Below are positions 1 to 64,000 of a stretch of 64,000 nucleotides of DNA, in pieces; the first letter of the stretch is position 1; each line of letters opens with the position of its first letter. This stretch comes from Micromonospora chersina (GTDB lineage Bacteria > Actinomycetota > Actinomycetes > Mycobacteriales > Micromonosporaceae), in the NCBI RefSeq assembly GCF_900091475.1, contig NZ_FMIB01000002.1, forward strand, positions 5,518,001 to 5,582,000, written 5' to 3'. The notes beneath the pieces were generated by a model, which worked only from the letters and a program-made list of their open reading frames with translations, ran no database searches and was not told where the DNA came from. The translations under genes were made by a program, and so were the position numbers.

Positions 1-91
1 GGAGTTCGACCCGGACGCGGCCGGCGCGAAGGGCTTCGGCTTCGTGCGGCTCAACCAGCTCGCCGTCGAGCACCTGCTCGGCGCGCGCTGA
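1..91 (+). CDS. xylA: Xylose isomerase, C-terminal end (partial)
   Basis: Only the last 29 codons are present, in the frame beginning at base 2 and ending in TGA at 89-91. The peptide runs from EFDPDAAG through [16 protein letters not shown]. This matches the C-terminus of actinobacterial xylose isomerases, where a conserved R-L-x-Q-L-A-x-[DE]-H-L-L-G segment closes the protein. The enzyme interconverts D-xylose and D-xylulose. xylB begins 11 bases downstream on the same strand, which supports the call and a xylAB operon. The identity rests on a short tail plus context. Confidence 0.8.
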
Positions 92-102
92 GGCGGGCCG
101 CC

Positions 103-1545
103 ATGCCGCTCGTCGCCGGGGTCGACTCGTCGACCCAGTCCTGCAAGGTGGTGATCCGGGACGCGGAGACCGGCGCGCTGGTCCGGCAGGGCCGCGCGCC
201 GCACCCCGAGGGCACCGAGGTCGACCCGCACGCCTGGTGGGACGCCCTGCGGGCGGCCGTCGCCGAGGCCGGCGGGCTGGCCGACGTGGCCGCCGTCGCG
301 GTCGGCGGCCAGCAGCACGGCATGGTCTGCCTGGACGAGGCGGGGCAGGTGGTCCGCCCGGCGCTGCTCTGGAACGACACCCGCTCCGCCGACGCCGCCC
401 GGGAGCTGGTCGAGGAGGCCGGCGGCGGTGAGGCCGGCCGCCGGTTCTGGGCCGACGCGACGGGCGCCGTGCCGGTGGCCAGCTTCACCGCCACGAAGCT
501 GCGCTGGCTGGCCCGGCACGAGCCGGCCAACGCCGAACGGGTGGCCGCGGTCTGCCTGCCGCACGACTGGCTCACCTGGCGGCTGGCCGGCGCCCCCGGC
601 CTGGCCGCGCTGCGCACCGACCGGGGCGACGCCAGCGGCACCGGCTACTGGTCGCCGCGCACCGGCGAGTACCGCCTCGACCTGCTGGAACGCGCCTTCG
701 GGCGGCGGCTGCGGGTGCCTGTCGTGCTCGGTCCCGCCGAGGTGGCCGGGCACCTGGACCCGGCGGCGCTCGGCGGCGGGTCCGGTGCCGGCGACCGGGT
801 GCTGCTCGGTCCGGGCACCGGTGACAACGCCGCCGCGGCGCTCGGCGCCGGGGCCGGCCCGGGCGACGTGGTCGTCTCGATCGGCACCTCGGGCACCGTC
901 TTCGCGGTCGCCGACACGCCCGCCGCCGACCCGACCGGTGCGGTGGCCGGCTTCGCCGACGCCACCGGCCGGTTCCTGCCGCTGGTGTGCACGCTCAACG
1001 CGGCCCGCGTGCTCGACGCCGCCGCGACGCTGCTCGGGGTCGACCTGGCCACGCTGAGCGAGCTGGCCCTGGCCGCCCCGCCCGGCGCCGACGGGCTGGT
1101 GATGGTGCCGTACCTGGAGGGCGAGCGGACCCCGGACCGGCCCACGGCGACCGGCGCGCTGCACGGCCTGACCCTGGGCACCTCGACGCCGACCCACCTG
1201 GCCCGGGCCGCCGTCGAGGGCATGCTCTGCGCGCTCGCCGACGGTCTCGACGCGCTTACCGCGCAGGGCGCCCGCGCCAACCGCATCATCCTGGTCGGCG
1301 GCGGGGCCCGCTCCGCCGCCGTCCGGCGGATCGCTCCGCAGGTCTTCGGCCGGCCCGTGGTCGTGCCCCCGCCCGGGGAGTACGTCGCCGACGGCGCCGC
1401 CCGCCAGGCCGCCTGGGTCGCCCTGGGCGGGGCCGCGCCGCCCGCCTGGTCGGTCGGCGACACCGAGGAGTACGCGTCGCCGGGCGTCCCCGCCATCCGC
1501 GAGCGCTACGCCCTCGCCCGCGACCGGGTCGTGGACCGGGGATAA
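103..1545 (+). CDS. xylB: Xylulokinase
   Basis: A 480-residue FGGY-family carbohydrate kinase that phosphorylates D-xylulose to xylulose 5-phosphate, feeding the pentose phosphate pathway. Visible marks are the N-terminal ATPase-fold start (AGVDSST, residues 5-11), GGQQHGM at 68-74, WNDTRS near 92-97, GTGDN near 238-242 where the catalytic Asp is expected, and the C-terminal nucleotide-binding segment ILVGGGARS near 390. Length is normal for actinobacterial XylB. It starts at ATG 103, eleven bases after the xylA stop, so the two are probably co-transcribed. Confidence 0.93.
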
Positions 1546-1585
1546 ACCGGATGCCGGGCGGTCGACCGGCGGGGATCATCGTGGC

Positions 1586-2695
1586 GTGCCGCCACCTTCC
1601 CCGTCCGGAGACGCCGCCCGGCCCGGCCCGCTGCCCGTCTTCCAGTACGACGACGTCGACAGCCCGGGCGACGTCATCGACACGCTGCTGCTCACCGACT
1701 TCGTCACCGGCCGCCACCCCTGGGCCCGGACGGTCCGCCTGGCCAAGGTCCGGGCCGGCGCCCGGCTGGTGCCCGAGCGGGCGGTGCTGACCCGGACGGC
1801 CATCGAGCGCAACCGGGTGGCCCGGCTCGCCGGCGGCGACGGCTGGACGGTACGGGTGGTGAGCTGGCGCGGCCGGGGCGCGGAGGTGACGGTCACCGCC
1901 GTCGACGAGGCGACCGGCGCGGCCGTCCTGGACGAGATCGTCACGGGCGGGGCCGAGCCGGCGCGGCGGGACACCGGCCCGATGGGCTTCTGGCACCAGA
2001 ACGCCCGCCGGGGAGCCCAACGGGACACCCGGCGGATCACCACGCCGACCTGGGCCGACATCCGGGCCAACTATCCGGCCGCCGCGGCGGCCCGGCTGGA
2101 CGCCCTCATGGTGGCTACGCCCGAGACGGTCGCCGGTCGGCTGCTGCTCATGCACGGGCCGCCGGGCACCGGGAAGACCACGGCGCTGCGCGCGCTCGCC
2201 CGTGAGTGGCGCGAGTGGTGCCAGGCGGACTGCGTCCTCGACCCCGAGGTGCTCTTCGGCGATCCGGCCTATCTCGCCGAGGTGGCGGTGGGGGAGCACG
2301 AGGAGGACGACGACGGCGAGGAGGCCCGTCGCTGGCGGCTGCTGATCCTGGAGGACTGCGACGAGCTGATCCGGGGGGAGGCCCGGCAGACGACCGGACA
2401 GGCCCTGTCCCGGCTGCTCAACCTGACCGACGGGCTGCTCGGCCAGGGGCGCAACGTGCTGGTGGCGATCACCACCAACGAGGACCTCTCCCGGCTGCAC
2501 CCGGCGGTGACCCGGCCCGGGCGCTGCCTGGCCCGGATCGAGGTGGGCCCGCTGTCGCACGCCGAGGCGGCCGACTGGCTCGGCACCTCGGCGGGCGTCC
2601 CGCCGCAGGGCGCCACCCTCGCCGAGCTGTACGGGCTGCGCGCCGGGACCTCGCCGGCCGGCGCGGTGCCGGTCGAGATCGGCGGCTACCTCTGA
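1586..2695 (+). CDS. AAA-type ATPase with DUF5925-like N-terminal region
   Basis: A 369-residue protein starting at GTG 1586. The first half (about 1-180) resembles the DUF5925 region of actinobacterial proteins of this architecture. The second half is an AAA ATPase core with Walker A GPPGTGKTT near residues 191-199 and Walker B LLILEDCDE near 252-260, then a sensor-like ITTNED segment and arginines in TRPGRC. The stretch before Walker B is rich in Glu/Asp (EHEEDDDGEE). It is probably a cytoplasmic remodelling ATPase; the substrate is unknown. It stands between xylB and an MFS gene, all on the plus strand, and no specific pathway is indicated. Confidence 0.8.
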   Translation: MPPPSPSGDAARPGPLPVFQYDDVDSPGDVIDTLLLTDFVTGRHPWARTVRLAKVRAGARLVPERAVLTRTAIERNRVARLAGGDGWTVRVVSWRGRGAEVTVTAVDEATGAAVLDEIVTGGAEPARRDTGPMGFWHQNARRGAQRDTRRITTPTWADIRANYPAAAAARLDALMVATPETVAGRLLLMHGPPGTGKTTALRALAREWREWCQADCVLDPEVLFGDPAYLAEVAVGEHEEDDDGEEARRWRLLILEDCDELIRGEARQTTGQALSRLLNLTDGLLGQGRNVLVAITTNEDLSRLHPAVTRPGRCLARIEVGPLSHAEAADWLGTSAGVPPQGATLAELYGLRAGTSPAGAVPVEIGGYL

Positions 2696-2748
2696 CCGGG
2701 TGGGGCCCCGTGTTCCGGCCGTGACCCGCACCTGATTGGCTGCCCGGC

Positions 2749-4164
2749 ATGAGCAGCGGCACGAGGGTCTCCCGGCGGGGGAACGCGGCGCACCGGTTCT
2801 ACAGCGTGGTGGTGTTCGTGGTCCTCGCCTCGCTGGACAACGTGGCCATCGGCCTGGTCCCGCCGCTGTACGGGTCGATCTCCGGCGCGCTGGGCGTGTC
2901 GCAGCGGCTGCTCGGCCTGGTCACCGCGGTCAGCTTTTTGGTCAGCGCGGTCGCGGCGGTGGCCTGGGCGTACGTCGGGGACCGGACCAACCGGAAGCCG
3001 CTGCTCATGGTCGGCACGCTGATCTGGGCGGCCGGCACCGGGGGCAGCGCCCTGGCCGAGCACTACGCGACGTTCCTGGTCGCCCAACTGGTCGCCGCGA
3101 TCGGGCTGGGGGCGGTCGGCTCGGTCGGCTTCTCCGTGGTCACCGACCTGATCTCGCCCCGCCGCCGCGGCCTCGTGATGAGCTTCTGGGGCCTGTCCCA
3201 GGGCGTCGGCACGCTGGCCGGCACGCTGACCGGGGGTCTGCTCGGGGCCACCGACTGGCGGCGGCCGTTCCTCCTGCTCACCGTGGTCGGCCTGGCCGCC
3301 ACCGTGGCGTACCTGTTCACGTACGACATCCGGCGCGGGCAGAGCGAGCCGGAGCTGGCCGCCGCGCTCGACGCCGGCGGCGAGTACGACTACCGCATCA
3401 GCCGCGCCGACCTGCCCCGGATCCTGGCCCGGCGGACCAACCGCTGGCTGGTCCTCCAGGGGCTGACCGCGCAGGCGGCGTTCGGCTCGCTCGTCTGGCT
3501 GCCGGTGCTGTTCAGCCAGCGGGCCGAGGCGCAGGGCTACTCGGCGGCCACCGCCGTGGTGGTGGGCAGCGTCTTCGCCACCCTGTTCCAGCTCGGCGGC
3601 GTGCTGTCGATCGTGGGCGGCCTGGCCGGCGACGCGCTGCAACGGCGTACGCCGAGCGGTCGGGCCCTGGTCGCGGCGGTGGGCATCCTCGCGGCCGTGC
3701 CGTTCTACCTGGTCCTGTTCCTCGTGCCGATCCGGATCGACGTGCCGGACGGCGGCAGCTCCGGCGCGGTGATCGCGGCGGTGCTGGCCAGCGTGTTCAC
3801 CGAGCCGACGGTGGGGCTGAGCCTGCTCACCGCCGTGCTCGCCCTCGCGCTGACCTCGGCCAACTCGCCCAACTGGTTCGCGCTGATCGCCGACGTCAAC
3901 CCGCCCGAGCACCGCGGCACTGTCTACAGCCTCGGCAACCTGGTCAACGGGGTCGGCCGGGCCGCCGGCAACGGGCTGGTAGCGGTGGCGTTCCAGGCGC
4001 TGCGGGCGGCCTTCCCGCCACCGCTGAACTACGCCGTCGGGCTGGCCGCCTTCCAGCTCTTCTTCATCCCGACCGGCCTCATGTACTGGCTCGCCGCCCG
4101 CACGTCGCCCCGGGACATCGCCCAGGTCCACGACCTGCTGCACGCCCGCGCCGACCGGCTGTAA
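2749..4164 (+). CDS. MFS transporter
   Basis: A 471-residue integral membrane protein with about twelve hydrophobic segments and a large central loop, as in the major facilitator superfamily. The loop after the second helix contains the family-like GDRTNRKPLL motif (G-D-R-x-x-R-K), near residues 80-89. ATG at 2749 is the start. Substrate cannot be told from sequence; sugar or drug export and organic-anion uptake are all possible. The TAA stop (4162-4164) already lies inside the palindromic repeat at 4163-4242, which probably serves as its terminator. Confidence 0.85.
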   Translation: MSSGTRVSRRGNAAHRFYSVVVFVVLASLDNVAIGLVPPLYGSISGALGVSQRLLGLVTAVSFLVSAVAAVAWAYVGDRTNRKPLLMVGTLIWAAGTGGSALAEHYATFLVAQLVAAIGLGAVGSVGFSVVTDLISPRRRGLVMSFWGLSQGVGTLAGTLTGGLLGATDWRRPFLLLTVVGLAATVAYLFTYDIRRGQSEPELAAALDAGGEYDYRISRADLPRILARRTNRWLVLQGLTAQAAFGSLVWLPVLFSQRAEAQGYSAATAVVVGSVFATLFQLGGVLSIVGGLAGDALQRRTPSGRALVAAVGILAAVPFYLVLFLVPIRIDVPDGGSSGAVIAAVLASVFTEPTVGLSLLTAVLALALTSANSPNWFALIADVNPPEHRGTVYSLGNLVNGVGRAAGNGLVAVAFQALRAAFPPPLNYAVGLAAFQLFFIPTGLMYWLAARTSPRDIAQVHDLLHARADRL

Positions 4165-4242
4165 GGAAGGGCCCCCTCTTAACGCCTGGCGTAGTAGAAG
4201 GGCCCCTTCCTAACCCGAGGCGTTAAGAAGGGGCCCTTCCTT
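4163..4242. repeat. Micromonospora-type composite palindrome between convergent genes
   Basis: Two 24-base arms (4163-4186 and 4219-4242) are inverted copies with one mismatch, sharing the core AAGGAAGGGCCCC and ending TTAACGCC. The 32-base centre contains a third, diverged copy (AGAAGGGCCCCTTCCTAAC). The element begins in the TAA of the MFS gene and ends 8 bases from the stop of the opposing alpha-glucosidase, so it can form a strong hairpin on either strand and probably terminates both transcripts. The unit GTTAAGAAGGGGCCCTTCC is one I recall as common between genes in Micromonospora; that is memory, not a search. Confidence 0.85.
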
Positions 4243-4250
4243 GCGCACTG

Positions 4251-5894
4251 TCAGGCGCGGAACCAGACCGTCACGTCGGTGGGCACGGCGTGGCCGTCCA
4301 GCGGGGCGCTCGACGCCAGCACCTCGGCGCCGGCCGGCAGCGGCGCCGGGTCCGCGCCGAAGTTGGTGAGCACGGTGAGCCCGCCGTTGGTGAAGGTGAG
4401 CACCTCGTCGCCGGAGGTGAGCCAGCGCATCGGACCCCGGGCCAGGCCGTGCTCGCGGCGCAGCCGCAGCGCGGTCCGGTACAGCTCGTAGGTCGAGCCG
4501 TCGACCCCGCGCTGCCGGTCGAGCGCGTACTCGGCCCACACCGGCGGCTGGGGGAGCCAGCTCGCGTCGGTCGGCCCGAAGCCGTACGACGGGGCGTCGG
4601 CCTCCCACGGGATCGGCACCCGGCAGCCGTCCCGGCCGCGCTGGGTGTGCAGGCTGCGCTCCCAGGTCGGGTCCTGCCGGGCCTCGTCGGGCAGCGTGGT
4701 GTGCTCCGGCAGCCCCAGCTCCTCGCCCTGGTAGAGGTAGGCCGAGCCGGGCAGGGCGAGCATCAGCAGGCTGGCCGCCCGGGCGCGGCGCAGGCCGAGC
4801 GCGGCGTCGGGCTGCGGGTCGCCGATGCCGATGCCGTTGGGACGGCCGCCGCCGGTGGCCAGCCCGAGCCGGGAGGCGTGCCGGACCACGTCGTGGTTCG
4901 ACAGCACCCAGGTGGTCGGGGCGCCGACGCTGTCGGTGGCCTCCAGCGAGCGGGTGATCACCGCGTACTGGGCGGGAGCCGTCCAGGCGGCGAGCAGGTA
5001 CTCGAAGTTGAACGCCTGGTGCATCTCGTCCGGCCGCACGTAGCGGGCCAGCCGCTCGGCCGGCTCCACCCACGCCTCGGCGACCAGGATCCGCTCGCCG
5101 TCGTACGAGTCGAGCAGCCGCCGCCACTCCCGGTAGATCTCGTGCACGCCGTCCTGGTCCCACATGGGCGGGAGCGGCTTGTCCACGTTCTGGCCGGAGA
5201 GGATCTCCTGCGGCTCCTGCCAGTCGGCCAGGTCGGCCTGCTTGATGAGGCCGTGCGCCACGTCCACCCGGAAGCCGTCGACGCCCCGGTCCAGCCAGAA
5301 CCGGAGGATGTCCAGGAACTCGGCCCGCACCTCCGGGTTGTCCCAGTTGAGGTCGGGCTGGCCGGAGTCGAACAGGTGCAGGTACCACTGGCCGTCCGGC
5401 AGCCGGGTCCAGGCCGGCCCGCCGAACACGCTCTCCCAGTCGTTCGGCGGCTCGGCGCCCTGCGGGCCCTTGCCGTCGCGGAAGACGTAGCGCTGCCGCT
5501 CGGGGCTGCCCGGCGCGGCCGCGACGGCGGCCTGGAACCAGCGGTGCTGCGACGAGGTGTGGTTGGGCACCAGGTCGACGATCACCCGCAGCCCGCGCGC
5601 CTTCGCCTCGGCGATCATCTTGTCGGCGTCGGCCAGGGTGCCGAAGAGCGGGTCGACGTCGCGGTAGTCGGCCACGTCGTAGCCGGCGTCGGCCTGCGGG
5701 GAGGGGTAGAACGGCGACAGCCAGATCGCGTCGACCCCCAGCTCGGTGAGGTGACCGAGGCGGGCCGTGATGCCGGGGAGGTCGCCGATGCCGTCGCCGT
5801 TGGAGTCGGCGAAGGACCGCGGGTAGATCTGGTAGATGACGGCCTCGGTCCACCAGCCGGTGGCCGGGTCCTGCTGCGTCGCGTCGGTGTTCAG
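4251..5894 (-). CDS. Alpha-glucosidase, GH13 family (CTG start proposed)
   Basis: A 547-residue exo-acting alpha-glucosidase or oligo-1,6-glucosidase of GH13. The segments are in order: WWTEAVIYQIYPRSF near the N-terminus, DLVPNHTS near 107-114, GFRVDVAHG with the nucleophile Asp near 209, VAEAWVE with the acid Glu near 271, and LSNHDVVRH with the transition-state Asp near 335. The first strand of the barrel lies upstream of the first in-frame ATG (5675), so that ATG cannot be the start. Between the upstream stop and the conserved region there is no ATG, GTG or TTG; CTG at 5894 follows AGGGAG at good spacing. It is the last gene of the sugar-uptake operon, 36 bases after the LacI gene, and probably hydrolyses the imported oligosaccharide in the cytoplasm. 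Confidence 0.88.
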   Translation of the reverse strand: MNTDATQQDPATGWWTEAVIYQIYPRSFADSNGDGIGDLPGITARLGHLTELGVDAIWLSPFYPSPQADAGYDVADYRDVDPLFGTLADADKMIAEAKARGLRVIVDLVPNHTSSQHRWFQAAVAAAPGSPERQRYVFRDGKGPQGAEPPNDWESVFGGPAWTRLPDGQWYLHLFDSGQPDLNWDNPEVRAEFLDILRFWLDRGVDGFRVDVAHGLIKQADLADWQEPQEILSGQNVDKPLPPMWDQDGVHEIYREWRRLLDSYDGERILVAEAWVEPAERLARYVRPDEMHQAFNFEYLLAAWTAPAQYAVITRSLEATDSVGAPTTWVLSNHDVVRHASRLGLATGGGRPNGIGIGDPQPDAALGLRRARAASLLMLALPGSAYLYQGEELGLPEHTTLPDEARQDPTWERSLHTQRGRDGCRVPIPWEADAPSYGFGPTDASWLPQPPVWAEYALDRQRGVDGSTYELYRTALRLRREHGLARGPMRWLTSGDEVLTFTNGGLTVLTNFGADPAPLPAGAEVLASSAPLDGHAVPTDVTVWFRA

Positions 5895-5930
5895 CGCCTT
5901 CTCCCTGTCGTGCGTGCGGGACGAATCCGT

Positions 5931-7001
5931 TCAGTTTGCCCGGGGCGGCGCGGTCGATTCACGCACCACCAGCCGAGTGGGCAGGATCACCGATGCCGGT
6001 GACCTGTCGCCGGTGTCCGGGCCGCGGGGCGCCGGCACCAGCCCGGCGTACGGGTCGACGGCGCGCCCGCCCAGCGGGTCGAGCAGCATCCGGGCGGCCA
6101 GCAGCCCCTGCTCCGCGGCCGGTTGGGCGATGGTGCTCAGCCCGAGCACCCCGGCCAGGTCGTGGTCGTCGATGCCGATCACGCTGACGTCCTGGGGCAC
6201 CCGCAGCCCGGCGTCGCGCAGCGCGGTCATGGCGCCCATTGCCATCTCGTCGCACGCCGCGAAGATCGCGGTCGGCGGTTCGCCCCGGGCCAGCAGCTCG
6301 GCGGTGGCCCGGGTGCCGCCGTCGACGGTGAACTGGGACTCGACGTCCAGGCTCGGGTCGGGCCGCAGCCCGGCCGCCCGCAGCGCCTCCTGGTAGCCGC
6401 GCCGGCGGTCCAGGTGGGTGGTGAAGGCCAGCTCGTCGTCCGGGTCGCCGGAGATGTGCGCGATCCGGGTGTGACCGAGGTCGAGCAGGTGCCGGGTGGC
6501 GGTGCGCGCCGCGGCCACGTCGTCGATCCGGACGCAGGGCCAGCCGGGCACCCCGCTGCCCGAGCTGATGGTCACGCCGGGCAGGGCCAGCTTGGTCAGT
6601 GCGGTCGTGTCGGCCGGGCGCAGCGGGGTGGCGACCAGGATGATCGCGTCGACCCGCTTGTGCAGGCTGGCCGGGCGCAGCACCCGCTGCCGGATCTGCT
6701 CCCGCCCGCCGAGGTTGTAGAGCAGGAGGTCGTAGCCGTTCTGGTGGAGGTAGTCCTCGACCGCCTCGACCACCGTGCCGAAGAACCAGCGGGTGATCCG
6801 GGGGACCACCACGGCCACCGTGCCGGTCTTCCCGCCGGCCAGCCGGGAGGCGCTCGGCGAGACCGCGTACTGGAGCTGCTCGGCGGCGGCGAGGACCCGC
6901 CGCCGCGTCGCGGCCGAGACCGTCGGCAGGCCCCGCAGCGCCCGGGAGACGGTGGCCGTGGAGACCCCGGCCAGGCGGGCGACATCGTCAATCTTGGTCA
7001 T
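5931..7001 (-). CDS. LacI-family transcriptional regulator
   Basis: A 356-residue regulator with an N-terminal LacI helix-turn-helix (KIDDVARLAGVSTATVSRAL, about residues 3-22), a hinge, and a periplasmic-binding-protein-like sugar sensor domain. It starts at ATG 7001. A strong stem-loop at 7025-7053 separates it from the upstream permease gene, so part of its expression may come from read-through or a separate promoter. It is followed after 36 bases by the GH13 enzyme. The obvious target is the LacI-type palindrome at 10550-10563 in front of the binding-protein gene, which would make this a local sugar-responsive repressor. Confidence 0.92.
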   Translation of the reverse strand: MTKIDDVARLAGVSTATVSRALRGLPTVSAATRRRVLAAAEQLQYAVSPSASRLAGGKTGTVAVVVPRITRWFFGTVVEAVEDYLHQNGYDLLLYNLGGREQIRQRVLRPASLHKRVDAIILVATPLRPADTTALTKLALPGVTISSGSGVPGWPCVRIDDVAAARTATRHLLDLGHTRIAHISGDPDDELAFTTHLDRRRGYQEALRAAGLRPDPSLDVESQFTVDGGTRATAELLARGEPPTAIFAACDEMAMGAMTALRDAGLRVPQDVSVIGIDDHDLAGVLGLSTIAQPAAEQGLLAARMLLDPLGGRAVDPYAGLVPAPRGPDTGDRSPASVILPTRLVVRESTAPPRAN

Positions 7002-7024
7002 TGGTTCCCCGCTCCGAGCCGCGC

Positions 7025-7053
7025 CCGCCGCCGCCGGGGACCGGCGGCGGCGG
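7025..7053 (-). terminator. Stem-loop between permease and LacI genes
   Basis: A perfect 13-base-pair GC stem (CCGCCGCCGCCGG at 7025-7037 pairing with 7041-7053) with a three-base loop lies ten bases past the stop of the second permease gene. There is no long U-tract, which is usual for GC-rich actinobacterial terminators. It may end most operon transcripts or protect the upstream mRNA. Confidence 0.6.
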
Positions 7054-7062
7054 AGCAGCGGA

Positions 7063-8022
7063 TCAGCCCTTGACGCTGCCGGCGAGCAGGCCCCGCACGA
7101 AGAAGCGCTGGAGGGACAGGAACACGATCAGCGGTACGACGATCGACACGAACGCGCCGGCCGTGAGCCGCTGCCACTCGTTGCCCCGGGTGCCGGCCAG
7201 CTCGGCGAGCCGGACGGTCAGCGGGGCGGTCTCATTGCCGCCGCCCGCGAAGATCAGCGCGACCAGCAGGTCGTTCCAGACCCAGAGGAACTGGAAGATG
7301 CCGATCGCGGCCAGCGCCGGGGTGATCAGCGGCAGGACGATGGTCCGGAAGATCTTTGGGTGGGTGGCCCCGTCGACCCGTGCCGACTCCATCAGTTCGC
7401 CCGGCAGCTGCGAGATGAAGTTGTGCAGCAGGTAGACGGCGAACGGGAGGGCGAAGCAGGTGTGCGCGAACCACACCTGCGCGAACTTCTGCTCGTCGAC
7501 CAGGTCCCAGGCGGGGAGCACCTGGATCCCGGCGATGGTCACGCCTGTGGAGAAGAACTTCAGCAGCGGCACGAGCGCCATCTGCAGCGGCACGATCTGC
7601 ATCGCGAAGATCGCGATGTAGACCCAGTCCCGCCCCTTGAAGTTGATCCACGCCAGCGCGTACGCGGCCAGTGACGCGAAGGCGATCGGGAAGAGCACCG
7701 ACGGGATGGTGATCGCCAGCGAGTTGATGAAGTAGCTGGCCAGCTGCCCGGACGAGCCGGTGCTGAACAGCACCTCCCGGTAGTTCTCCAGCGTGAACTG
7801 CGGGTCGCTGAAGAACGTCCACCAGCCGGTGGTCTTGATCTGGTTCTCGGGCCGGAACGAGGAGATGAACAGGCCGAAGGTCGGAACCGTCCAGAGCAGC
7901 GCGAGCACGATCGAGACCACTGTGGCGGTGCGGCTGTTCAGCCGCTTGCGGACCCGGGCGGCCCGGCCGGGCTTCGCGGTGGCCTGGACGCCGGCTCCGA
8001 CGGTGGGGGTGGCGGTGGTCAT
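7063..8022 (-). CDS. Sugar ABC transporter permease (MalG type)
   Basis: A 319-residue membrane protein with six predicted hydrophobic segments. It carries the permease EAA-loop signature ESARVDGATHPKIF between the later helices, the coupling site for the ATPase. The C-terminus FVRGLLAGSVKG is typical of MalG/CUT1 permeases. ATG 8022 lies only one base before the preceding permease stop (8024), so translation is tightly coupled. It pairs with the MalF-type permease and the lipoprotein upstream. No ATPase gene is present in the operon; actinomycete CUT1 systems commonly borrow a shared MsiK-type ATPase encoded elsewhere. Confidence 0.93.
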   Translation of the reverse strand: MTTATPTVGAGVQATAKPGRAARVRKRLNSRTATVVSIVLALLWTVPTFGLFISSFRPENQIKTTGWWTFFSDPQFTLENYREVLFSTGSSGQLASYFINSLAITIPSVLFPIAFASLAAYALAWINFKGRDWVYIAIFAMQIVPLQMALVPLLKFFSTGVTIAGIQVLPAWDLVDEQKFAQVWFAHTCFALPFAVYLLHNFISQLPGELMESARVDGATHPKIFRTIVLPLITPALAAIGIFQFLWVWNDLLVALIFAGGGNETAPLTVRLAELAGTRGNEWQRLTAGAFVSIVVPLIVFLSLQRFFVRGLLAGSVKG

Positions 8023-8023
8023 G

Positions 8024-9070
8024 TCAGCCCTCCCGCTGCTGGCGCAGGTTACGGATCTGGTAGATCACGATCGGGATGACCAGGACGAAGAGGAAGACCG
8101 CGAGTGCGGAGCCCTGCCCGGGCTCGCCGTAGCGGAACGCCTGGTTGTACATCTCGTTCGCGATGACGCTGGTGTCGTAGTTGCCGTTGGTGGCGGTCCG
8201 GACGATGTCGAAGACCTTCAGTGTGGCGATCGAGAGCGTCACCACCACGACGATCACCGCCGGCCGGATGCTCGGCATGGTGATCTGCCAGAACATCTGC
8301 CACGGGGAGACGCCGTCGAGGCGAGCCGCTTCGACGATGTCGGCCGGGATGGCCTTGATCGCCGCGGAGAGCACCACCATGGCGAAGCCGGCCTGGATCC
8401 AGATCATGATCACGATGAGCAGCAGGGTGTTGAGCGGCGACTCCAGCAGCCACTGCTTGGGTTCGCCGCCCAGGCTCACGACGATCTGGTTGAGCAGGCC
8501 GATCTGGTCGCCGTCGCCCCGGTAGGCGTAGACGAACTTCCAGATGATGGCGGCGCCGACGAACGAGATCGCCATCGGCAGGAAGATCAGGGACTTGGCC
8601 ACCGACTCGAACCGGGCCTTGTCCACGAGGACCGCGTAGATCAGGCCGAAGCCGGTGGCCACCAGCGGCACGAGGAGCACCCAGATCAGGCTGTTGATCA
8701 GCACCCGGACGATCGAGTCCTCGGAGAACATCCAGGCGTAGTTGTCCAGGCCGACCCAGTTGCTGCTGTTCTTGTCCATGAACGAGAGGAGGGTGGTGCG
8801 GATCGCCGGCACCACCAGCCCGACCGTGAGGAACAGCAGTGTCGGCAACAGGAAGAAGAGCGCGATCGCACCTTCCCGCGGCTTGCGCCGCCGGGGCAGG
8901 GGTGCGCCGCTCGCCACGGCCGCGACCAGCCGCTCCTCCCGACGGCGGGCGAACCAGGCCGGCACCACGTCGAGGAGCAGGAGCAGACCGCCCACCACCG
9001 CGACGAAAGCGATCAGCCCGTACATCAGCATGAGGAACTTCGGCTGTTCCGCCGCGAAGTCGAACTCCAT
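8024..9070 (-). CDS. Sugar ABC transporter permease (MalF type)
   Basis: A 348-residue membrane protein. An N-terminal hydrophobic helix and a basic cytoplasmic loop (ARRREERL) precede the six-helix permease core; the EAA loop reads VEAARLDGVSPWQMF. This is the MalF-like partner of the downstream MalG-like permease in a CUT1 oligosaccharide importer. ATG 9070 follows a clear GGAGGG-type ribosome site. The gene is separated from the binding-protein gene by 71 bases that hold a strong stem-loop, an arrangement that usually makes the binding protein more abundant than the permeases. Confidence 0.93.
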   Translation of the reverse strand: MEFDFAAEQPKFLMLMYGLIAFVAVVGGLLLLLDVVPAWFARRREERLVAAVASGAPLPRRRKPREGAIALFFLLPTLLFLTVGLVVPAIRTTLLSFMDKNSSNWVGLDNYAWMFSEDSIVRVLINSLIWVLLVPLVATGFGLIYAVLVDKARFESVAKSLIFLPMAISFVGAAIIWKFVYAYRGDGDQIGLLNQIVVSLGGEPKQWLLESPLNTLLLIVIMIWIQAGFAMVVLSAAIKAIPADIVEAARLDGVSPWQMFWQITMPSIRPAVIVVVVTLSIATLKVFDIVRTATNGNYDTSVIANEMYNQAFRYGEPGQGSALAVFLFVLVIPIVIYQIRNLRQQREG

Positions 9071-9097
9071 CGACCCTCCCTCAAGGGTTCGGTTGCG

Positions 9098-9136
9098 GGC
9101 GGTGGCCCGGCCCGCGTCGCGGACCGGGCCACCGCC
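9098..9136 (-). terminator. Intercistronic stem-loop after the binding-protein gene
   Basis: Thirteen bases (GGCGGTGGCCCGG, 9098-9110) pair perfectly with 9124-9136 around a 13-base loop. The structure lies just after the binding-protein stop and before the first permease. Such hairpins in sugar ABC operons usually act as partial terminators or 3' stability elements, giving excess binding protein. Confidence 0.65.
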
Positions 9137-9141
9137 TCAGA

Positions 9142-10482
9142 TCACTTCCAGCTGCCCTCGATGCCGTTCAGCACCGTGGTGGTGTCCTTGCCGTTGATCC
9201 AGTCGACCATGCCCTTCCAGAAGGTGCCCGCGCCGACCGCGGCCGGCATCAGGTCCGAGCCGTCGAACCGGAACTCGGTCTTCGGGTCCTGCAGGATCTG
9301 GACGGAGAGCTTGTCCACCGGGTTCGGGACGTTGTTGATGTCGAGCTTCTTGTTCGCCGACAGCCAGTCGCCGATCTTGGCGCGGCTGTTCACGTACTCA
9401 CCGGAGGCCAGGTAGGTCTGCACCGCCTGGACCTCGGGACGGTCCGCGAAGGCCGAGACGAACTCGCCGGCACCCAGCACCGGCTTGCCCTTGGCCGGGT
9501 CGACGGCCGGGAAGTAGAACGCGAAGACGTCGCCGTCCTCGGCCACCTTGGTGCCCTGCGGCCACTGGTTGGCGTAGAAGGACGCCTGCCGGTGCATGGC
9601 GCACTTGCCGGTGGTGATCGGCGTGCCGGCCTCCTGGAAGGAGGTGGTGGCGATGCTCTTCACCCCGCCGAAGCCGCCGTTCATGTACTTCTCGTTCTTG
9701 AGGATGGTGCCGGCCTTGTTGACCGCGTCGGCGACCTTCGGGTCGTTGAACGGGATGCCGTGGGTGGTCCACTGGTCGTAGACCTCCACCCCCTGGGTGC
9801 GAAGCAGCACGTCCTCGATCCAGTCGGTGGCCGGCCAGCCGGTGGCGTCACCGGACTCGATGCCCGCGCACCACGGCTTGGTGCCGCTCGCCGCGATCTT
9901 GTCGCTCAGCGTGATGAGCTCGTCCCAGGTGGTCGGGACGCTCCAGCCCTTCTCCTTGAAGGTCTTCGGCGAGTACCACACGTAGGACTTCACGTTGGAG
10001 CCCAGCGGCACGCCGTAGAGCTTGCCGTTCACGGTGCTGTACTTCAGCCAGTCGGGGGAGAAGTTCTGCTCGGCCAGCCCCTTGGTGTCGGCGCCGACCT
10101 CCTTGATCTTGCCCGAGTCGACGAACCGCTTGAGCAGACCCGGCTGCGGGATGAAGGCAAGGTCGGGGGCGTTGCCGCCGTCCACCCGGACGCCCAGCTG
10201 GGCCTCGAACTCGCCCGAGCCCTCGTGGTCGATGTCGATGCCGGTGCAGTCCTCGAACTGCTTCCAGGACTGGTCGAGGCGGTCGGCCTCGATGTCCCGG
10301 ATCGACGAGTAGATCGTCACCTTCTTGCCGTCGTGGCCCTGGTACTTCGCGTAAGGGGCGCACTCGGGCTTGCTCGCGTTGCCGCTCTTCTTGTCGTTGC
10401 CGGTGCCGCAGGCGGTGACGCCGAGCGCCAGCCCCAGTACGCCGGCGATCGCGAGAGCCTGGCGCGATCTGGCAAACGCCAT
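9142..10482 (-). CDS. Sugar ABC transporter substrate-binding lipoprotein
   Basis: A 446-residue extracellular solute-binding protein (family 1). The N-terminus has a short basic region, a hydrophobic stretch and the lipobox VTAC, so Cys near residue 23 is the likely lipidated residue after signal peptidase II cleavage. The mature part carries SBP1-type segments such as PDLAFIPQPGLLKRF and GVPLGSNVKSYVWYSPK. ATG 10482 is preceded by the strong ribosome site AAGGAAGGAGA. It heads the operon and sits about 70 bases downstream of the LacI-type operator. Homologues bind alpha-glucosides or related oligosaccharides; the downstream GH13 enzyme supports this. Confidence 0.93.
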   Translation of the reverse strand: MAFARSRQALAIAGVLGLALGVTACGTGNDKKSGNASKPECAPYAKYQGHDGKKVTIYSSIRDIEADRLDQSWKQFEDCTGIDIDHEGSGEFEAQLGVRVDGGNAPDLAFIPQPGLLKRFVDSGKIKEVGADTKGLAEQNFSPDWLKYSTVNGKLYGVPLGSNVKSYVWYSPKTFKEKGWSVPTTWDELITLSDKIAASGTKPWCAGIESGDATGWPATDWIEDVLLRTQGVEVYDQWTTHGIPFNDPKVADAVNKAGTILKNEKYMNGGFGGVKSIATTSFQEAGTPITTGKCAMHRQASFYANQWPQGTKVAEDGDVFAFYFPAVDPAKGKPVLGAGEFVSAFADRPEVQAVQTYLASGEYVNSRAKIGDWLSANKKLDINNVPNPVDKLSVQILQDPKTEFRFDGSDLMPAAVGAGTFWKGMVDWINGKDTTTVLNGIEGSWK

Positions 10483-10549
10483 GCCGATCTCCTTCCTTGC
10501 CGGCGCGTGGGGGGATCGAACCCGCGCCGGTCCGATGGTCGTCCCCACA

Positions 10550-10563
10550 TGTAAGCGCTTGCA
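10550..10563 (-). promoter_or_regulatory. LacI-family operator upstream of the sugar ABC operon
   Basis: TGTAAGCGCTTGCA is a near-perfect 14-base palindrome with the central CG and AAGCGCTT core typical of LacI/MalR operators. It lies about 68 bases upstream of the binding-protein start, in the expected promoter region. The local LacI gene (5931-7001) is the natural candidate to bind it. Confidence 0.85.
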
Positions 10564-10743
10564 TCGCGTCCGGTCCACCCCCTGGCGGACACGGCCCGGT
10601 AACAATCCGGAAACCCGCTCACCGGCCGTGGGCACGCTCCCACGCTCCGCTGACGGTCCGCAGGCGGCGCCCCTTCCCATCGATGGAACTTTCTGCCACG
10701 CTGTCCAAAGCTGATCGAAAACTTTCAACATAGGAGGCAATGG

Positions 10744-11520
10744 ATGCGCAAGCGCTGGTTCAGCCTCGCGGCGGTGGCGGCCGTCCTCGTGGCCCTGGTG
10801 CCGGCGGCCCCGGCCATGGCCGCGCCGACGTTCAAGGTCCCGTTCCCCTGCAACCAGTCCTGGTCCGGCCAGACCCGGTCCGACCACAGCCCGGCCTACG
10901 CCATCGACTTCAACCGCACGGACGACCTCGGCGACCCGGTGGTGGCCAGCGCGCCCGGCACCGTCGACCGGGTCACCGACCTCGGCGGCACCAGCTACGG
11001 CAAGTACGTCCGGATCGACCACGGCAACGGCTACACCACCTACTACGCCCACCTGAGCGGCTTCAACGTCTCGGTCGGGCAGGTGGTCGGCTACGGCCGG
11101 GTGATCGGCTACGTGGGCAGCACCGGCGGCTCGACGGGCCCGCACCTGCACTACGAGCAGCGGCTCAACGGCAACGACATCCAGGTGCGGTTCAACGGCG
11201 CCCTCGCCCTCTACTGGGGCACCAAGACCTACACCAGCGACAACGGCTGCGCCGGCTCGAACACGGGCGCCGGCACCGTCAACACCACCTCGGGCGTGGC
11301 GCTGACCGTCCGGTCGGGCCCGGGCACCGGCTACAGCGCGGTCGGCACGGTGGCCGACGGCGCGAGCGTCACCATCTACTGCCAGACCAGCGGCACCTCG
11401 GTCACCGGCACCTACGGCACCAGCTCGATCTGGGACCGGATCGGCTCCGGCCGGTACATCTCCGACGCGTACGTCTACACCGGCTACGACGGCTACATCC
11501 CGGGCGTGCCCCGCTGCTGA
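10744..11520 (+). CDS. Secreted M23 metallopeptidase with SH3-like C-terminal domain
   Basis: A 258-residue exported protein. Residues 1-26 form a signal peptide (basic MRKRW, hydrophobic core, AMAA cleavage region). The M23 lysostaphin-like domain follows, with DHSPAYAIDF carrying the first zinc ligands and GPHLHYE the HxH motif near residues 137-143. A bacterial SH3-type region (GVALTVRSGPGTGYSAVGTV) fills the C-terminal third. It is probably a cell-wall peptidoglycan endopeptidase. ATG 10744 follows the near-ideal ribosome site AGGAGG at 10732-10737. It is divergent from the sugar operon and probably monocistronic. Confidence 0.9.
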   Translation: MRKRWFSLAAVAAVLVALVPAAPAMAAPTFKVPFPCNQSWSGQTRSDHSPAYAIDFNRTDDLGDPVVASAPGTVDRVTDLGGTSYGKYVRIDHGNGYTTYYAHLSGFNVSVGQVVGYGRVIGYVGSTGGSTGPHLHYEQRLNGNDIQVRFNGALALYWGTKTYTSDNGCAGSNTGAGTVNTTSGVALTVRSGPGTGYSAVGTVADGASVTIYCQTSGTSVTGTYGTSSIWDRIGSGRYISDAYVYTGYDGYIPGVPRC

Positions 11521-11530
11521 CGAGAGGTGG

Positions 11531-11553
11531 GCGCGGGGCCGTCGGCCCCGCGC
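11531..11553. terminator. Bidirectional terminator hairpin
   Basis: GCGCGGGGCC (11531-11540) pairs with 11544-11553 around a three-base loop, between the convergent M23 peptidase and TspO genes. Confidence 0.7.
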
Positions 11554-11556
11554 CGC

Positions 11557-12051
11557 TCAGCCGTTCAGCCGCCAGATGGCGAAGTTCAGCGCCGCCGCGA
11601 ACGTCACCCAGGCCCAGTAGGGCAGCAGCAGGAGCGCCGCCGGCCGGGAGACCCGCCGGAACAGCGCCACGGTGACCCCGATGGCCAGCCACATCAGCAC
11701 GATCTCGGCGAACGCCAGCCCGTAGCGGTCGGCGCCGAAGAAGAGCGGCGTCCAGACGGCGTTCAGGACCAGTTGGGTGACCCAGGCGCCGAGCGCCGGT
11801 CCCCAGCCGGCCTGCCGCCAGACCAGCCAGCCCGCGACCGCGATGAGCGCGTAGAGGACCGTCCAGACCGGCCCGAAGAGCCAGGACGGGGGAGCCCATG
11901 CCGGCTGGGCGAGGCTGGCGTACTCCTCCTGGGTGCCCCGCACCCCGAGCGCGCCGACGGCCGCCGCGACGGTGACCGCGGCGCCGAAGCCCAGCAGCGC
12001 CCACCACTTACGGCCGCGCCCGACCCGCCGGATGCTTCCCGAGATCGTCAT
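11557..12051 (-). CDS. tspO: TspO/MBR family tryptophan-rich sensory protein
   Basis: A 164-residue protein with five predicted membrane helices and the TspO/MBR signature: WAPPSWLFGPVWTVLYALI near residues 50-68, W-x-Q-L-x-L-N-A-x-W-T-P-L-F-F in the fourth region, and a Trp-rich C-terminus (YWAWVTFAAALNFAIWRLN). TspO proteins bind porphyrins and are linked to oxidative stress and tetrapyrrole handling; the precise role here is unknown. ATG 12051 is the start. It converges on the M23 peptidase gene across a shared hairpin. Confidence 0.93.
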   Translation of the reverse strand: MTISGSIRRVGRGRKWWALLGFGAAVTVAAAVGALGVRGTQEEYASLAQPAWAPPSWLFGPVWTVLYALIAVAGWLVWRQAGWGPALGAWVTQLVLNAVWTPLFFGADRYGLAFAEIVLMWLAIGVTVALFRRVSRPAALLLLPYWAWVTFAAALNFAIWRLNG

Positions 12052-12198
12052 GCCCCTGGGTGCCCCGCCCGCCGGGCGGACAAACCGGCCGGGCGCAGCA
12101 CAGCGCCGGGGTCGCCGGGCCCGGACGCTCCTGTCTGGGAGGACGGAGGTTCGGACCCGGCGACCCCGGCGGGTCAGGGGTGGTGGGAGGTCGAACGG

Positions 12199-12342
12199 CT
12201 AACTGAAGATGCTGACGCCGCCCGGCCCGACCAACAGGCCGACGATGATGAGGACGATGCCCCACAGGATCTGCCGGCGGAAGAGCGCGAGAATGCCGGC
12301 GACCACCAGTACGACTGCGAGAATCCAGAGAATCAGCTCCAT
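12199..12342 (-). CDS. GPGG-motif small membrane protein
   Basis: A 47-residue ORF, shorter than most ORF cut-offs. It begins MELILWILAVVLVVAGILAL, has a short basic turn (FRRQ), a second hydrophobic helix, and ends LLVGPGGVSIFS. This is the conserved GPGG-motif family of tiny two-helix actinobacterial membrane proteins; function unknown. Start ATG 12342, stop TAG 12199-12201. It lies 42 bases after the phosphoesterase gene on the same strand and is probably the last cistron of that group. Confidence 0.85.
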   Translation of the reverse strand: MELILWILAVVLVVAGILALFRRQILWGIVLIIVGLLVGPGGVSIFS

Positions 12343-12384
12343 GTCGGCTGGATACCCGTCCGTCGGATCCGGGAAACCTGCTTC

Positions 12385-13110
12385 TCAGTCGAGATGATCA
12401 CCGACGTGGAAGATGCTGTACGCCTGCTTGATGACGGGGTGCGCGACGTTGCGGACCCGTACGCCACCCGGGGTGGTGCCCCGTTCGCTCCCGTGGTGGG
12501 CGTGCCCGTGCAGGGCCAGCGCGGTGGGCGCCGAGTCGATCGCCTGGCCGAGCTGGTAGCAGCCGAGGAACGGGTAGATCTCCAGCGGCTCGCCGGCGAG
12601 GGTGTCCGGCACGGGGGAGTAGTGGGTGAGCGCGACCAGCAGGTCGCAGTCCAGCCCGCGCAGCGCCTCGCCGAGCGCGTCCGCGCTCTCGTTGGTGGTC
12701 CGGACGAACGCCTTCATCTCCGGCTCGCCGAAGTCGCTGGCGCACCGCCCGGCGAACCCGCCGCCGAAGCCCTTCACCCCGGCCACGCCGAGCCGCCGGC
12801 CGCCGCACTCCAGCACGGTCCCGGTCCCCTCCAGCACGGTGATCCCGGCGTCCTCCAGCACCTTGACCACCTGCGGCACCTGGTCGCACTGGTGGTCGTG
12901 GTTGCCGAGCACGGTGATCACCGGCACGCCGAGGTCGCCGAACTCCTGCGCCACGCACCGCGCCTCGGACTCGGTGCCGTGCCGGGTCAGGTCCCCGGCG
13001 AGCAGCAGCACGTCCGCGCAGTCGGGCAGTTCCTCCAGCGCGGGCCGGAACCGGCCGACCACGTCCTCGTCCAGGTGCACGTCGCCGACGGCGGCGATGC
13101 GGATCACCAT
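12385..13110 (-). CDS. Calcineurin-like metallophosphoesterase
   Basis: A 241-residue cytoplasmic metallophosphoesterase. The metal-site motifs appear in order: GDVH near residue 9, GDLTRHG near 40, GNHDH near 70, the T-H-Y-S segment near 165, and HGHAHHG near 203. Substrate unknown; family members act on phosphodiesters, cyclic nucleotides or phosphoproteins. It follows the BON-domain gene by 10 bases and precedes the GPGG peptide, consistent with one transcript starting from the nucleotidyltransferase gene. Confidence 0.9.
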   Translation of the reverse strand: MVIRIAAVGDVHLDEDVVGRFRPALEELPDCADVLLLAGDLTRHGTESEARCVAQEFGDLGVPVITVLGNHDHQCDQVPQVVKVLEDAGITVLEGTGTVLECGGRRLGVAGVKGFGGGFAGRCASDFGEPEMKAFVRTTNESADALGEALRGLDCDLLVALTHYSPVPDTLAGEPLEIYPFLGCYQLGQAIDSAPTALALHGHAHHGSERGTTPGGVRVRNVAHPVIKQAYSIFHVGDHLD

Positions 13111-13120
13111 CGAACCTCCC

Positions 13121-13390
13121 TCACGGCAGCTCCTCGACCTGGGTGGGCGCCTGCGTGCGGATCACGCCGATGTCGCTGGTGATCGGCAGGTCCGGGAAGC
13201 GCTCGGCCACGCGGCGCAGGATCTCCTCCCGCCGGTGCGGGCTCTCCACCTCGCCGTAGAGCACCAGGCCGCGCTCGCGGCGCACCACGGTGATGCCCTG
13301 TTCGGCGACGTCCGGGTCCTCGGCCAACATGCTCTGGATCTCCGCCTCGACGTACTCGTCGGGCGGCGCGCCGCCGTGCTGTCCGGTCAC
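13121..13390 (-). CDS. BON-domain protein
   Basis: An 89-residue protein starting at GTG 13390, which overlaps the stop of the upstream nucleotidyltransferase gene (GTGA arrangement) and follows GGAAGGGAG. The core (about residues 25-80) contains ITVVRRERGLVLYGEVES and RREEILRRVAERFPDLPI, the alpha/beta pattern of a BON domain, with the conserved glycine in the LYGEV turn. No signal peptide is seen, so it is probably cytoplasmic. BON domains bind membranes or ligands; the role here is unknown. Confidence 0.75.
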   Translation of the reverse strand: MTGQHGGAPPDEYVEAEIQSMLAEDPDVAEQGITVVRRERGLVLYGEVESPHRREEILRRVAERFPDLPITSDIGVIRTQAPTQVEELP

Positions 13391-13968
13391 GGGGTCTCCC
13401 TTCCTCCGGACGCGCCGCCGGGCAGCACGTCGAGCCGGTCGAGCAGCACCAGGAACGCCTCGGCGTACGGCGAGTGCTGCGTCTCCTTCCGTACCCGTTC
13501 CCAGTCGATCTGTTCCCGCAGCGAGCGGGCGAGCGGCAGGGCCCGGGCGAAGTCGCAGTAGTGCTGGGAGAAGCTGAGCAGCTTGTGCACCATGAGCTGG
13601 CTGGCCGAGAGCACCGGCATGTGGATGGCGTCGACCGGCCGCACGATGGTGTCGGCGAAGGTCTCCTCGGTCACCGGGGTCTCGATCGGCCGGTGGATCA
13701 GGTCCACCATCCGGCCCTCGTCGTAGACCTTCACCAGCCAGTCCTCGGGCGGGCGCTCGGCCGTGAAGCCGGCCTCGACCAGGGCCTCCAGGGCCCGGTC
13801 CACGTCCTGCTGCCGGATCAGGAAGTCCACGTCGTGGTCGCTGGAGTGGCCGCCGTGGGCGTACACGGCGAAGCTGCCGCCCAGCGCGAAGGGGATCTCG
13901 GACTGCTTGAGCACGGCGGCGACCTTCTTCAGCGTGTGCACCAGGGTCTCGTCCCCGCGCTCGGCCAT
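13387..13968 (-). CDS. Nucleotidyltransferase-fold protein (AbiEii/MNT-like)
   Basis: A 193-residue protein. The nucleotidyltransferase motif is clear: FALGGSFAVYAHG near residues 25-37 followed by SSDHDVDFLI, giving the G-G-S...D-x-D metal site. Start ATG 13968 (MAERGDETLVHTLKK) follows GGGAGA; longer upstream frames are rejected because they enter non-conserved GC-rich sequence. No HEPN partner is next to it, so a toxin-antitoxin role is not supported. It heads a tight minus-strand group with the BON protein, phosphoesterase and GPGG peptide. Confidence 0.8.
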   Translation of the reverse strand: MAERGDETLVHTLKKVAAVLKQSEIPFALGGSFAVYAHGGHSSDHDVDFLIRQQDVDRALEALVEAGFTAERPPEDWLVKVYDEGRMVDLIHRPIETPVTEETFADTIVRPVDAIHMPVLSASQLMVHKLLSFSQHYCDFARALPLARSLREQIDWERVRKETQHSPYAEAFLVLLDRLDVLPGGASGGRETP

Positions 13969-14120
13969 CTGGGTCTCCCGTCGTCGTAGGTGGCGGTGGG
14001 AATGAAGTTGCGTACCCGGCGAACGGGTCGGCCACACCTGTAGCGGGCGCGGCCCGACCTGGTGGGGACAGATGGGGACAAACCGCCGAAGGCGAGCACG
14101 GGTCGGATAGCCTCGACAGG

Positions 14121-14852
14121 GTGGCCAGGTCACTGCGGGTGCGGCGCGGCAGGGCCCGACTGCGCGCCGTCGCCCTGATCGGCATCGACGGCTCGGGCAA
14201 GACCACCCAGGCCCACCGGCTCGCCGAGGCGCTCACCGCCGCGGGCCACCCCGCCACCTACCACCGCAACGCCGGCGGCCGCCGCTGGCTCGGCCGGCTG
14301 GCCCAGCGGGTCGGCCGGCCCGACGCGCAGCGGCTCGTCGGGCGCAACGGCCTGCTCGCCGTGGAGTCCGTGCTCCGCTGGCTGGCGATCGCGCTCGCCC
14401 TGCTGAGCTGCCTGGTCACCGGCCGGACTGCCGTCATGGACCGCTGGTCCGCCTGCCAGTACGCCAGCATCCGCGCGCACGGCGGGCAGCGCTGGGAGCG
14501 GCTGGCCCGGGCCGGCTACCGGCTCTTCCCGCCGCCCCGGGTCACCTTCCTGCTCACGGTGGACCCCGCAGAGGCGTACCGGCGGATCGAGCGGCGCGGC
14601 ACCGACCACGAGAGCATGCAGTGGCTCAGCGCCGCGGCCACGGCGTACCGGACCCTGCCGGAGTACGACCGCTTCGTCGTCGTGGACGGCAGCGGCACCC
14701 CGGAGGAGGTGTCCCGGCGGATCCGCGCACACCTCACCGAGTGGCTCCCCGGCGACCCACCCCCGCCGGCCGGTCCGGGGCCGGGGGACACCCGCCCGCC
14801 CTCCGGCGGGGCGGGGCGCGACGAGCCCGTGCCGGCTCAGGCCCGGCCGTAG
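14121..14852 (+). CDS. Thymidylate-kinase-like P-loop kinase
   Basis: A 243-residue protein with Walker A GIDGSGKTT near residues 21-29, the hallmark of thymidylate kinase folds, and a DRW segment (VMDRWSACQY) similar to the TMK DR(Y/H) motif. A lid-like Arg-rich stretch (RRIERRGTDHES) follows. It starts at GTG 14121. It is diverged from canonical TMK, so it may be a paralogue acting on another nucleoside monophosphate. The low-complexity Pro/Gly-rich tail overlaps the 3' end of the convergent SDR gene by 16 bases. It is divergent from the nucleotidyltransferase gene across 152 bases. Confidence 0.78.
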   Translation: MARSLRVRRGRARLRAVALIGIDGSGKTTQAHRLAEALTAAGHPATYHRNAGGRRWLGRLAQRVGRPDAQRLVGRNGLLAVESVLRWLAIALALLSCLVTGRTAVMDRWSACQYASIRAHGGQRWERLARAGYRLFPPPRVTFLLTVDPAEAYRRIERRGTDHESMQWLSAAATAYRTLPEYDRFVVVDGSGTPEEVSRRIRAHLTEWLPGDPPPPAGPGPGDTRPPSGGAGRDEPVPAQARP

Positions 14853-15580
14853 ACCGGGATGCTCGCCCCGCTGGTCGGCGCCGACTCGTCGGAGGCCAGG
14901 AAGCGGATCACCGCGGCGATCTCGGCGGGCGGAACCCAGCGCCGGTGGTCGGCGTCCGGCTGGGCGGCCCGGTTCGCCGGGGTGTCGATCACGCTGGGCA
15001 GCACCGTGTTGCAGCGCACCCCGCGCTGCCGGTACTCGACGGCGACGGCGTTGGCGAAGGCCAGCACGGCCGCCTTCGCGGTGGCGTAGCCGGCCGCCCC
15101 GGCGAACGGGGCCACGGCGGCCCGCGCGGACACGCACACCACCGCGCCGCCGCCGGCCTCCACGAGGTGCGGCAGCGCGGCCTGGGTGACCAGGTAGGTG
15201 GGGCGCAGGTTGATCCGCAGCATCCGGTCGAACTCCTCGATCGGGGTCTCGTGCACCAGTCCGCCGCTGGCGTACCCGCCGACGAGGTTGACCACGGCGC
15301 GCAGCGGCGCGGCCGGCTCGGCGGCGGCGACGGCCACCGCCCGCGCCGCCCCGGCGGGGTCGAGGAGGTCCGCCGCGACGGCTTCAGGTCGCTGCGCGGC
15401 GCCGGACGCGCCGAGCTGAGGTTGTCGCCCGACGCGGCCCGGTCCGGCGCCCGCCGGCGCCGCCTCGCCACCCTCCCGCTCGGGTACGACCACCCGCCAG
15501 CCGGCCTTCAGGAAGGCGGCGGTGACCGCACCGCCCAGCCCGCCCGTGCCACCGGTCACCAGCACCGTCCGCTCCGCCAT
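14837..15580 (-). CDS. SDR-family oxidoreductase
   Basis: A 247-residue short-chain dehydrogenase/reductase. The cofactor motif TGGTGGLGGAV lies near residues 8-18, NLVGGYAS corresponds to the N-x-G region near 107-114, and the catalytic Tyr-Lys pair is in GYATAKAAVLAFA near 165-177, after a Ser-containing segment (VCVSARAAV). ATG 15580 gives MAERTVLVTGG; GTG 15586 is also possible. A Gly/Ala-rich insert after the second strand is unusual but in frame. Substrate unknown. The last 16 bases overlap the kinase gene tail on the other strand. Confidence 0.85.
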   Translation of the reverse strand: MAERTVLVTGGTGGLGGAVTAAFLKAGWRVVVPEREGGEAAPAGAGPGRVGRQPQLGASGAAQRPEAVAADLLDPAGAARAVAVAAAEPAAPLRAVVNLVGGYASGGLVHETPIEEFDRMLRINLRPTYLVTQAALPHLVEAGGGAVVCVSARAAVAPFAGAAGYATAKAAVLAFANAVAVEYRQRGVRCNTVLPSVIDTPANRAAQPDADHRRWVPPAEIAAVIRFLASDESAPTSGASIPVYGRA

Positions 15581-15855
15581 GGGCACACGCTAGCCGCCCG
15601 GCCGGCCAGGCGGTGACCGGGTCGGGATCCGGACCCGTCGACGCCTGTCGATGCCGCTCGGTGTACCGTACCGGCCGTCCGGTGACCCCGGCGAGGCCGT
15701 CCGGCCGGCACGGCGGGCGCGACGGCGGAACCGCCCGTCGGCCGGCGGGGCGGAGTCGACCGCAGCGGATGAGGCGGCGGGGCTGCGGGAATGGGACCCT
15801 TGGCGCGGGGGGCGGGCGCGGAAGGCGGTACTTTTCCCGATACGCGCCGTCATGG
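15581..15855. other. Intergenic region upstream of the RpiR gene, no gene seen
   Basis: About 275 bases between the divergent SDR and RpiR genes. Short frames here lack conserved sequence and ribosome sites. No convincing hairpin or RNA was seen; the recognisable promoter elements begin at 15856. Confidence 0.6.
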
Positions 15856-15884
15856 TTGACGGTCACGCCTCATGAAAGTAAGTT
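15856..15884 (+). promoter_or_regulatory. Sigma-70-type promoter of the rpiR-murQ operon
   Basis: TTGACG at 15856-15861 and TAAGTT at 15879-15884 are separated by exactly 17 bases. The expected start site, about seven bases after the -10 box, falls on or next to the GTG start codon at 15891, which has no ribosome site. The mRNA is therefore probably leaderless. Confidence 0.65.
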
Positions 15885-15888
15885 TCAT
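15872..15888 (+). promoter_or_regulatory. Inverted-repeat operator overlapping the -10 box
   Basis: ATGAAAGTAAGTTTCAT is an inverted repeat with six-base arms (ATGAAA / TTTCAT). It covers the -10 element and stops two bases before the GTG of the RpiR gene. Its form and place suggest autoregulation by the RpiR-type protein. Confidence 0.65.
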
Positions 15889-15890
15889 CC

Positions 15891-16805
15891 GTGGCGAAGA
15901 GTCCGAAGATTTCTGCGAGTCACGAGCCCGGTGGACTGATCGTCCACATCAGCGGCCTGCTCCCCTCGCTGTCCCCGGCCGAGCAGCGGGTGGCCCGGCT
16001 GGTCGTCTCCGATCCGGCCGACGCCGCCCGGCGCACCATCACCGACCTCGCCACCGCCGCCGAGACATCCGAGGCCACAGTCATCCGGTTCTGCCGGTCG
16101 GTGGGCATGGACGGCTATCCCCAGCTGCGCATCCGGCTCGCCGCCGAGGCCGCCCGCCGGGTCGAGCCACCGGACGCCCGGGTGGTCGGCGGCGACATCC
16201 CGCCCGGCGCCGACCTGGCGCAGATCATCGCCACCATCGCGTTCAACGACGCACGGGCCGTCGAGGAGACCGCCGAGCAGCTCGATCCCGCCGTCTGCGA
16301 GCAGGTCGTCGAGGCGATCGTCGCGGCCGGCCGGATCGACGTCTACGGCGCCGGCGCCAGCGGCTTCGTCGCCTCGGACTTCCAGCAGAAGCTGCACCGC
16401 ATCGGCCGCACCGCCTTCTACTTCCCGGACGTGCACACCGCGCTCACCTCGGCCGCCCTGCTCGGCCGCGGCGACGTCGCGGTGGGCATCTCGCACACCG
16501 GAACCACCTCCGACGTCATCGAGGTGCTCGAACAGGCCCGCGCCCGGGGCGCCACCACCGTCGCGCTGACCAACTTCCCCCGCTCGCCGATCACGGAGGT
16601 GGCCGACCACGTCCTGACCACCGCGGCCCGGGAGACCACCTACCGCTCCGGCGCGATGGCCAGCCGGCTGGCCCAGCTCACCGTGGTCGACTGCCTCTTC
16701 GTCGGGGTGGCCGCGCGAAACCGGACCAAGGCCAGGAAGGCCCTGGAGGCGACCGCCGAGGCGGTCCAGTCGCACCGGGTGGGCGCCGGCCGGAGGCGGG
16801 CATGA
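15891..16805 (+). CDS. MurR/RpiR-family transcriptional regulator
   Basis: A 304-residue regulator. The N-terminal RpiR helix-turn-helix spans about residues 20-95, with the signature TSEATVIRFCRSVGMDGYPQLR. A SIS phosphosugar-binding domain follows (about 120-280), containing DVYGAGASGFVASDFQQKL and GISHTGTTSDVIEVLE. GTG 15891 gives MAKSPK. It overlaps murQ by four bases (ATGA), which indicates that it senses N-acetylmuramic acid 6-phosphate or a related aminosugar phosphate and controls the murQ operon. Promoter and operator lie immediately upstream. Confidence 0.92.
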   Translation: MAKSPKISASHEPGGLIVHISGLLPSLSPAEQRVARLVVSDPADAARRTITDLATAAETSEATVIRFCRSVGMDGYPQLRIRLAAEAARRVEPPDARVVGGDIPPGADLAQIIATIAFNDARAVEETAEQLDPAVCEQVVEAIVAAGRIDVYGAGASGFVASDFQQKLHRIGRTAFYFPDVHTALTSAALLGRGDVAVGISHTGTTSDVIEVLEQARARGATTVALTNFPRSPITEVADHVLTTAARETTYRSGAMASRLAQLTVVDCLFVGVAARNRTKARKALEATAEAVQSHRVGAGRRRA

Positions 16806-17749
16806 CGGCAGGACGGGTGGAGCGGAACGAGATGGCCGTGGTGCGGCCCGTGGTCCGGGTGGGCGCACCCACCGAGCGGCGCAACCCGCAGAGCCTCGAT
16901 CTCGACCTGATGTCGACCCGGGACGTGCTCACCGTCATCAACGAGGCGGACCGCCGGGTGCCCGCCGCGGTGGCCGCCGTCCTCGACGAGATCGCCGAGA
17001 CCGTCGACCTGGCCGTCGCAGCGCTGCGCGGCGGCAACCGGGTGCACTACTTCGGTGCCGGCACCTCCGGCCGCCTCGGGGTGCTGGACGCCGCCGAGCT
17101 GGCGCCCACCTTCAACTCGCCGCGGCACTGGTTCTGCGCGCACCTGGCCGGCGGCCCCGAGGCCATGTGGCGGGCCGTCGAGGACGCCGAGGACGACGAG
17201 CGCGGCGGCGCCGCCGAGGCCGCCGAGTGCGTACGCCCCGGCGACCTGGTGGTCGGGCTCGCGGCCAGCGGGCGCACCCCGTACGTCCTCGGGGCGCTCG
17301 CCGCGTCCCGGACGCAGGGGGCCGCGACGGTGCTCCTGTGCGCCAATCCGGAGGCCGACGCCGCCGGGTCGGTGGACGTCTTCATCGGGGTGGACACCGG
17401 ACCCGAGGTGGTCACCGGGTCGACCCGGATGAAGGCGGGCACCGCGCAGAAGCTGGTGCTGAACACGTTCTCCACGGCCGTGATGGTGCGCCTCGGTCGG
17501 GTCTACTCGAACCTCATGATCGACATGGTGGCCACCAACGCCAAGCTGCGCGGCCGGATGATCTCGATCCTCATGGAGGCCACCGGCTGTGCCGAGGAGG
17601 TCTGCCGCAGCGCCCTCAACGAGGCCGACGGCGACCTGAAGACCGCCCTCGTCTCGCTGGTGTCCGGCGCCGAGGTCTCCGCCGCCCGGGCCGCCCTGGC
17701 CCGCTCCGCCGACCAGGTACGCGGCGCGCTCGCCCTGCTCGCCTCCTGA
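16802..17749 (+). CDS. murQ: N-acetylmuramic acid 6-phosphate etherase
   Basis: A 315-residue SIS-domain enzyme that cleaves the lactyl ether of MurNAc 6-phosphate to give GlcNAc 6-phosphate and lactate, part of peptidoglycan sugar recycling. Family marks are TERRNPQSLDLDLMSTRDVL near residues 22-41, GAGTSGRLGVLDAAELAPTF near 84-103, and TGSTRMKAGTAQKLVLN near 206-222. ATG 16802 overlaps the regulator stop; a later in-frame ATG at 16832 also exists. The start chosen gives normal family length. No anmK or PTS gene is adjacent. Confidence 0.95.
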   Translation: MTAGRVERNEMAVVRPVVRVGAPTERRNPQSLDLDLMSTRDVLTVINEADRRVPAAVAAVLDEIAETVDLAVAALRGGNRVHYFGAGTSGRLGVLDAAELAPTFNSPRHWFCAHLAGGPEAMWRAVEDAEDDERGGAAEAAECVRPGDLVVGLAASGRTPYVLGALAASRTQGAATVLLCANPEADAAGSVDVFIGVDTGPEVVTGSTRMKAGTAQKLVLNTFSTAVMVRLGRVYSNLMIDMVATNAKLRGRMISILMEATGCAEEVCRSALNEADGDLKTALVSLVSGAEVSAARAALARSADQVRGALALLAS

Positions 17750-18197
17750 CGCGGCCGCCCGCCGGACCCCCTCCCGGCCGGGCCCGCGCCTACGGTGCGA
17801 CGCGTGTCACGTGCGGGGACGGGACGTCCCGCGCGCTGCGGATTGTTCAACCAGGCGTGGGGTAATCCTCACCCGAGGCTGAACCGACCGGTCGGCGGAC
17901 GCGTATCTCGCAGTGACCAGGATCGCAATGTCGCGGTGACGCGGGTCGCTGTGTTCATGGAATTCGCAATGGTGCCATTTCATGGGCGGACGACGATGCC
18001 GCTGCTCCGACGCCCTTTCACCGGGGCGTACGCGGGCCGCCCGAGCAGGGGTCCTGACAGCAAACATGGACCGGGCTCTCAGCTACTACTCAGGCATTCG
18101 TGACAGTTTCGACTCACGACATGGAATCCCCGACGCGTCTCATCTGTTGTGTAGGTGTCAGCACCTGCGGGCACAGCGGAGGTTACGGGGAGGGCTG
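17750..18197 (+). other. Long 5' region of the sigma-factor gene
   Basis: 448 bases without a supported gene between murQ and the sigma factor. Base composition is less GC-rich than the flanking genes in its second half. Nothing matched a riboswitch I could recognise; the only clear signal is the GGAGG-containing ribosome region at 18178-18194. It probably holds the sigma-gene promoter and a long leader. Confidence 0.5.
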
Positions 18198-19199
18198 ATG
18201 AACGTGGGGATGGCAAGGAACCGGGCAACCGGCGCGAGCGAGGGGACCGTGGCAATCGTGGACAAGAACATCGGCATGCGTACCGACGAGGTCGCCGAGG
18301 AGCGGGACCTGGTCGGCGTCTACCTGCACGAGATCTCCCGGACGCCGCTGCTGGACGCCGCCAAGGAGGTCGACCTCTCCAAGGCGATCGAGGCCGGCCT
18401 CTACGCCGAGCACCTGCTCGGCGAGGACCGCGTCCCCGACGGCGTCGACCGGGAGGACCTGGAGCGGCTGGTCGCCGAGGGTGAGCGCGCGAAGGACCTG
18501 TTCATCCGCGCCAACCTGCGGCTGGTCGTCTCGATCGCCCGCCGCTACGTGCGCTCGGGCATGCCCATGCTGGATCTCATCCAGGAGGGCAACACCGGCC
18601 TGGTCCGGGCGGTCGAGAAGTTCGACTACGAGCGCGGCTACAAGTTCTCCACCTACGCGACGTGGTGGATCCGCCAGGCCATCAGCCGGGCGATCGCCCA
18701 GCAGGAGCGCACGGTGCGGCTGCCCGTGCACCTGGTCGAGGACGTCAACCGGATGCGGAACGTGGCCCGGCAGCTCACCCGTGAGCTGGGCAGCGACCCG
18801 GAGCCGGAGCAGATCGCGGCGGCGCTCGGCGTCACCGTCGAGCGGGTCAACGAGCTGCGCCGCTGGTCGCAGGACACCGTCTCGCTGGACACCCCGGTGG
18901 GCGACGACGGCGACACCAACCTCGGCGACCTGGTCGCCGACAGCGACGCCCCGTCGCCGGAGGAGATCGTTCTCACCGGCCTGGAGCGGCAGCGGATCGA
19001 GGGTCTGCTCAACCACCTCGACGACCGTTCGGCCGGCATCATGCGGGCCCGCTACGGCCTGGAGGACGGGCGTGAGCACTCGCTGACCGAGGTCGCGTCG
19101 CGGTTCTCGCTCTCCCGGGAGCGGATCCGCCAGCTGGAGATCCAGGCCCTCGGCCGGCTCCGTGAGCTGGCCCGCGCCGAGGGGCTGCAGGCGGCCTGA
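18198..19199 (+). CDS. RNA polymerase sigma factor, sigma-70 group 2 (HrdB/SigB-like)
   Basis: A 333-residue primary-like sigma factor. Region 1.2 is DLVGVYLHEISRTPLLDA (about 36-53); region 2 contains DLFIRANLRLVVSIARRYV, MPMLDLIQEGNTGLVRAVEK and YKFSTYATWWIRQAISRAIA; region 3 contains LPVHLVEDVNRMRNVARQL; region 4.2 ends with FSLSRERIRQLEIQALGRL. It lacks the long acidic N-terminal extension of the principal HrdB/SigA, so it is a group 2 factor, probably for stress or stationary-phase promoters. ATG 18198 was chosen because upstream in-frame sequence is not conserved and ribosome-site sequence precedes it. A strong terminator follows. Confidence 0.92.
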   Translation: MNVGMARNRATGASEGTVAIVDKNIGMRTDEVAEERDLVGVYLHEISRTPLLDAAKEVDLSKAIEAGLYAEHLLGEDRVPDGVDREDLERLVAEGERAKDLFIRANLRLVVSIARRYVRSGMPMLDLIQEGNTGLVRAVEKFDYERGYKFSTYATWWIRQAISRAIAQQERTVRLPVHLVEDVNRMRNVARQLTRELGSDPEPEQIAAALGVTVERVNELRRWSQDTVSLDTPVGDDGDTNLGDLVADSDAPSPEEIVLTGLERQRIEGLLNHLDDRSAGIMRARYGLEDGREHSLTEVASRFSLSRERIRQLEIQALGRLRELARAEGLQAA

Positions 19200-19219
19200 C
19201 CTGGTAGTAATGGAATCGA

Positions 19220-19258
19220 CGAACGGCCGGCGTCCGATAGGGGGACGCCGGCCGTTCG
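19220..19258. terminator. Bidirectional terminator after sigma-factor gene
   Basis: A perfect 16-base-pair stem (CGAACGGCCGGCGTCC at 19220-19235 with 19243-19258) around a seven-base loop, followed by CTGTTT. It lies between the convergent sigma-factor and NlpC/P60 genes. Confidence 0.85.
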
Positions 19259-19270
19259 CTGTTTCCGGGG

Positions 19271-20239
19271 TCAGCGCACCCGGCCGTAGCCCTGGATCGT
19301 CATCATGTTCATGTCCCGCTTGCTGACGTTGCGGCCCGCGCTGGGCGCGTCGATCACCTGGCCGCCGCCCACGTAGAGCGCGACGTGGCCGAGCCCGGAG
19401 TAGAACACCAGGTCGCCGGCCTGGAGCGAGCTGCGGCTGATCCGTGAGGTGGCGTCCCACTGCATCGCCGCGTTGTGCGGCAGGGACTTGCCGGCGGCCC
19501 GCCAGGCCGCCAGGGTGAGCCCGGAGCAGTCGTAACCGTCCGGTCCGTCGGCGCCCCAGACGTACGGCTTGCCGATGGCGCCGTAGGCGTAGCGCACGGC
19601 CACGCCGGCCGAGCCGGAGATGGCCGGGGCGCTGCCGGCCGAACTCGACCTCGCGGGCGCCTCGGTGGCCCGGCCGTACGCCTGCCGGCGCAGCTCGTAG
19701 AGGCGGGCCAGGTCCGCCTCGATCTTCTTCTTGCCGGCGATCAGCTGCTTGGCCTGCGCCGCCTCCCGGGCCAGCGTGGCGTCCAGCCGAGTCTTCTGGT
19801 CGATCAGCCGGCGCTGGGTGTCCGTGAAACCGGCGATGGTCTGCTGCCGCTGGCGGGTGAGCTGGTCCAGGGTGCCCAGCCGGTCGGGGAGCGTGGCGGC
19901 GCCGCCGGGCTCCAGCAGGGCCCGCGCGGTGCGCATGCCACCGGTCTTGTACGCGGTGGCGGCGAGGGCGCCCACGTCGGCGCGGCTCCGCTCGGCCTGC
20001 TCCTGCAACGGGCCGATCTTGGCCTGCAACGTGGCCGCGGTGGCCTTGTTGGCCTTGATCTCCTCGTTGAGCTTGTTGTACGACTCGACGATTCGCTCCA
20101 GCTCAGTCGAGGACTTCTCGATCTGCTTCGTCAGCTCGGCGGGGGTGGGCTCGGCCCGAGCCACCGACGCCGGGGCGAGCAGCGCGGCCGAGAGGCCGGC
20201 CACCGCGAGCGAGCGCAGCAGGATCCGTAAGGACGACAA
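19271..20239 (-). CDS. Secreted NlpC/P60 (C40) peptidoglycan hydrolase with coiled coil
   Basis: A 322-residue exported protein. The proposed start is TTG 20239 (SSLRILLRSLAVAG follows), placed after GGAGAGGAG. Residues 1-30 form a signal peptide ending ARAE. Residues about 35-200 are a long coiled coil rich in Glu, Lys and Gln, as in RipA/RpfB-like hydrolases. The C-terminal C40 domain has YDCSGLTLAAW with the catalytic Cys near 237 and GHVALYVGGG with the His near 288. It probably cleaves peptide crosslinks in growth or division. The upstream region shows no c-di-AMP (ydaO) riboswitch pattern. Confidence 0.88.
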   Translation of the reverse strand: MSSLRILLRSLAVAGLSAALLAPASVARAEPTPAELTKQIEKSSTELERIVESYNKLNEEIKANKATAATLQAKIGPLQEQAERSRADVGALAATAYKTGGMRTARALLEPGGAATLPDRLGTLDQLTRQRQQTIAGFTDTQRRLIDQKTRLDATLAREAAQAKQLIAGKKKIEADLARLYELRRQAYGRATEAPARSSSAGSAPAISGSAGVAVRYAYGAIGKPYVWGADGPDGYDCSGLTLAAWRAAGKSLPHNAAMQWDATSRISRSSLQAGDLVFYSGLGHVALYVGGGQVIDAPSAGRNVSKRDMNMMTIQGYGRVR

Positions 20240-20732
20240 GAGCGGAAGGCTCCTCTCCGACTCCTCGCCGGGGCGGCGGGCGACCCGGCGACACCGGCCC
20301 GGGGCCACCCTGGTGGATGGCGGTCGACCGGACCGGCCTGCCCAACCTAACCCGGGACCGGAGTGACGGGCAGTTGAAGCAGGGGCGAAAGTTGGCAAAG
20401 TGTCAGGAAGTGCCGCCGGTGCTGGTGACGCTTCGTGACCGGTTCGCGGGCGGGCCGTCGCCGCGTGGTCGCCCGCTGGGCGGTACGTGCCACTCGCCGG
20501 ATTCGTCGTTCTGGGCGGATGTCGCCAGGCAACGCGCCGCAAAGTTACGACAAAGACGGAAATCGCTCTGCTTTCCCGGCGCGACGCTCTCCGGCCGGCT
20601 GGCGGGTGGCCAGGGAAAACGCCGGGCCGGGGTGGCGTGCCCGCAACACAATGAGGCGCGGAGGCCGGGAATCCCGCCGTACGGCAACGCCGACGACGTG
20701 GAGGTCCGGCCCGCGATCCCCGGGAGGCCGCC
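20240..20732. other. Divergent intergenic region, no gene seen
   Basis: About 490 bases between the NlpC/P60 gene and the DUF6232-like gene. Parts near 20530-20580 are unusually AT-rich for this genome (AAAGTTACGACAAAGACGG) and may hold promoters. Short frames here have no family support. No structured RNA could be recognised. Confidence 0.5.
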
Positions 20733-21251
20733 GTGCAGACCGATGGCTCCACCACCCGCCCGCCCCGGTCCCCGGGCGCGACGGCACCGACACTGCTCTA
20801 CGCCCGACCCGGCATCGTGGTCACGGGCGAGCGCTTCACCGTCGGCCGCAACAGCTGGCCCGTGGCCGACATCACCCAGCTCTGGACCGCCCGCGGTCCG
20901 CACGACCGGCTCGCCCTCCGGGCGGTCGCCGTCTCCGCCGCGTTGATCGGCGCGGTCGGCGTGCTGCTCGGCTTCACCGGCGGGCTGCAACGGCTCACCG
21001 CGGCGGCGTACCTCACGCTGGGCGCGGTCGGGCTGCTGCCGCTGCTTCTCGTGCTGGTCGGCGACCGCTGGCGGCCCCCGGCGTACGAGCTGTGGGGGCG
21101 GCTCGGCGGGGCCGAGGTGCTGCTGTTCAGCAGCGACGACGAGCGGCAGTTCGGCCAGGTCACCCGGGCCCTGCAACGGGCCCGGGAGGGGGTGCGCCAC
21201 GGCGGCTGGACGGACCCGCCCGCGGCCGCCGCCTGGCGGCCGAACCGCTGA
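20733..21251 (+). CDS. DUF6232-like membrane protein
   Basis: A 172-residue protein from GTG 20733. The front half (LYARPGIVVTGERFTVGRNS, WPVADITQLW) looks like the bacterial PH-like segment of DUF6232 proteins, followed by two hydrophobic helices (about 78-115) and a cytoplasmic tail with a YELWGRLGGAEVLLFSSDDE segment. Function unknown. It is convergent with the DUF3817 gene 11 bases downstream. Family assignment is from pattern memory and is moderate. Confidence 0.7.
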   Translation: MQTDGSTTRPPRSPGATAPTLLYARPGIVVTGERFTVGRNSWPVADITQLWTARGPHDRLALRAVAVSAALIGAVGVLLGFTGGLQRLTAAAYLTLGAVGLLPLLLVLVGDRWRPPAYELWGRLGGAEVLLFSSDDERQFGQVTRALQRAREGVRHGGWTDPPAAAAWRPNR

Positions 21252-21261
21252 CCGCCGAGGG

Positions 21262-21591
21262 TCAGCCGGCGACCGGCTCCGGGGCCCGGGCCGCCTGCTC
21301 GGCGGCCAGCCAGTGGCTGACCCGGCGCTCGGCGTAGAACGAGACGAACGGCACGGTGCCGGCGAGCATCACGAGCAGCATCCGCTTCAGCGGCCAGTCG
21401 GCCCGGCGCGACAGGTCGAAGGTGAGCGCCAGGTAGATCATGTAGAGCCAGCCGTGCGCCGTGCCGACCACGGCCACCACGGTCGGGTTGTCGAAGCCGT
21501 ACTTCAGCGGCATCCCGATCAGGACCAGCACCACAAGCGCCACGCCCACGATCCAGGCGATCACGCGGTACCGGGTAAGGGCTCCGCCCAC
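21262..21591 (-). CDS. DUF3817 integral membrane protein
   Basis: A 109-residue protein with three hydrophobic helices. The pattern GMPLKYGFDNPTVVAVVGTAHGWLYMIY is characteristic of DUF3817 actinobacterial membrane proteins. ATG 21591 is the start. It follows the next membrane-protein gene by 25 bases on the same strand and is probably co-transcribed. No function is known for the family. Confidence 0.85.
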   Translation of the reverse strand: MGGALTRYRVIAWIVGVALVVLVLIGMPLKYGFDNPTVVAVVGTAHGWLYMIYLALTFDLSRRADWPLKRMLLVMLAGTVPFVSFYAERRVSHWLAAEQAARAPEPVAG

Positions 21592-21616
21592 CGTCGTCCG
21601 TCCTTCCGCACCGGCC

Positions 21617-22036
21617 TCAGCCGGGATAGTCGCCGGGCTTCGCGCCCGGGTTGGCGTTCAACCAGGAAAGGTAGCGGTTGTACGCGGCCAGCTCGCCGTC
21701 GTCGGCCCCGCCGACCGGCACGGCCGGCACCCGGCTGACCCGCACCGGCCGGCGTACCGCCGGGGCGGCGACGGCCGGCTCGGAGCCGGCGGCCGCCGGC
21801 GGCGCCGGGTCGGCCCGCTCCTCGCGCGAGGCCCGCAGCGCGTGCCGCAGCTCACGCCACCACACGAAGACCACGAAGCCGGCGAAGACCGGCCACTCGA
21901 TCGCGTAACCGAAGCTCAGCGAGTTGCCCTCGGCGGCCCGGGTGACCTGCCACCAGCCGAGGCCCAGGAAGCCCACCACCAGCACGACCATGGCCACGTG
22001 GCGGGCGATCCACGCCGGTGTCCAGAGCCGCTTCAT
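21617..22036 (-). CDS. Small actinobacterial membrane protein of unknown function
   Basis: A 139-residue protein. Residues 10-30 and 42-62 are hydrophobic ([18 protein letters not shown] and [12 protein letters not shown]). The C-terminal half is Ala/Pro-rich and then has a short conserved-looking segment [23 protein letters not shown] 22036 is the start. Proteins of this layout are often found beside DUF3817 genes in actinobacteria. I do not recognise a function. Confidence 0.7.
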
Positions 22037-22158
22037 GCCATCGAGGGTACCGGGCCCGCCGGCCGTCTCCGACGCGGTGTCGTAGGTGGCGAGGGTTTGG
22101 TGGCACCCCGGCTGGGCATCCGTCTAGACGCCAGCCCGAACGAGACGAGGGGGCGACG

Positions 22159-22458
22159 ATGACCGAATCAGTACGCCGCGACGCCAGTCCGGAGCAGCGG
22201 GTGACCGAGTGGGACGGCGATCACGCCCGCACCCAGGACGTGGACGGTGAGCTGCTCGGGGTGGACCCCGCCGACCTCGGCGACGAGGACCTGATCCGGG
22301 AGATGCAGAGCCTGCACCGCACCCGGCTCGACACCCTCCGGCACGCCACCGACTCGGCGCTCGCCAACCACCTGCGGCGCACCGCCGAGCTGGAGACCGA
22401 GTACCTGGCCCGGCACCCGGGCCGGGAGGTCGACCCGAGCCGGCTGCGGGACGCCTGA
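22159..22458 (+). CDS. DUF6158-like small protein
   Basis: A 99-residue, charged, soluble protein. ATG 22159 follows GAGGGGGCGACG. The central helical segment DLGDEDLIREMQSLHRTRLD and ETEYLARHPGREVDPSRLRDA at the C-terminus match the DUF6158 actinobacterial family as I recall it. It overlaps the downstream SRPBCC-like gene by one base (TGATG), so the two are translationally coupled. Function unknown. Confidence 0.78.
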   Translation: MTESVRRDASPEQRVTEWDGDHARTQDVDGELLGVDPADLGDEDLIREMQSLHRTRLDTLRHATDSALANHLRRTAELETEYLARHPGREVDPSRLRDA

Positions 22459-22781
22459 TGGCCAGCCACGCCGAGCGCGGCATGTCCGCGCCTCCCGAGG
22501 TGGTCTTCAACACCGCCACCGACCCGGACCGGTCCGCGGCCTGGCTGCCCGAGGAGCTGCGCCGGTCCGGCACGCACCGGGTCGAGGTGGTCGACGCCGA
22601 GGACATGCGGGCCCGCTGGAGTTCCGAGGCCGCCGGGTGGTCGGCGGACATCGACGTCGAGCCGGCCGACGCCGGGGGCGCCCGGGTCCGGCTGGACCTC
22701 GACGGGACCGACCACGGGATGGCCGACGAGATCCTGGCGAGCCTCGCCCGCGAGGTGGCCGACAACCTGACCGCCGGCTGA
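22458..22781 (+). CDS. SRPBCC-like small protein
   Basis: A 107-residue protein starting at ATG 22458 in the stop codon of the preceding gene. Its pattern (PPEVVFNTATDPDRSAAWLP, then alternating beta segments and a C-terminal helix ILASLAREVADNL) is that of a short START/SRPBCC fold, as in polyketide-cyclase-like proteins. No ligand can be assigned. Confidence 0.7.
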   Translation: MASHAERGMSAPPEVVFNTATDPDRSAAWLPEELRRSGTHRVEVVDAEDMRARWSSEAAGWSADIDVEPADAGGARVRLDLDGTDHGMADEILASLAREVADNLTAG

Positions 22782-22813
22782 GCCGGCACTGGCACGACGA
22801 CGAGGAGGCCGGG

Positions 22814-23353
22814 TTGACCGGGAGTGGCCTGAAGCAGAAGGTGGCGCGGCTGCGCCAGGCGTACGCGCCGCACGAGCACCGGCCGCTGGGCGGCTACCTG
22901 GTGGCGATGGGCACGTACGGCGCGGTCACCGCGTCGCTTGTCGGCCTGGTCAGGGCGACCGGCCGCCCGGTGCCGGAGCGGCCCGCGCCCGGCGACGTGG
23001 TGCTGCTGTCGATCGCGACCCACAAGCTGAGCCGGCTGCTCTCCAAGGACGCGATCACCAGTCCGCTCCGCGCGCCCTTCACCCGCTACGACCACCCGAT
23101 CGGCAGCGGCGAGGTGATGGAGCAGGTCCGCGACCAGGGCAGCCCGACCCGGCACGCGCTCGGCGAGCTGGTGAGCTGCCCGTTCTGCCTGGCCGTCTGG
23201 GTCGCCACCGGCCTCACGGGCGGGCTGGTGCTGGCGCCCCGGCTCACCCGGCTGGTCGCCACCGCGCTGACCGCGGTGGCCGCTTCGGACTTCCTCCAGA
23301 TGGGGTACGCGGTGGCCCAGCAGGCCGCCGAGGGCGGGCACCACGAGGACTGA
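22814..23353 (+). CDS. DUF1360 membrane protein
   Basis: A 179-residue protein with three or four hydrophobic stretches. The C-terminal half has the DUF1360 features HKLSRLLSKDAITSPLRAPF and LVSCPFCLAVWVA, with two cysteines in CPFC. The proposed start is TTG 22814 after GAGGAGG; earlier frames run into the upstream gene. Family function is unknown; in Bacillus a relative is spore-associated. A strong terminator follows. Confidence 0.82.
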   Translation: MTGSGLKQKVARLRQAYAPHEHRPLGGYLVAMGTYGAVTASLVGLVRATGRPVPERPAPGDVVLLSIATHKLSRLLSKDAITSPLRAPFTRYDHPIGSGEVMEQVRDQGSPTRHALGELVSCPFCLAVWVATGLTGGLVLAPRLTRLVATALTAVAASDFLQMGYAVAQQAAEGGHHED

Positions 23354-23367
23354 CCGTACGACGAAGC

Positions 23368-23400
23368 AAAGGGGGCCGGCGCGCCGCGCCGGCCCCCTTT
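23368..23400. terminator. Intrinsic terminator with A/T tails
   Basis: AAAGGGGGCCGGCGC (23368-23382) pairs perfectly with 23386-23400 around a three-base loop. The A/T flanks make it work in both directions, between the DUF1360 gene and the opposing small acidic gene. Confidence 0.88.
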
Positions 23401-23414
23401 CGCGTTCGTGCCGC

Positions 23415-23624
23415 TCAGGTCGGGGTGGTGCCGTGGTCCTCGCCGGCCCAGCCGCGCGACGCCTCCGGCTCCCGCTCGTCGCTGTCCTCGCCGGTGATGA
23501 CGTCGTCGGAGACCGCCGTCTGGTCGTGCTCGCCGGCGAAGTCGGGCTCCGGCAGCGTGTCCATGCCCTCCGGTGGCTGGCCGAGCGCCGGGGGGTGCCC
23601 GTGTTCCTCGTTGCGGTCGGTCAT
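23415..23624 (-). CDS. Small acidic protein of unknown function
   Basis: A 69-residue hydrophilic protein beginning MTDRNEEHGHPPALG and rich in Glu and Asp (GEDSDEREPE). No domain, signal peptide or membrane segment. ATG 23624 follows a GAGAGGACA-like site. Third-position GC is in line with real genes, but composition is low-complexity. It may be disordered. Confidence 0.55.
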   Translation of the reverse strand: MTDRNEEHGHPPALGQPPEGMDTLPEPDFAGEHDQTAVSDDVITGEDSDEREPEASRGWAGEDHGTTPT

Positions 23625-23666
23625 CGCGCTGTCCTCTCCGTCCTCGGGCCGCCTCCGCCGGAAGGC

Positions 23667-23891
23667 TCAGGCCACCGTCCCGCCGAGCAGGTCGGCGGCC
23701 TCGTCGACCGCGTACTCGCCCTGCGGCAGGGCGGCGATCCGGGTGAGCAGCTCGGCGGGCAGCTCCGCGGCCACCGCCCGGCGGTAGATGTCCGCCTGGC
23801 TGATCCGCTCCTGGCCGTGGTAGATGTCGTCGAGCAGTTCGTCGAGCGGCCGGGTGTCCGGCTGCTCGGTCACGGGCGCGTCATCGGTCAC
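23667..23891 (-). CDS. Small helical protein of unknown function
   Basis: A 74-residue protein starting at GTG 23891. After an acidic N-terminus it has the helical segment LDELLDDIYHGQERISQADIY and a compact domain RAVAAELPAELLTRIAALPQ...YAVDEAADLLGG that resembles DUF2795-like or helix-rich actinobacterial regulators. No catalytic motif. Probably expressed with the acidic gene downstream. Confidence 0.6.
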   Translation of the reverse strand: MTDDAPVTEQPDTRPLDELLDDIYHGQERISQADIYRRAVAAELPAELLTRIAALPQGEYAVDEAADLLGGTVA

Positions 23892-23957
23892 GCCGGTCAG
23901 CTACCCGGGCCCGAATCGGTCAAACGTCCCCACCCGGCCGCCCCACCCCGCCCCCCG

Positions 23958-24022
23958 GCGTTGATCATGAGGTTGGCGGCGAAGTCGATCTCCTTCGCTG
24001 CCGCCAACCTCATGATCAACGC
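23958..24022. repeat. Perfect 23-base inverted repeat of a dispersed family
   Basis: The arm at 23958-23980 starts GCGTTGATCATGAGGTTGGC and is repeated perfectly, inverted, at 24000-24022. The 19-base loop contains a further small GAAG/CTTC pairing. It can fold into a very stable cruciform or RNA hairpin between two minus-strand genes. The core TTGATCATGA-GTTGGCG is one I associate with many copies in Micromonospora genomes. Only one copy is in this window, though 58860-58906 is similar in layout. Confidence 0.85.
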
Positions 24023-24026
24023 TCGC

Positions 24027-24087
24027 GTGGGGTCAGGCCGGGGTGGGGTCGGGCCGGGTGGGGTCGGGCCGGGTGGGGTCAGGCCGG
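24027..24087. repeat. Short tandem repeat, four copies of about 15 bases
   Basis: Units beginning at 24027, 24043, 24058 and 24073 read GTGGGGTCAGGCCGG or GTGGGGTCGGGCCGG. The last copy runs into the 3' end of the DAHP synthase gene (stop at 24079-24081). Confidence 0.85.
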
Positions 24088-25167
24088 GGTCGGGAGGGTG
24101 GCGCGGCGGGCGCGGACCGCCTGGGCGAGGTGGTCGAGGACCTCGGCGGTGGTGTCCCAGCCGATGCAGGCGTCGGTCACCGACTTGCCGTACTCCAGCT
24201 GGCGGGTGGGGTCGAGGTCCTGCCGGCCGGGCTGGAGGAAGCTCTCCAGCATGATGCCGACGATGCCGCGCTGGCCGGCGGCGAGCTGGGCGGCCACGTC
24301 GGCGGCGACCAGCGGCTGGTTGCGGTGGTCCTTGCCGCTGTTGGCGTGGCTGGCGTCGACCACCACGCGCTCGGGCAGCCCGGCGGCGCGCAGCAGGTCC
24401 AGCGCCCCGGCCACCGACTCCGCGTCGTAGTTGGGCCGGCCACCGCCGCCGCGCAGCACCAGGTGGCCGTCGGCGTTGCCCCGGGTGTGCATGATCGCCG
24501 GCGTGCCGGAGACGTCGATGCCGGGGAAGACGTGCGGGACGCCGGCCGCCCGGATCGCGTCCACAGCGGTGCCGATGCTGCCGTCCGGGCGGTTCTTCAT
24601 GCCGATCGGCATGGACAGGCCGGACGCGAGCTGCCGGTGCACCTGGCTCTCCACGGTCCGCGCGCCGATCGCGCCCCAGGCCACCGTGTCGGCGATGTAC
24701 TGCGGGGTGATCGGGTCGAGGAACTCGCAGCCCACCGGGAGACCCAGCCGCACCACGTCGAGCAGGAGCGCCCGGGCGGTGCGCAGGCCGGTGTTCACGT
24801 CGCCCGACCCGTCCAGGCCCGGGTCGTTGATCAGGCCCTTCCAGCCCACTGTCGAGCGCGGCTTCTCGAAGTAGACGCGCATCACGACGAGCAGGTCGTC
24901 GGCGAGCCGGTCGGCCGCGTGGCGCAGCCGGGCCGCGTATTCCAGGGCGGCGGCGGGGTCGTGCACCGAGCAGGGGCCGACCACGACCAGCAGCCGGTCG
25001 TCGGTGCGGTCCAGCACCCGGCCGACGGCACGTCGACCGGCCACCACGGCCTCGGCGAGGGACTCCTCGAGCGGCAGGTGGTGGTGCAGCAGGGCCGGGG
25101 TGGTCAGCGGCACGACACGGTCGATCCGCTGGTCGATGACCCGATGGACGTCCGGGGTCGTCGTCAC
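24079..25167 (-). CDS. 3-deoxy-7-phosphoheptulonate (DAHP) synthase, type I
   Basis: A 362-residue class I (AroF/G/H-like) enzyme that condenses phosphoenolpyruvate with erythrose 4-phosphate, the first step of aromatic biosynthesis. Family marks are VVVGPCSVHDPAAALEYAARL near residues 60-80, MRVYFEKPRSTVGWKGLINDP near 94-114, GMKNRPDG near 190, and VDASHANSGKDHRNQ near 272. GTG 25167 is preferred: it follows GGAAGG, while the upstream ATG at 25251 lies inside a terminator-like hairpin. The gene is preceded by a leader with an aromatic-rich mini-ORF and a hairpin, suggesting attenuation. The 3' end carries part of a tandem repeat. Confidence 0.95.
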   Translation of the reverse strand: MTTTPDVHRVIDQRIDRVVPLTTPALLHHHLPLEESLAEAVVAGRRAVGRVLDRTDDRLLVVVGPCSVHDPAAALEYAARLRHAADRLADDLLVVMRVYFEKPRSTVGWKGLINDPGLDGSGDVNTGLRTARALLLDVVRLGLPVGCEFLDPITPQYIADTVAWGAIGARTVESQVHRQLASGLSMPIGMKNRPDGSIGTAVDAIRAAGVPHVFPGIDVSGTPAIMHTRGNADGHLVLRGGGGRPNYDAESVAGALDLLRAAGLPERVVVDASHANSGKDHRNQPLVAADVAAQLAAGQRGIVGIMLESFLQPGRQDLDPTRQLEYGKSVTDACIGWDTTAEVLDHLAQAVRARRATLPTPA

Positions 25168-25213
25168 GGTGGGGTTCCTTCCGCCGACCGTGCCCGGGGC
25201 CGGCGCCCGGGAT

Positions 25214-25269
25214 CGAGCCGGCTGCTCGTACGCGAAAGGGCAGGGAATCATCCCTGCCCGGCCGGCTCG
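25214..25269 (-). promoter_or_regulatory. Attenuator-like nested hairpin before DAHP synthase
   Basis: On the transcript strand a GGGCAGGGA/TCCCTGCCC stem (25238-25259, nine pairs, four-base loop) is followed directly by TTT. Outer bases 25214-25222 and 25261-25269 (CGAGCCGGC / GCCGGCTCG) can also pair, which would give an alternative fold. It lies between the aromatic leader peptide and the DAHP synthase start. Confidence 0.65.
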
Positions 25270-25282
25270 AAGAGGAGTGACG

Positions 25283-25348
25283 TCAGCTCATGGTCGAGTC
25301 ACCGGCTCCTCCAGCCGGCTGCCTAAACCATCGATACGACCGCGTCAC
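25283..25348 (-). CDS. Aromatic leader peptide of DAHP synthase
   Basis: A 21-codon ORF starting at GTG 25348 and ending TGA 25283-25285. It begins MTRSYRWFRQP, so Tyr, Trp and Phe codons fall within four positions, early in a very short ORF directly upstream of the first enzyme of aromatic biosynthesis. TACGCT, a -10-like box, ends seven bases before the GTG, so the ORF may be leaderless. A terminator-like hairpin follows its stop. This is the classic layout of ribosome-mediated attenuation by aromatic amino acids, but it is inferred, not recognised from a known RNA family. Confidence 0.6.
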   Translation of the reverse strand: MTRSYRWFRQPAGGAGDSTMS

Positions 25349-25645
25349 GCCCGCCAGCGTACCCGACGGGAGGGGTGGGTCTCACCCGCTCGTCGGGTAA
25401 GCCGCGCCTCATGTTAACCCCGGTCGATGGAACGACGGGTAACTCCAGCGGCACGGCACGTGTCCGCGGGCCGTCCACGCGGGTGAGCTGGCGGTCCGAC
25501 CGATGATCCATCCCGAATGGCGGGAGCCGGGCCGTCGTCCGGCCCGGCGTGGGTGCGCGAATGCCGCCGGGAGAGACCTGGGCCGCGTACCGCATCCTGG
25601 GAAGCGCGGGGTTCCGCCGGGCCCCGGCGGGGGTATGAGGACGGC

Positions 25646-25861
25646 ATGAGCCACGACCAGAGCGACCAGGACCGGATCGAGTCCCGCGCCCACCTGCTGC
25701 CCGAGGAGGCGGCGGTGGGCAGCGAGGACCCGGAGGCCCAGGCCGACGCCATCCTCGCCGAGTCGGACATCCGTGAGGAGGACCGGAACGCCGCCCCCGA
25801 CACGGTGCTGGAGCACCGGACCTCCGAGCAGACCGTCACCCCCGTCGAGCCTCCCGACTGA
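25646..25861 (+). CDS. Small acidic conserved protein
   Basis: A 71-residue hydrophilic protein (MSHDQSDQDRIESRAHLLPE at the start, then many Glu, Asp and Ala). ATG 25646 is preferred over upstream frames, which read through non-conserved sequence. No domain recognised. Small acidic proteins with the AHLLPEE segment are common in Micromonosporaceae, as I recall. Its last 26 bases overlap the 3' end of the opposing gene. Confidence 0.65.
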   Translation: MSHDQSDQDRIESRAHLLPEEAAVGSEDPEAQADAILAESDIREEDRNAAPDTVLEHRTSEQTVTPVEPPD

Positions 25862-26549
25862 GCCGGGCGCCCCGGCCCCGCCGGGAACCCCGGTAGGTGG
25901 TGTACCGCAACCAGGCCAGCGGACCGGCCACCCGCAGTCCCGGCGGCACGTTGCCGATCGGGTCGAACGCCAGCGCGGCGTCCTCCGGGGCGCCGCGCCG
26001 GCCGACCAGCCGCACCTCGCCGAACGGCCGCCACGGCCCGACCGCCGAGGCCACCGCGAGCACCAGCCGCGGCCCGTCGTCGCCGGCCACCGCCGACAGC
26101 TCGGCCAGCCCGCGGCCCAGCTCCGGCGAGTCGGGGTCGGCCAGCGCGGCGAGATACAGCCGCCGCCGACCGGCGCGGAAGGACATGATCGAGGTGTACG
26201 TCCCGGTGAAGCCGCGCCGGGGCAGCGGCAGGTGACGCAGCACCGGCGCCGCCCCGCTGGAACTGGCCAGCAGGTCCACCGGCGGCTCCGGGTCCCGGTG
26301 CAGCCGGATCCCCACCCCCAGCACGTCCGGCCAGGTTCCCGGTGTGGGCACCCCCTTGGACAGCCGGACCGTCGCCGGCCACCGGCCGGGCAGGTCGAGC
26401 AGCGGCACGCCGGTCGGCGGGCCCGGCGTACCCCAGATCAGCACCTCGGCGGAGAAGGTGCGGCCGGCGGGATGCAGCAGCCGGGCGTGCCGGAGCCGGG
26501 CCAGCGCGGCGGCGGCGCGCTCGACCACGGACGATGCGGGGGAGGACAT
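25836..26549 (-). CDS. Conserved actinobacterial protein, catalase-core-like region
   Basis: A 237-residue protein from ATG 26549, preceded by GGAGAGGA-like sequence. It starts with a helical region (AAAALARLRHARLLHPAGRTF), then beta-rich sequence (FSAEVLIWG, WPATVRLSKGVPTPGTWPDVLGVGI) and FTGTYTSIMSFR. The pattern resembles shortened, catalase-fold-like proteins that databases sometimes label phosphodiesterase. No haem ligand or metal motif is clear, so no activity is claimed. It converges on the small acidic gene with a 26-base overlap. Confidence 0.65.
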   Translation of the reverse strand: MSSPASSVVERAAAALARLRHARLLHPAGRTFSAEVLIWGTPGPPTGVPLLDLPGRWPATVRLSKGVPTPGTWPDVLGVGIRLHRDPEPPVDLLASSSGAAPVLRHLPLPRRGFTGTYTSIMSFRAGRRRLYLAALADPDSPELGRGLAELSAVAGDDGPRLVLAVASAVGPWRPFGEVRLVGRRGAPEDAALAFDPIGNVPPGLRVAGPLAWLRYTTYRGSRRGRGARLSREARRG

Positions 26550-26630
26550 GCCGGGCGAGTACCCCGGCGCGCGACGACGATGCTCCCCGCACGTCACCTT
26601 TCCGCCCGCGAGATCGGATAGCGTCGTGCC

Positions 26631-27923
26631 ATGCCCGACAGCGGTTACCCCTGGCCGATCGAGACGACCCGACTGGACAACGGTCTGCGCGTGGTGGTGA
26701 GCGAGGACCGCACGGCCCCCGCGGTCGCCGTGAACCTCTGGTACGACGTGGGCTCCCGCCACGAACCCGAGGGTCAGACCGGTTTCGCCCACCTCTTCGA
26801 GCACCTGATGTTCGAGGGCTCGGTGAACGTGGCGAAGACCGAGCACATGAAGCTCATCCAGGGCTCCGGCGGCTCGCTCAACGCCACCACCAACCCGGAC
26901 CGCACCAACTACTTCGAGACGGTCCCGGCCGAGCACCTGGAGCTGGCGCTCTGGCTGGAGGCCGACCGGATGGGCGGCCTGGTCCCCGCGCTGACCCAGG
27001 AGACGCTGGACAACCAGCGGGACGTGGTGAAGAACGAGCGCCGCCAGCGCTACGAGAACGTGCCCTACGGCGACGCCTGGCTGCGGCTGCTGCCGCTGCT
27101 CTACCCGCCCGGGCACCCCTACCACCACGCCACGATCGGCTCGATGGCCGACCTGAACGCCGCCGACCTGGCCACCTTCCAGGCGTTCCACAGCACGTAC
27201 TACGCGCCGAACAACGCGGTGCTCACCGTGGTGGGCGACACCACCGCCGCCGAGGTGTTCGCGCTGGCCGACAAGTACTTCGGCGCCCTGCCGCCGCGTG
27301 ACGACATCCGGGCCGCCCCGGACGGGCGCACGGTCCCGGCCGGCGGCGGCCCGGCGGTGGAGACGGTCACCACCGACGTGCCCGCTCCCCGCGTCTACGT
27401 CGCGCACCGCACCCACCCGTTCGGCACCCCCGGCTACGACGTGACCACCGTGCTCGCCACCGTGCTGGGCAGCGGCCGGGGCAGCCGGCTCTACCAGCGC
27501 CTCGCCGACGGCGAGCGGATCGCCCAGCCGGACCTGGTCGGGGCGTACGGGGTGGACCTGGCGCACGGCCCCGCGCCGCTGATCGCCACCGCCACGGCCC
27601 GCCCCGGGGTGTCCGGCGACCGGCTGCGCGAGGGGCTGACCGAGGTGGTCGACGAACTGGCCACCGTGCCGGTGACCGCCGCCGAGCTGGACCGGGCCAA
27701 GGCGCTGCTCACCACCATGTGGTGGCGGCAGATGTCCACGGTGGACGGCCGGGCCGACACCCTCGGCCGGTACGCCACCCAGTTCGGCGACCCGGCCCGC
27801 GCCGGCGAGCGACTGCCCGCCTGGCTGGCCGTCACCGCCGAGCAGATCGCCGAGCAGGCCGCCGAGCTGCTCGGCGCGGCCGACCGGGCGACCCTGACCT
27901 ACCTGCCCGAGGAGAAGTCATGA
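26631..27923 (+). CDS. M16-family zinc metallopeptidase (catalytic subunit)
   Basis: A 430-residue insulinase-family protease. The inverted zinc motif HLFEH lies near residues 54-58 with the downstream Glu in the NQRDVVKNERRQRYEN segment near 126-141. The usual two-lobed M16 pattern follows, including AYGVDLAHGPAPLI. ATG 26631 is the start. No signal peptide, so it is likely cytoplasmic. It overlaps the next gene by four bases (ATGA). Together they form the common bacterial M16B pair in which only one partner has the zinc site. Confidence 0.93.
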   Translation: MPDSGYPWPIETTRLDNGLRVVVSEDRTAPAVAVNLWYDVGSRHEPEGQTGFAHLFEHLMFEGSVNVAKTEHMKLIQGSGGSLNATTNPDRTNYFETVPAEHLELALWLEADRMGGLVPALTQETLDNQRDVVKNERRQRYENVPYGDAWLRLLPLLYPPGHPYHHATIGSMADLNAADLATFQAFHSTYYAPNNAVLTVVGDTTAAEVFALADKYFGALPPRDDIRAAPDGRTVPAGGGPAVETVTTDVPAPRVYVAHRTHPFGTPGYDVTTVLATVLGSGRGSRLYQRLADGERIAQPDLVGAYGVDLAHGPAPLIATATARPGVSGDRLREGLTEVVDELATVPVTAAELDRAKALLTTMWWRQMSTVDGRADTLGRYATQFGDPARAGERLPAWLAVTAEQIAEQAAELLGAADRATLTYLPEEKS

Positions 27924-29266
27924 CGCTGATCGCCACCCGTCCCGGTCCGGGCGCCGCCCGCCCGTACCGGTTCCCGCAGGTGGTCCGCCGGTCCGCCGCC
28001 GGCGGGCAGGTCGTCGCCGCGCACCTGCCCGGGCAGAACCTCGCCGTCGCGCTGCTGCTGCTCGACGGCGGCGCCGGCCGGGAGCCGGTCGGCAAGGAGG
28101 GGCTCGGCGGGGTCCTCGCCAAGGCGCTGGAGGAGGGGACCGCGCAGCGGGACGCCACCGCGTACGCCCTGGCCATCGAGGCCCTCGGCACCGAGCTGGT
28201 GACCGGCCTGGACTGGGACTCGTTCCAGGTCAGCGTGCAGGTGCCGGTGGACCGGCTGAGCGCGGCCGTGGAACTGCTCACCGAGGCGGTGCGGACGCCG
28301 AAGCTCGACCCGGCCGACGTGCGGCGGGTCCGCGACGACGAGGCGACCGCGCTGCGGATGGACTGGGCGACCCCGGGCCCGCGGGCCGACGCCGTGCTGC
28401 GCGCCGACCTGTTCGGCGCGGACAACCGCTGGGGCCGCCCGCTGTACGGCGACCCGGAGAGCGTGGCCGCCCTGGACGTGGACGACGTGACCGTCTTCCA
28501 CTCCGAGTGGTTCATCCGCCCCGGCACGCTGATCGTCGCCGGCGACCTGGACCGGATCGACCTCGACGCGCTCGCCGCGACGGTCTTCACCGGCGCCGGC
28601 GGCGCGGCGGCGGACAAGGGCGGCCCCATCGAGGTGGCGCTGCCCGAGCGGCGGCGCATCATCCTGGTCGACCGTCCCGGCTCGGTGCAGTCCACGCTCC
28701 GCCTCGGGCACCCGTCGCCGCACCGCGCCCACCCGGACCACGTGCCCATGACGCTGGCCGGCACGGTGCTCGGCGGGGCGTTCACCTCCCGGCTCAACCA
28801 CCTGATCCGCGAGGTCCGCGGCTACACGTACGGGATCCGGGGCGACTTCGCCTCGTCCCGCCGGTTCGGCCGGTTCGCCATCAGCTCCGGCGTGCAGACC
28901 GCGGTGACCGCGCCGGCCCTGGTCGAGGCGGTCGGCGAGGTGTCGCGTACCCGGCTCACCGGGGTGACCGAGGACGAGCTGGCGGTGGCCCGCTTCTGGC
29001 GTGCCGGCCAGCTCTCGGTCGAGCTGCAGAGCCCGCGGGCCATCGCGTCGGCGCTGACCACGCTGGTCGTGCACGACCTGCCGGACGACTACCACGCCCG
29101 GCTGCGCGAGGCGCTGCTCGCCGCGACCGTCGAGGAGGTCTCGGCGGCGGCCGCCGCCCACCTGCACCCGGAGTCGCTCACCCTGGTGGTCGAGGGCGAC
29201 TCGGCGGTGATCCGCGACGAACTGGTGGCCGCCGGCCTGGGCGAGGTGGTCGACCACGCCCCGTGA
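27920..29266 (+). CDS. M16-family partner subunit lacking the zinc motif
   Basis: A 448-residue M16-fold protein starting at ATG 27920 within the stop of the catalytic subunit gene. At the position of the HxxEH motif it reads GLGGVLAKALEEGT, so no zinc ligands are present. The rest is recognisable M16, including VRGYTYGIRGDFASS, the conserved R/Y segment of non-catalytic partners, near residues 305. It should dimerise with the upstream subunit and help hold the substrate peptide. A hairpin terminator follows. Confidence 0.9.
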   Translation: MTLIATRPGPGAARPYRFPQVVRRSAAGGQVVAAHLPGQNLAVALLLLDGGAGREPVGKEGLGGVLAKALEEGTAQRDATAYALAIEALGTELVTGLDWDSFQVSVQVPVDRLSAAVELLTEAVRTPKLDPADVRRVRDDEATALRMDWATPGPRADAVLRADLFGADNRWGRPLYGDPESVAALDVDDVTVFHSEWFIRPGTLIVAGDLDRIDLDALAATVFTGAGGAAADKGGPIEVALPERRRIILVDRPGSVQSTLRLGHPSPHRAHPDHVPMTLAGTVLGGAFTSRLNHLIREVRGYTYGIRGDFASSRRFGRFAISSGVQTAVTAPALVEAVGEVSRTRLTGVTEDELAVARFWRAGQLSVELQSPRAIASALTTLVVHDLPDDYHARLREALLAATVEEVSAAAAAHLHPESLTLVVEGDSAVIRDELVAAGLGEVVDHAP

Positions 29267-29296
29267 CGCGTCGGGCCGGCTCCCGCCGGTCCGCGA

Positions 29297-29333
29297 ATGT
29301 GGCGGTGCCGACCGGCCGGGGGCACCGCCACAT
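29297..29333 (+). terminator. Terminator after the M16 pair
   Basis: ATGTGGCGGTGCC (29297-29309) pairs perfectly with 29321-29333 around an 11-base loop. It lies 30 bases past the stop of the second M16 gene. The following 235 bases up to asd show no gene. Confidence 0.8.
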
Positions 29334-29349
29334 CGGCACGTCGATGTGA

Positions 29350-30594
<1,245 letters not shown>

Positions 30595-30602
30595 TCCCGG
30601 TT

Positions 30603-30635
30603 CCCGCGTGCCCGGCGGGTGGCCGGGCACGCGGG
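30603..30635 (+). terminator. Terminator after asd
   Basis: CCCGCGTGCCCGG (30603-30615) pairs perfectly with 30623-30635 around a seven-base loop, nine bases after the asd stop. Confidence 0.82.
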
Positions 30636-30690
30636 CGGGAGATGCGGTGAGATGGGGGACGACCACACCAGTCGACGGCGGGAGACCCCC

Positions 30691-31131
30691 ATGGCGGACG
30701 AGCGGACCCGACAGGCGCTGACCGACCTCATCGCGAGCCGGTGGCTCGGCGTGCTCGCCACGCTGAAGCGGGACGGCCGGCCGCAGCTGTCCACGGTGGT
30801 CTACTCCTTCGACCGGGACGCCGGGCTGATCCGGGTCTCGGTCACCGACGGGCGGGCCAAGACCGCCAACCTGCGCCGCGACCCCCGGGCCAGCTTCCAC
30901 GTGAGCAGCGAGGACGGCTGGGCGTACGCGGTGGCGGAGGCGCGGGCCGAGCTGACCGCGGTGGCGGAGCGGCCGGACGACCCGACCGTCGGGGAACTTG
31001 TCGGGCTCTACCGGGCGGTGCAGGGCGAACACCCGGACTGGGACGACTTCCGGCGAGCCATGGTGGCCGAGCGCCGGCTGGTGCTCCGCCTGCACGTCGA
31101 GCGGGTCTACGGCATGCCGCCGCGCGCCTGA
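30691..31131 (+). CDS. PPOX-class F420-dependent flavin/deazaflavin oxidoreductase
   Basis: A 146-residue split beta-barrel protein of the pyridoxamine-phosphate-oxidase-like superfamily. Typical features are SRWLGVLATLKRDGRPQLSTVVYSFD near residues 12-37 and VTDGRAKTANLRRDPRASFHV near 51-71. It resembles the PPOX-class F420-dependent enzymes of actinobacteria. ATG 30691 follows GGGAGA. It probably acts as a dimer in the cytoplasm; substrate unknown. Confidence 0.85.
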   Translation: MADERTRQALTDLIASRWLGVLATLKRDGRPQLSTVVYSFDRDAGLIRVSVTDGRAKTANLRRDPRASFHVSSEDGWAYAVAEARAELTAVAERPDDPTVGELVGLYRAVQGEHPDWDDFRRAMVAERRLVLRLHVERVYGMPPRA

Positions 31132-31223
31132 CCGCCGCCGGATCACCTCCCGCGCGACCGCGCGGTGTTACCTCGGCCGTGGCGCCGGGTAGACCGCCGT
31201 GCCGACACCGAGAGGGGAGCACC

Positions 31224-31640
31224 ATGACAACGGTCGGAGAGTTCATGACGACCCGGTTGGTGACGATGGACGGCAGCGACACCCTCACCGCCGCGGCGCA
31301 GGAGATGCGGGACAGCGCGATCGGCGACGTGGTGGTGACCGATGGCGACAACGTGGTCGGCATCATCACGGACCGGGACATCACGGTCCGGGCCGTTGCC
31401 GAGAACATGGATCCCAGCACCACCCGGCTCAACCAGATCACCACCAAGGACGTGGTGACGGTGAGCCAGTACGACGACGCGGTTGCCGCCGCCGACCTCA
31501 TGCGCACCTACGCGGTCCGCCGCCTGCCGGTCATCGACGACGGCCGCCTGGTCGGCCTGGTCTCCATGGGTGACCTGGCCGTGGAGCGGGAACCCCAGTC
31601 GGTGCTCGCGGACATCAGCGCCGACGATCCCAACAACTGA
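31224..31640 (+). CDS. Two-CBS-domain protein (Hrp1-like)
   Basis: A 138-residue protein made of two CBS motifs: MTTRLVTMDGSDTLTAAAQEM...GIITDRDITVRAVAE and TTKDVVTVSQYDDAVAAADLM...LVGLVSMGDLAVE. CBS pairs bind adenosyl ligands such as AMP or SAM. It is close in layout to mycobacterial Hrp1 (Rv2626c), a dormancy-regulon protein, but no DosR-like box is visible in the short upstream gap. ATG 31224 follows AGAGGGGAG. A terminator follows. Confidence 0.9.
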   Translation: MTTVGEFMTTRLVTMDGSDTLTAAAQEMRDSAIGDVVVTDGDNVVGIITDRDITVRAVAENMDPSTTRLNQITTKDVVTVSQYDDAVAAADLMRTYAVRRLPVIDDGRLVGLVSMGDLAVEREPQSVLADISADDPNN

Positions 31641-31655
31641 CCGTCCGCCGCGGTG

Positions 31656-31684
31656 ACGCCGGCCTCCGGTTCGGGGGCCGGCGT
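31656..31684 (+). terminator. Terminator after the CBS gene
   Basis: ACGCCGGCC (31656-31664) pairs with GGCCGGCGT (31676-31684), followed by TTCG. The stem can extend by two or three bases. Confidence 0.78.
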
Positions 31685-31807
31685 TTCGCGCTGCCCGGGG
31701 TCGCGGACCCGGCGCGACTCACCCGAACCGGGCGAGGTTGACCGCCTGCCCGGCGGGGACCCGTCCTCGGACGTCGGAGGCCGCGGATCGCGGGAGGAGT
31801 CGCCCGG

Positions 31808-32176
31808 ATGGACACGACCACGAGATTCTTCGAGGACCTGGACCGGCGAGGGTTCGAACCGCTGCTGGCCAAGACCTCCGGAACTCTCCGGTTCGACCTG
31901 CACGAGGGACCGCAGACCACCCACTGGCTGCTGGAGATCGACCGGGGCAACCTCCGGGTCCGCCAGGAGGACCAGGAGGCCGACACGGTGGTGGGGACCG
32001 AGCCCCGGCTCTTCGGTGAGCTGGTCACCGGCGAGGAGAACACCATCGCGGCGCTGCTGCGCGGCGACATGACGGTCTCCGGCGACCTGCGCCTGGTGTT
32101 GCAGATCGAACGCATCTTCCCCGGTCCGCCGGACTCCCGGGGGCCGCACCACTCGTTCCAGAGGAGGGCTGCCTGA
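31808..32176 (+). CDS. SCP2-like sterol-transfer-family protein
   Basis: A 122-residue single-domain protein with the SCP2 pattern: LAKTSGTLRFDL, WLLEIDRGNLRVRQ, ADTVVGTEPRLFGELVTGE, then AALLRGDMTVSGDLRLVLQIERIFPG, the conserved G-x-x-x-x-x-G-D helix at the end. SCP2 domains bind lipids; the ligand is unknown. ATG 31808 follows GGGAGGAG. Its TGA overlaps the ATG of the debranching-enzyme gene by one base, so the two are coupled. Confidence 0.85.
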   Translation: MDTTTRFFEDLDRRGFEPLLAKTSGTLRFDLHEGPQTTHWLLEIDRGNLRVRQEDQEADTVVGTEPRLFGELVTGEENTIAALLRGDMTVSGDLRLVLQIERIFPGPPDSRGPHHSFQRRAA

Positions 32177-34236
32177 TGGCCGCGAGCAACACCGTCCGCA
32201 TCCTCGACGGGAACACGTTCGTGGTCTCGGAGGACACCGGTGACATCGAGGCCACGCCGAGCGAGCCGACCGGCCTCTTCTCGATCGACACGAGGTTCCT
32301 GTCCAGGTGGGTGCTGACCGTCAACGGCGAGCGCCTCAACGCGCTCTCCTACGACGACCTCCAGTACTACGAGGCCCGGTTCTTCCTGGTGCCGGGAATG
32401 GCCACGCACTACGTCGACGCCAAGTTGTCGATCATCCGGGAGCGGGCGGTGGGCGGCAGCTTCCGGGAGACCCTGACCATCCTCAACCACGACGAGAAGG
32501 CGGTGGACCTGGAGATCCGGATGGAGGCCGGCGCCGACTTCGCCGACCTGTTCCAGGTCAAGGACGAGATCCTGAACAAGAAGGGCGAGACCTACGCCGA
32601 GGCCGAGCCGGACCGGCTGCGGCTCGGCTACCGGCGGGGCAACTTCCGCCGCGAGACGATCATCGCGGCCTCCCGGCCGGCCCGCTACGACAGCAACGGG
32701 TTCGCCTGGAGCATCCACCTCGAACCCAACGAGCAGTGGGACACCGCCATCGACGTGCAGACCCACGCGGTCGGGCCGGGCGGGCGGGACCTGCGGATGG
32801 GGTTGCGGGCGCACGGCACCGAGCGGCTGGCCCTCCAGCACGACCTGGAGCAGTGGGTCGCCAAGGCGCCGAAGGTCAACACGGAGCACGAGCAGCTGGC
32901 CTCGACGTACCGGCGCAGCCTCATCGACCTGGCCGCGCTGCGGTTCTCGCCGCTGTCCCTCGGCGGCCAGACCCTGCCGGCCGCCGGCCTGCCCTGGTTC
33001 ATGACCATGTTCGGCCGGGACAGCATCTTCACCTGCCTCCAGGTGCTGCCGTTCGCGCCGGAGATGTCGAAGACCACCCTGCGCATCCTGGGCGCGTTGC
33101 AGGGCACCCGGTTCGACGACTTCCGCGACGAGGACCCGGGCCGGATCCTGCACGAGATGCGCTACGGCGAGACCGCCGCCTTCGAGGAACAGCCGCACTC
33201 GCCGTACTACGGATCGGTGGACGCGACCCCGCTGTTCCTCGTCCTGCTCGACGAGTACGAGAAGTGGAGCGGCGACGTCGCGCTGGTCAAGGAGTTGGAA
33301 CAGGAGTGCCGGGCCGCCCTGAAGTGGATCGACGACTACGCCGACCTGGTCGGCAACGGCTACATCTGGTACGAGCGGCGCAACACCGACACCGGCCTGG
33401 AGAACCAGTGCTGGAAGGACTCCTGGGACTCCCTCTCCTACTCGGACGGCACGCTGCCGCCGTTCCCGCGGGCCACCTGCGAGGTGCAGGGGTACGCGTA
33501 CGACGCGAAGATGCGGGCCGCCCGGCTGGCCCGGGAGTTCTGGGGCGACCCGGCGTACGCCGAGCAGTTGGAACGCGAGGCGGCGCAGCTGAAGGAGCGG
33601 TTCAACCGGGACTGGTGGGTCGACGACGGCGGCTTCTACGCCCTGGGGCTGGACCCGAACGGCCGGCAGTGCGACGTGCTCAGCTCCAACATCGGCCACC
33701 TGCTGTGGAGCGGCATCGTGGACGACGACCGGGCGGCGCAGATCGCCGCGCACCTGGTCGGCCCGCGGCTCTTCTCCGGCTGGGGGGTGCGCACCCTCGC
33801 CGAGGGCGAGGTCCGCTACAACCCGATCGGCTACCACAACGGCACGATCTGGCCGTTCGACAACTCGTTCATCGCCTGGGGGCTGCGCCGGTACGGCTTC
33901 GCCGAGGAGGCCGCCACCATCGCCAACGGCATCCTGGACGCGGCGCGGTACTTCGACGGGCGGCTGCCCGAGGCGTTCGGCGGCTACCAGCGGGAGCTGA
34001 CGAAGTTCCCGGTGGAGTATCCGACGGCGTGCAGCCCGCAGGCCTGGTCGACCGGGACCCCGCTGCTGCTGATCCGGACCATGCTCGGGCTGGAGCCGCA
34101 CGAGGGGCACCTCGCGGTGGACCCGCGGCTCCCGGTCGGCATGGGGCGGATCGAGGTGCTGGACATCCCGGGCCGGTGGGGCCGGGTGGACGCCTTCGCC
34201 CGGGGCCGGATCGACCTGCACAACCTGGTCGACTGA
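32176..34236 (+). CDS. Glycogen-debranching-type amylo-alpha-1,6-glucosidase
   Basis: A 686-residue protein. The first 200 residues form the N-terminal beta domain of the glycogen-debranching family (LDGNTFVVSEDTGDI, GLFSIDTRFLSRWVLTVNGE). The C-terminal half is an (alpha/alpha)6 barrel as in GH15/GH63-like enzymes, with LPWFMTMFGRDSIFTCLQVL near 275-295, NQCWKDSWDSLSYSDG near 413-428 and NGTIWPFDNSFIAWGL near 558. It is probably cytoplasmic and acts on alpha-glucan branch points; some relatives act on other oligosaccharides. It is coupled to the SCP2-like gene and followed by a terminator. Confidence 0.88.
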   Translation: MAASNTVRILDGNTFVVSEDTGDIEATPSEPTGLFSIDTRFLSRWVLTVNGERLNALSYDDLQYYEARFFLVPGMATHYVDAKLSIIRERAVGGSFRETLTILNHDEKAVDLEIRMEAGADFADLFQVKDEILNKKGETYAEAEPDRLRLGYRRGNFRRETIIAASRPARYDSNGFAWSIHLEPNEQWDTAIDVQTHAVGPGGRDLRMGLRAHGTERLALQHDLEQWVAKAPKVNTEHEQLASTYRRSLIDLAALRFSPLSLGGQTLPAAGLPWFMTMFGRDSIFTCLQVLPFAPEMSKTTLRILGALQGTRFDDFRDEDPGRILHEMRYGETAAFEEQPHSPYYGSVDATPLFLVLLDEYEKWSGDVALVKELEQECRAALKWIDDYADLVGNGYIWYERRNTDTGLENQCWKDSWDSLSYSDGTLPPFPRATCEVQGYAYDAKMRAARLAREFWGDPAYAEQLEREAAQLKERFNRDWWVDDGGFYALGLDPNGRQCDVLSSNIGHLLWSGIVDDDRAAQIAAHLVGPRLFSGWGVRTLAEGEVRYNPIGYHNGTIWPFDNSFIAWGLRRYGFAEEAATIANGILDAARYFDGRLPEAFGGYQRELTKFPVEYPTACSPQAWSTGTPLLLIRTMLGLEPHEGHLAVDPRLPVGMGRIEVLDIPGRWGRVDAFARGRIDLHNLVD

Positions 34237-34250
34237 CCGGCCCGGCAACC

Positions 34251-34282
34251 GGCGCCGCCGAGCCCTCGGGGCCGGCGGCGCC
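34251..34282. terminator. Hairpin between convergent genes
   Basis: GGCGCCGCCG (34251-34260) pairs with CGGCGGCGCC (34273-34282) between the debranching-enzyme gene and the opposing VOC gene. Confidence 0.7.
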
Positions 34283-34290
34283 GCCGTCGG

Positions 34291-34683
34291 TCAGTGCCCG
34301 GGCAGCAGCGTGTCGCCGTGCGCCTCGCCTCGGGGGAGCAGGCAGAACTCGTTGCCCTCCGGGTCGGCCAGCACGGTCCACCGGGGCAGCTCGCGGACCA
34401 CCGTGGCGCCCGCCTCCAGCACGGCGGCCCGCTCCTCGGCGTCGCCGACGAGGTCGAGGTGGATGCGGCCCGGGCCGGGCAGGTCGGCGACCGGGCTGAT
34501 CCAGACGTCGGGCCGGCGGCCGGCGGGGTCGCGCAGCAGCACCGACTCGTCCGGCTCCAGGGACCGGTCGGCGATCTTCGCCCGATCCTCCTCGACCACG
34601 GGCAGCCCGGTCACCGTGCTCCAGAACGGGGCGAGCAGGTAGGGGTCGCGGCAGTGGATGACGATCGCGGCGAGGTCGGGCAT
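34291..34683 (-). CDS. VOC-family (glyoxalase/bleomycin-resistance-fold) protein
   Basis: A 130-residue protein with the paired beta-alpha-beta units of the VOC fold: IVIHCRDPYLLAPFWSTVTGL at the start, RIHLDLVGDAEERAAVLEAGA in the middle and WTVLADPEGNEFCLLP at the end. His and Glu positions for metal binding are present. ATG 34683 is chosen; GTG 34692 would add three residues. Substrate unknown. It follows the alpha/beta hydrolase gene by 19 bases and may share its transcript. Confidence 0.85.
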   Translation of the reverse strand: MPDLAAIVIHCRDPYLLAPFWSTVTGLPVVEEDRAKIADRSLEPDESVLLRDPAGRRPDVWISPVADLPGPGRIHLDLVGDAEERAAVLEAGATVVRELPRWTVLADPEGNEFCLLPRGEAHGDTLLPGH

Positions 34684-34702
34684 GCCCTGCACCGTAGTCG
34701 GC

Positions 34703-35350
34703 TCAGGCCGCCGGCAGGACGGTGTCCAGGAACGTGGCGGTGACCGCCCGGACGTCGGGGCGGGCCAGGTCGAGCGCGTGCCCGCCGTGCGTGAGCCAGA
34801 GGTGCGCCGGGTGGCCGGCGGCGAGCAGCCGGCCGGCCAGGTCGACCGACTGGGTGGCCGGCACCGCCGCGTCGTCGCGGCCGTGCACCAGCAGCACCGG
34901 CACGCCCGAACCCAGGTGGCCGGCGACGGTCGCGTCGGCCGTCGCCGGGTCGCCCGCGGCGGGAGGGTGGCCGAGCAGGTCCGCCCAGGGGTCGTCGTGC
35001 CGGCGCAGCCGCCGCCACCGCGGGTCCAGCGGGTCGACCGGCGCCCAGTACGCCAGCACCGCCCGGACGTCGCCGGGCCGGTCCACCCCGCGCAGGCCCA
35101 GGTGCAGGGCCAGCATGGCGCCGGCCGAGTCGCCGCCGACCAGCAGCGGCAGCCCGCCCGCCGCGGCCCGGGCGGCCCGCGCCGCGGCGCGTACGTCGTC
35201 GAGCTGGGCCGGCCAGTGGGCCTCGGCCGCGAAGCGGTAGGTCGCGGGCACCACCCGCAGCCCCAGCGGGGCGAGGCCGGCCCCGTCCTCCTCGGAGCGG
35301 GCCCGCCACCCGCCGCCGTGGATCCAGAGCAGTACGCCGCGATCGGTCAT
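34703..35350 (-). CDS. Alpha/beta hydrolase (HSL-like esterase)
   Basis: A 215-residue hydrolase. The oxyanion motif HGGGW is at residues 11-15, the nucleophile elbow GGDSAGA near 68-74, the Asp in HGRDDAAVP near 155 and the His in HGGHALDL near 188. The HGGG motif places it near the hormone-sensitive-lipase/BD-FAE type esterases. ATG 35350 is the start. It is short for this family, lacking an N-terminal cap. Cytoplasmic; substrate unknown. Confidence 0.87.
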   Translation of the reverse strand: MTDRGVLLWIHGGGWRARSEEDGAGLAPLGLRVVPATYRFAAEAHWPAQLDDVRAAARAARAAAGGLPLLVGGDSAGAMLALHLGLRGVDRPGDVRAVLAYWAPVDPLDPRWRRLRRHDDPWADLLGHPPAAGDPATADATVAGHLGSGVPVLLVHGRDDAAVPATQSVDLAGRLLAAGHPAHLWLTHGGHALDLARPDVRAVTATFLDTVLPAA

Positions 35351-35461
35351 CCGGCCATGCTGGCCGCTCTCCCCGCCCCACCGCCACCGGCTCTGCCGAC
35401 GGCAGAGTGAGGCGACTCTCGCCCCTACGGTCCCGTAACCTACTCGGGGTAAAGTTGGCGG

Positions 35462-36211
35462 ATGCCGGAACTCGTGTACCCGCCCGTGATCCTCGCCGCC
35501 AAGACGATGTTCCGCGCCCTCGACCTGCGCCTACGCGTGGAGGGAAGCCACCACGTGCCGCGCGCCGGCGGGGCGGTGCTGGCCTCCAACCACGTCAGCT
35601 ACCTCGACTTCATCTTCTGCGGGTACGGCGCGCACGAGTCCCGCCGCCTGGTCCGGTTCATGGCCAAGGACGCCGTCTTCCGGCACAAGGTGTCCGGCCC
35701 GCTCATGCGGGGCATGAAGCACATCCCGGTGAACCGGGCCGCGGGCGCCGGGTCGTACGCCTCGGCGGTGGCCGCGCTGCGCCGCGGCGAGGTGGTCGGC
35801 GTCTTCCCGGAGGCCACGATCAGCCGCTCCTTCACGGTCAAGGACCTCAAGAACGGCGCGGCCCGGATGGCCCAGGAGGCCGCCGTGCCGCTGCTGCCGG
35901 TCGCGCTCTGGGGCACCCAGCGCCTGTGGACCAAGGGCCGGCCGCGCACCCTGACCCGCCGGCACACCCCGATCACCATCCTGGTCGGCGAGCCGATCGA
36001 CCCGGCCGCGCACCCCGACGGCAACGCCCTGACCGCCGAGCTGCGCACCCGCCTCACGGCGCTCGTCGACCGGGCCCAGCGGGAGTACCCGGACCAGCCC
36101 GCCGGCCCGGACGACTCCTGGTGGCAGCCGGCCCACCTGGGCGGCACGGCGCCCACCCCCGAGGAGGCCGCCGAGCTGGACCGCCCGGGCCGCCGCACCC
36201 CCACCTCCTGA
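35462..36211 (+). CDS. 1-acyl-sn-glycerol-3-phosphate acyltransferase (PlsC-like)
   Basis: A 249-residue membrane-associated acyltransferase. Motif I NHVSYLD (HxxxxD) lies near residues 41-47, motif III GVFPEATISRS (FPEG-like, Ala for Gly) near 116-126, and motif IV PLLPVALWGTQRLW near 141-154. It would transfer acyl chains to lysophosphatidic acid in phospholipid synthesis. ATG 35462 is the start; the hydrophobic N-terminus probably docks to the membrane. The C-terminus is Pro/Glu-rich. No other lipid gene is adjacent. Confidence 0.9.
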   Translation: MPELVYPPVILAAKTMFRALDLRLRVEGSHHVPRAGGAVLASNHVSYLDFIFCGYGAHESRRLVRFMAKDAVFRHKVSGPLMRGMKHIPVNRAAGAGSYASAVAALRRGEVVGVFPEATISRSFTVKDLKNGAARMAQEAAVPLLPVALWGTQRLWTKGRPRTLTRRHTPITILVGEPIDPAAHPDGNALTAELRTRLTALVDRAQREYPDQPAGPDDSWWQPAHLGGTAPTPEEAAELDRPGRRTPTS

Positions 36212-36304
36212 TCCGCACCGAGGGCCGCGACGTGGCCGGATCGTTCCGCATCCGGGCATGATGGTGCCTGCCGGCCGGGCGTCCGCCCGGCCAGGATCGA
36301 GACC

Positions 36305-36907
36305 ATGAGCAGAGCAGCACTCGTCGTCATCGACGTCCAGGAGTCCTTCCGGCAGCGCCCGATCTGGGCCCACGCCTCCCAGCCGGACATCGTCGACCAG
36401 GTGAACCGGCTGGTCGACGCGGCCCGCCGCCGGGGCGACCTGGTGGTCTGGGTCCTGCACGCCGAGCCGGGCACCGGTGGCGTGTTCGACCCGGCTCTCG
36501 GGCACGTCCGGCTGATCGACGGCCTCGCCCCGGCGGCCGGGGAGCCGACGCTTGTCAAGACCTCGCACAACGCCTTCACCACCACCAACCTCCAGCAGGT
36601 GCTCACCCTCGCCGGGATCCGCGAGGTGACCGTCTGCGGCATCCGCACCGAGCAGTGCGTGGAGACCACCACCCGGGTCGGCTGCGACCTCGGGTACGAG
36701 ATGACGTTCGTGACCGACGCGACGGTCACCTTCCCCACCCCGCACCGGGACCTGCCGGCCGACGCCCCGCTGGAGCGGATCCTGGCCGACCCGCGCACCC
36801 TGTCCACCGCCGACATCGTGGCCCGCACCGAGTACGCCCTGGCCGGCCGCTTCGCCACCGTGCGCACGGTCGCCGAGCTGACCGACCCCGTCGCCGTCGG
36901 CGCCTGA
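36305..36907 (+). CDS. Isochorismatase-family cysteine hydrolase
   Basis: A 200-residue hydrolase. The catalytic triad of the family is visible: Asp in VVIDVQESF near residue 10, Lys in LVKTSHNAF near 83, and Cys in GIRTEQCVETTTR near 118. Substrate is not certain; family members hydrolyse amides such as nicotinamide or ureides. The next gene, a GlxA-type regulator, starts only four bases after the stop, and such pairs are usually a hydrolase with its own regulator. Confidence 0.9.
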   Translation: MSRAALVVIDVQESFRQRPIWAHASQPDIVDQVNRLVDAARRRGDLVVWVLHAEPGTGGVFDPALGHVRLIDGLAPAAGEPTLVKTSHNAFTTTNLQQVLTLAGIREVTVCGIRTEQCVETTTRVGCDLGYEMTFVTDATVTFPTPHRDLPADAPLERILADPRTLSTADIVARTEYALAGRFATVRTVAELTDPVAVGA

Positions 36908-36911
36908 TCTG

Positions 36912-37850
36912 ATGGCCCGGGTCGCGTTCCTCCTGGTTCCGCAGCTGCATCTGCTGGACCTCGCCGGGCCGGCCCAGGTCTTCTCCGCCGCCGCCGATCT
37001 CGGGTACGACTACCGCCTGCACTACGTCGCCGCCACGCCCGAGGTGCCGACCGTGCAGGGGGTGACGCTGCGGGCCAGCCTCGACTGGCCCGCGCTGGAC
37101 CGCGACGATCTGGTGGTCGTACCCGGATGGCGGTTGTCGGCGCACGGCCCGGCCGGGCCGGTCGGGCCGGAGGAGCTGCGGCGGCTGGCCGACCACCACG
37201 CGGCCGGCGGCACCGTGGCGAGCGTCTGCGCGGGCGCCTTCGCGCTCGCCCGGGCCGGCCTGCTCGACGGGCGGCGCTGCACCACCCACCACGACGTGCA
37301 GGACGAGCTGGCCCGGCGGCACCCGGCGGCCCGGGTGGTGCGCGACGTGCTCTACGTGGTCGACGACCGGGTGGTCAGCTCCGCCGGCATCGCCAGCGGC
37401 ATCGACGTGGCGCTGCACCTGATCGCCACCCGGCACGGCCCCGCGGTGGCCGCCCGGATCGCCCGCACCCTCGTCGTGTACGCCCGCCGCAACGGCCACG
37501 AGCAGCAGGCCAGCGCGATGATGCGGTACCGGTCGCACCTGTCCGACGCGGTGCACCGGGCGCAGGACCTTATCGACGGGCACTACGCCGAGCCGCTGCC
37601 GCTGGCCGAGCTGGCCGCCGCCTGCGGCGTCGCCGACCGCACCCTCAGCCGGCTGTTCCGGCAGGCGACGGGGCTGACCCCGCTCGGCTACCAGCAGCTG
37701 CTGCGGGTCGAACGCGCCGAGCACCTCATCGGGCACGGCGCCACTGTGGAGGCCGCCGCCCGCGCGGTCGGCTTCACCGACGCCCGGATGCTGCGGCGGC
37801 TGCGCGCCCGGGGCCGCCCCGACCCGGCCACGCTGCGGCTGGCCGGCTGA
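36912..37850 (+). CDS. GlxA-family AraC-type transcriptional regulator
   Basis: A 312-residue regulator. The first 180 residues form a DJ-1/PfpI-like domain (FLLVPQLHLLDLAGPAQVFSAA; VASVCAGAFALARAGLLDGR with the nucleophile-elbow Cys; CTTHHDVQDELARRHP). The C-terminal AraC helix-turn-helix spans about 210-305 (LPLAELAAACGVADRTLSRLFRQATG). This is the GlxA architecture. It is co-transcribed with the cysteine hydrolase just upstream and probably controls it. Confidence 0.92.
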   Translation: MARVAFLLVPQLHLLDLAGPAQVFSAAADLGYDYRLHYVAATPEVPTVQGVTLRASLDWPALDRDDLVVVPGWRLSAHGPAGPVGPEELRRLADHHAAGGTVASVCAGAFALARAGLLDGRRCTTHHDVQDELARRHPAARVVRDVLYVVDDRVVSSAGIASGIDVALHLIATRHGPAVAARIARTLVVYARRNGHEQQASAMMRYRSHLSDAVHRAQDLIDGHYAEPLPLAELAAACGVADRTLSRLFRQATGLTPLGYQQLLRVERAEHLIGHGATVEAAARAVGFTDARMLRRLRARGRPDPATLRLAG

Positions 37851-37879
37851 CCCCGGGCCGCGGCTCGCCCGCGGAGGCG

Positions 37880-38623
37880 TCAGCAGGCGGAGCCGGGACG
37901 GTCCCGCGCCGGGACGTCCTGGCGGGGCCAGACCGACGGCTCGGCCGGGCGGTAGTAGTCGTCCCGGGACAGGAACTCGACAGGCAGCGAACCCGGCAGG
38001 GTCACCGACCCCGCGGTCGGGCCGGGGGAGGGGTTCATCCGGGCCGTCAGTGCGTCCCGCTCCGGCGGGGAGAGGTCCACCAGTTCGGGGCGGCGCAGCC
38101 GGAACGTGGCCACCGAGCGGCGTACCTGCCGGGCCAGCGCGGCGACCAGGGCAACCGGGCCGGTGAGCGCCAGCGCCGGCTGCCGGATGGTGCGCAGCGC
38201 GTCGCAGACCACCCGCAGCTCGGCGGTGCCGTCCGGGCCCTCCGCCAGCTCCAGCCGGGACGGCCACTGCCAGCGGATCTGACCACTGACCAGGCGGGAC
38301 AGCCGGATCGGGCGCCGGTGCCGGGCGTCCGTCCGGCCGTCCCGCCCGGAGACCAGGGACAGCTCGGAACCGGTGCAGACGTAGGCCAGCCGCCGGTCCG
38401 TCACGGTGACCGTCGCGGGGGAGGGCAGCGCCCAGGACCGGACGTCGTCGGTGGGGCCGAGCAGGTGACCGGCCACCAGCAGCCGGTGCTGCGCGAGCAG
38501 TTGCTCGCCCGGCTCGGGGAGCAGCGCGTACCGCCGGTCGAGCACGGGACGGGTGGGATCGTCATCCGCGTCGAAGCGGTGCGGCCCGATGAAGAACGGA
38601 GCGGCGTCCTCCGACACGGTCAC
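37880..38623 (-). CDS. Hypothetical protein with PH-like segment
   Basis: A 247-residue soluble protein of unknown function. It starts at GTG 38623; GTG 38617 has better ribosome-site spacing and is possible. Mid-protein, TVTVTDRRLAYVCTGSELSL and RLSRLVSGQIRWQWPSRLEL look like the strand pattern of bacterial PH-like domains. Residues 150-185 form a hydrophobic helix-rich stretch. Similar proteins occur in actinobacteria. It converges on the GlxA gene and lies just downstream of the response regulator gene on the same strand. Confidence 0.65.
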   Translation of the reverse strand: MTVSEDAAPFFIGPHRFDADDDPTRPVLDRRYALLPEPGEQLLAQHRLLVAGHLLGPTDDVRSWALPSPATVTVTDRRLAYVCTGSELSLVSGRDGRTDARHRRPIRLSRLVSGQIRWQWPSRLELAEGPDGTAELRVVCDALRTIRQPALALTGPVALVAALARQVRRSVATFRLRRPELVDLSPPERDALTARMNPSPGPTAGSVTLPGSLPVEFLSRDDYYRPAEPSVWPRQDVPARDRPGSAC

Positions 38624-38690
38624 GACCTCCCGATGGCGGTTGGCGATACGTCGAGCCTGGCCGACGCGGGTGCGGCTGTCATGACACCCG

Positions 38691-39407
38691 TTAGGGGGTC
38701 GGCCGGTCGGCGGACGCCTGTGACCGGTAGATGCCGATATCTTCCGGCCGGACGAGGCCGTCCTCGATCGCCCGGGCGAGGAGCGCCGCCTTCGTGGCGG
38801 CCGGCCGCCCGGCCCGGGTGTACTTGATCCGCGCCCGGTCCACGTACTGCTTCACGGTGTGCTCGCTGATCCGCATCCGGCGCGCCACCGACGCCTTCGA
38901 CATCGACTGGAACCACAGCAGCAGGGCCTCGCGCTCCTTGTCGGACAGGGTCGGCCGGTCCGGCCGGGGGTCGCCCACGATCGCACCGGCCAGCGCCGGC
39001 GGCACGTACGGGCGGTCGTTCGCCGCGGCGAGCACGGTGGCCACGCAGTGCTCCCGCCCCTCGTGCTTGGCGAGGAACGCCACGGCGCCGGCGTCCAGCG
39101 CCGCCAGCATGGTCTCCGGGTCGGTGTGCTCGGAGTAGACCACCACCCGGCGGCCGGCCGCGCTCAGCTCGGCCAGCTTGTCCAGCACCATCCGCCCGTG
39201 CAGCCGCAGGTCCAGCAGGATCACCTGGGCCTCCGGGGCGGCCCGCAGCACCACGTCCGGGTCGTCACCGGTGGCCAGCACGCGCAGCCCCGGCTCGCCG
39301 GCCAGCCAGGCGCGTACCCCGTCGACCACGACCGGATGGTCGTCCACGATCGCCACGCCGATCGGTTGCCCGCCGGTCACGTCCTCCGCCACCGGGTCTG
39401 CGTCCAT
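38691..39407 (-). CDS. LuxR-type response regulator
   Basis: A 238-residue two-component regulator. The receiver domain has the acidic pair in IVDDHPVVVDGV near residue 20 and the phospho-acceptor Asp in VILLDLRLHG near 66. The output domain has the helix-turn-helix SDKEREALLLWFQSMSKASVARRMRISEHTVKQYVDRARIKY (shown here only as a region, about 170-215). ATG 39407 follows GGGGAGA and lies inside the 3' end of the upstream kinase-like gene, so the three genes are tightly coupled. It is probably phosphorylated by the sensor encoded at 40569-41747. Confidence 0.9.
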   Translation of the reverse strand: MDADPVAEDVTGGQPIGVAIVDDHPVVVDGVRAWLAGEPGLRVLATGDDPDVVLRAAPEAQVILLDLRLHGRMVLDKLAELSAAGRRVVVYSEHTDPETMLAALDAGAVAFLAKHEGREHCVATVLAAANDRPYVPPALAGAIVGDPRPDRPTLSDKEREALLLWFQSMSKASVARRMRISEHTVKQYVDRARIKYTRAGRPAATKAALLARAIEDGLVRPEDIGIYRSQASADRPTP

Positions 39408-40579
39408 CTGATCTCCCCGTCCCGCTCGTGCAGGTGCTCCACCGGCCCGTCCCCGTCCCCACCCGGTGGGCCGGTCGCGTCCGGCCCCTCGTGATCGGGG
39501 GTGACCAGGCTGACCACCACCTCGTCCGGGCCGACCACCACGGTCAGCCGGGCCCAGCCCCGGGCGCCCGCGAGCGCCGCGGTCGGCGGGTCGACCAACC
39601 GCCGGCGGACCTCGACCGGCAGCTCCGGCGGCACCCCGACGGCGACCAGCTCGATCGGCAGGCCGTTCCGTTCCGCCAGGTCGGCGGCGGCACGCAGCTC
39701 GTGCAGCAGCGGATCCGGCACGTCGTCCGACTCGGCGATCAGCCGGCGCAGCCGGGCCGCCGCCAGCACCGCGCGGTGGCGTACCGCCGGGTCGCCCGGG
39801 TCGGCGTCGCCGGCCGCGAGGGCCGCCAGCACCTCCTCGGCCGCGCCGCTGACCAGCGCGAGCCGCGCCTGCCGCTCCCGCCGGGCCCGTTCCGCCGCCT
39901 CCCGCTCCGCGGCCACGCCCAGGGCCGCCGCGGCGGTGCCGGCGCGGTCCCGGGCCAGCGTCGCGATCGCGGAGGCCCCGGCGAAGACCGCCACCGGCAG
40001 CGACGAGGTGCCGTAGACGTACATGGCGTAGCGGCTCAGGTCGGCCGGGGCGGTGGCGCCGTGCAGGGCCACCGCGGCCAGGGCGATCGTCGCGTGCGCG
40101 GCCAGCAGCGCGAGCAGCCACCCCAGCGGCCGACGCCAGAGCACGAGCAGGAAGAACCAGGCCAGCCCGCCCCACACCCAGTTGGCGGCGGTGAACAGCT
40201 GCCGCTCGCCGGCCGCCGCGAAGACCGTCGCGTCGACCACGAGCAGCGCCGCCGCCAGCGGCCGGGCGGGCGGCAGCCCGCCGCGCAGCAGGCGTACGCC
40301 GGTCCCGACGCCGACCGCCGCGGTCACCAGCCAGCCGGCGGCGACCACCGGCGGGGCGGCCAGCCGGGACCAGGAGCCCAGCAGCGCCGGCAGCCCGATC
40401 GCCAGGTGCCAGGCCAGCGCGATGACCACCGCGACGATCCGGGCGCCCCGGTCCGAGGCGTCGGCGACCGCGTGCGCCGCGGTCGCGGCCACCTCCGGAC
40501 CGGCGTGCTCCGGCGCCCGCTGCCGCACGGCCGGCCGGGCCGCCGTGCCGGCCACGACCGCTCCCGACTCAGTGGACAC
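39377..40579 (-). CDS. Membrane kinase-like protein, degenerate histidine kinase
   Basis: A 400-residue protein from GTG 40579. The N-terminal half has five or six hydrophobic helices, as in MASE-type sensors. A helical linker (RERQARLALVSGAAEEVL) stands where a HisKA_3 dimerisation helix would be, but there is no conserved His. The C-terminal part has an HATPase-like spacing yet lacks clear N-box and G-box motifs. It is best read as a pseudokinase or sensor partner of the adjacent true kinase. It overlaps the upstream kinase gene by 11 bases and the regulator gene by 31. Confidence 0.7.
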   Translation of the reverse strand: MSTESGAVVAGTAARPAVRQRAPEHAGPEVAATAAHAVADASDRGARIVAVVIALAWHLAIGLPALLGSWSRLAAPPVVAAGWLVTAAVGVGTGVRLLRGGLPPARPLAAALLVVDATVFAAAGERQLFTAANWVWGGLAWFFLLVLWRRPLGWLLALLAAHATIALAAVALHGATAPADLSRYAMYVYGTSSLPVAVFAGASAIATLARDRAGTAAAALGVAAEREAAERARRERQARLALVSGAAEEVLAALAAGDADPGDPAVRHRAVLAAARLRRLIAESDDVPDPLLHELRAAADLAERNGLPIELVAVGVPPELPVEVRRRLVDPPTAALAGARGWARLTVVVGPDEVVVSLVTPDHEGPDATGPPGGDGDGPVEHLHERDGEIRWTQTRWRRT

Positions 40580-41747
40580 CCGACCACTCCAGCCGGATCC
40601 GGGTGCCGGCGCCAGGGGCGGAGGTCACCTCCGCGCGGCCACCCACCGAGGCCATCCGGCCGTGGATGGACTCGCGCAGGCCGTACCGGTGGGCCGGGAC
40701 CGTGGCCGGGTCGAAGCCGGGGCCGTCGTCGGCCACCTCCACCACCACGGCGGCGGCGTCCCGGGCCAGGCGCAGCGCGGCGGTGGCGCCCGGGGCGTGC
40801 CGGGCCACGTTGGCCAGCGCGGCGGCGGCGCTGTCGGCGAGCGCCGCGGCGACCTGCGCGGGCACCCGGCACGGCGCGAGCGTCGCGGTCACGGCCGGCT
40901 CGGGCAGCCGGGCCAGGACCGCCCGCAGCCGCTCGTCCAGGGCCACCGCGCCGGCCGCCGGCGCCGAGCGCGCGTCGGCCAGGGCGGTGAGGGTACGCAG
41001 GTCCTCGGCGCACCGCTCGCGCAGCGCGGCCGACGGGCCGGACACCGCACCGAGCCCGACCATCGTGAGCGTGGCGAGGACGGTGTCGTGCAGGTCGCGG
41101 TTCTGCCGCCGCTCGGCCTCCCGGGCCGCCCGCCCCACCACCGCCTCGCGGGAGAGCCGCTGGAAGTCCGCGAAGGCGGCGTCGGCGTTGGCGAGCCGGC
41201 GACGCATCACCGCGGTCATCACCGCCGCGCAGCCGGTCTGCACCAGCAGCGACCCGGCGTGCGCCCGCGCCTCCACCGGGTTGCCGGCCACGGTGGCGCC
41301 GGCCGCGTAAGCGGCGGCGACCAGCAGCCCGGCCGGGACCGACAAGCGGGCCGGGGCGGTGGCCTGCGCGTTGATCACGGTGGTGCTGGCGAGCACCGCG
41401 ACCCAGCTGCCCTCGCCGGGCAGCACCTCCGGCGCCACCAGCCAGGGGATCGCCAGCGCGGTGGCGGTGGTCAGCGCCACGTCGCCGGCCACCAGCACGC
41501 CGGTGATCCCGTGCCGGAACGCGCGGACGGCGTACCAGACGGACCAGGCGGTGAGCGCGACGACCGCCGGGACCAGCAGGGCCATCCGGACGGGCGGGGT
41601 GCGCACGGCCAGCGCGACCACCGCGGCGACCGGGCCGCAGGTGAGCCGGAGCAGCGCCGGCAGGGTGGTGAAGATCAGGGTGAACGCGCCGCCCGCCGGC
41701 CGGTCCAACGGGGACGGCGGCAGGGTCGTGGCGGCAACGACCGGCAT
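40569..41747 (-). CDS. Sensor histidine kinase (NarL/LuxR-partner type)
   Basis: A 392-residue membrane kinase. Six hydrophobic helices occupy about residues 15-190. The HisKA_3 phosphorylation site is in RDLHDTVLATL near residue 218. The HATPase domain has NVARHAPGATA (N box) near 317 and DDGPGFDP (G1 box) near 340. ATG 41747 is the start. It heads a three-gene operon with the degenerate kinase and the LuxR-type regulator. The signal is unknown. Confidence 0.9.
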   Translation of the reverse strand: MPVVAATTLPPSPLDRPAGGAFTLIFTTLPALLRLTCGPVAAVVALAVRTPPVRMALLVPAVVALTAWSVWYAVRAFRHGITGVLVAGDVALTTATALAIPWLVAPEVLPGEGSWVAVLASTTVINAQATAPARLSVPAGLLVAAAYAAGATVAGNPVEARAHAGSLLVQTGCAAVMTAVMRRRLANADAAFADFQRLSREAVVGRAAREAERRQNRDLHDTVLATLTMVGLGAVSGPSAALRERCAEDLRTLTALADARSAPAAGAVALDERLRAVLARLPEPAVTATLAPCRVPAQVAAALADSAAAALANVARHAPGATAALRLARDAAAVVVEVADDGPGFDPATVPAHRYGLRESIHGRMASVGGRAEVTSAPGAGTRIRLEWSGVH

Positions 41748-41900
41748 CGGGGGAGGTGTCCTTCCGGCAGCGACCCGGTCGGGTCCGCACGGCCTAGATC
41801 GACGCCGGAGAATAGCATGTTCGCAGGCAACCGGTCACCCTCGGTACGCGGCGCGTCGCTGTACCGATTTCCCGGCGGCGGCCGGCCGGCGTCAACCCGC

Positions 41901-42701
41901 TCAGGCGTGCGCCACCGCGAGCAGGTGTGAGCTGGCCCCGAGCACCGCCGGATCCCGCTCGAACGCCTCGGCGCACGCCACCGCGTCGGCGAAGAGCCGC
42001 TCGGCCGGGCCGGTGCCCAGCGCGTTCAGCACCGGCCACAGCGGACCCTCCACCCCGTACAGCGCGGGCGCCGGAAGGCCGGCCGCGACGAACTCGTCCA
42101 CCACCTGCTCCGGGCGGTGGAAGTAGGCCGTGGTGAAGCCGGTCCGCGGGTCGTTCACCCCCGTGGCGTACGCCTCGCGCAGCAGCGGGCGGTTGTGGTC
42201 GTCCACCCGTCCCTGCGCGGTCAGGTCGATCAGCGCCGCGTTGCGGCTGATCGCCGCCGCGAGCACCGGGCCGCCGGGCCGGGTCAGCCGGGCCGCCTCG
42301 CGCAGCGCGGCCACGCGCTCGGCCCGGTCGGTCAGGTGGTAGAGCGGGCCGAGCAGCAGGGTGGCGTCGGCCGAGGCGTCGGGCAGCGGCAGGTCCCGGG
42401 CGTCGCCCACGGTCGCGGTGATGCCCGGGTGTGCGGCCCGGGCCGCCGCCACGTGCGCCGGCACCAGGTCGACCAGGTGCACGCGGTGCCCGGCCGCCGC
42501 GAGCCAGCCCGCGTACGCGCCGGGGCCGCCGCCGATGTCCAGCACCTCGGCCGGCGGTGGGGGCAGCAGCCGGGCGAGCAGGTCCCGGGTGCGGCGCGCC
42601 TCCAGCCGTCCCTGCGGCGACCGGTCCAGCCGGTCCGCCTCGGCGAAGACCTCGGTGTAGTAGCGGTGGATGTCGGGCTCGGCGGGTCGATGCTGCGGCA
42701 T
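41901..42701 (-). CDS. Class I SAM-dependent methyltransferase
   Basis: A 266-residue methyltransferase. Motif I is VLDIGGGPGAYAGWLAAAGH near residues 44-63, followed by VHLVDLVPAHVAAAR, VGDARDLPLPDASADATLLL and the motif-IV-like LLLGPLYHLTDR. The ATG at 42701 (MPQHRPAEPD) is preferred over the one at 42731, which adds ten unremarkable residues; neither has a strong ribosome site. Substrate unknown. It is divergent from the small membrane-protein gene across 82 bases. Confidence 0.85.
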   Translation of the reverse strand: MPQHRPAEPDIHRYYTEVFAEADRLDRSPQGRLEARRTRDLLARLLPPPPAEVLDIGGGPGAYAGWLAAAGHRVHLVDLVPAHVAAARAAHPGITATVGDARDLPLPDASADATLLLGPLYHLTDRAERVAALREAARLTRPGGPVLAAAISRNAALIDLTAQGRVDDHNRPLLREAYATGVNDPRTGFTTAYFHRPEQVVDEFVAAGLPAPALYGVEGPLWPVLNALGTGPAERLFADAVACAEAFERDPAVLGASSHLLAVAHA

Positions 42702-42783
42702 CGGTCGATGGTGGACGCCACGCCCCGGCACGTCACCCGGTTTACCGGGCGGACCGCTGGCGCGACGCTCCTACCCTGCGGCT

Positions 42784-43227
42784 ATGACGTACCAGCCGGC
42801 CATGGTGCCGCCCAGGAAATCGAACACCACCCGGGTGGTGCTCACCGTCGTCGGCGTGGTGCTCGCGCTCTGCTGCGTGGGCGGTGTCGTCGGCGGCTTC
42901 GCCATCTACCACACCGCGAAGGAGGCCACCGGGCCCGCGCACGCCACTGTGGACAGGTTCGCCGGCGCGCTGGTCGCCCGCGACTACCCGACCGCGTACG
43001 GCCAGCTCTGCGCACGCGTGCGCGCCCGGGTCAGCCAGGAGGACTTCGTCCGGCAGCAGTCCGCCCAGCCGCTGACCGAATACCGCATCGTCGGGGTGAA
43101 CGTCACGAACACCAACGGACGGGTCAGCGGGTCGGCGCAGGTGCGCTTCACCCCGCAGAGCGGCACCACCGTGACGCAGGCGTTCGTCCTGGTCAAGGAG
43201 GACGGTGGGTGGCGGGTGTGCGAGTGA
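42784..43227 (+). CDS. Membrane-anchored protein with NTF2-like/DUF4878-type domain
   Basis: A 147-residue protein from ATG 42784. A 16-residue basic head is followed by a single membrane helix (VVLTVVGVVLALCCVGGVVG) and an extracytoplasmic domain: ATVDRFAGALVARDYPTAYGQL, QEDFVRQQSAQPLTEYRIVGV, and the closing beta segment QAFVLVKEDGGWRVCE. This is the pattern of DUF4878/NTF2-like actinobacterial lipoprotein-like proteins. Function unknown. Confidence 0.75.
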   Translation: MTYQPAMVPPRKSNTTRVVLTVVGVVLALCCVGGVVGGFAIYHTAKEATGPAHATVDRFAGALVARDYPTAYGQLCARVRARVSQEDFVRQQSAQPLTEYRIVGVNVTNTNGRVSGSAQVRFTPQSGTTVTQAFVLVKEDGGWRVCE

Positions 43228-43290
43228 CCGGTCGGCGGGCCGCCCGCCCGTCGGCGGACCCGCGTGCGCCGCTGTCCTAGCCTCGCTGCC

Positions 43291-44439
43291 ATGTCGAGCA
43301 GCAGGGGCGGGCGCCGCCGGTCGAAGGATCTGGTCGCGCGGGCGGCCGAGGAGATGACGGCCGGACCGGAGCGTCCGGACGCCGCGGCGGACCCGGATCC
43401 GGTACGCGGCGGCGAGCCGGTTCCCCCGGCCGCCGGCGCCGCCCGGTCCGGCCCTCTCACCCTGCTCGTGCCCGCCGGCATCGTCGCCCTGGTGGCGCTG
43501 CGCGTCGTGTTCGGCGACGACCTGCGGGCCCGGATCGACGAGAGCGCCTGTGCCTGGACCGGCTGCACCGGCACCGGCATGGCCGTCGTCGGCTGGCTGG
43601 TGATCATCCTCCCGGTCGTGTGGGCGGTGGTGGCCGTCGTGCTGTGGTCGCGGCTCAGCGTGCCGGCCCGGGGCGCCGCCGTGCTGGTCGGGCTGGCGTT
43701 CCTGCTGGTGGCCTGGGTGCACGTGCCCGGCCGCCGCTCCTCCCTGTACCTCCTCCTCGACGGTCCGGCCGCCGGGGCGACGGCCACCGGGATCCGCTGG
43801 GGCGGAGTCGGCGCCGGGCTGGCCGTGGTCGCCGTCATCGCCCTGACCGTCCGGGCGGAGGCCCGCCCGCGGGCGGGCCGCGGCCCCATCGGGCCGGCCC
43901 TCGTGGCGGCGGCCCTGCTCGGCACCCTCGCCGTGGCGGTGGCCCGGGCCGAGGCGGCGCCGGTGACGGTGGCCGAGGCGATGCCGGAGCGGACCTTCCG
44001 GGCGGCCGGGGACACCCTGCGCCGGACCGGCGGGACGGACCTGCGCGGCTGCGCCGGGGTGCTCGCGGGCGACGCGCTGGACGGCTGCGTACGCACGGTC
44101 CGGGTCAGCTACACCACCGACGACAGCGACGCGGTCGTCCACCTGGCGGCGGTGCTCTACCCCAGCGAGCGGGCGGCCCGGGACCGGCGTGGCCGGCTCC
44201 CCCGCGGCACCGCCCAGCTCGGGACACCCGGTGGCGAGACCATCACGGTGAACTCCACGACCGGGAGCTGGGTGCTGCTGAGCAGCGTCGGGCACGCCGA
44301 CGGGCGGAGCATCGCCGAGGCCGACCGGGGCTACCTGCTCTGGGCGGCGAAGCAGGTGGCGTACCGGTTCATCGGGCGGCAGGTGGGTCTGCTGGCCGCC
44401 CCCTCGGCCGCGGACGGCATCGGCCCCCGTACGCCCTGA
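43291..44439 (+). CDS. Large membrane protein of unknown function
   Basis: A 382-residue protein starting at ATG 43291. After a charged, disordered N-terminus there are five or six hydrophobic segments (about residues 55-220) and then an extracytoplasmic C-terminal domain of about 150 residues with Cys pair GCAGVLAGDALDGCVRTVRV and YSSVGHADGR-like features. I do not recognise a family. It could be a surface-exposed sensor or transport accessory. No clear operon partner. Confidence 0.6.
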   Translation: MSSSRGGRRRSKDLVARAAEEMTAGPERPDAAADPDPVRGGEPVPPAAGAARSGPLTLLVPAGIVALVALRVVFGDDLRARIDESACAWTGCTGTGMAVVGWLVIILPVVWAVVAVVLWSRLSVPARGAAVLVGLAFLLVAWVHVPGRRSSLYLLLDGPAAGATATGIRWGGVGAGLAVVAVIALTVRAEARPRAGRGPIGPALVAAALLGTLAVAVARAEAAPVTVAEAMPERTFRAAGDTLRRTGGTDLRGCAGVLAGDALDGCVRTVRVSYTTDDSDAVVHLAAVLYPSERAARDRRGRLPRGTAQLGTPGGETITVNSTTGSWVLLSSVGHADGRSIAEADRGYLLWAAKQVAYRFIGRQVGLLAAPSAADGIGPRTP

Positions 44440-44537
44440 CGGCCCGCGCGGTCACGTTCCGTCGGATCGCGCCGCCGCGCGGTAGCGGTGTGACATCCCG
44501 CGGGGGACGAGCGCTGAGGGGCACGGAACGACGGCAC

Positions 44538-44561
44538 GGAACCCGTGACCAGCGCGTTCGT
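44538..44561 (+). promoter_or_regulatory. Possible ECF-sigma promoter
   Basis: GGAAC at 44538-44542 and CGT at 44559-44561 are 16 bases apart, the layout of SigE-type ECF promoters. It lies about 160 bases upstream of the secreted protein gene at 44721. Weak motifs such as these arise by chance in GC-rich DNA. Confidence 0.3.
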
Positions 44562-44720
44562 GGCGTAGCCGACCGGTCACCCGGTGGCGCCGCCCGAGGC
44601 GTCGGCGGTCACCCGTGCCGCGGTCCCGCCTCCCGGCGTGCGCGCCGGGAAGCGCGCTGTTCCGGAGGCACGCCGAGCGGCAGGTCCGTGTTCACACCCC
44701 CCCACAACGGAGCCGTACCG

Positions 44721-45218
44721 ATGTCACAGTTCGTCCTCGCGAAACTGCTCACCCTCAAGGCCGGAGCGGTGGTCCTCGCCGTCACCGCCGGCGGTGGCGT
44801 CGCCCTCGCCGCAGCCACCGGCACCCTGCCCGGTCCGCTCGCCGACCGGCCCGCGAAGCCGTCGGCGCACGCCACCGGCACGCCGTCCCCGACGGACGGC
44901 AAGGGCAAGGGCCCGGCCGACGCCAAGGGCAGCCCGTCGCCGAACCTGGTCGGCCTCTGCCGGGCGTACCGGGCGGGCGCGGGCGACAACCCGGGCAAGG
45001 CGCTGGAGAACCCGGCGTTCCGCGCGCTGGTGACCACCGCGGGCGACAAGGAGAAGGTGGCGGCGTACTGCGACACGCTGCTCGCCGCCGAGAAGGGCCG
45101 GCCCGCGCGGCCGACCGTCACCCCCAGCCACCCGGCCGGCCGGCCGGACAGCCGGCCGACGGTCACCCCGACCGAGCGGCCCGGCGGCAACAAGCCCACC
45201 GCCCGGCCCACCCACTGA
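44721..45218 (+). CDS. Small secreted or anchored protein, Pro/Thr-rich
   Basis: A 165-residue protein. Residues 10-32 form a hydrophobic signal or anchor (LTLKAGAVVLAVTAGGGVAL). The middle has a compact segment LCRAYRAGAGDNPGKALENP...YCDTLLAAEKG with two Cys residues, and the C-terminus is a disordered Pro/Thr tail. Similar proteins in actinomycetes lie next to ECF sigma-factor genes, though none is seen here. ATG 44721 is the start. Function unknown. Confidence 0.65.
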   Translation: MSQFVLAKLLTLKAGAVVLAVTAGGGVALAAATGTLPGPLADRPAKPSAHATGTPSPTDGKGKGPADAKGSPSPNLVGLCRAYRAGAGDNPGKALENPAFRALVTTAGDKEKVAAYCDTLLAAEKGRPARPTVTPSHPAGRPDSRPTVTPTERPGGNKPTARPTH

Positions 45219-45388
45219 CCTCCGGCGCCGGGCGGGTCACTTCACCCCCCCACCCGCCCGGCGTCGGTACCGCGGTTCGCCCGGACGACCTTCCCCCCCG
45301 GTCCTCCGTGCGATCTCGCGAACCCGCGCCCGATCCGGCGCGGCGAGGCGGCGGCCGGCCCCCCGGCCGCCGCCTCACCCATGTCCGC

Positions 45389-46219
45389 CTACCGATCGCG
45401 GAGCCACTCCAACGCCGACCCGGCGTGGCGCAGCACCGAGATGTGCCCGTCCTCCGGGTAGCGGCGCAGCTCGGCGGCGGGACAGCGACCCGCCAGCCAC
45501 GCGGCGTGGGCCACCGGGGCGATCCCGTCCCGCTCGCCGTGCAGCAGCAGCACCGGCGACGTCACCCCGGCGGGGTCGAAGCCCCACGGGTGCACGTACG
45601 CCAGGTCGTCGTCGATCAGCCCGCCCGGACCGCCCCGGACGGCCGGACCCACCACACCGTCGAACCAGGACCAGTCGCCGTGCAGCGCGGCCAGGTCGGC
45701 CGGGGTGAACTCCGGGTCGTACGCGGCGCCCGACGCCTCGTGCGCCTCCTTGGCCGCCCGTCCCGCGACGGCCGCCCGCAGCGAGGCCACCCCGGCCGGC
45801 ACCATGCCGGCGAACCAGTCCAGCCCGGCCGCGCCGTACGGGGCCAGGCCGGCGCCGACCACCACCGCGACCACCCGGCCCGGCAGGAGCGCGCCGCAGG
45901 CCAGGGCGTGCGGACCGCCGCCGGAGTGGCCCATCACCGCGAACCGGTCGAGGTCCAGCGCGTCGGCCACCGCCGCGACGTCGGCAGCGGCGGAGGCGAT
46001 GTCGCGCCCCGGCAGCGGCGTCGAACCGCCGTAGCCCGGACGGTCGTGGGAGACCCAGCGGAGGCCGAGCCGGTCGGCCGCGGCGAACAGCGGCGCGGGT
46101 GGCGCGCCGATGTTCGGCGTGCCGTGGTGCCAGAAGACGGCGAGCCGGTCCCGCCCGCCGGTGTCGTAGACGTGCAGGGTGCGGCCGTCGCCCAGGCGGA
46201 GGTCCGTCTCGGTCACCAT
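45389..46219 (-). CDS. Alpha/beta hydrolase
   Basis: A 276-residue alpha/beta hydrolase fold protein. The oxyanion strand FWHHGTPNIG lies near residues 29-38, the nucleophile elbow GHSGGGP near 95-101, the Asp in LLHGERDGIAP near 229 and the His in EDGHISVL near 259. ATG 46219 is chosen by homology of the MVTETDLRLGDGR start; no strong ribosome site. Substrate unknown. It is divergent from a methyltransferase gene across 63 bases. Confidence 0.87.
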   Translation of the reverse strand: MVTETDLRLGDGRTLHVYDTGGRDRLAVFWHHGTPNIGAPPAPLFAAADRLGLRWVSHDRPGYGGSTPLPGRDIASAAADVAAVADALDLDRFAVMGHSGGGPHALACGALLPGRVVAVVVGAGLAPYGAAGLDWFAGMVPAGVASLRAAVAGRAAKEAHEASGAAYDPEFTPADLAALHGDWSWFDGVVGPAVRGGPGGLIDDDLAYVHPWGFDPAGVTSPVLLLHGERDGIAPVAHAAWLAGRCPAAELRRYPEDGHISVLRHAGSALEWLRDR

Positions 46220-46282
46220 GGGCGGAGGGTACGTCGGCCCCGCGCCCGCCGCCGCCCGGCGTTTCGCCGGTACGGTCGGGCC

Positions 46283-46927
46283 GTGACCGAGCCCGCGCAC
46301 CTGACCGAGACCCGGGGGGCGTACGACACCGTCGCCGTCGACTACGCCGCGCTGGTCCCCGCCAGACTGTCCGAGCTGCCGCTGGACCGGGCGCTGCTCG
46401 GCGCCTTCGCCGAACGGGCCCGCGCCGCCGGCGGGCCGGTGGCCGACCTCGGCTGCGGCCCCGGCCACGTCACCGCCCACCTGTCGAACCTGGGCGTCGA
46501 CGCGTTCGGCGTCGACCTGTCACCACGGATGGTCGCGCTGGCCCGACAGGCGTACCCGGAACTGCGCTTCGAGGTCGGCTCGATGACCGCGCTGGACCTG
46601 CCCGACGGGCGGCTCGGCGGGGTGCTCAGCTGGTGGTCCATCGTGCACACGCCGCGCGAGCTGCTGCCCCGGGTGTTCGCCGAGTTCCACCGGGTGCTCG
46701 CCCCCGGCGGCCACGCGCTGCTCGGCTTCCACGGCGGCGACGACGAGCACGTCCGCCGCGACCGGGCCTACGGCCACCCGGTGCCGCTCGACGTGCACTT
46801 CGCCCGGCCGGAGGGGATCGCCGCGCTGCTCGCGGCGGCGGGTCTCCCCGTGACCGCCACCATGTGGCAGGCGCCGGGGGAGGGGCAGCGCCACCCGGCG
46901 GCGTACCTGTTCGCCCGCAAGCCCTGA
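46283..46927 (+). CDS. Class I SAM-dependent methyltransferase
   Basis: A 214-residue methyltransferase starting at GTG 46283. Motif I is VADLGCGPGHVTAHLSNLG near residues 54-72, followed by FGVDLSPRMVALARQAYPEL and the loop MTALDLPDGRLGGVLSWWSIVH. The later strand is HRVLAPGGHALLGFHGG. Substrate unknown; it resembles small-molecule methylases rather than rRNA enzymes. Confidence 0.87.
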   Translation: MTEPAHLTETRGAYDTVAVDYAALVPARLSELPLDRALLGAFAERARAAGGPVADLGCGPGHVTAHLSNLGVDAFGVDLSPRMVALARQAYPELRFEVGSMTALDLPDGRLGGVLSWWSIVHTPRELLPRVFAEFHRVLAPGGHALLGFHGGDDEHVRRDRAYGHPVPLDVHFARPEGIAALLAAAGLPVTATMWQAPGEGQRHPAAYLFARKP

Positions 46928-47039
46928 GTGTGGCCCACGTCACAGACTCAGTCCGGCCGGCCTGTCGAATCGGCTGATCCCTGGCCGTCGGCAGGGTGGA
47001 AGCCGGCGCGGAGCCGGTCCCGGAGAAGGAGGCACCATC

Positions 47040-47648
47040 ATGCGGCTCACCATCACCACCTTCCTGACCCTCGACGGCGTCATGCAGGCCCCCGGCGGCC
47101 GGGAAGAGGACCGCACCGGCGGCTTCGACCTGGGCGGCTGGCTGCCGCCGCACTTCGACGAGACCGTCGGCGGGTGGATGGGCGAGACCTTCGAGCGGGC
47201 CGAGGCCCTCCTGCTCGGCCGCCGCACCTACGACATCATGGCCGCCTACTGGCCGCACGTGACCGACCCGGCAGAGGGCGGCCCGGACAACCCGCTCAAC
47301 CGGCTGCCGAAGTACGTCGCCACCACCCGCGACGACGAGCTGACCTGGGCGGGTTCGCACCGCCTCGACGGCGACCTCGCCGCCGCGATCACCGACCTGA
47401 AGAACCGCCCCGGCGGCGAACTCCAGGTGCACGGCAGCGGCGCGCTCGCCCGGTGGCTGATGCGGGAGGGGCTCATCGACACGTACCAGCTTCTGGTGTT
47501 CCCGGTGGTGCTGGGACGCGGACAGCGACTCTTCGCCGACGGCGTGCCCCCGACCGGCCTGCGGCTGACCGGCACCCGCACCGCCGGCACCGGGGTGACC
47601 ATGCTGACCTACGACAGCGCGGGCACGCCGACCTTCGGCGCCGTCTGA
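47040..47648 (+). CDS. Dihydrofolate reductase / RibD C-terminal family protein
   Basis: A 202-residue protein of the RibD-C/DHFR-like superfamily: MRLTITTFLTLDGVMQAPGG at the start, LLLGRRTYDIMAAYWPH near residues 60-76, GGELQVHGSGALARWLMREGLID near 122, and VFPVVLGRGQRLF near 152. Such proteins (YyaP/YwjB-like) bind NADPH; true folate reductase activity is not implied. ATG 47040 follows AAGGAGGCACC. It seems to be monocistronic. Confidence 0.9.
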   Translation: MRLTITTFLTLDGVMQAPGGREEDRTGGFDLGGWLPPHFDETVGGWMGETFERAEALLLGRRTYDIMAAYWPHVTDPAEGGPDNPLNRLPKYVATTRDDELTWAGSHRLDGDLAAAITDLKNRPGGELQVHGSGALARWLMREGLIDTYQLLVFPVVLGRGQRLFADGVPPTGLRLTGTRTAGTGVTMLTYDSAGTPTFGAV

Positions 47649-47845
47649 CGGCGCTCCCGTGTGGAGAGACCGTCGACCGGCATCGCCGCGGGCGAGGGTC
47701 AGCCAGCTACGTCATGCCGTGTGGGGCCCTCCACCCGGTCGGCTCGGGCTGAGCTTCGTGACCGCCGCCGAACACAACGCGAGGGGGAAGCGCGTCGGCC
47801 CACCGGAGGCCTACAGTGATCCACCCGGTGAGGCAGGGAGTGCCC

Positions 47846-48241
47846 ATGAGTGACTTCTTCTGGCGTGACGCGTTCCGGCTCGTGCTGCCCTCGATGCCGG
47901 AGGCGGTCATGTTCGTGGCGGGCCTGCTCGTCACGATCGCCTTCCGGCGACGCCTCGGTGCGGCCGCCTCCACCGCCGTCATCGGCTTCGCTTTCCTCGC
48001 TCTGGCCAGCCTCGCAGGCGTCGCCTGGCAGCTGTGGAGCCTGTCCCGGAGCGGCTACGGGTTCCCGATGACGGAAGCGAGCCCGAACGTGTCGCCCGCG
48101 GGACTCGAACTCACCCGGGCCATGCAGATGCCGGTCGACATCGCTCTGCTGGTCCTCGACCTGGTGGGGCTGATCTACGTGACCATCGCCGTCTTCGTGG
48201 CCCGGTCTTCCCACCCCACGCCGGTGGGACGGTCCCGATGA
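47846..48241 (+). CDS. Membrane protein of unknown function, first of a pair
   Basis: A 131-residue protein with three or four hydrophobic helices: AVMFVAGLLVTIAF near residues 20, IGFAFLALASLAGVAWQLW near 46, and MPVDIALLVLDLVGLIYVTI near 93. ATG 47846 follows GGGAG. It overlaps the next membrane-protein gene by four bases (ATGA), and the two share a layout (four helices, R-R-R-L after the first), which suggests a heteromeric pair. No family recognised. It lies in the accessory region before tRNA-Arg. Confidence 0.65.
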   Translation: MSDFFWRDAFRLVLPSMPEAVMFVAGLLVTIAFRRRLGAAASTAVIGFAFLALASLAGVAWQLWSLSRSGYGFPMTEASPNVSPAGLELTRAMQMPVDIALLVLDLVGLIYVTIAVFVARSSHPTPVGRSR

Positions 48242-48606
48242 ACGACAACCTTGTCCTCTACCTGCATCTCGCGCCCGCCGCATGCGTCTCCGTGATCGGA
48301 CTGGTGTTGGCCGTCGGACTCCGGCGCCGGCTCGGCCGCGTGGCTGGCCTGGCGATCTGCGCCTTCACCGCACTGTCCGCAGCCAAGCTCGGTTCCATGA
48401 TCCTCCTCAGCTACATCCGCGATGCCCTCGCCGGCGCGACCGCCGCCGAGTTGGGGAAGATCATCGACCTCGCGGACCGTGTGCAGACGGGGTTGACCGC
48501 CACATCCGTCGTCGGCTTCGCACTGCTGCTCGCCGCCGTGTTCACCGGCCCGGGACGGACCGGCCCCCTTGCCGCCCCGCCGCCTGACTCCGCTGAGGCA
48601 CCGTGA
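48238..48606 (+). CDS. Membrane protein of unknown function, second of a pair
   Basis: A 122-residue protein with four hydrophobic helices (VLYLHLAPAACVSVIGLVLA; GLAICAFTALSAAKLGSMIL; ATSVVGFALLLAAVF) and a Pro-rich tail. ATG 48238 lies in the stop of the preceding gene. The helix-RRRLG-helix pattern near residues 28-33 mirrors its partner (RRRLGAA), so the two may be ancient duplicates. Function unknown. Confidence 0.65.
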   Translation: MNDNLVLYLHLAPAACVSVIGLVLAVGLRRRLGRVAGLAICAFTALSAAKLGSMILLSYIRDALAGATAAELGKIIDLADRVQTGLTATSVVGFALLLAAVFTGPGRTGPLAAPPPDSAEAP

Positions 48607-48728
48607 GTGATCCGGCCCCTGCCGAACTCTCGGAAAGCAGAAGGCCGTTGACGTCGGCGTCTGCGGGTGGTCTCGGCTGTACGAATGGCTGTAGCGGCAC
48701 TGGCAGGTGATCCCTATGGTTCACGATC

Positions 48729-48854
48729 ATGGATGCCACACTTGCCGCCGTTCTCTTCTACGCCCTGAGCGTCTTCGTTCTCTACTGGGTGATCCGTCTA
48801 GCGGTCCTGCACGCGATCGAAGCCGCGGACAAGCACCGTCGGGGTGGGGCTTGA
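48729..48854 (+). CDS. Single-helix mini membrane protein
   Basis: A 41-codon ORF (ATG 48729, TGA 48852-48854). It has one clear hydrophobic helix (AAVLFYALSVFVLYWVIRLA) and a basic C-terminus (ADKHRRGGA), giving a plausible N-out, C-in topology. No good ribosome site is present. Codon third positions are less GC-biased than in flanking genes, in keeping with an accessory region. It may be a real mini-protein or remnant. Confidence 0.4.
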   Translation: MDATLAAVLFYALSVFVLYWVIRLAVLHAIEAADKHRRGGA

Positions 48855-49094
48855 CGGGTTCGCAAGCCAGGCGGGCGTTCGAACCTCGGCCACCACCCGG
48901 GGGATGGGTCACGCACTGGTCCTCGTCGTCATCGAACCGCGGGCCGTGCCCACGCGGCTCAGGGGCGAGCAGCTCCGCTGCGCGGCAGCGATCACACCAC
49001 CCAAGGCGATGCCCAGCCCGTCGACGATCGTTCCAACTCAGCCAGACCAGGGGCCTCGGCGTAGCGTCCTGGCTGACGACGTGGATGGAGACTG

Positions 49095-49277
49095 GTGGGC
49101 AGACTGATCGAGCCGCTCGCTTGGTTGGCGGCAGTGTTCGCCTTCCTCCGGCTGAACCAGAGGCTGGTCAACCGCAAAGGCCTGGATCATCGGCCGTACT
49201 TCGTGCCCAGCTTGTGGGGTCCGCTCGGCACCCTGATCATCGTGCTAGCGAAGCCACGGGGCTGGAAACGCCGTTGA
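49095..49277 (+). CDS. Small membrane protein, possibly remnant
   Basis: A 60-residue ORF from GTG 49095 with GGAG five bases upstream. Residues 4-20 and 38-53 are hydrophobic (LIEPLAWLAAVFAFLRL; LWGPLGTLIIVLA) and the C-terminus is basic (KPRGWKRR). Its last 16 bases overlap the start of the recombinase remnant in another frame. It resembles small membrane proteins found on actinomycete integrative elements only in general character. Confidence 0.4.
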   Translation: MGRLIEPLAWLAAVFAFLRLNQRLVNRKGLDHRPYFVPSLWGPLGTLIIVLAKPRGWKRR

Positions 49278-49492
49278 TACCCGCCAGCGTGGCCGGCCTC
49301 GACCGGCTTCGGCCGCATGACCTGCGGCACGCGTGCGCCACGTTCCTGCTCGTCTCCGGTGCCTCACCTCGGCCGGTGACGAAGGGGCTCGGTCACAGCC
49401 AGATCGGGCTGACCATGAACACCTACGCCCATGTCCTGCCGGACATCGGGGACCGGTGGCGACTGACTGGGCTGGGAGCGGCAGACCCTTGA
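49262..49492 (+). pseudogene. C-terminal remnant of a tyrosine recombinase (integrase)
   Basis: About 77 codons in one frame ending TGA 49490-49492. The segment LRPHDLRHACATFLLVSG carries the H-x-x-R box and LGHSQIGLTMNTYAHVLP the H...Y box of phage-type integrases, so catalytic Arg, His and Tyr positions survive. The first 250 or more residues of a normal integrase, including the core-binding domain and first catalytic Arg, are missing upstream. The stub ends 16 bases from the 3' end of tRNA-Arg, which is where integrases of tRNA-targeting elements lie. Confidence 0.85.
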
Positions 49493-49508
49493 CCTGAGGT
49501 GACGGTGG

Positions 49509-49581
49509 TGCGCCCGGCAGGATTCGAACCTGCGGCCTTGGGATTAGAAGTCCCCTGCTCTATCCGCTGAGCTACGGGCGC
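49509..49581 (-). tRNA. tRNA-Arg (anticodon TCT)
   Basis: Reading the minus strand, a seven-base acceptor stem GCGCCCG pairs with CGGGCGC, followed by discriminator A. The D arm starts TAGCTCAGCGG, the anticodon loop is CTTCTAA with anticodon TCT, and the T arm has GGTTCGAATCC. It reads AGA codons, rare in this GC-rich genome. CCA is not encoded. A recombinase remnant abuts its 3' end, so it has probably served as an attachment site. Confidence 0.95.
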
Positions 49582-49749
49582 GCGTCGACGGTGTCGCGCC
49601 AAGAGGGTACCGCCGACCCCGGGCTGGCCGGGGGAACGGGTGGTCGCGGCCACGTCGCCGCTCAGCGTCCCACGGCCCGGCGGCCGCGGGCACCCCGGAT
49701 GTCCGGGTCACGGGCCACCGGCGCCGGACGGGTCAGTAACCTCGGCGTC

Positions 49750-50490
49750 GTGCTGCTCGACCCGGAAACCGAGAACGCCTGCGCCTACGAGCTGTGCCAG
49801 CTGCTCGGCCGCGCCATCCTGCCCGTGCACGGGTCCGGCGGGCCGGGCGCGCCGGCCACGACCTTCGGCACCGCCTTCTTCTACAGCGAGCTGATCGGCG
49901 CCACCGACGACGGGGAGGTGGTGCACGAGTGGCTGCTCACGGCCTCCGCGACCACCCGGGCGCCGTACGGGGAGATCGGGCTGCGGCCGAGCGTCACCGA
50001 GCCGGCGGAAGCGGCCGCGGAGCCGGTCGAGCTGCCCGACTTCGCGGACCGGTGGCTGGATCTGCCGGACATCGGCCTGGCCGCCATGCCCATCGGCGGG
50101 CTTTACGGGTACGCCGAGGACCGGGGCTGGAGCTGGCGTACCCAGCAGGTGACCGACGCGGTGGCGGCGCCGGCCGAGGCGGTCGCCAGGGTCGGCGCGG
50201 AGCCCCGGTCGGCGTTCGTGCTGGCGCTCGGCGTCGGTGACGACGGGTCGCGGCCGCTGGAGGCGGTGATCGAGCGGGTGGCGCGCCACGGCGACGAGGT
50301 GCGGGTCACCACCGAACTGCCCGTCGGGTACGCGGGCGCGCCGGTGTTCGGCGTCGAGGCCGGCCCGGAGGGCGAGGTGGCGCTGCGCTGCCTGGGCCTG
50401 CTGCTGCCGGCCACCTCCGGCGGGCACCCGGTGGCGACGTTCGACCGGATCCGGTCGGCCCTCTCCGCGGCGACCGCCGGTTACCGCTGA
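49750..50490 (+). CDS. Possible inactive trypsin-like protein
   Basis: A 246-residue protein starting at GTG 49750 (the open frame extends upstream but is not convincing there). TTFGTAFFYSE near residues 36-46 resembles the G-T-G-F-F start of bacterial trypsin-like domains, and YAGAPVFGVEAGPEG...LRCLGLLLP near 195 resembles the G-x-S-G-S-P-V-F end, but the serine position is Ala. No H-V pair is clear where the catalytic His should be. I therefore call it a possible pseudoprotease; it may be an unrelated actinobacterial family. Confidence 0.5.
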   Translation: MLLDPETENACAYELCQLLGRAILPVHGSGGPGAPATTFGTAFFYSELIGATDDGEVVHEWLLTASATTRAPYGEIGLRPSVTEPAEAAAEPVELPDFADRWLDLPDIGLAAMPIGGLYGYAEDRGWSWRTQQVTDAVAAPAEAVARVGAEPRSAFVLALGVGDDGSRPLEAVIERVARHGDEVRVTTELPVGYAGAPVFGVEAGPEGEVALRCLGLLLPATSGGHPVATFDRIRSALSAATAGYR

Positions 50491-50500
50491 CCCGTCCGGC

Positions 50501-51523
50501 TCAGCCCTCCGCGCTCGCGCCGGCCGGCTCGTCGGCCGGCCGCCGCGGCGCCGGCGCCGGTTCCGTCTCGGTCGGCCCGGTGTCGAGGAAGCCGTCCGCC
50601 CACCGGCCGACCTCCACGAACACCTTTTCGCGTACGGCGGGGCCGGAGAGCGTGAGGTCGTGGAGTCCGCCGTCGAAGCGGGCCAGGGTGACGTGCCGGC
50701 CGAGGCGGGGCGCCCAGCGCACCATGTGCTCGACGTCGAGCACCGCGTCGGCGAGGGTGGCCGAGTCATGCCACTTCGTGCCCCGGTAGCTGCGGGTGGA
50801 GCAGGCCAGCAGCACCGGCACCGGGATGTCCAGGCCGGCCCGGAGCTGACGCTGACCGGCGCGGATCGCGTTGATCCAACCGGCCCGCACCGGGAACCCG
50901 GCGAGCGGCTTCCAGGCCAGGTCGTAGCGCCACTCGCCGCGGTGGTCGGCGTGCAGGCTCTCGCCGTACACCGTGCCCAGGCCGAAGGGGAGGATGCGCT
51001 GCGGCGCCCGGCGGCCCAGCCGGGAGACGGCGGCCGCGAGGGGTCGACGGACCAGCCAGGGCGCGTTGATGTCGAAGAACGGGCTGTTGAGGAAGATGCC
51101 GTCGACCAGGTTGGCCTCGCGGCGGGCGTGCGCCCAGAGCGAGATGATCAGGCCGCCGGTGGAGTGGCCCATGGCGAGCAGGGTGTCGTGCCCCTCGTCC
51201 TCGCGGATGATCTTCGCGGCGGCGTCCAGCTCAGGGAAGTAGTCGCTCAGGTCGCGGCAGAAGTTCGGGGTCTGGTGCGGTTGCAGGCTGCGGCCGTACT
51301 TGCGCAGGTCGAGCGCGTAGAAGTCCCAGCCGCGCTCGGCGAAGAAGTCGGCGACGTGGGTCTGGAAGAAGTAGTCGACGAAGCCGTGCACGTAGAGCAC
51401 GGCCCGGCCGGTCGGGCGCTCCGCCCGCCGGCGGACCAGGGTGGCGACGACCCGTCCCTCGTCGTCGGTGCCCAGGTCGATCGTCTGCCGCTCGTAGGGC
51501 GGTCCCAGCACGTCCGGTTCCAC
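50501..51523 (-). CDS. Alpha/beta hydrolase (serine aminopeptidase S33 type)
   Basis: A 340-residue hydrolase. The HG motif is VLYVHGFVDYFFQTH near residues 45-59, followed by YALDLRKYGRS, the nucleophile elbow MGHSTGG near 118-124, and the His in FDGGLHDLTLSG near 290. This matches the monoacylglycerol-lipase-like S33 group in actinobacteria. GTG 51523 is preferred (VEPDVLGPPYERQ); starts up to 51583 are open. Cytoplasmic; substrate unknown. Confidence 0.85.
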   Translation of the reverse strand: MEPDVLGPPYERQTIDLGTDDEGRVVATLVRRRAERPTGRAVLYVHGFVDYFFQTHVADFFAERGWDFYALDLRKYGRSLQPHQTPNFCRDLSDYFPELDAAAKIIREDEGHDTLLAMGHSTGGLIISLWAHARREANLVDGIFLNSPFFDINAPWLVRRPLAAAVSRLGRRAPQRILPFGLGTVYGESLHADHRGEWRYDLAWKPLAGFPVRAGWINAIRAGQRQLRAGLDIPVPVLLACSTRSYRGTKWHDSATLADAVLDVEHMVRWAPRLGRHVTLARFDGGLHDLTLSGPAVREKVFVEVGRWADGFLDTGPTETEPAPAPRRPADEPAGASAEG

Positions 51524-51609
51524 GACCGCGACGGTACGCCGCAACGCTACCCGGCGGTAGCCCCCGCCCCCGCCCGCCGGCACCGGGCGCGGGCGGAGGC
51601 GGGGTGATC

Positions 51610-52020
51610 TCAGGCGGTCTCCGCGTCGGCCCGCTCGGCGGCCTGCACGGGGACGCCCTCGGGCTGGTCCGTCTCGCGCAGGTGCTTGTTGTGGCGCGGC
51701 TCCTGGCGGGTCTTCGCGTCGTTGAGCCGGCGGCGGAGGTCGTCCCGGACATCATTGAGCGCGGCGTGCAGGTCCTCCTCGGAGGAGGTGGTGACGATCT
51801 TCTGCCGGCCCGCGACCCAGCACTCCAGGGTGACCTTCTGTCCCCGGGCGTTCCGGTCCTTGACCGACACCTCCAGCTCGGTGGCGTCGGCGTGGAACCC
51901 GGCGAGCCGGGCGTCGAGGGTCGCGAACTGCTCCGCGATCCAGTTCCGGTCGCCCTGGGAGAACCCGGCGCCGACGCGGAGGCACTCGGCCACGGTCGCG
52001 GGGTTCGCCACGGCGCTCAT
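51610..52020 (-). CDS. Ribosome-associated hibernation-factor-like protein (HPF/RaiA family)
   Basis: A 136-residue protein starting at ATG 52020. It has the HPF-type alpha/beta pattern: TLDARLAGFHADATELEVSVKDRNARGQKVTLECWVAGRQKIV in its centre (region about 35-78) and SSEEDLHAALNDVRDDLRRRLNDAK as the long helix. The C-terminus is a charged extension. Such proteins inactivate ribosomes in stress. Its ATG has no ribosome site of its own; a coupled 11-codon ORF with a good site overlaps it, and a DosR-like palindrome lies 140 bases upstream. Confidence 0.75.
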   Translation of the reverse strand: MSAVANPATVAECLRVGAGFSQGDRNWIAEQFATLDARLAGFHADATELEVSVKDRNARGQKVTLECWVAGRQKIVTTSSEEDLHAALNDVRDDLRRRLNDAKTRQEPRHNKHLRETDQPEGVPVQAAERADAETA

Positions 52021-52052
52021 CGCCGGGTCTCGCAGACGTCTCGGAGAAGCAT
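52017..52052 (-). CDS. Upstream mini-ORF coupled to the HPF-like gene
   Basis: An 11-codon ORF (MLLRDVCETRR) from ATG 52052 with AAAGGGAG about six bases upstream. Its TGA (52017-52019) overlaps the ATG of the HPF-like gene (ATGA). Since the larger gene lacks a ribosome site, the mini-ORF probably supplies ribosomes by termination-reinitiation. Whether the peptide has a role is unknown. Confidence 0.5.
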   Translation of the reverse strand: MLLRDVCETRR

Positions 52053-52159
52053 CGTCGCTCCCTTTCTCTCGGTTGATCAAGTCCTTACCCAATCGGCTCG
52101 GGTCCGGAACCGCCTCGCCGGCCGGCGTCTTGATCATGTTTCGTCGCAGGTCAGCGCCG

Positions 52160-52177
52160 TAGGGCCGGTGGTCCCTA
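52160..52177 (-). promoter_or_regulatory. DosR/DevR-like box upstream of the HPF-like gene
   Basis: On the minus strand the sequence is TAGGGACCACCGGCCCTA, a partial palindrome with GGGAC and GCCC cores. It matches the mycobacterial DosR consensus (GGGACTWWAGTCCC) at about 10 of 14 positions. Position is about 140 bases before the HPF-like start. Confidence 0.4.
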
Positions 52178-52201
52178 GCAGACGGGACCTTGATCAGGGG
52201 G

Positions 52202-52229
52202 TTGTCCACAGGCCGGTCCGTCGTCCACA
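52202..52229 (+). promoter_or_regulatory. Two DnaA-box-like sites before the ssb paralogue
   Basis: TTGTCCACA (52202-52210) is the actinobacterial DnaA box, and TCGTCCACA (52221-52229) differs by one base, 19 bases further on. They lie about 85 bases upstream of the SSB gene. Confidence 0.5.
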
Positions 52230-52310
52230 GGCCGGCCGGGGGCTGCTGGTCCGGGTCCGCCCGCCGGGCGAGGCTCGGCCGGACAAGCCGAGTTCCCCTT
52301 GGGAGGGGCG

Positions 52311-53126
52311 ATGTTCGATACGTACGTCACGATCGTCGGCAACGTGCTGACCGCGCCGGAATGGCGCCGGACCACCCAGAGCAACACCCTGGTGGCCAAC
52401 TTCAAGGTCGCCTCGACCGCCCGCCGGCTCGACCGGGACAGCGGCCGCTGGGTCGACGGCAACAGCCTGCGGGTGCGGGTGAACTGCTGGCGCAAGCTTG
52501 CCGAGGGGGTGGCCGCCTCGGTGGCGGTCGGCGACCCGGTGGTCGTCGCCGGCCGCCTCTACACCCGCGACTGGACCGACGACGCCGGCAACCACCGCAC
52601 CCTCTACGAACTGGAAGCCGTCGCCGTCGGGCACGACCTGTCCCGCGGCCGGGCCCGGTTCCTGCGCAACCGCCCCGGCATGACGACCAGCACGGTGGAG
52701 GACGCCGAGGCCGAGCGCCGGGTGCACGGCGAGGCGACCGAGCCGGTGCCGGACGCGCAGGCCCCGGCGTCGCTCGACGACCGGCCGTTCGACGACGAGT
52801 TCCCGCCGGAGTTCGACGTCCCCCGGGTCGGGCTCTCCACCGGGGCGCACGGGACGCCCGGAGACCTCGACGGGCTGATGGATCCGTTCGACGACCGGCC
52901 CGACGGCCCGGCCGCCGAGGGCGGCGATGACGAGTTGGCCGCCGAGGGCGGCGACGACGAGCTGGCCGCGGAGGGCGGCGACGACGAACTGGCCGCGGAG
53001 GGTGGCGATGACGAGTTGGCCGCCGAGCCGGCCGCCGCCGAGCCGGGCTCGACCGACGATGTCGAGGCCGGCGCCGGGAGCGGTCGCAACCGGCGGGGCC
53101 GCAGGCGTACCCCGGTGCCCGCCTAG
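52311..53126 (+). CDS. ssb: Single-stranded DNA-binding protein paralogue
   Basis: A 271-residue protein. The N-terminal OB fold (about residues 1-115) is SSB-like: MFDTYVTIVGNVLTAPEWRR, LVANFKVASTARRLDRDSG, LRVRVNCWRKLAEGVAASV and GDPVVVAGRLYTRDW. The rest is a long acidic region with four perfect AAEGGDDEL repeats and then a basic end (GRNRRGRRRTPVPA). Canonical SSB ends in an acidic, aromatic tip such as DDDIPF, which is absent. It is probably a secondary SSB with altered partner binding. ATG 52311 follows GGGAGGGG. A hairpin terminator follows. Confidence 0.82.
   Translation: MFDTYVTIVGNVLTAPEWRRTTQSNTLVANFKVASTARRLDRDSGRWVDGNSLRVRVNCWRKLAEGVAASVAVGDPVVVAGRLYTRDWTDDAGNHRTLYELEAVAVGHDLSRGRARFLRNRPGMTTSTVEDAEAERRVHGEATEPVPDAQAPASLDDRPFDDEFPPEFDVPRVGLSTGAHGTPGDLDGLMDPFDDRPDGPAAEGGDDELAAEGGDDELAAEGGDDELAAEGGDDELAAEPAAAEPGSTDDVEAGAGSGRNRRGRRRTPVPA
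52911..53018 (+). repeat. Coding tandem repeat, four 27-base units
   Basis: Four consecutive copies encode AAEGGDDEL within the SSB paralogue. Base differences between units are almost all silent (GAC/GAT, CTG/TTG), so the peptide is conserved while the DNA drifts. Confidence 0.9.
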
Positions 53127-53150
53127 GCCGCGGGATCGTGCCACGGGGGA

Positions 53151-53182
53151 GCGGGGTGGCGACGCCGACGTGGCCACCCCGC
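53151..53182. terminator. Hairpin after the ssb paralogue
   Basis: GCGGGGTGGC (53151-53160) pairs perfectly with GCCACCCCGC (53173-53182) around a 12-base loop, between the SSB gene and cobD. Confidence 0.75.
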
Positions 53183-53218
53183 TGTACGACTAGGCTGGCC
53201 GGCCGGAGGTGGTGACGA

Positions 53219-54232
53219 GTGCGGCAGGCGACCGCCATGGCGAACGCGGCGGGACTGGTGGCGGGCTACGCGCTGGACTCGCTGCTCGGCGATCCCCGGC
53301 ACTGGCACCCGGTGGCCGGCTTCGGCCGGGCGGCCGGGGCCCTGGAGCGGCGGATCTACCGACCCGAGCGGTCGGCCGGAGCGGCGTTCACCGCGCTCGC
53401 GGTCGGCGCGCCGGTGCTGCTCGGGGTTGCCGCCGGCCTGGCCACGCGGCGTCGCCCGGTGGCCCGGGCCGCGCTGGTGGCGGCCGGCACCTGGGCGGTG
53501 CTGGGCGGGCGCACCCTGCGGCACGAGTCGCGGGTGATGGCCCGGGCCCTGCAGGCCGGTGACCTCCCCGCCGCCCGGGGCCGGCTCAACCACCTGTGCG
53601 GGCGGGACCCGTCGGCCCTCGACGAGCCGGAACTGGCCCGGGCCACCGTGGAGTCGGTCGCGGAGAACACCTCCGACGCGGTGGTCGCCCCGCTGGTCTG
53701 GGGCGCCGTCGCCGGGCTGCCCGGCCTGCTCGGCTACCGGGCGGCCAACACGCTCGACGCGATGGTGGGCCACCGCTCACCCCGGTACGCCCGCTTCGGC
53801 ACCCCGGCCGCCCGCCTGGACGACCTGCTCAACCTGGTCCCCGCCCGGCTGACCGGGCTGCTCACGGTCGCCGTGGCGCCGACCGCGCACGGGGACCGCG
53901 CCGCCGCCTGGCGGGTCTGGCGGCGGGACCGCAACGACCACCCGAGTCCGAACGCCGGACAGTGCGAGGCAGCCATGGCCGGCGCGCTCGGCGTCCGGCT
54001 CGGCGGGCGCAACGTCTACTTCGGACGCGAGGAGACCCGGCCGTTCCTCGGGGACGGGCCCCGGCCCGAGGCGCGGCACCTGAAGCGGGCCGCCCGGCTC
54101 TCCGGCGCGGTCGGCCTGGCCGCGCTCGGCCTCGCGGCGGCCTACCCGGTGACGGTCGGTCGCCTGGTCGGTGCGACCGGCCGCGGCGCGCTGCGCGCCC
54201 TCCGCGCGGCGCGACCGGGGAGCGGGCGGTGA
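53219..54232 (+). CDS. cobD: Adenosylcobinamide-phosphate synthase (CobD/CbiB)
   Basis: A 337-residue membrane protein that attaches aminopropanol phosphate to the corrin ring in late B12 synthesis. Marks are [20 protein letters not shown] near residues 18-37, [20 protein letters not shown] near 144-163, and [24 protein letters not shown] near 240. Several hydrophobic helices are present. GTG 53219 is the start. It overlaps cobQ by four bases (GTGA), so the two are co-translated. No cobalamin riboswitch fits in the 92-base upstream gap. Confidence 0.94.
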
Positions 54233-55770
54233 GCGGCGGGCTGCTGGTCGCCGGGACCACCTCCGACGCCGGCAAGAGCGTGCTCACCGCCGGCATCTGC
54301 CGCTGGCTGCGGCGCCGGGGCGTGCGGGTCGCCCCGTTCAAGGCGCAGAACATGTCCAACAACTCGGCCGTCGTGGTCGGGCCGGACGGGCGCGGCGGCG
54401 AGATCGGCCGCGCCCAGGCCATGCAGGCCGCCGCCTGCGGGCTCGACCCGGACCTGCGCTTCAACCCGGTCCTGCTCAAGCCGGGCAGCGACCACGCCAG
54501 CCAGGTGGTGCTGCTCGGCGAGGCGGTCGACACGGTCACCGCCGGCAACTTCCGCGAGCTGCGTCCCCGGCTGGCCGCCACCGCGAACTCGGCACTGGCC
54601 GAGCTACGGGCCGAGTACGACGTGGTGATCTGCGAGGGCGCGGGCAGCCCGGCCGAGATCAACCTGCGGGCCGGCGACTACGTGAACATGGGGCTGGCCC
54701 GGCACGCCGGGCTGCCCGCGATCGTGGTCGGCGACATCGACCGGGGCGGCGTGTTCGCCTCGATGTTCGGCACGGTCGCGCTGCTCGACCCAGCCGACCA
54801 GGCCCTCGTCGCCGGCTTCGTGATCAACAAGTTCCGGGGCGACCTGGGGCTGCTCCGGCCGGGGCTGGACATGCTGCACCAGGTCACCGGCCGTCCCACC
54901 CTCGGCGTGCTGCCCTGGGCGCTCGACCTCTGGCTCGACGCGGAGGACTCGCTCGCGTACGGGCGGGTGCTCGGGCGGCCGGCGGCACCGCGGGGCACCG
55001 ACTGGCTCGACGTGGCGGTGGTCCGGCTGCCCCGGATCAGCAACGCCACCGACGTCGAGGCTCTGGCCACCGAGCCCGGCGTGCGGGTCCGGCTGACCGT
55101 CGAGCCGGCCGAACTGGCCGCCGCCGACCTGGTGGTGCTGCCCGGCTCCAAGTCGACGGTGGCCGACCTGGCCTGGCTGCGGGAGACCGGCCTGGCCGAC
55201 GCCGTCCTGGCGCACGCCGCCGCCGGCAGGCCGCTGCTCGGCATCTGCGGCGGGTTCCAGATGCTGTCCCGCGCCATCCACGACCCCGTGGAGAGCCGGG
55301 CGGGCAGCGTGCCCGGCCTGGGGCTGCTCCCCGTCGAGATCACCTTCGACCCGCGCAAGACGGTCCGGCGCGCCGCCGGCACCGCCGCCGGAGAAGTCCC
55401 GGTCCACGGCTACGAGATCCACCACGGCCAGGTCTCCGCCGCCGACCCGGGCCTGCCGCCACTGCTCCGCTACGCCGACGGCACTGGCGAGGGGGCCCGG
55501 TTGGGCGCCGTGTACGGCACCCACTGGCACGGCGCCTTCGAGTCCGACGCCTTCCGCCGCCGCTTCCTCACCGAGGTCGCCGAGCTGGCCGGACGGACCG
55601 GGTTCAAGGTCGCCCCGGACACCGCGTTCGCCGCCGCCCGGGAGCGCACCCTCGACCTGCTCGGCGACCTGGTCGAGGAGCACCTCGACACCGAGGCGCT
55701 GTGGCGGCTGATCGAGTCCGGCCCGCCGCCGGGCCTGCCGTTCATCCCGCCCGGCGCCCCGACCGCTTGA
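54229..55770 (+). CDS. cobQ: Cobyric acid synthase
   Basis: A 513-residue enzyme that amidates four side chains of adenosylcobyrinate diamide using glutamine and ATP. The N-terminal P-loop-like motif is GTTSDAGKS near residues 9-17, followed by [12 protein letters not shown]. The C-terminal glutamine amidotransferase carries the nucleophile Cys in [12 protein letters not shown] near 340 and HGYEIHHG near 390, then [15 protein letters not shown] histidine region. Both active sites are intact, unlike the CobB-like protein at 62480. GTG 54229 overlaps the cobD stop. Confidence 0.95.
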
Positions 55771-55828
55771 GCGGCCCGGTGAAGCCGAGTCTCGGAGCGG
55801 GATCAGGCGCACCGGCCGAATGAGCGGG

Positions 55829-55985
55829 TCAGGCGCCGACTGCCGAGCGGGTCAGCCGCGCCCACCCGGCTGATCGGGCTCGGGCGCCGACTGGCCGAGC
55901 GGGTCCGCCACGCGCACCTGGCTGACCGGGGTCGGGCGCCGAGCGGCTGAGCGCATCCGGCCGCGCTCACCCGGCTGACCGGGGC
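55829..55985. repeat. Imperfect tandem repeat, three units of about 52 bases
   Basis: Units begin near 55829, 55880 and 55932, each with TCGGGCGCCGA (or TCAGGCGCCGA), then CGAGCGGGTC-like sequence and CCGGCTGACCGG. They fill the gap between cobQ and the opposing rhodanese gene. No coding sense is apparent. Confidence 0.75.
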
Positions 55986-55999
55986 GGGCGCGGGCGGGG

Positions 56000-56401
56000 T
56001 CAGTAGCGGATGTCGGCGGGGCGGTCGGACATCGGCAGCCCCGCCTCCCGCCAGCCCTGCACGCCGCCGATCATGTCCGTGGCCAGGCGCAGGCCGAGCG
56101 CCTGGAGGCCGGCGGCCGCCAGGCTGGAGCTGAAGCCCTCGCGGCACACCACCACGATCTGGCGGTCGTAGCTGGTCGACTCGGGAATGCGCCAGGCGCT
56201 GGCCGGGTCCAGCCGCCACTCCAGCACGGTCCGGTCGATGACGATCGCCCCGGGCAGTTCGCCCTGCTCGCGGCGCTGCGCCTCGGTCCGCGTGTCGACC
56301 AGCAGGGCCCCCGCCCGGACCGCCTCGACGGTGTCGTGCGGGGTGAGCCGGTGGAGGCCGGCGCGGGCCTGTTCGAGGAGGGCGTCGACGCCCGGACTCA
56401 T
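56000..56401 (-). CDS. Rhodanese-like sulfurtransferase
   Basis: A 133-residue single rhodanese domain. LLVDTRTEAQRREQGELPGAIVIDRTVLEWRLDP (about residues 33-66) is the first half and IVVVCREGFSSSLAAAGLQALG carries the active-site Cys loop CREGFSS near 86-92, so the protein should be active. The end GGVQGWREAGLPM is typical. ATG 56401 is chosen; GTG 56404 has better spacing to GGGAGG. It is divergent from the kinase-like gene and may detoxify cyanide or carry persulfide. Confidence 0.9.
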   Translation of the reverse strand: MSPGVDALLEQARAGLHRLTPHDTVEAVRAGALLVDTRTEAQRREQGELPGAIVIDRTVLEWRLDPASAWRIPESTSYDRQIVVVCREGFSSSLAAAGLQALGLRLATDMIGGVQGWREAGLPMSDRPADIRY

Positions 56402-56512
56402 CACGTCATGGAGCACCTCCCGATGATGCCCACGGCGACGCCGCACCGCGCGGCGAACGGTCCGCTGGTGCCGCAGGATCCAGCGGAAGAGGGACTCGCT
56501 AGCGTCGGTCGG

Positions 56513-57166
56513 GTGACGGTGGCGGTGGTCGAGGCGTACGCCGGGTTGGCCCGGCGGGTGCTGGCCGGGCCGGCGCGGTTGGGGCGTACCCGACTGGTGG
56601 TGGTCGACGGGCCGAGCGGCGCGGGCAAGAGCGTCTTCGCGACGCGCCTCGCGGACGCCGTCGCGGCGCTGCCCGGCGGCGCCCGCCCGCCGGTGGTCCG
56701 CACCGACGACCTGCTCGACGGCTGGGACGACCAGTTCACCTTCTGGCCCCGGCTGGAGGAGTGGGTGCTCGGACCGGTCCGTGCTGGCCGGCCGGGGGCC
56801 TACCGCCGGTACAGCTGGGTGCGCCGGCGGTTCCTGGACCGGGCGGTGGCGGTGCCGGCCGGGCCGGTGCTGATCGTGGAGGGGGTGAGCGCGGCGCGGG
56901 CGGCGATCCGGCCGGAGGCGACCCTGTCGGTCCTCGTCACGGCGCCCGCCGGGTTGCGGCTGTCCCGGGCGCTCGCCCGCGACGGCGCGGAGATCCTGCC
57001 CGAGCTGCGCCGCTGGCACGCCGGGGAGCGGGCGCACTTCGCCGCCGACGGCACCGGCGCCGCGGTGGACCTCGTGGTCGACGGCGCCCCCGACCTGCCG
57101 CACGACGCCGGCCGCTACTACGTCCGCCGGGGCGGAGGGGCGGGCTCGGACGGCGGGGCGAGGTAA
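56513..57166 (+). CDS. Uridine-kinase-like P-loop protein
   Basis: A 217-residue NTPase with Walker A GPSGAGKS near residues 34-41 and the uridine-kinase-like segments VVRTDDLLDGWDDQF near 62 and YSWVRRRFLDRAV, plus VLIVEGVSAAR near 122. Start GTG 56513. The fold matches actinobacterial proteins annotated as uridine kinase; the actual nucleoside or pantothenate-like substrate is not settled. It ends 21 bases before the M20 peptidase gene. Confidence 0.82.
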   Translation: MTVAVVEAYAGLARRVLAGPARLGRTRLVVVDGPSGAGKSVFATRLADAVAALPGGARPPVVRTDDLLDGWDDQFTFWPRLEEWVLGPVRAGRPGAYRRYSWVRRRFLDRAVAVPAGPVLIVEGVSAARAAIRPEATLSVLVTAPAGLRLSRALARDGAEILPELRRWHAGERAHFAADGTGAAVDLVVDGAPDLPHDAGRYYVRRGGGAGSDGGAR

Positions 57167-57187
57167 GGCCGGCATACGATTCCGGTC

Positions 57188-58555
57188 ATGACCTCACCGA
57201 TCATGTCCGAGTCCGAGGTGCGGGCCGCCGTCGAGCGGGAACTGCCCGGCGTCCGTGCCGACCTCGAGCGACTCGTCCGCATCCCGGGCATCGCCTTCGA
57301 GGGCTTCGACCACTCGCACGTCGAGCGTTCCGCCGAGGCGGTGGCCGAGCTGCTGCGCGGCTGCGGCCTCGACACGAAGATCGTGCGCTCCGGCGGCCAG
57401 CCGGCGGTGATCGGGACGAAGCCGGCCCCGCCCGGCGCGCCCACCGTCCTCCTGTACGCGCACCACGACGTCCAGCCGGTCGGCGACCTGTCGCTCTGGG
57501 AGTCCGACCCGTTCGAGCCGGTGGAGCGCGACGGCCGCCTCTACGGCCGGGGCGCCGCCGACGACAAGGCCGGCATCATGGCGCACGTCGCGGCGCTGCG
57601 CGCGTTCGGCGACCGGCTCCCGGTCGGCGTGGTCCTCTTCATCGAGGGCGAGGAGGAGTACGGCTCGGAGTCGCTGGAGCAGCTGCTCATCGCCCACCGT
57701 GAGGAACTCGCGTCGGACGTCATCGTCATCGCCGACTCCGGCAACTGGGACATCGGGGTGCCCGCGCTGACCACCTCGCTGCGCGGCATCGTCAACTGCT
57801 TCGTGGAGGTGCGCACCCTCGACCACGCCGTGCACAGCGGCATGTTCGGCGGTGCGGTGCCCGACGCGCTCACCACGCTGGTGAAGCTGCTCGCCACCCT
57901 GCACGACGAGGCCGGTGACGTGGCCGTCGAGGGTCTGGTCGGCCGCGAGGGCGCCACCGTCGACTACCCCGAGGACCGGTTCCGCGCCGAGGCCGGGCTG
58001 GTCTACGGCGCGGAGCTGTTCGGCACCGGCCGGATCACCGACCGGCTCTGGACCAAGCCGGCCCTGGCGATCCTCGGCGTGGACGCCCCGGCCACCGGGG
58101 AGGCGCCGAACGCGCTGGTCCCGGCCGCCAAGGCGAAGCTGAGCGTACGGCTGGCGCCGGGCGACGACCCGAAGAAGGCGTACGCGGCGCTCATCGCGCA
58201 CCTGGAGAAGCACGCCCCGTGGGGCGCGCAGGTGACGGTGACGTTCGAGCACGACGGCGCGCCCTGCGTCATCGACGCCACCGGGCCGATGTTCGACGCG
58301 GCGCGGGCGGCGTTCCGGGAGGCCTGGGACGGCACGGACCCGGTCGACATCGGCGTGGGCGGCTCGATCCCGTTCATCGCCACCTTCCAGGAGATGTTCC
58401 CCGCCGCGGCGATCCTGGTGACCGGCGTGGAGGACCCGCACGCCCGGGCGCACGGGCCGAACGAGAGCCTGCACCTGGGCGAGTTCGCGCGGGTCTGCGC
58501 GGCCGAGGCGCTGCTGCTGGCGAAGGTCGCCGAGGCGGGCCGGAACCGCCCCTGA
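57188..58555 (+). CDS. M20-family dipeptidase
   Basis: A 455-residue metallopeptidase. Metal-site motifs in order are YAHHDVQPV (H..D) near residues 94-102, the Asp in GRGAADDKAGI near 123, EGEEEYGSES (Glu pair) near 155, IADSGNW (Asp) near 180 and HGPNESLHLGEF (His) near 423. This is the DapE/ArgE/carnosinase-like M20 fold with an inserted dimerisation domain (about 200-310). It probably hydrolyses cytoplasmic dipeptides. ATG 57188 is the start. Confidence 0.93.
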   Translation: MTSPIMSESEVRAAVERELPGVRADLERLVRIPGIAFEGFDHSHVERSAEAVAELLRGCGLDTKIVRSGGQPAVIGTKPAPPGAPTVLLYAHHDVQPVGDLSLWESDPFEPVERDGRLYGRGAADDKAGIMAHVAALRAFGDRLPVGVVLFIEGEEEYGSESLEQLLIAHREELASDVIVIADSGNWDIGVPALTTSLRGIVNCFVEVRTLDHAVHSGMFGGAVPDALTTLVKLLATLHDEAGDVAVEGLVGREGATVDYPEDRFRAEAGLVYGAELFGTGRITDRLWTKPALAILGVDAPATGEAPNALVPAAKAKLSVRLAPGDDPKKAYAALIAHLEKHAPWGAQVTVTFEHDGAPCVIDATGPMFDAARAAFREAWDGTDPVDIGVGGSIPFIATFQEMFPAAAILVTGVEDPHARAHGPNESLHLGEFARVCAAEALLLAKVAEAGRNRP

Positions 58556-58618
58556 GGTGTCGAAACCGTAACTTCGGGGCCGATGTCGGAGTTTGCGGTG
58601 TGTCGGGCGGCGGGGTGT

Positions 58619-58643
58619 TATAGCCTTTCGAACATGCGTACGA
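58619..58643 (+). promoter_or_regulatory. -10 box and SOS-like (LexA) box on the small ORF start
   Basis: TATAGC at 58619-58624 is a good -10 box ten bases before the ATG. TCGAAC at 58628-58633 and GTACGA at 58638-58643 form TCGAACATGCGTACGA, which fits the actinobacterial LexA box TCGAAC-N4-GTTCGA with one mismatch. The ATG lies in the spacer, so LexA binding would block a leaderless transcript. Confidence 0.6.
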
Positions 58644-58840
58644 ACGACGAGATGTCGCGGCTCCAGGCCGCCGTCAGTGCTCTGGGGGACGTCGATGTCT
58701 CCGCGTGGCCCGAGGACACGCTCAAGGAACAGCTCGGCGAGCTCTCCGCCGTGCTGGTCGCGCTCGACACGCTGCTCACCCGGGTCGCCGACGAGGTGCG
58801 CGCCCGCGGGCTGCGGATCGAGGAGCCGGTCTCGGCCTGA
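58634..58840 (+). CDS. Small helical protein under an SOS-like box
   Basis: A 68-residue protein from ATG 58634. It is helical: MSRLQAAVSALGDVDVSAWP, then EDTLKEQLGELSAVLVALD and TLLTRVADEVRARG. This resembles the N-terminal segment of DUF222/13E12-type HNH proteins (AAVxALxxVDLSALP-like), but the HNH part is absent and the stop is clean. In mycobacteria 13E12 proteins carry SOS boxes, which fits the box here. It may be a truncated member or an independent small SOS protein. Confidence 0.6.
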   Translation: MRTNDEMSRLQAAVSALGDVDVSAWPEDTLKEQLGELSAVLVALDTLLTRVADEVRARGLRIEEPVSA

Positions 58841-58859
58841 GCCGGCCCGCGGCTTCCGG

Positions 58860-58906
58860 GATCTTGGGGAGTTGACGTTCCTGGGGGGCGCCAACTCCCC
58901 AAGATC
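58860..58906. repeat. Inverted repeat with a 15-base arm before the ligase gene
   Basis: GATCTTGGGGAGTTG (58860-58874) is repeated inverted as CAACTCCCCAAGATC (58892-58906), with CGCC near the loop. It has the same size and core-plus-loop layout as the 23958-24022 element. It lies between the small SOS-box gene and the DNA ligase. Confidence 0.8.
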
Positions 58907-58953
58907 GCCCGGGAACCGCCCCGCTGTCGGGGGTGGCTGGCAGGATGAGGCAC

Positions 58954-60537
58954 GTGCGGTTCCTTGAGCTGGCGGCCACGTCGGCGGCGGTGGGCGCCAC
59001 CAGCGGCCGGCGGGCCAAGGTGGAGCTGCTGGCCGCCGCGCTGCGGTCGCTCGACCCCGACGAGGTGCCCGCGGGCGCCGGCTATCTCGCCGGCGAGCTG
59101 CGGCAGCGGCAGACCGGGGTGGGCTGGGCGAGCCTGCGTGACCTGCCCCCGCCGGCCGCCGAGCCGATTCTGACCGTGGGCGGCGTCGACGCGGCGATCG
59201 AGGAGATCGCGGCGGTCGGCGGCGCCGGCTCCCAGGCCCGGCGGCGTGAGCTGCTCGGCCGGCTCTTCGCCGCGGCGACGGCCGACGAGCAGCGGTTGCT
59301 GGTCGGCCTCTTCCGCGGCGAGCTGCGCCAGGGCGCCCAGGCCGGCCTGCTCACCGAGGCGGTGGCGCGGGCCGCCGACGTGCCGGTCACGGCCGTCCGG
59401 CGGGCCCTGCTGCTCGCCGGCGACCTGCGGGCCGTGGCGGTCGCGGCGCTCTCCGGCGGTGCGGCCGCGCTGGCCGGGTTCGGCCTCCAGGTGGGCCGCC
59501 CGCTCGCCCCGATGCTGGCCCAGAGCGCGCCCTCGGTCGACGAGGCGCTCACCGCCACGGGCACCCCGGCGGTGGTGGACGTCAAGCTCGACGGCATCCG
59601 CATCCAGGTGCACCGGTCCGGCCAGGACATCGCGGTCTTCACCCGCAGCCTGGACGACATCACGGGCCGGCTGCCCGAGGTGGTGGCCGCCGTCCGCGCG
59701 CTGCCCGCCCGGGAGCTGGTGCTCGACGGCGAGGCGATCGGGTTGGACGCCGAGGGTCGGCCGTTGCCGTTCCAGGAGACCTCCAGCCGGGCCGCCCGGC
59801 GCACCACCCCGAGCACCACCGGGCGCACGCCGGTGGCGCCCGCGGTGCTCGCCGCGGCCGAGCGCACCGGCGAGACGGTGCTGACGCCGTACTTCTTCGA
59901 CCTGCTGCACCTCGACGGCACGGACCTCATCGACCTGCCCGGCCGGGAGCGGTGGGCCGCCCTGGCCGGCGCGGTCGACCCGACGCTGCTCGTCGGCCGC
60001 GTCGAGGTGGACGACCCCGAGCAGGCCGGCGCGGCCTTCGCGGCAGCGGTCGACGCCGGCCAGGAGGGCGTGGTGGTCAAGGACCCGGCCGCGCCCTACG
60101 ACGCCGGCCGGCGCGGCGCGGCCTGGGTGAAGGTGAAGCCCCGGCACACCCTCGACCTGGTGGTGCTCGCCGTCGAGTGGGGCAGCGGCCGGCGGCAGGG
60201 CTGGCTCTCCAACCTGCACCTGGGCGCCCGTGACCCGCGCACCGGCGAGTTCGTCATGCTCGGCAAGACGTTCAAGGGGCTCACCGACGAGTTGCTGCGC
60301 TGGCAGACCGAGCGCTTCCTCGCGCTGGCCGTGGAGAAGGGCGACTGGGTGGTCCGGGTCCGGCCGGAACAGGTGGTCGAGATCGCCTTCGACGGGGTGC
60401 AGGCCAGCAGCCGCTACCCGGGCGGCATGGCGCTGCGCTTCGCCCGGGTGGTGCGCTACCGGGACGACAAGACCGCCGCCGAGGCGGACACCATCGACGC
60501 GGTCCGGGCCATCCACGCCGGTCGGGTCACCGGCTGA
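58954..60537 (+). CDS. ATP-dependent DNA ligase (LigB type)
   Basis: A 527-residue ligase. The adenylation motif [10 protein letters not shown] carries the active-site Lys near residue 212. Further motifs are [10 protein letters not shown] near 253, [12 protein letters not shown] near 310, EGVVVKDP near 370 and [10 protein letters not shown] near 390, then the OB-fold. The N-terminal DNA-binding domain occupies about residues 1-180. GTG 58954 ([10 protein letters not shown]) is chosen over ATG 58945. It resembles mycobacterial LigB (Rv3062), a non-essential repair ligase. Confidence 0.93.
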
Positions 60538-60582
60538 CCCGCCGGGCCGGAGGCGGCGCGGCACCGCCTCCGGGCGCGCGGC

Positions 60583-61431
60583 TCACCCCGTCGACAGCGA
60601 CCGGGCGTAGTTGACCTGGTTGTTGATCTGCTGCACCTGGAACTGGTCGGCCACCGGGATGCGCGCGACGTACTGGTGCCCGCCGTTGGTCACCGTCACC
60701 TGCACGGTCCCGTGGTGGCGAGTCTCCTTGACCAGCAGGAAGAGGAGGCTGAACACGGTCAGGCAGAAGAAGCCGAGGATCGCGGCCACCACGGCCCAGG
60801 TGGCCACCTTCTCCTCCTTCTGCCAGTGGTCCACCACGTGCCAGGAGGAGCCGGCGAGCGGCAGGACGCCGGCCGGGGTGCGGATCACCGGCGGCGTCAC
60901 CATGATCTCGCCGATCTGCACGGCGACCACGGACTGCGCCGGCGGCAGCGGGCCCGGGAGCGGGGCCGGCACGGGCGGGTACGGCGTCGCCGGGACCAGC
61001 GCCCCTCCGTGCGGCGCCGGCACCCCGACCGCCGGCCCGGGCGGCGCGGGGAACTGGGCCGTGGCGGGCGGCGCGGAGAACTGGGCCGTGGCCGGCGGCG
61101 CGGAGAACTGGACGGGCGGGGCCGAGAACTGAGCCGGCGGGCCCGAGAACTGAGCGGGCGGTGCTGAGAACGGGACGGGCGGTGCGGGCGGCGCCGGGAA
61201 GGGCGCGGCGGCCGGCCCGGCGGGGAACGGCGGGGCGGCCGGGGGAGCCGGGACCGCCGGCGCGGCCGGGAACCGCGCGGTGGGCGGCGCGCTGACCGGG
61301 GGGTCCGCCGGTGGCGCGGCCAGCACCGGGAACTGCTCGGTGGGCGGCGCGACGGCCGGCATGGCGGACCACGGGTCGTACGCGGCCGGGGGCGGCTCGG
61401 CGGGCGGCGGCGTCGTGGGATCAGGGGTCAC
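60583..61431 (-). CDS. Pro-rich single-helix membrane protein
   Basis: A 282-residue protein. The N-terminal 180 residues are low-complexity and Pro/Ala-rich with repeated QFSAPP and QFPAPP motifs. A basic segment (HWQKEEK) precedes one hydrophobic helix (TWAVVAAILGFFCLTVFSLLFLL) near residues 215-237, and the C-terminus has TVQVTVTNGGHQYVARIPV and a short helix. The topology suggests a cytoplasmic disordered tail with a small external domain. Function unknown. Confidence 0.65.
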   Translation of the reverse strand: MTPDPTTPPPAEPPPAAYDPWSAMPAVAPPTEQFPVLAAPPADPPVSAPPTARFPAAPAVPAPPAAPPFPAGPAAAPFPAPPAPPVPFSAPPAQFSGPPAQFSAPPVQFSAPPATAQFSAPPATAQFPAPPGPAVGVPAPHGGALVPATPYPPVPAPLPGPLPPAQSVVAVQIGEIMVTPPVIRTPAGVLPLAGSSWHVVDHWQKEEKVATWAVVAAILGFFCLTVFSLLFLLVKETRHHGTVQVTVTNGGHQYVARIPVADQFQVQQINNQVNYARSLSTG

Positions 61432-61528
61432 CGCGACCCCCCACGGTTGACGATCATGGGCGGACCCTACAGCGTCCCCGCCGCCCGGTGTGCCCGCCGG
61501 ATGTCCGGTTCGGGCGCCTCGAACGGGG

Positions 61529-62344
61529 TCAGGCGGAGGTCGGTTCGGCGGCCCGGTCCAGCGGCTTGCGCGGGGCGTCCAGGCCGGCCAGCCGCCGGGC
61601 CTCCCGTCGGGCGACCCAGCCGTAGCCGACCAGGCTCATCCCGGCGAAGAGCCACCACTGCACCACGTAGCCGAAGTTCTGCCAGTTGTTGGTGTGCCCG
61701 ATGGGCACCGCCTGGAACGCCGGGTCGGCGGCCGGGGTCTGCTGGTCGAGCAGCACGTAGCCGCCGGAGACCGGGTAGGGCAGTTGCTTCGCGAGGCGGG
61801 GGATGCTGATCCGCCGGGTCTCCAGCTTGCCGTCGCGCCGGTCGACCGCCCCGCCGCCGCTCTCGCTGGACACCAGCCGGCCGGCGACCGTCACCTCGCC
61901 CGTCGGCGCGGCCGGCACCGGCGGCTGGGCCGTGGCGTTGCCGCCGGGCACGGGCGGGATCCAACCCCGGTCGACGAGCACCGCGCTGCCGTCGGCGAGG
62001 ACCAGCGGGGTGAGCACCTCGAAGCCGACCTTGTTGTCGACGGTCCGGCCGCGGACCAGGACGATGTTCGCGCTGTCGTAGCGGCCGGTGGCGGTGACCC
62101 GGGTCCAGGTGAGCCGGTCCGCCGGGGCGGGGCCGGCGGTGCCGGGTCCACCGGTCGGGGCGGGCAGTGCGTCGCGCAGGGGCGCGGGCGTCATGGTGGC
62201 GCCGGCGTCGATCCGCTCGTTGATGGCCGTGCGGCCCCGGTAGCGGTCCAGCTGCCAGTTGCCGAGGAACACCATCACCGCGGCGGCCACCAGGGTCAGC
62301 GCGAGATAGCCGAGCCAGCGCGGGGTCAGCAGGAACCGGTACAC
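61529..62344 (-). CDS. SURF1-family cytochrome oxidase assembly protein
   Basis: A 271-residue protein with two membrane helices flanking an extracytoplasmic domain. The first helix is LGYLALTLVAAAVMVFLGNWQLDRY, with the SURF1 signature G-x-W-Q-x-x-R. The second is NFGYVVQWWLFAGMSLVGYGW near residue 240, the family Q-W-W/F-x-F-A. GTG 62344 (MYRFLLTPRW) is the start. SURF1 helps heme insertion in cytochrome c oxidase. It is divergent from the CobB-like gene across 135 bases. Confidence 0.92.
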   Translation of the reverse strand: MYRFLLTPRWLGYLALTLVAAAVMVFLGNWQLDRYRGRTAINERIDAGATMTPAPLRDALPAPTGGPGTAGPAPADRLTWTRVTATGRYDSANIVLVRGRTVDNKVGFEVLTPLVLADGSAVLVDRGWIPPVPGGNATAQPPVPAAPTGEVTVAGRLVSSESGGGAVDRRDGKLETRRISIPRLAKQLPYPVSGGYVLLDQQTPAADPAFQAVPIGHTNNWQNFGYVVQWWLFAGMSLVGYGWVARREARRLAGLDAPRKPLDRAAEPTSA

Positions 62345-62479
62345 GTTGGCAAAGGCTACCCGTATGAGCGGCGCCACTGACCCGCACCGGGCCGGAACGG
62401 GCCGTCCGGCGGCCGCCGCGCGTCGGGCCGGCCGGGTATGGTCACGCGGGCGGAAACCACCCCAGACCAGGAGTCGATG

Positions 62480-63847
62480 ATGACCGTCGTGCCGCGCGTC
62501 GTGCTGAGCGCGCCCTCCTCGGGGCACGGCACCGGTGCCCTCTCGCTCGGCCTGCTCGCGGCCCTCGCCGACCGGGAGCTGGACGTGGCCGGGTTCAAGA
62601 TCGGGCCGGACCAGGTGGACGCGGCCTACCTGGGGCTGGCCGCCGGGCGGCCGGGGCGCAACCTCGACCCGCGGCTGGTCGGCCCGGAGCGGGTGGGCCC
62701 GCTGTTCGCGCACGGCGCCGCCGGGGCCGGGTTCGCGCTGGTCCAGGGCACCATGGGGCTCTACGACTCGATCGCCGGCCGCCCGGAGACCGAGTCCACG
62801 GCGGCCGTCGCGACAGCGCTGCGCAGCCCGGTGGTGCTGGTGGTGGACGTGGCCGCCATGGGCCAGTCGGTGGCCGCCCTGGTGCACGGCTTCCGGGCGT
62901 ACGACGAGCAGCTCTGGCTGGGTGGCGTCATCCTCAACCGGGTGGCCTCGCCCCGGCACGAGGCGATGCTCCGCGAGGCGCTCGACGACGTGGGGGTGCC
63001 GGTCTACGGCGCGCTGCGCCGGCACGAGCTGCCCCCGGTGCTGCCGTCCCGCCGGCACGGGCTGGTGCCGGTGGTCCAGCGCGACGCCGAGGCCCAGCGG
63101 GCGGTCCGCCGGCTCGGCGAGGCGGTCGCCGCCACCGTCGACCTCGACCGGCTGCTGGGGCTGGCCCGTTCCGCCCCGGAGCTGACCGTCGCGCCGTGGT
63201 CGCCGGAGCCGGCCGCGGGCGCGCCCGCGGGGGAGCGGCCGGTGGTCGCGCTGGCCGGCGGTCCGGGCGGCAGCTACAGCCACCCGGAGACCGCCGAGCT
63301 GCTGCGCGCGGCGGGCGCCGAGGTCGTCACCGTCGACCCGCTCCGCGACGAGTCGCTGCCCGCCGGCACCCGCGCGCTGGTCGTCGGCGGCGGGCTGCCT
63401 GAGACGTACGCGGAGCAGCTCTCCGCCAACCGCCGGCTCTGCATCGCGGTGGCCGAGCTGGCCCGGACGGGCCGCCCGGTGATCGCCGAGGGCGCCGGCC
63501 TGCTCTGGCTGGCCCGGGAGCTGGACGGCCTGCCGATGTGCGGGGTGCTCGACGCGGTCGGCGCCAGCCGGGACGGCCTGGTGGTCGGCTACCGGGAGGC
63601 CACCGCGGCCGGTGACAGCGTGGTGGCGCGGGCCGGCGCCACCGTGGTGGGGCACAAGCAGCACGCCGCGGTGCTCACCCCGCGGGCCGGCGAGCGGGCT
63701 GCCTGGCGCTGGGAGGGCGGCGCCCCGGAGGGCTTCGTCTGGCGGGGCGTGCACGCCTCGCAGCTCGTGCCGCACTGGGCCGCGTACCCGGAGATCGCGG
63801 CCCGGCTGGTCGCGGCGGCCGCGGCCCCCGCGGAGGCTCCGGCGTGA
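62480..63847 (+). CDS. CobB-like cobyrinate a,c-diamide synthase with lost active sites
   Basis: A 455-residue homologue of CobB. The overall order is kept: SAPSSGHG near residue 8, FKIGPDQVDAAYL near 37, GRPGRNLDPRLVG near 57, MGLYDS near 91, then the C-terminal amidotransferase domain with VVGYREA and GVHASQLVPHW. But after SSGHG the sequence is TGALS, so the P-loop Lys and Thr are gone. At the nucleophile site VIAEGAGLLWLARELDG has Gly where CobB has Cys, and GHEFH is GHKQH. It may be a pseudoenzyme or a repurposed paralogue. ATG 62480 follows AGGAG. It overlaps the next gene (GTGA). Confidence 0.85.
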   Translation: MTVVPRVVLSAPSSGHGTGALSLGLLAALADRELDVAGFKIGPDQVDAAYLGLAAGRPGRNLDPRLVGPERVGPLFAHGAAGAGFALVQGTMGLYDSIAGRPETESTAAVATALRSPVVLVVDVAAMGQSVAALVHGFRAYDEQLWLGGVILNRVASPRHEAMLREALDDVGVPVYGALRRHELPPVLPSRRHGLVPVVQRDAEAQRAVRRLGEAVAATVDLDRLLGLARSAPELTVAPWSPEPAAGAPAGERPVVALAGGPGGSYSHPETAELLRAAGAEVVTVDPLRDESLPAGTRALVVGGGLPETYAEQLSANRRLCIAVAELARTGRPVIAEGAGLLWLARELDGLPMCGVLDAVGASRDGLVVGYREATAAGDSVVARAGATVVGHKQHAAVLTPRAGERAAWRWEGGAPEGFVWRGVHASQLVPHWAAYPEIAARLVAAAAAPAEAPA

Positions 63848-64000
63848 TCGGGCAGGTGGCCGTGCGCCGTTTCCCGGCGCTGACCGTCTCCACGCCGCGC
63901 ACCGAGGTACGCCAGCTCGTCGCGGCGGACGCCGGGGCGGTCGACGAGGTGTTCGCGGACCGGCAGACCCAGCGCTGGCTGCCGCTGGCCGACTCCTCGG
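63844..64000 (+). CDS. GNAT-family acetyltransferase, N-terminal part (partial)
   Basis: The window ends inside this gene. The first 52 codons from GTG 63844 contain STPRTEVRQLVAADAGAVDE and ADRQTQRWLPLADSS, the opening strand and helix of RimJ/RimL-like GNAT acetyltransferases. Its start overlaps the stop of the CobB-like gene, so the two are co-translated. The acceptor is unknown. Confidence 0.65.
   Translation, partial: MIGQVAVRRFPALTVSTPRTEVRQLVAADAGAVDEVFADRQTQRWLPLADSS

Follow-up and report, generated by a model that had tools for sequence, protein, structure and literature searches.

The type I DAHP synthase gene of the window (the whole 64,000-nucleotide stretch of DNA that was analysed) is preceded by a leader that is predicted, with a probability of roughly 0.85, to be a ribosome-mediated attenuator of this gene, composed of a leaderless leader peptide and a refolding RNA. 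Through its tyrosine, tryptophan and phenylalanine codons together with the switching hairpins, the cell would very probably be able to sense these amino acids. The leader is best read as a member of the AroR/aroF kind that has been published from Corynebacterium glutamicum; its novel features are its spread over many actinomycete genera, the Trp codon, the invariant rare Tyr and Phe codons and a helix, formed between RNA segments 1 and 3, that abuts the terminator. In many actinomycete genera, the enzyme at the entry to the shikimate pathway thus comes under the predicted control of an aromatic-sensing switch, in the form of an RNA element without a match to an Rfam model. The rare Tyr and Phe leader codons, beside genes using solely the other synonym, and the abutting antiterminator candidate are testable on leader codon and terminator function.

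The putative leader peptide and its -10 box

The DAHP synthase gene was the sole type I match in its genome. A type II DAHP synthase (L265) is encoded elsewhere in the same genome (G000:C2:6109735-6111018), and no aromatic leader was found in the 600 nt upstream of it. The coordinates of the gene and of the features of its leader are listed in Table 1.

Table 1. Features of the DAHP synthase leader region (positions in the window)
Feature	Position	Strand	Evidence
Type I DAHP synthase, GTG start	24082..25167	-	TIGR00034 aroFGH, 472 bits (cut-off 173.2)
Possible hairpin CACGGT...ACCGTG around DAHP synthase SD and GTG	25165..25192	-	sequence
Segment 4 (GCCGGCTCG), predicted to pair with segment 3 around T	25214..25222	-	fold; z -1.8 (type A), -4.0 (type C)
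Terminator-like hairpin T, GGGCAGGGATGATTCCCTGCCC + TTTCG	25233..25259	-	arms coevolve, z -8.6 and -10.0
Segment 3 (CTCCTCTTCGAGCCGGC), predicted partner of segments 1 and 4	25261..25277	-	coevolution
Stop-codon hairpin GTGAC...GTCAC	25277..25302	-	sequence, fold; coevolution weak, z -2.0 to -2.7
Leader-peptide ORF MTRSYRWFRQPAGGAGDSTMS, predicted leaderless	25283..25348	-	ORF reading, genus comparison
Segment 2 (GGAGCCGGTGAC), predicted local partner of segment 1	25298..25309	-	fold; coevolution weak, z -2.4 and -2.1
Segment 1 (GCCGGCTGGAGGAG), predicted to pair with segment 3 or, locally, segment 2	25306..25319	-	coevolution, constrained folds
Control codons TAT CGA TGG TTT (Tyr-Arg-Trp-Phe)	25325..25336	-	genus conservation
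-10 box TACGCT	25356..25361	-	sequence

An earlier, sequence-only reading of this DNA had described a GTG-initiated ORF of 21 codons with Tyr, Trp and Phe at positions 5, 7 and 8, and a TACGCT box ending seven bases before the GTG. Both are present as described, with a spacing of exactly 7 nt, while the distance from the end of the leader ORF to the DAHP synthase start, given there as 116 bases, was measured as 115 nt. The sequence GGCGGAAGGA lies upstream of the DAHP synthase GTG (25167). A generic scan for terminators and sigma-70 type promoters found no such promoter. Among 137 actinobacterial leaders, none had an SD-like site upstream of the leader start, and the TANNNT box lay exactly 7 nt from the start in 118, 6 nt in 15 and 8 nt in four, figures that are somewhat biased because the starts were picked partly by this box. 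Transcription would probably start at or adjoining the leader GTG.

To define a strict criterion, a TANNNT box ending 6–7 nt before the start codon, an ORF of 8–45 codons and at least three aromatic residues within seven codons were combined. This combination was found in the upstream region of the window and in none of 2000 dinucleotide shuffles of it. It was likewise found in 133 of 164 actinobacterial DAHP synthase upstreams, 53 of which carry the genus code of the window so that the 164 are not independent, versus none of the 164 reverse strands and one of 3280 shuffles. The 164 are the actinobacterial upstreams that were read, including loci without a leader and leaving out the model-fetched L170-L179. 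The observation of a leader with Tyr, Trp and Phe is correct, and far beyond chance.

The DAHP synthase frame is also open upstream of its GTG into the terminator hairpin (25168-25251, minus strand, with an ATG at 25251). The open frame spans 388–415 codons in the genus rows listed, but 360 in G124; the upstream extension may be fortuitous, as can happen at high GC, or reflect an alternative start.

Conservation and codon use

DAHP synthase was present in all 151 genomes of the genus that were searched. The upstream regions of 49 genus loci (L081-L129), the best-scoring of the protein searches, had GTG, TAT, TGG, TTT, CAG, CCG and GCT as codons 1, 5, 7, 8, 10, 11 and 12 without exception, and CGA as codon 6 in 48 of the 49. 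Adding the lower-scoring L166-L169 gave 53 loci, in all of which TAT, TGG and TTT were invariant. Three loci whose proteins are 89–91 % identical to the DAHP synthase of the window (L001-L003) had a leader of the same kind. The alignment of relatives that the sequence-only reading had proposed thus retained the Y-R-W-F codons, with stems that coevolve across actinomycetes, and neither the mini-ORF nor the hairpin was lost in close relatives.

The leader codons for Tyr and Phe are rare synonyms. In the 49 genus DAHP synthase genes, tyrosine was encoded by TAC 245 times and by TAT never, and phenylalanine by TTC 212 times and by TTT never, when codons were counted along the aligned gene and then on to the stop (a cruder gene slice had counted one TAT). 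The corresponding 49 leaders contained 49 TAT and 49 TTT codons, and the 137 leaders together contained 149 TAT, three TAC, 140 TTT and 14 TTC. These rare synonyms could provide slower wobble decoding or keep the stall site unstructured. The aromatic cluster, start codon, frame and -10 spacing were constant across leaders whose other residues differ.

Class-wide, the enzyme was detected in 58 of 296 genomes at the threshold used. Among 55 upstreams read outside the genus, the leader finder called 38, three of them wrongly, and two more were added by the model; no leader was found in the remaining 18, namely all 17 loci of family code f90 plus a single f92 locus. The enzyme was present in 170 of 201 genomes of family code f2, and all 20 upstreams read there (19 genera) had a leader. 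The finder gave no leader in four of 107 loci (L010, L143, L156 and L165) and in 17 of the 55, and removal of the wrong picks (L162, L189, L192 and L217) left the 137 leaders. Model R1, which derives from 13 leaders, none from the genus of the window, had sense matches in five of the 27 loci without a usable finder call (L010, L156, L162, L190 and L194). The f90 upstreams (L180, L181, L184, L188, L189, L192, L196-L198, L201, L203, L207, L211, L212 and L217-L219) were without R1 matches as well as without leaders (17 of 17) and form a clean natural contrast.

A second model, R2, gave strong matches (107.7–120.9 bits) in 25 of 25 genus genomes among 40 relatives searched. Of these matches, 24 lay directly upstream of DAHP synthase, the location of the DAHP synthase of the remaining genome (G014) being absent from the listing; other R2 matches in the 40 relatives scored at most 32.1 bits. 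One genome (G013) carried two further leader copies in opposite orientation on one small contig (C18:192-310 and 2804-2922), scoring equal to the main copy and perhaps an assembly artefact. A phylum search with R1 (matches in 10 of 396 genomes) was rejected as a measure of absence, since in the rows listed its first step let through only eight candidates per genome and it missed the window's own copy, and was replaced by protein searches and reading of the upstreams.

RNA helices, the proposed switch and its rivals

The hairpin that the sequence-only reading saw running straight into TTT is formed by GGGCAGGGA-TGAT-TCCCTGCCC at 25259..25238 and is followed by TTTCG. Its U-tract in the window consists of three T and the generic terminator scan calls none; at least three T occur in the first 6 nt past the T stem in 119 of 124 type A and type C leaders. 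The alternative pairings proposed by that reading, GTGACG with CGTCAC and AGCCGGCT with AGCCGG, do exist in the leader region, but the conserved alternative, 1:3, lies beside the terminator stem and not inside it. The 3' arm of the stop-codon hairpin can alternatively pair with the leader start.

Coevolution was assessed without alignment by comparing real partners with partners exchanged among the dereplicated leaders within each type, for 20 leaders of type A (Micromonosporaceae-like) and 23 of type C (mostly YWRF-like). The 1:3 pairing gave z scores of -4.7 and -6.2, with all six negative controls at -1.72 or above in the stratified test, which was relied on because two negative controls reached -1.95 and -3.4 in the unstratified test. 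Scores for 1:2, the start:stop pairing and the stop-codon hairpin were between -2.0 and -2.7, and those for 1:4 were +0.4 and +2.1. Alignment A4 leans towards structure and includes the 13 source sequences of R1 as well as three matches to the palindromic part in antisense. In it, 98.3 % of the cells were paired, both sides had changed in 13 of 22 pairs and none of 500 shuffles reached any measure. Sliding the partners by 1–3 columns left 37.9–50.2 % paired. This alignment is model-fitted (60 matches from 57 of the 58 loci given, 59 distinct rows); pair counts were taken on it because A1 and A3, two other alignments, do not align the terminator region correctly, and the alignment-free tests serve as an independent check. 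No Rfam family matched the leader at gathering score, the window yielding tRNA only; at E values up to 10, two unrelated matches below gathering were obtained, and six related loci gave none.

Leaders of type B, with Rhodococcus, Nocardia, Amycolatopsis and Antrihabitans among the named members, showed no coevolution of 1:3 (n=13, z +2.5). A hairpin like CGAGCCGG/CCGGCTCG was present in 22 of 23, and one of the 22 had a U-tract (at least four T in 8 nt); by another measure, on automatically picked hairpins, at least three T in 6 nt were found in three of 13. The exception among the 22 matched leaders, L252 (G1018), has a run of T after this hairpin, unlike the other 21, which suggests that the CGAGCCGG/CCGGCTCG hairpin can act as a terminator.

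General features of attenuation are present in the leader: an ORF rich in pathway codons (Y, W and F within four codons) precedes a biosynthetic gene, and a stretch of the leader ORF can pair with the region preceding the terminator (1:3). The layout of ribosome-mediated attenuation proposed by the sequence-only reading is supported, at the level of sequence comparison, by codons that do not vary in any of the 53 genus loci and by coevolving stems. In the proposed switch, scarcity of charged tRNA would slow the ribosome at the Tyr-Arg-Trp-Phe codons, which would keep segments 1 and 2 from refolding together and leave segment 1 to pair with segment 3. The 1:3 helix, ending 0–6 nt from the terminator hairpin, would then hinder termination and permit read-through. 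With ample aromatic amino acids, the ribosome would reach the stop codon, segment 1 would be sequestered and segment 3 left free, whereupon T would terminate transcription or segment 3 would close with segment 4. The pairing 1:2 would thus be an anti-antiterminator, 1:3 an antiterminator that works through its proximity, and T the terminator. A response to all three amino acids is suggested by the codons.

In 121 of the 124 leaders of types A and C, the longest 1:3 helix ended 0–6 nt before the core of T, and 1:3 and T coexisted in constrained folds of the window's leader. Since 1:3 adjoins T without overlapping it, competition for base pairs does not by itself explain the switch, which is not a textbook one. 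In a static model with three assumed ribosome footprints and the transcript cut before T, 1:3 was higher with the ribosome on the first aromatic codon than on the stop codon in 41–42 of 43 leaders. With the ribosome on the last aromatic codon (+13 edge), a mean of 8.4 nt of 1:3 was paired versus 10.7 nt at the stop, and 1:3 was formed more than at the stop in seven and less in 28 of the 43 leaders. The ribosome-free RNA of the window's leader formed 1:3 (15.9 nt) as fully as that with the ribosome on the first aromatic codon. A fuller account, which we put forward tentatively and consider rather less probable than not, would have the ribosome steer termination without base-pair competition, the abutting 1:3 helix blocking T sterically at the exit channel of RNA polymerase in Micromonosporaceae and most related actinomycetes. 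T would be nested in the loop of a 3:4 hairpin that arose earlier and still makes up the entire hairpin of Rhodococcus and Nocardia, and single Tyr, Trp and Phe codons, the Tyr and Phe ones being rare synonyms, would integrate all three end products.

Control could instead be exerted on translation, the state of the leader governing access to the SD of DAHP synthase in place of or besides termination. The CACGGT...ACCGTG pairing can enclose the SD and start codon of the gene, GTGGGT...ACCCAC was noticed by eye around the SD in L012, L199 and L209, the matched hairpins of the Rhodococcus/Nocardia type are without a U-tract in 21 of 22 leaders, and a published text, in the part available, terms aroR a translational regulatory leader peptide (PMC7356990). 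This explanation is nevertheless improbable given the T residues that follow the stem in nearly all type A and C leaders (the 119 of 124 above) and a predicted accessibility of the SD that stayed at 0.76–0.83 in the window's leader over ribosome positions and within 0.04 in the others (five leaders folded). A translational relay, with a segment sequestering the SD and freed by segment 4 or segment 1, looked attractive by eye but was rejected, except as part of this rival, because SD accessibility hardly varied with the position of the ribosome in constrained folds of the five leaders.

It is very unlikely that the leader is a structured cis-regulatory RNA, either a riboswitch or the target of a protein, in which the ORF is incidental. 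The strong conservation and coevolution of the RNA speak for such an element; against it stand the constancy of the aromatic cluster and of the start codon with its frame and -10 spacing while other residues vary, the invariant rare synonyms for Tyr and Phe in the genus and the absence of an Rfam match. A constitutive or non-functional 5' region, whose hairpins merely stabilise the mRNA, would agree with the short U-tract of the window that was missed by the scan, but invariance at the level of codons and coevolving alternative helices in many genera make this the least probable explanation, with hardly any weight. Ribosome-mediated attenuation is the preferred reading.

Relation to known leaders

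The sequence-only reading did not recognise the leader as a known kind. However, an AroR leader peptide with Phe-Tyr-Phe upstream of aroF (cg1129) of C. glutamicum has been published, with attenuation by ribosome stalling, according to the portions of the reports consulted (PMC4046766, PMC3890552, PMC11802643). As in the window, an aromatic leader peptide lies there directly upstream of a type I DAHP synthase. Limitation of Phe is reported to raise aroF transcription in C. glutamicum and availability of Tyr not to (PMC11802643, in part). The AroR peptide thus has Phe-Tyr-Phe and a reported Phe response, whereas the leader described here has one codon each for Tyr, Trp and Phe in an arrangement, Y-x-W-F, that is fixed in the genus. 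Candidate leader codons of ilvB in Streptomyces coelicolor are likewise reported, in the extract available, to have been substituted without effect; this and the lack of an effect of Tyr in C. glutamicum mean that layout does not prove mechanism.

Two of the 20 leaders read in family code f2 encode FYF, like the published AroR, and come from a genus inferred to be Corynebacterium (L258 and L259, genus g394); in both the 1:3 pairing abuts a terminator-like hairpin. R1 matched the window at 42.2 bits and L258 at 49.5 bits, and gave no match to L259 at E 1e-4. The window's leader is thus, as judged from sequence and predicted structure, the same RNA as the FYF leaders of the inferred Corynebacterium, with the R1 match extending to L258 and not to L259.

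The actinobacterial trp attenuators (trpL before trpE) resemble the leader in having a leader peptide, hairpins and a terminator; trpL1 is reported to be transcribed leaderless in Streptomyces lividans (PMC8079986, in part). They differ in having Trp codons only and, in the sections of PMC1262725 available, antiterminator and terminator hairpins that hold complementary triples, whereas 1:3 abuts the terminator here. The leader was not filed as classical trp-type because 1:3 does not overlap and exclude the terminator stem. Attenuation by a Phe-coding uORF and a terminator has been proposed for uORFC-13-1 upstream of Acholeplasma aroF (PMC8632094, in part); that element belongs to another phylum, has an RBS and, according to the passages available, is known from Acholeplasma and environmental sequences only, and the likeness is one of description. 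A table row for Shewanella aroF lists an attenuator sensing tyr-tRNA (PMC2659441, in part), and this and the attenuator proposal for Escherichia coli aroF, in the parts available, concern the same gene in other phyla and are likewise compared by description alone. The accessible portion of a survey of S. lividans describes eight leader peptides (Leu, Trp, Ala, Ile, Met and Thr), none of them aromatic besides Trp (PMC8079986), and a comparative study from 2005, again in its accessible portion, reports no conserved RNA regulatory structures upstream of Phe/Tyr operons of Actinobacteria (PMC1262725). No description of a DAHP synthase leader in Micromonospora or Streptomyces was found in those parts of the open PMC literature that were consulted.

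Aromatic leaders on the DAHP synthase gene look widespread outside Actinobacteria. A short ORF with at least five aromatic residues in seven codons was present in 28 of 60 non-actinobacterial DAHP synthase upstreams (L019, L020, L027, L035, L036, L039, L040, L043-L046, L048, L055-L057, L060, L062-L068, L072, L076 and L078-L080) versus one of 60 on the reverse strand, examples being MSAKFYFYFFWYLRPLADREG in Burkholderia (L048) and MNANRSFYFWYYGFPMPLAEEGVRSP in Xanthomonas (L019).
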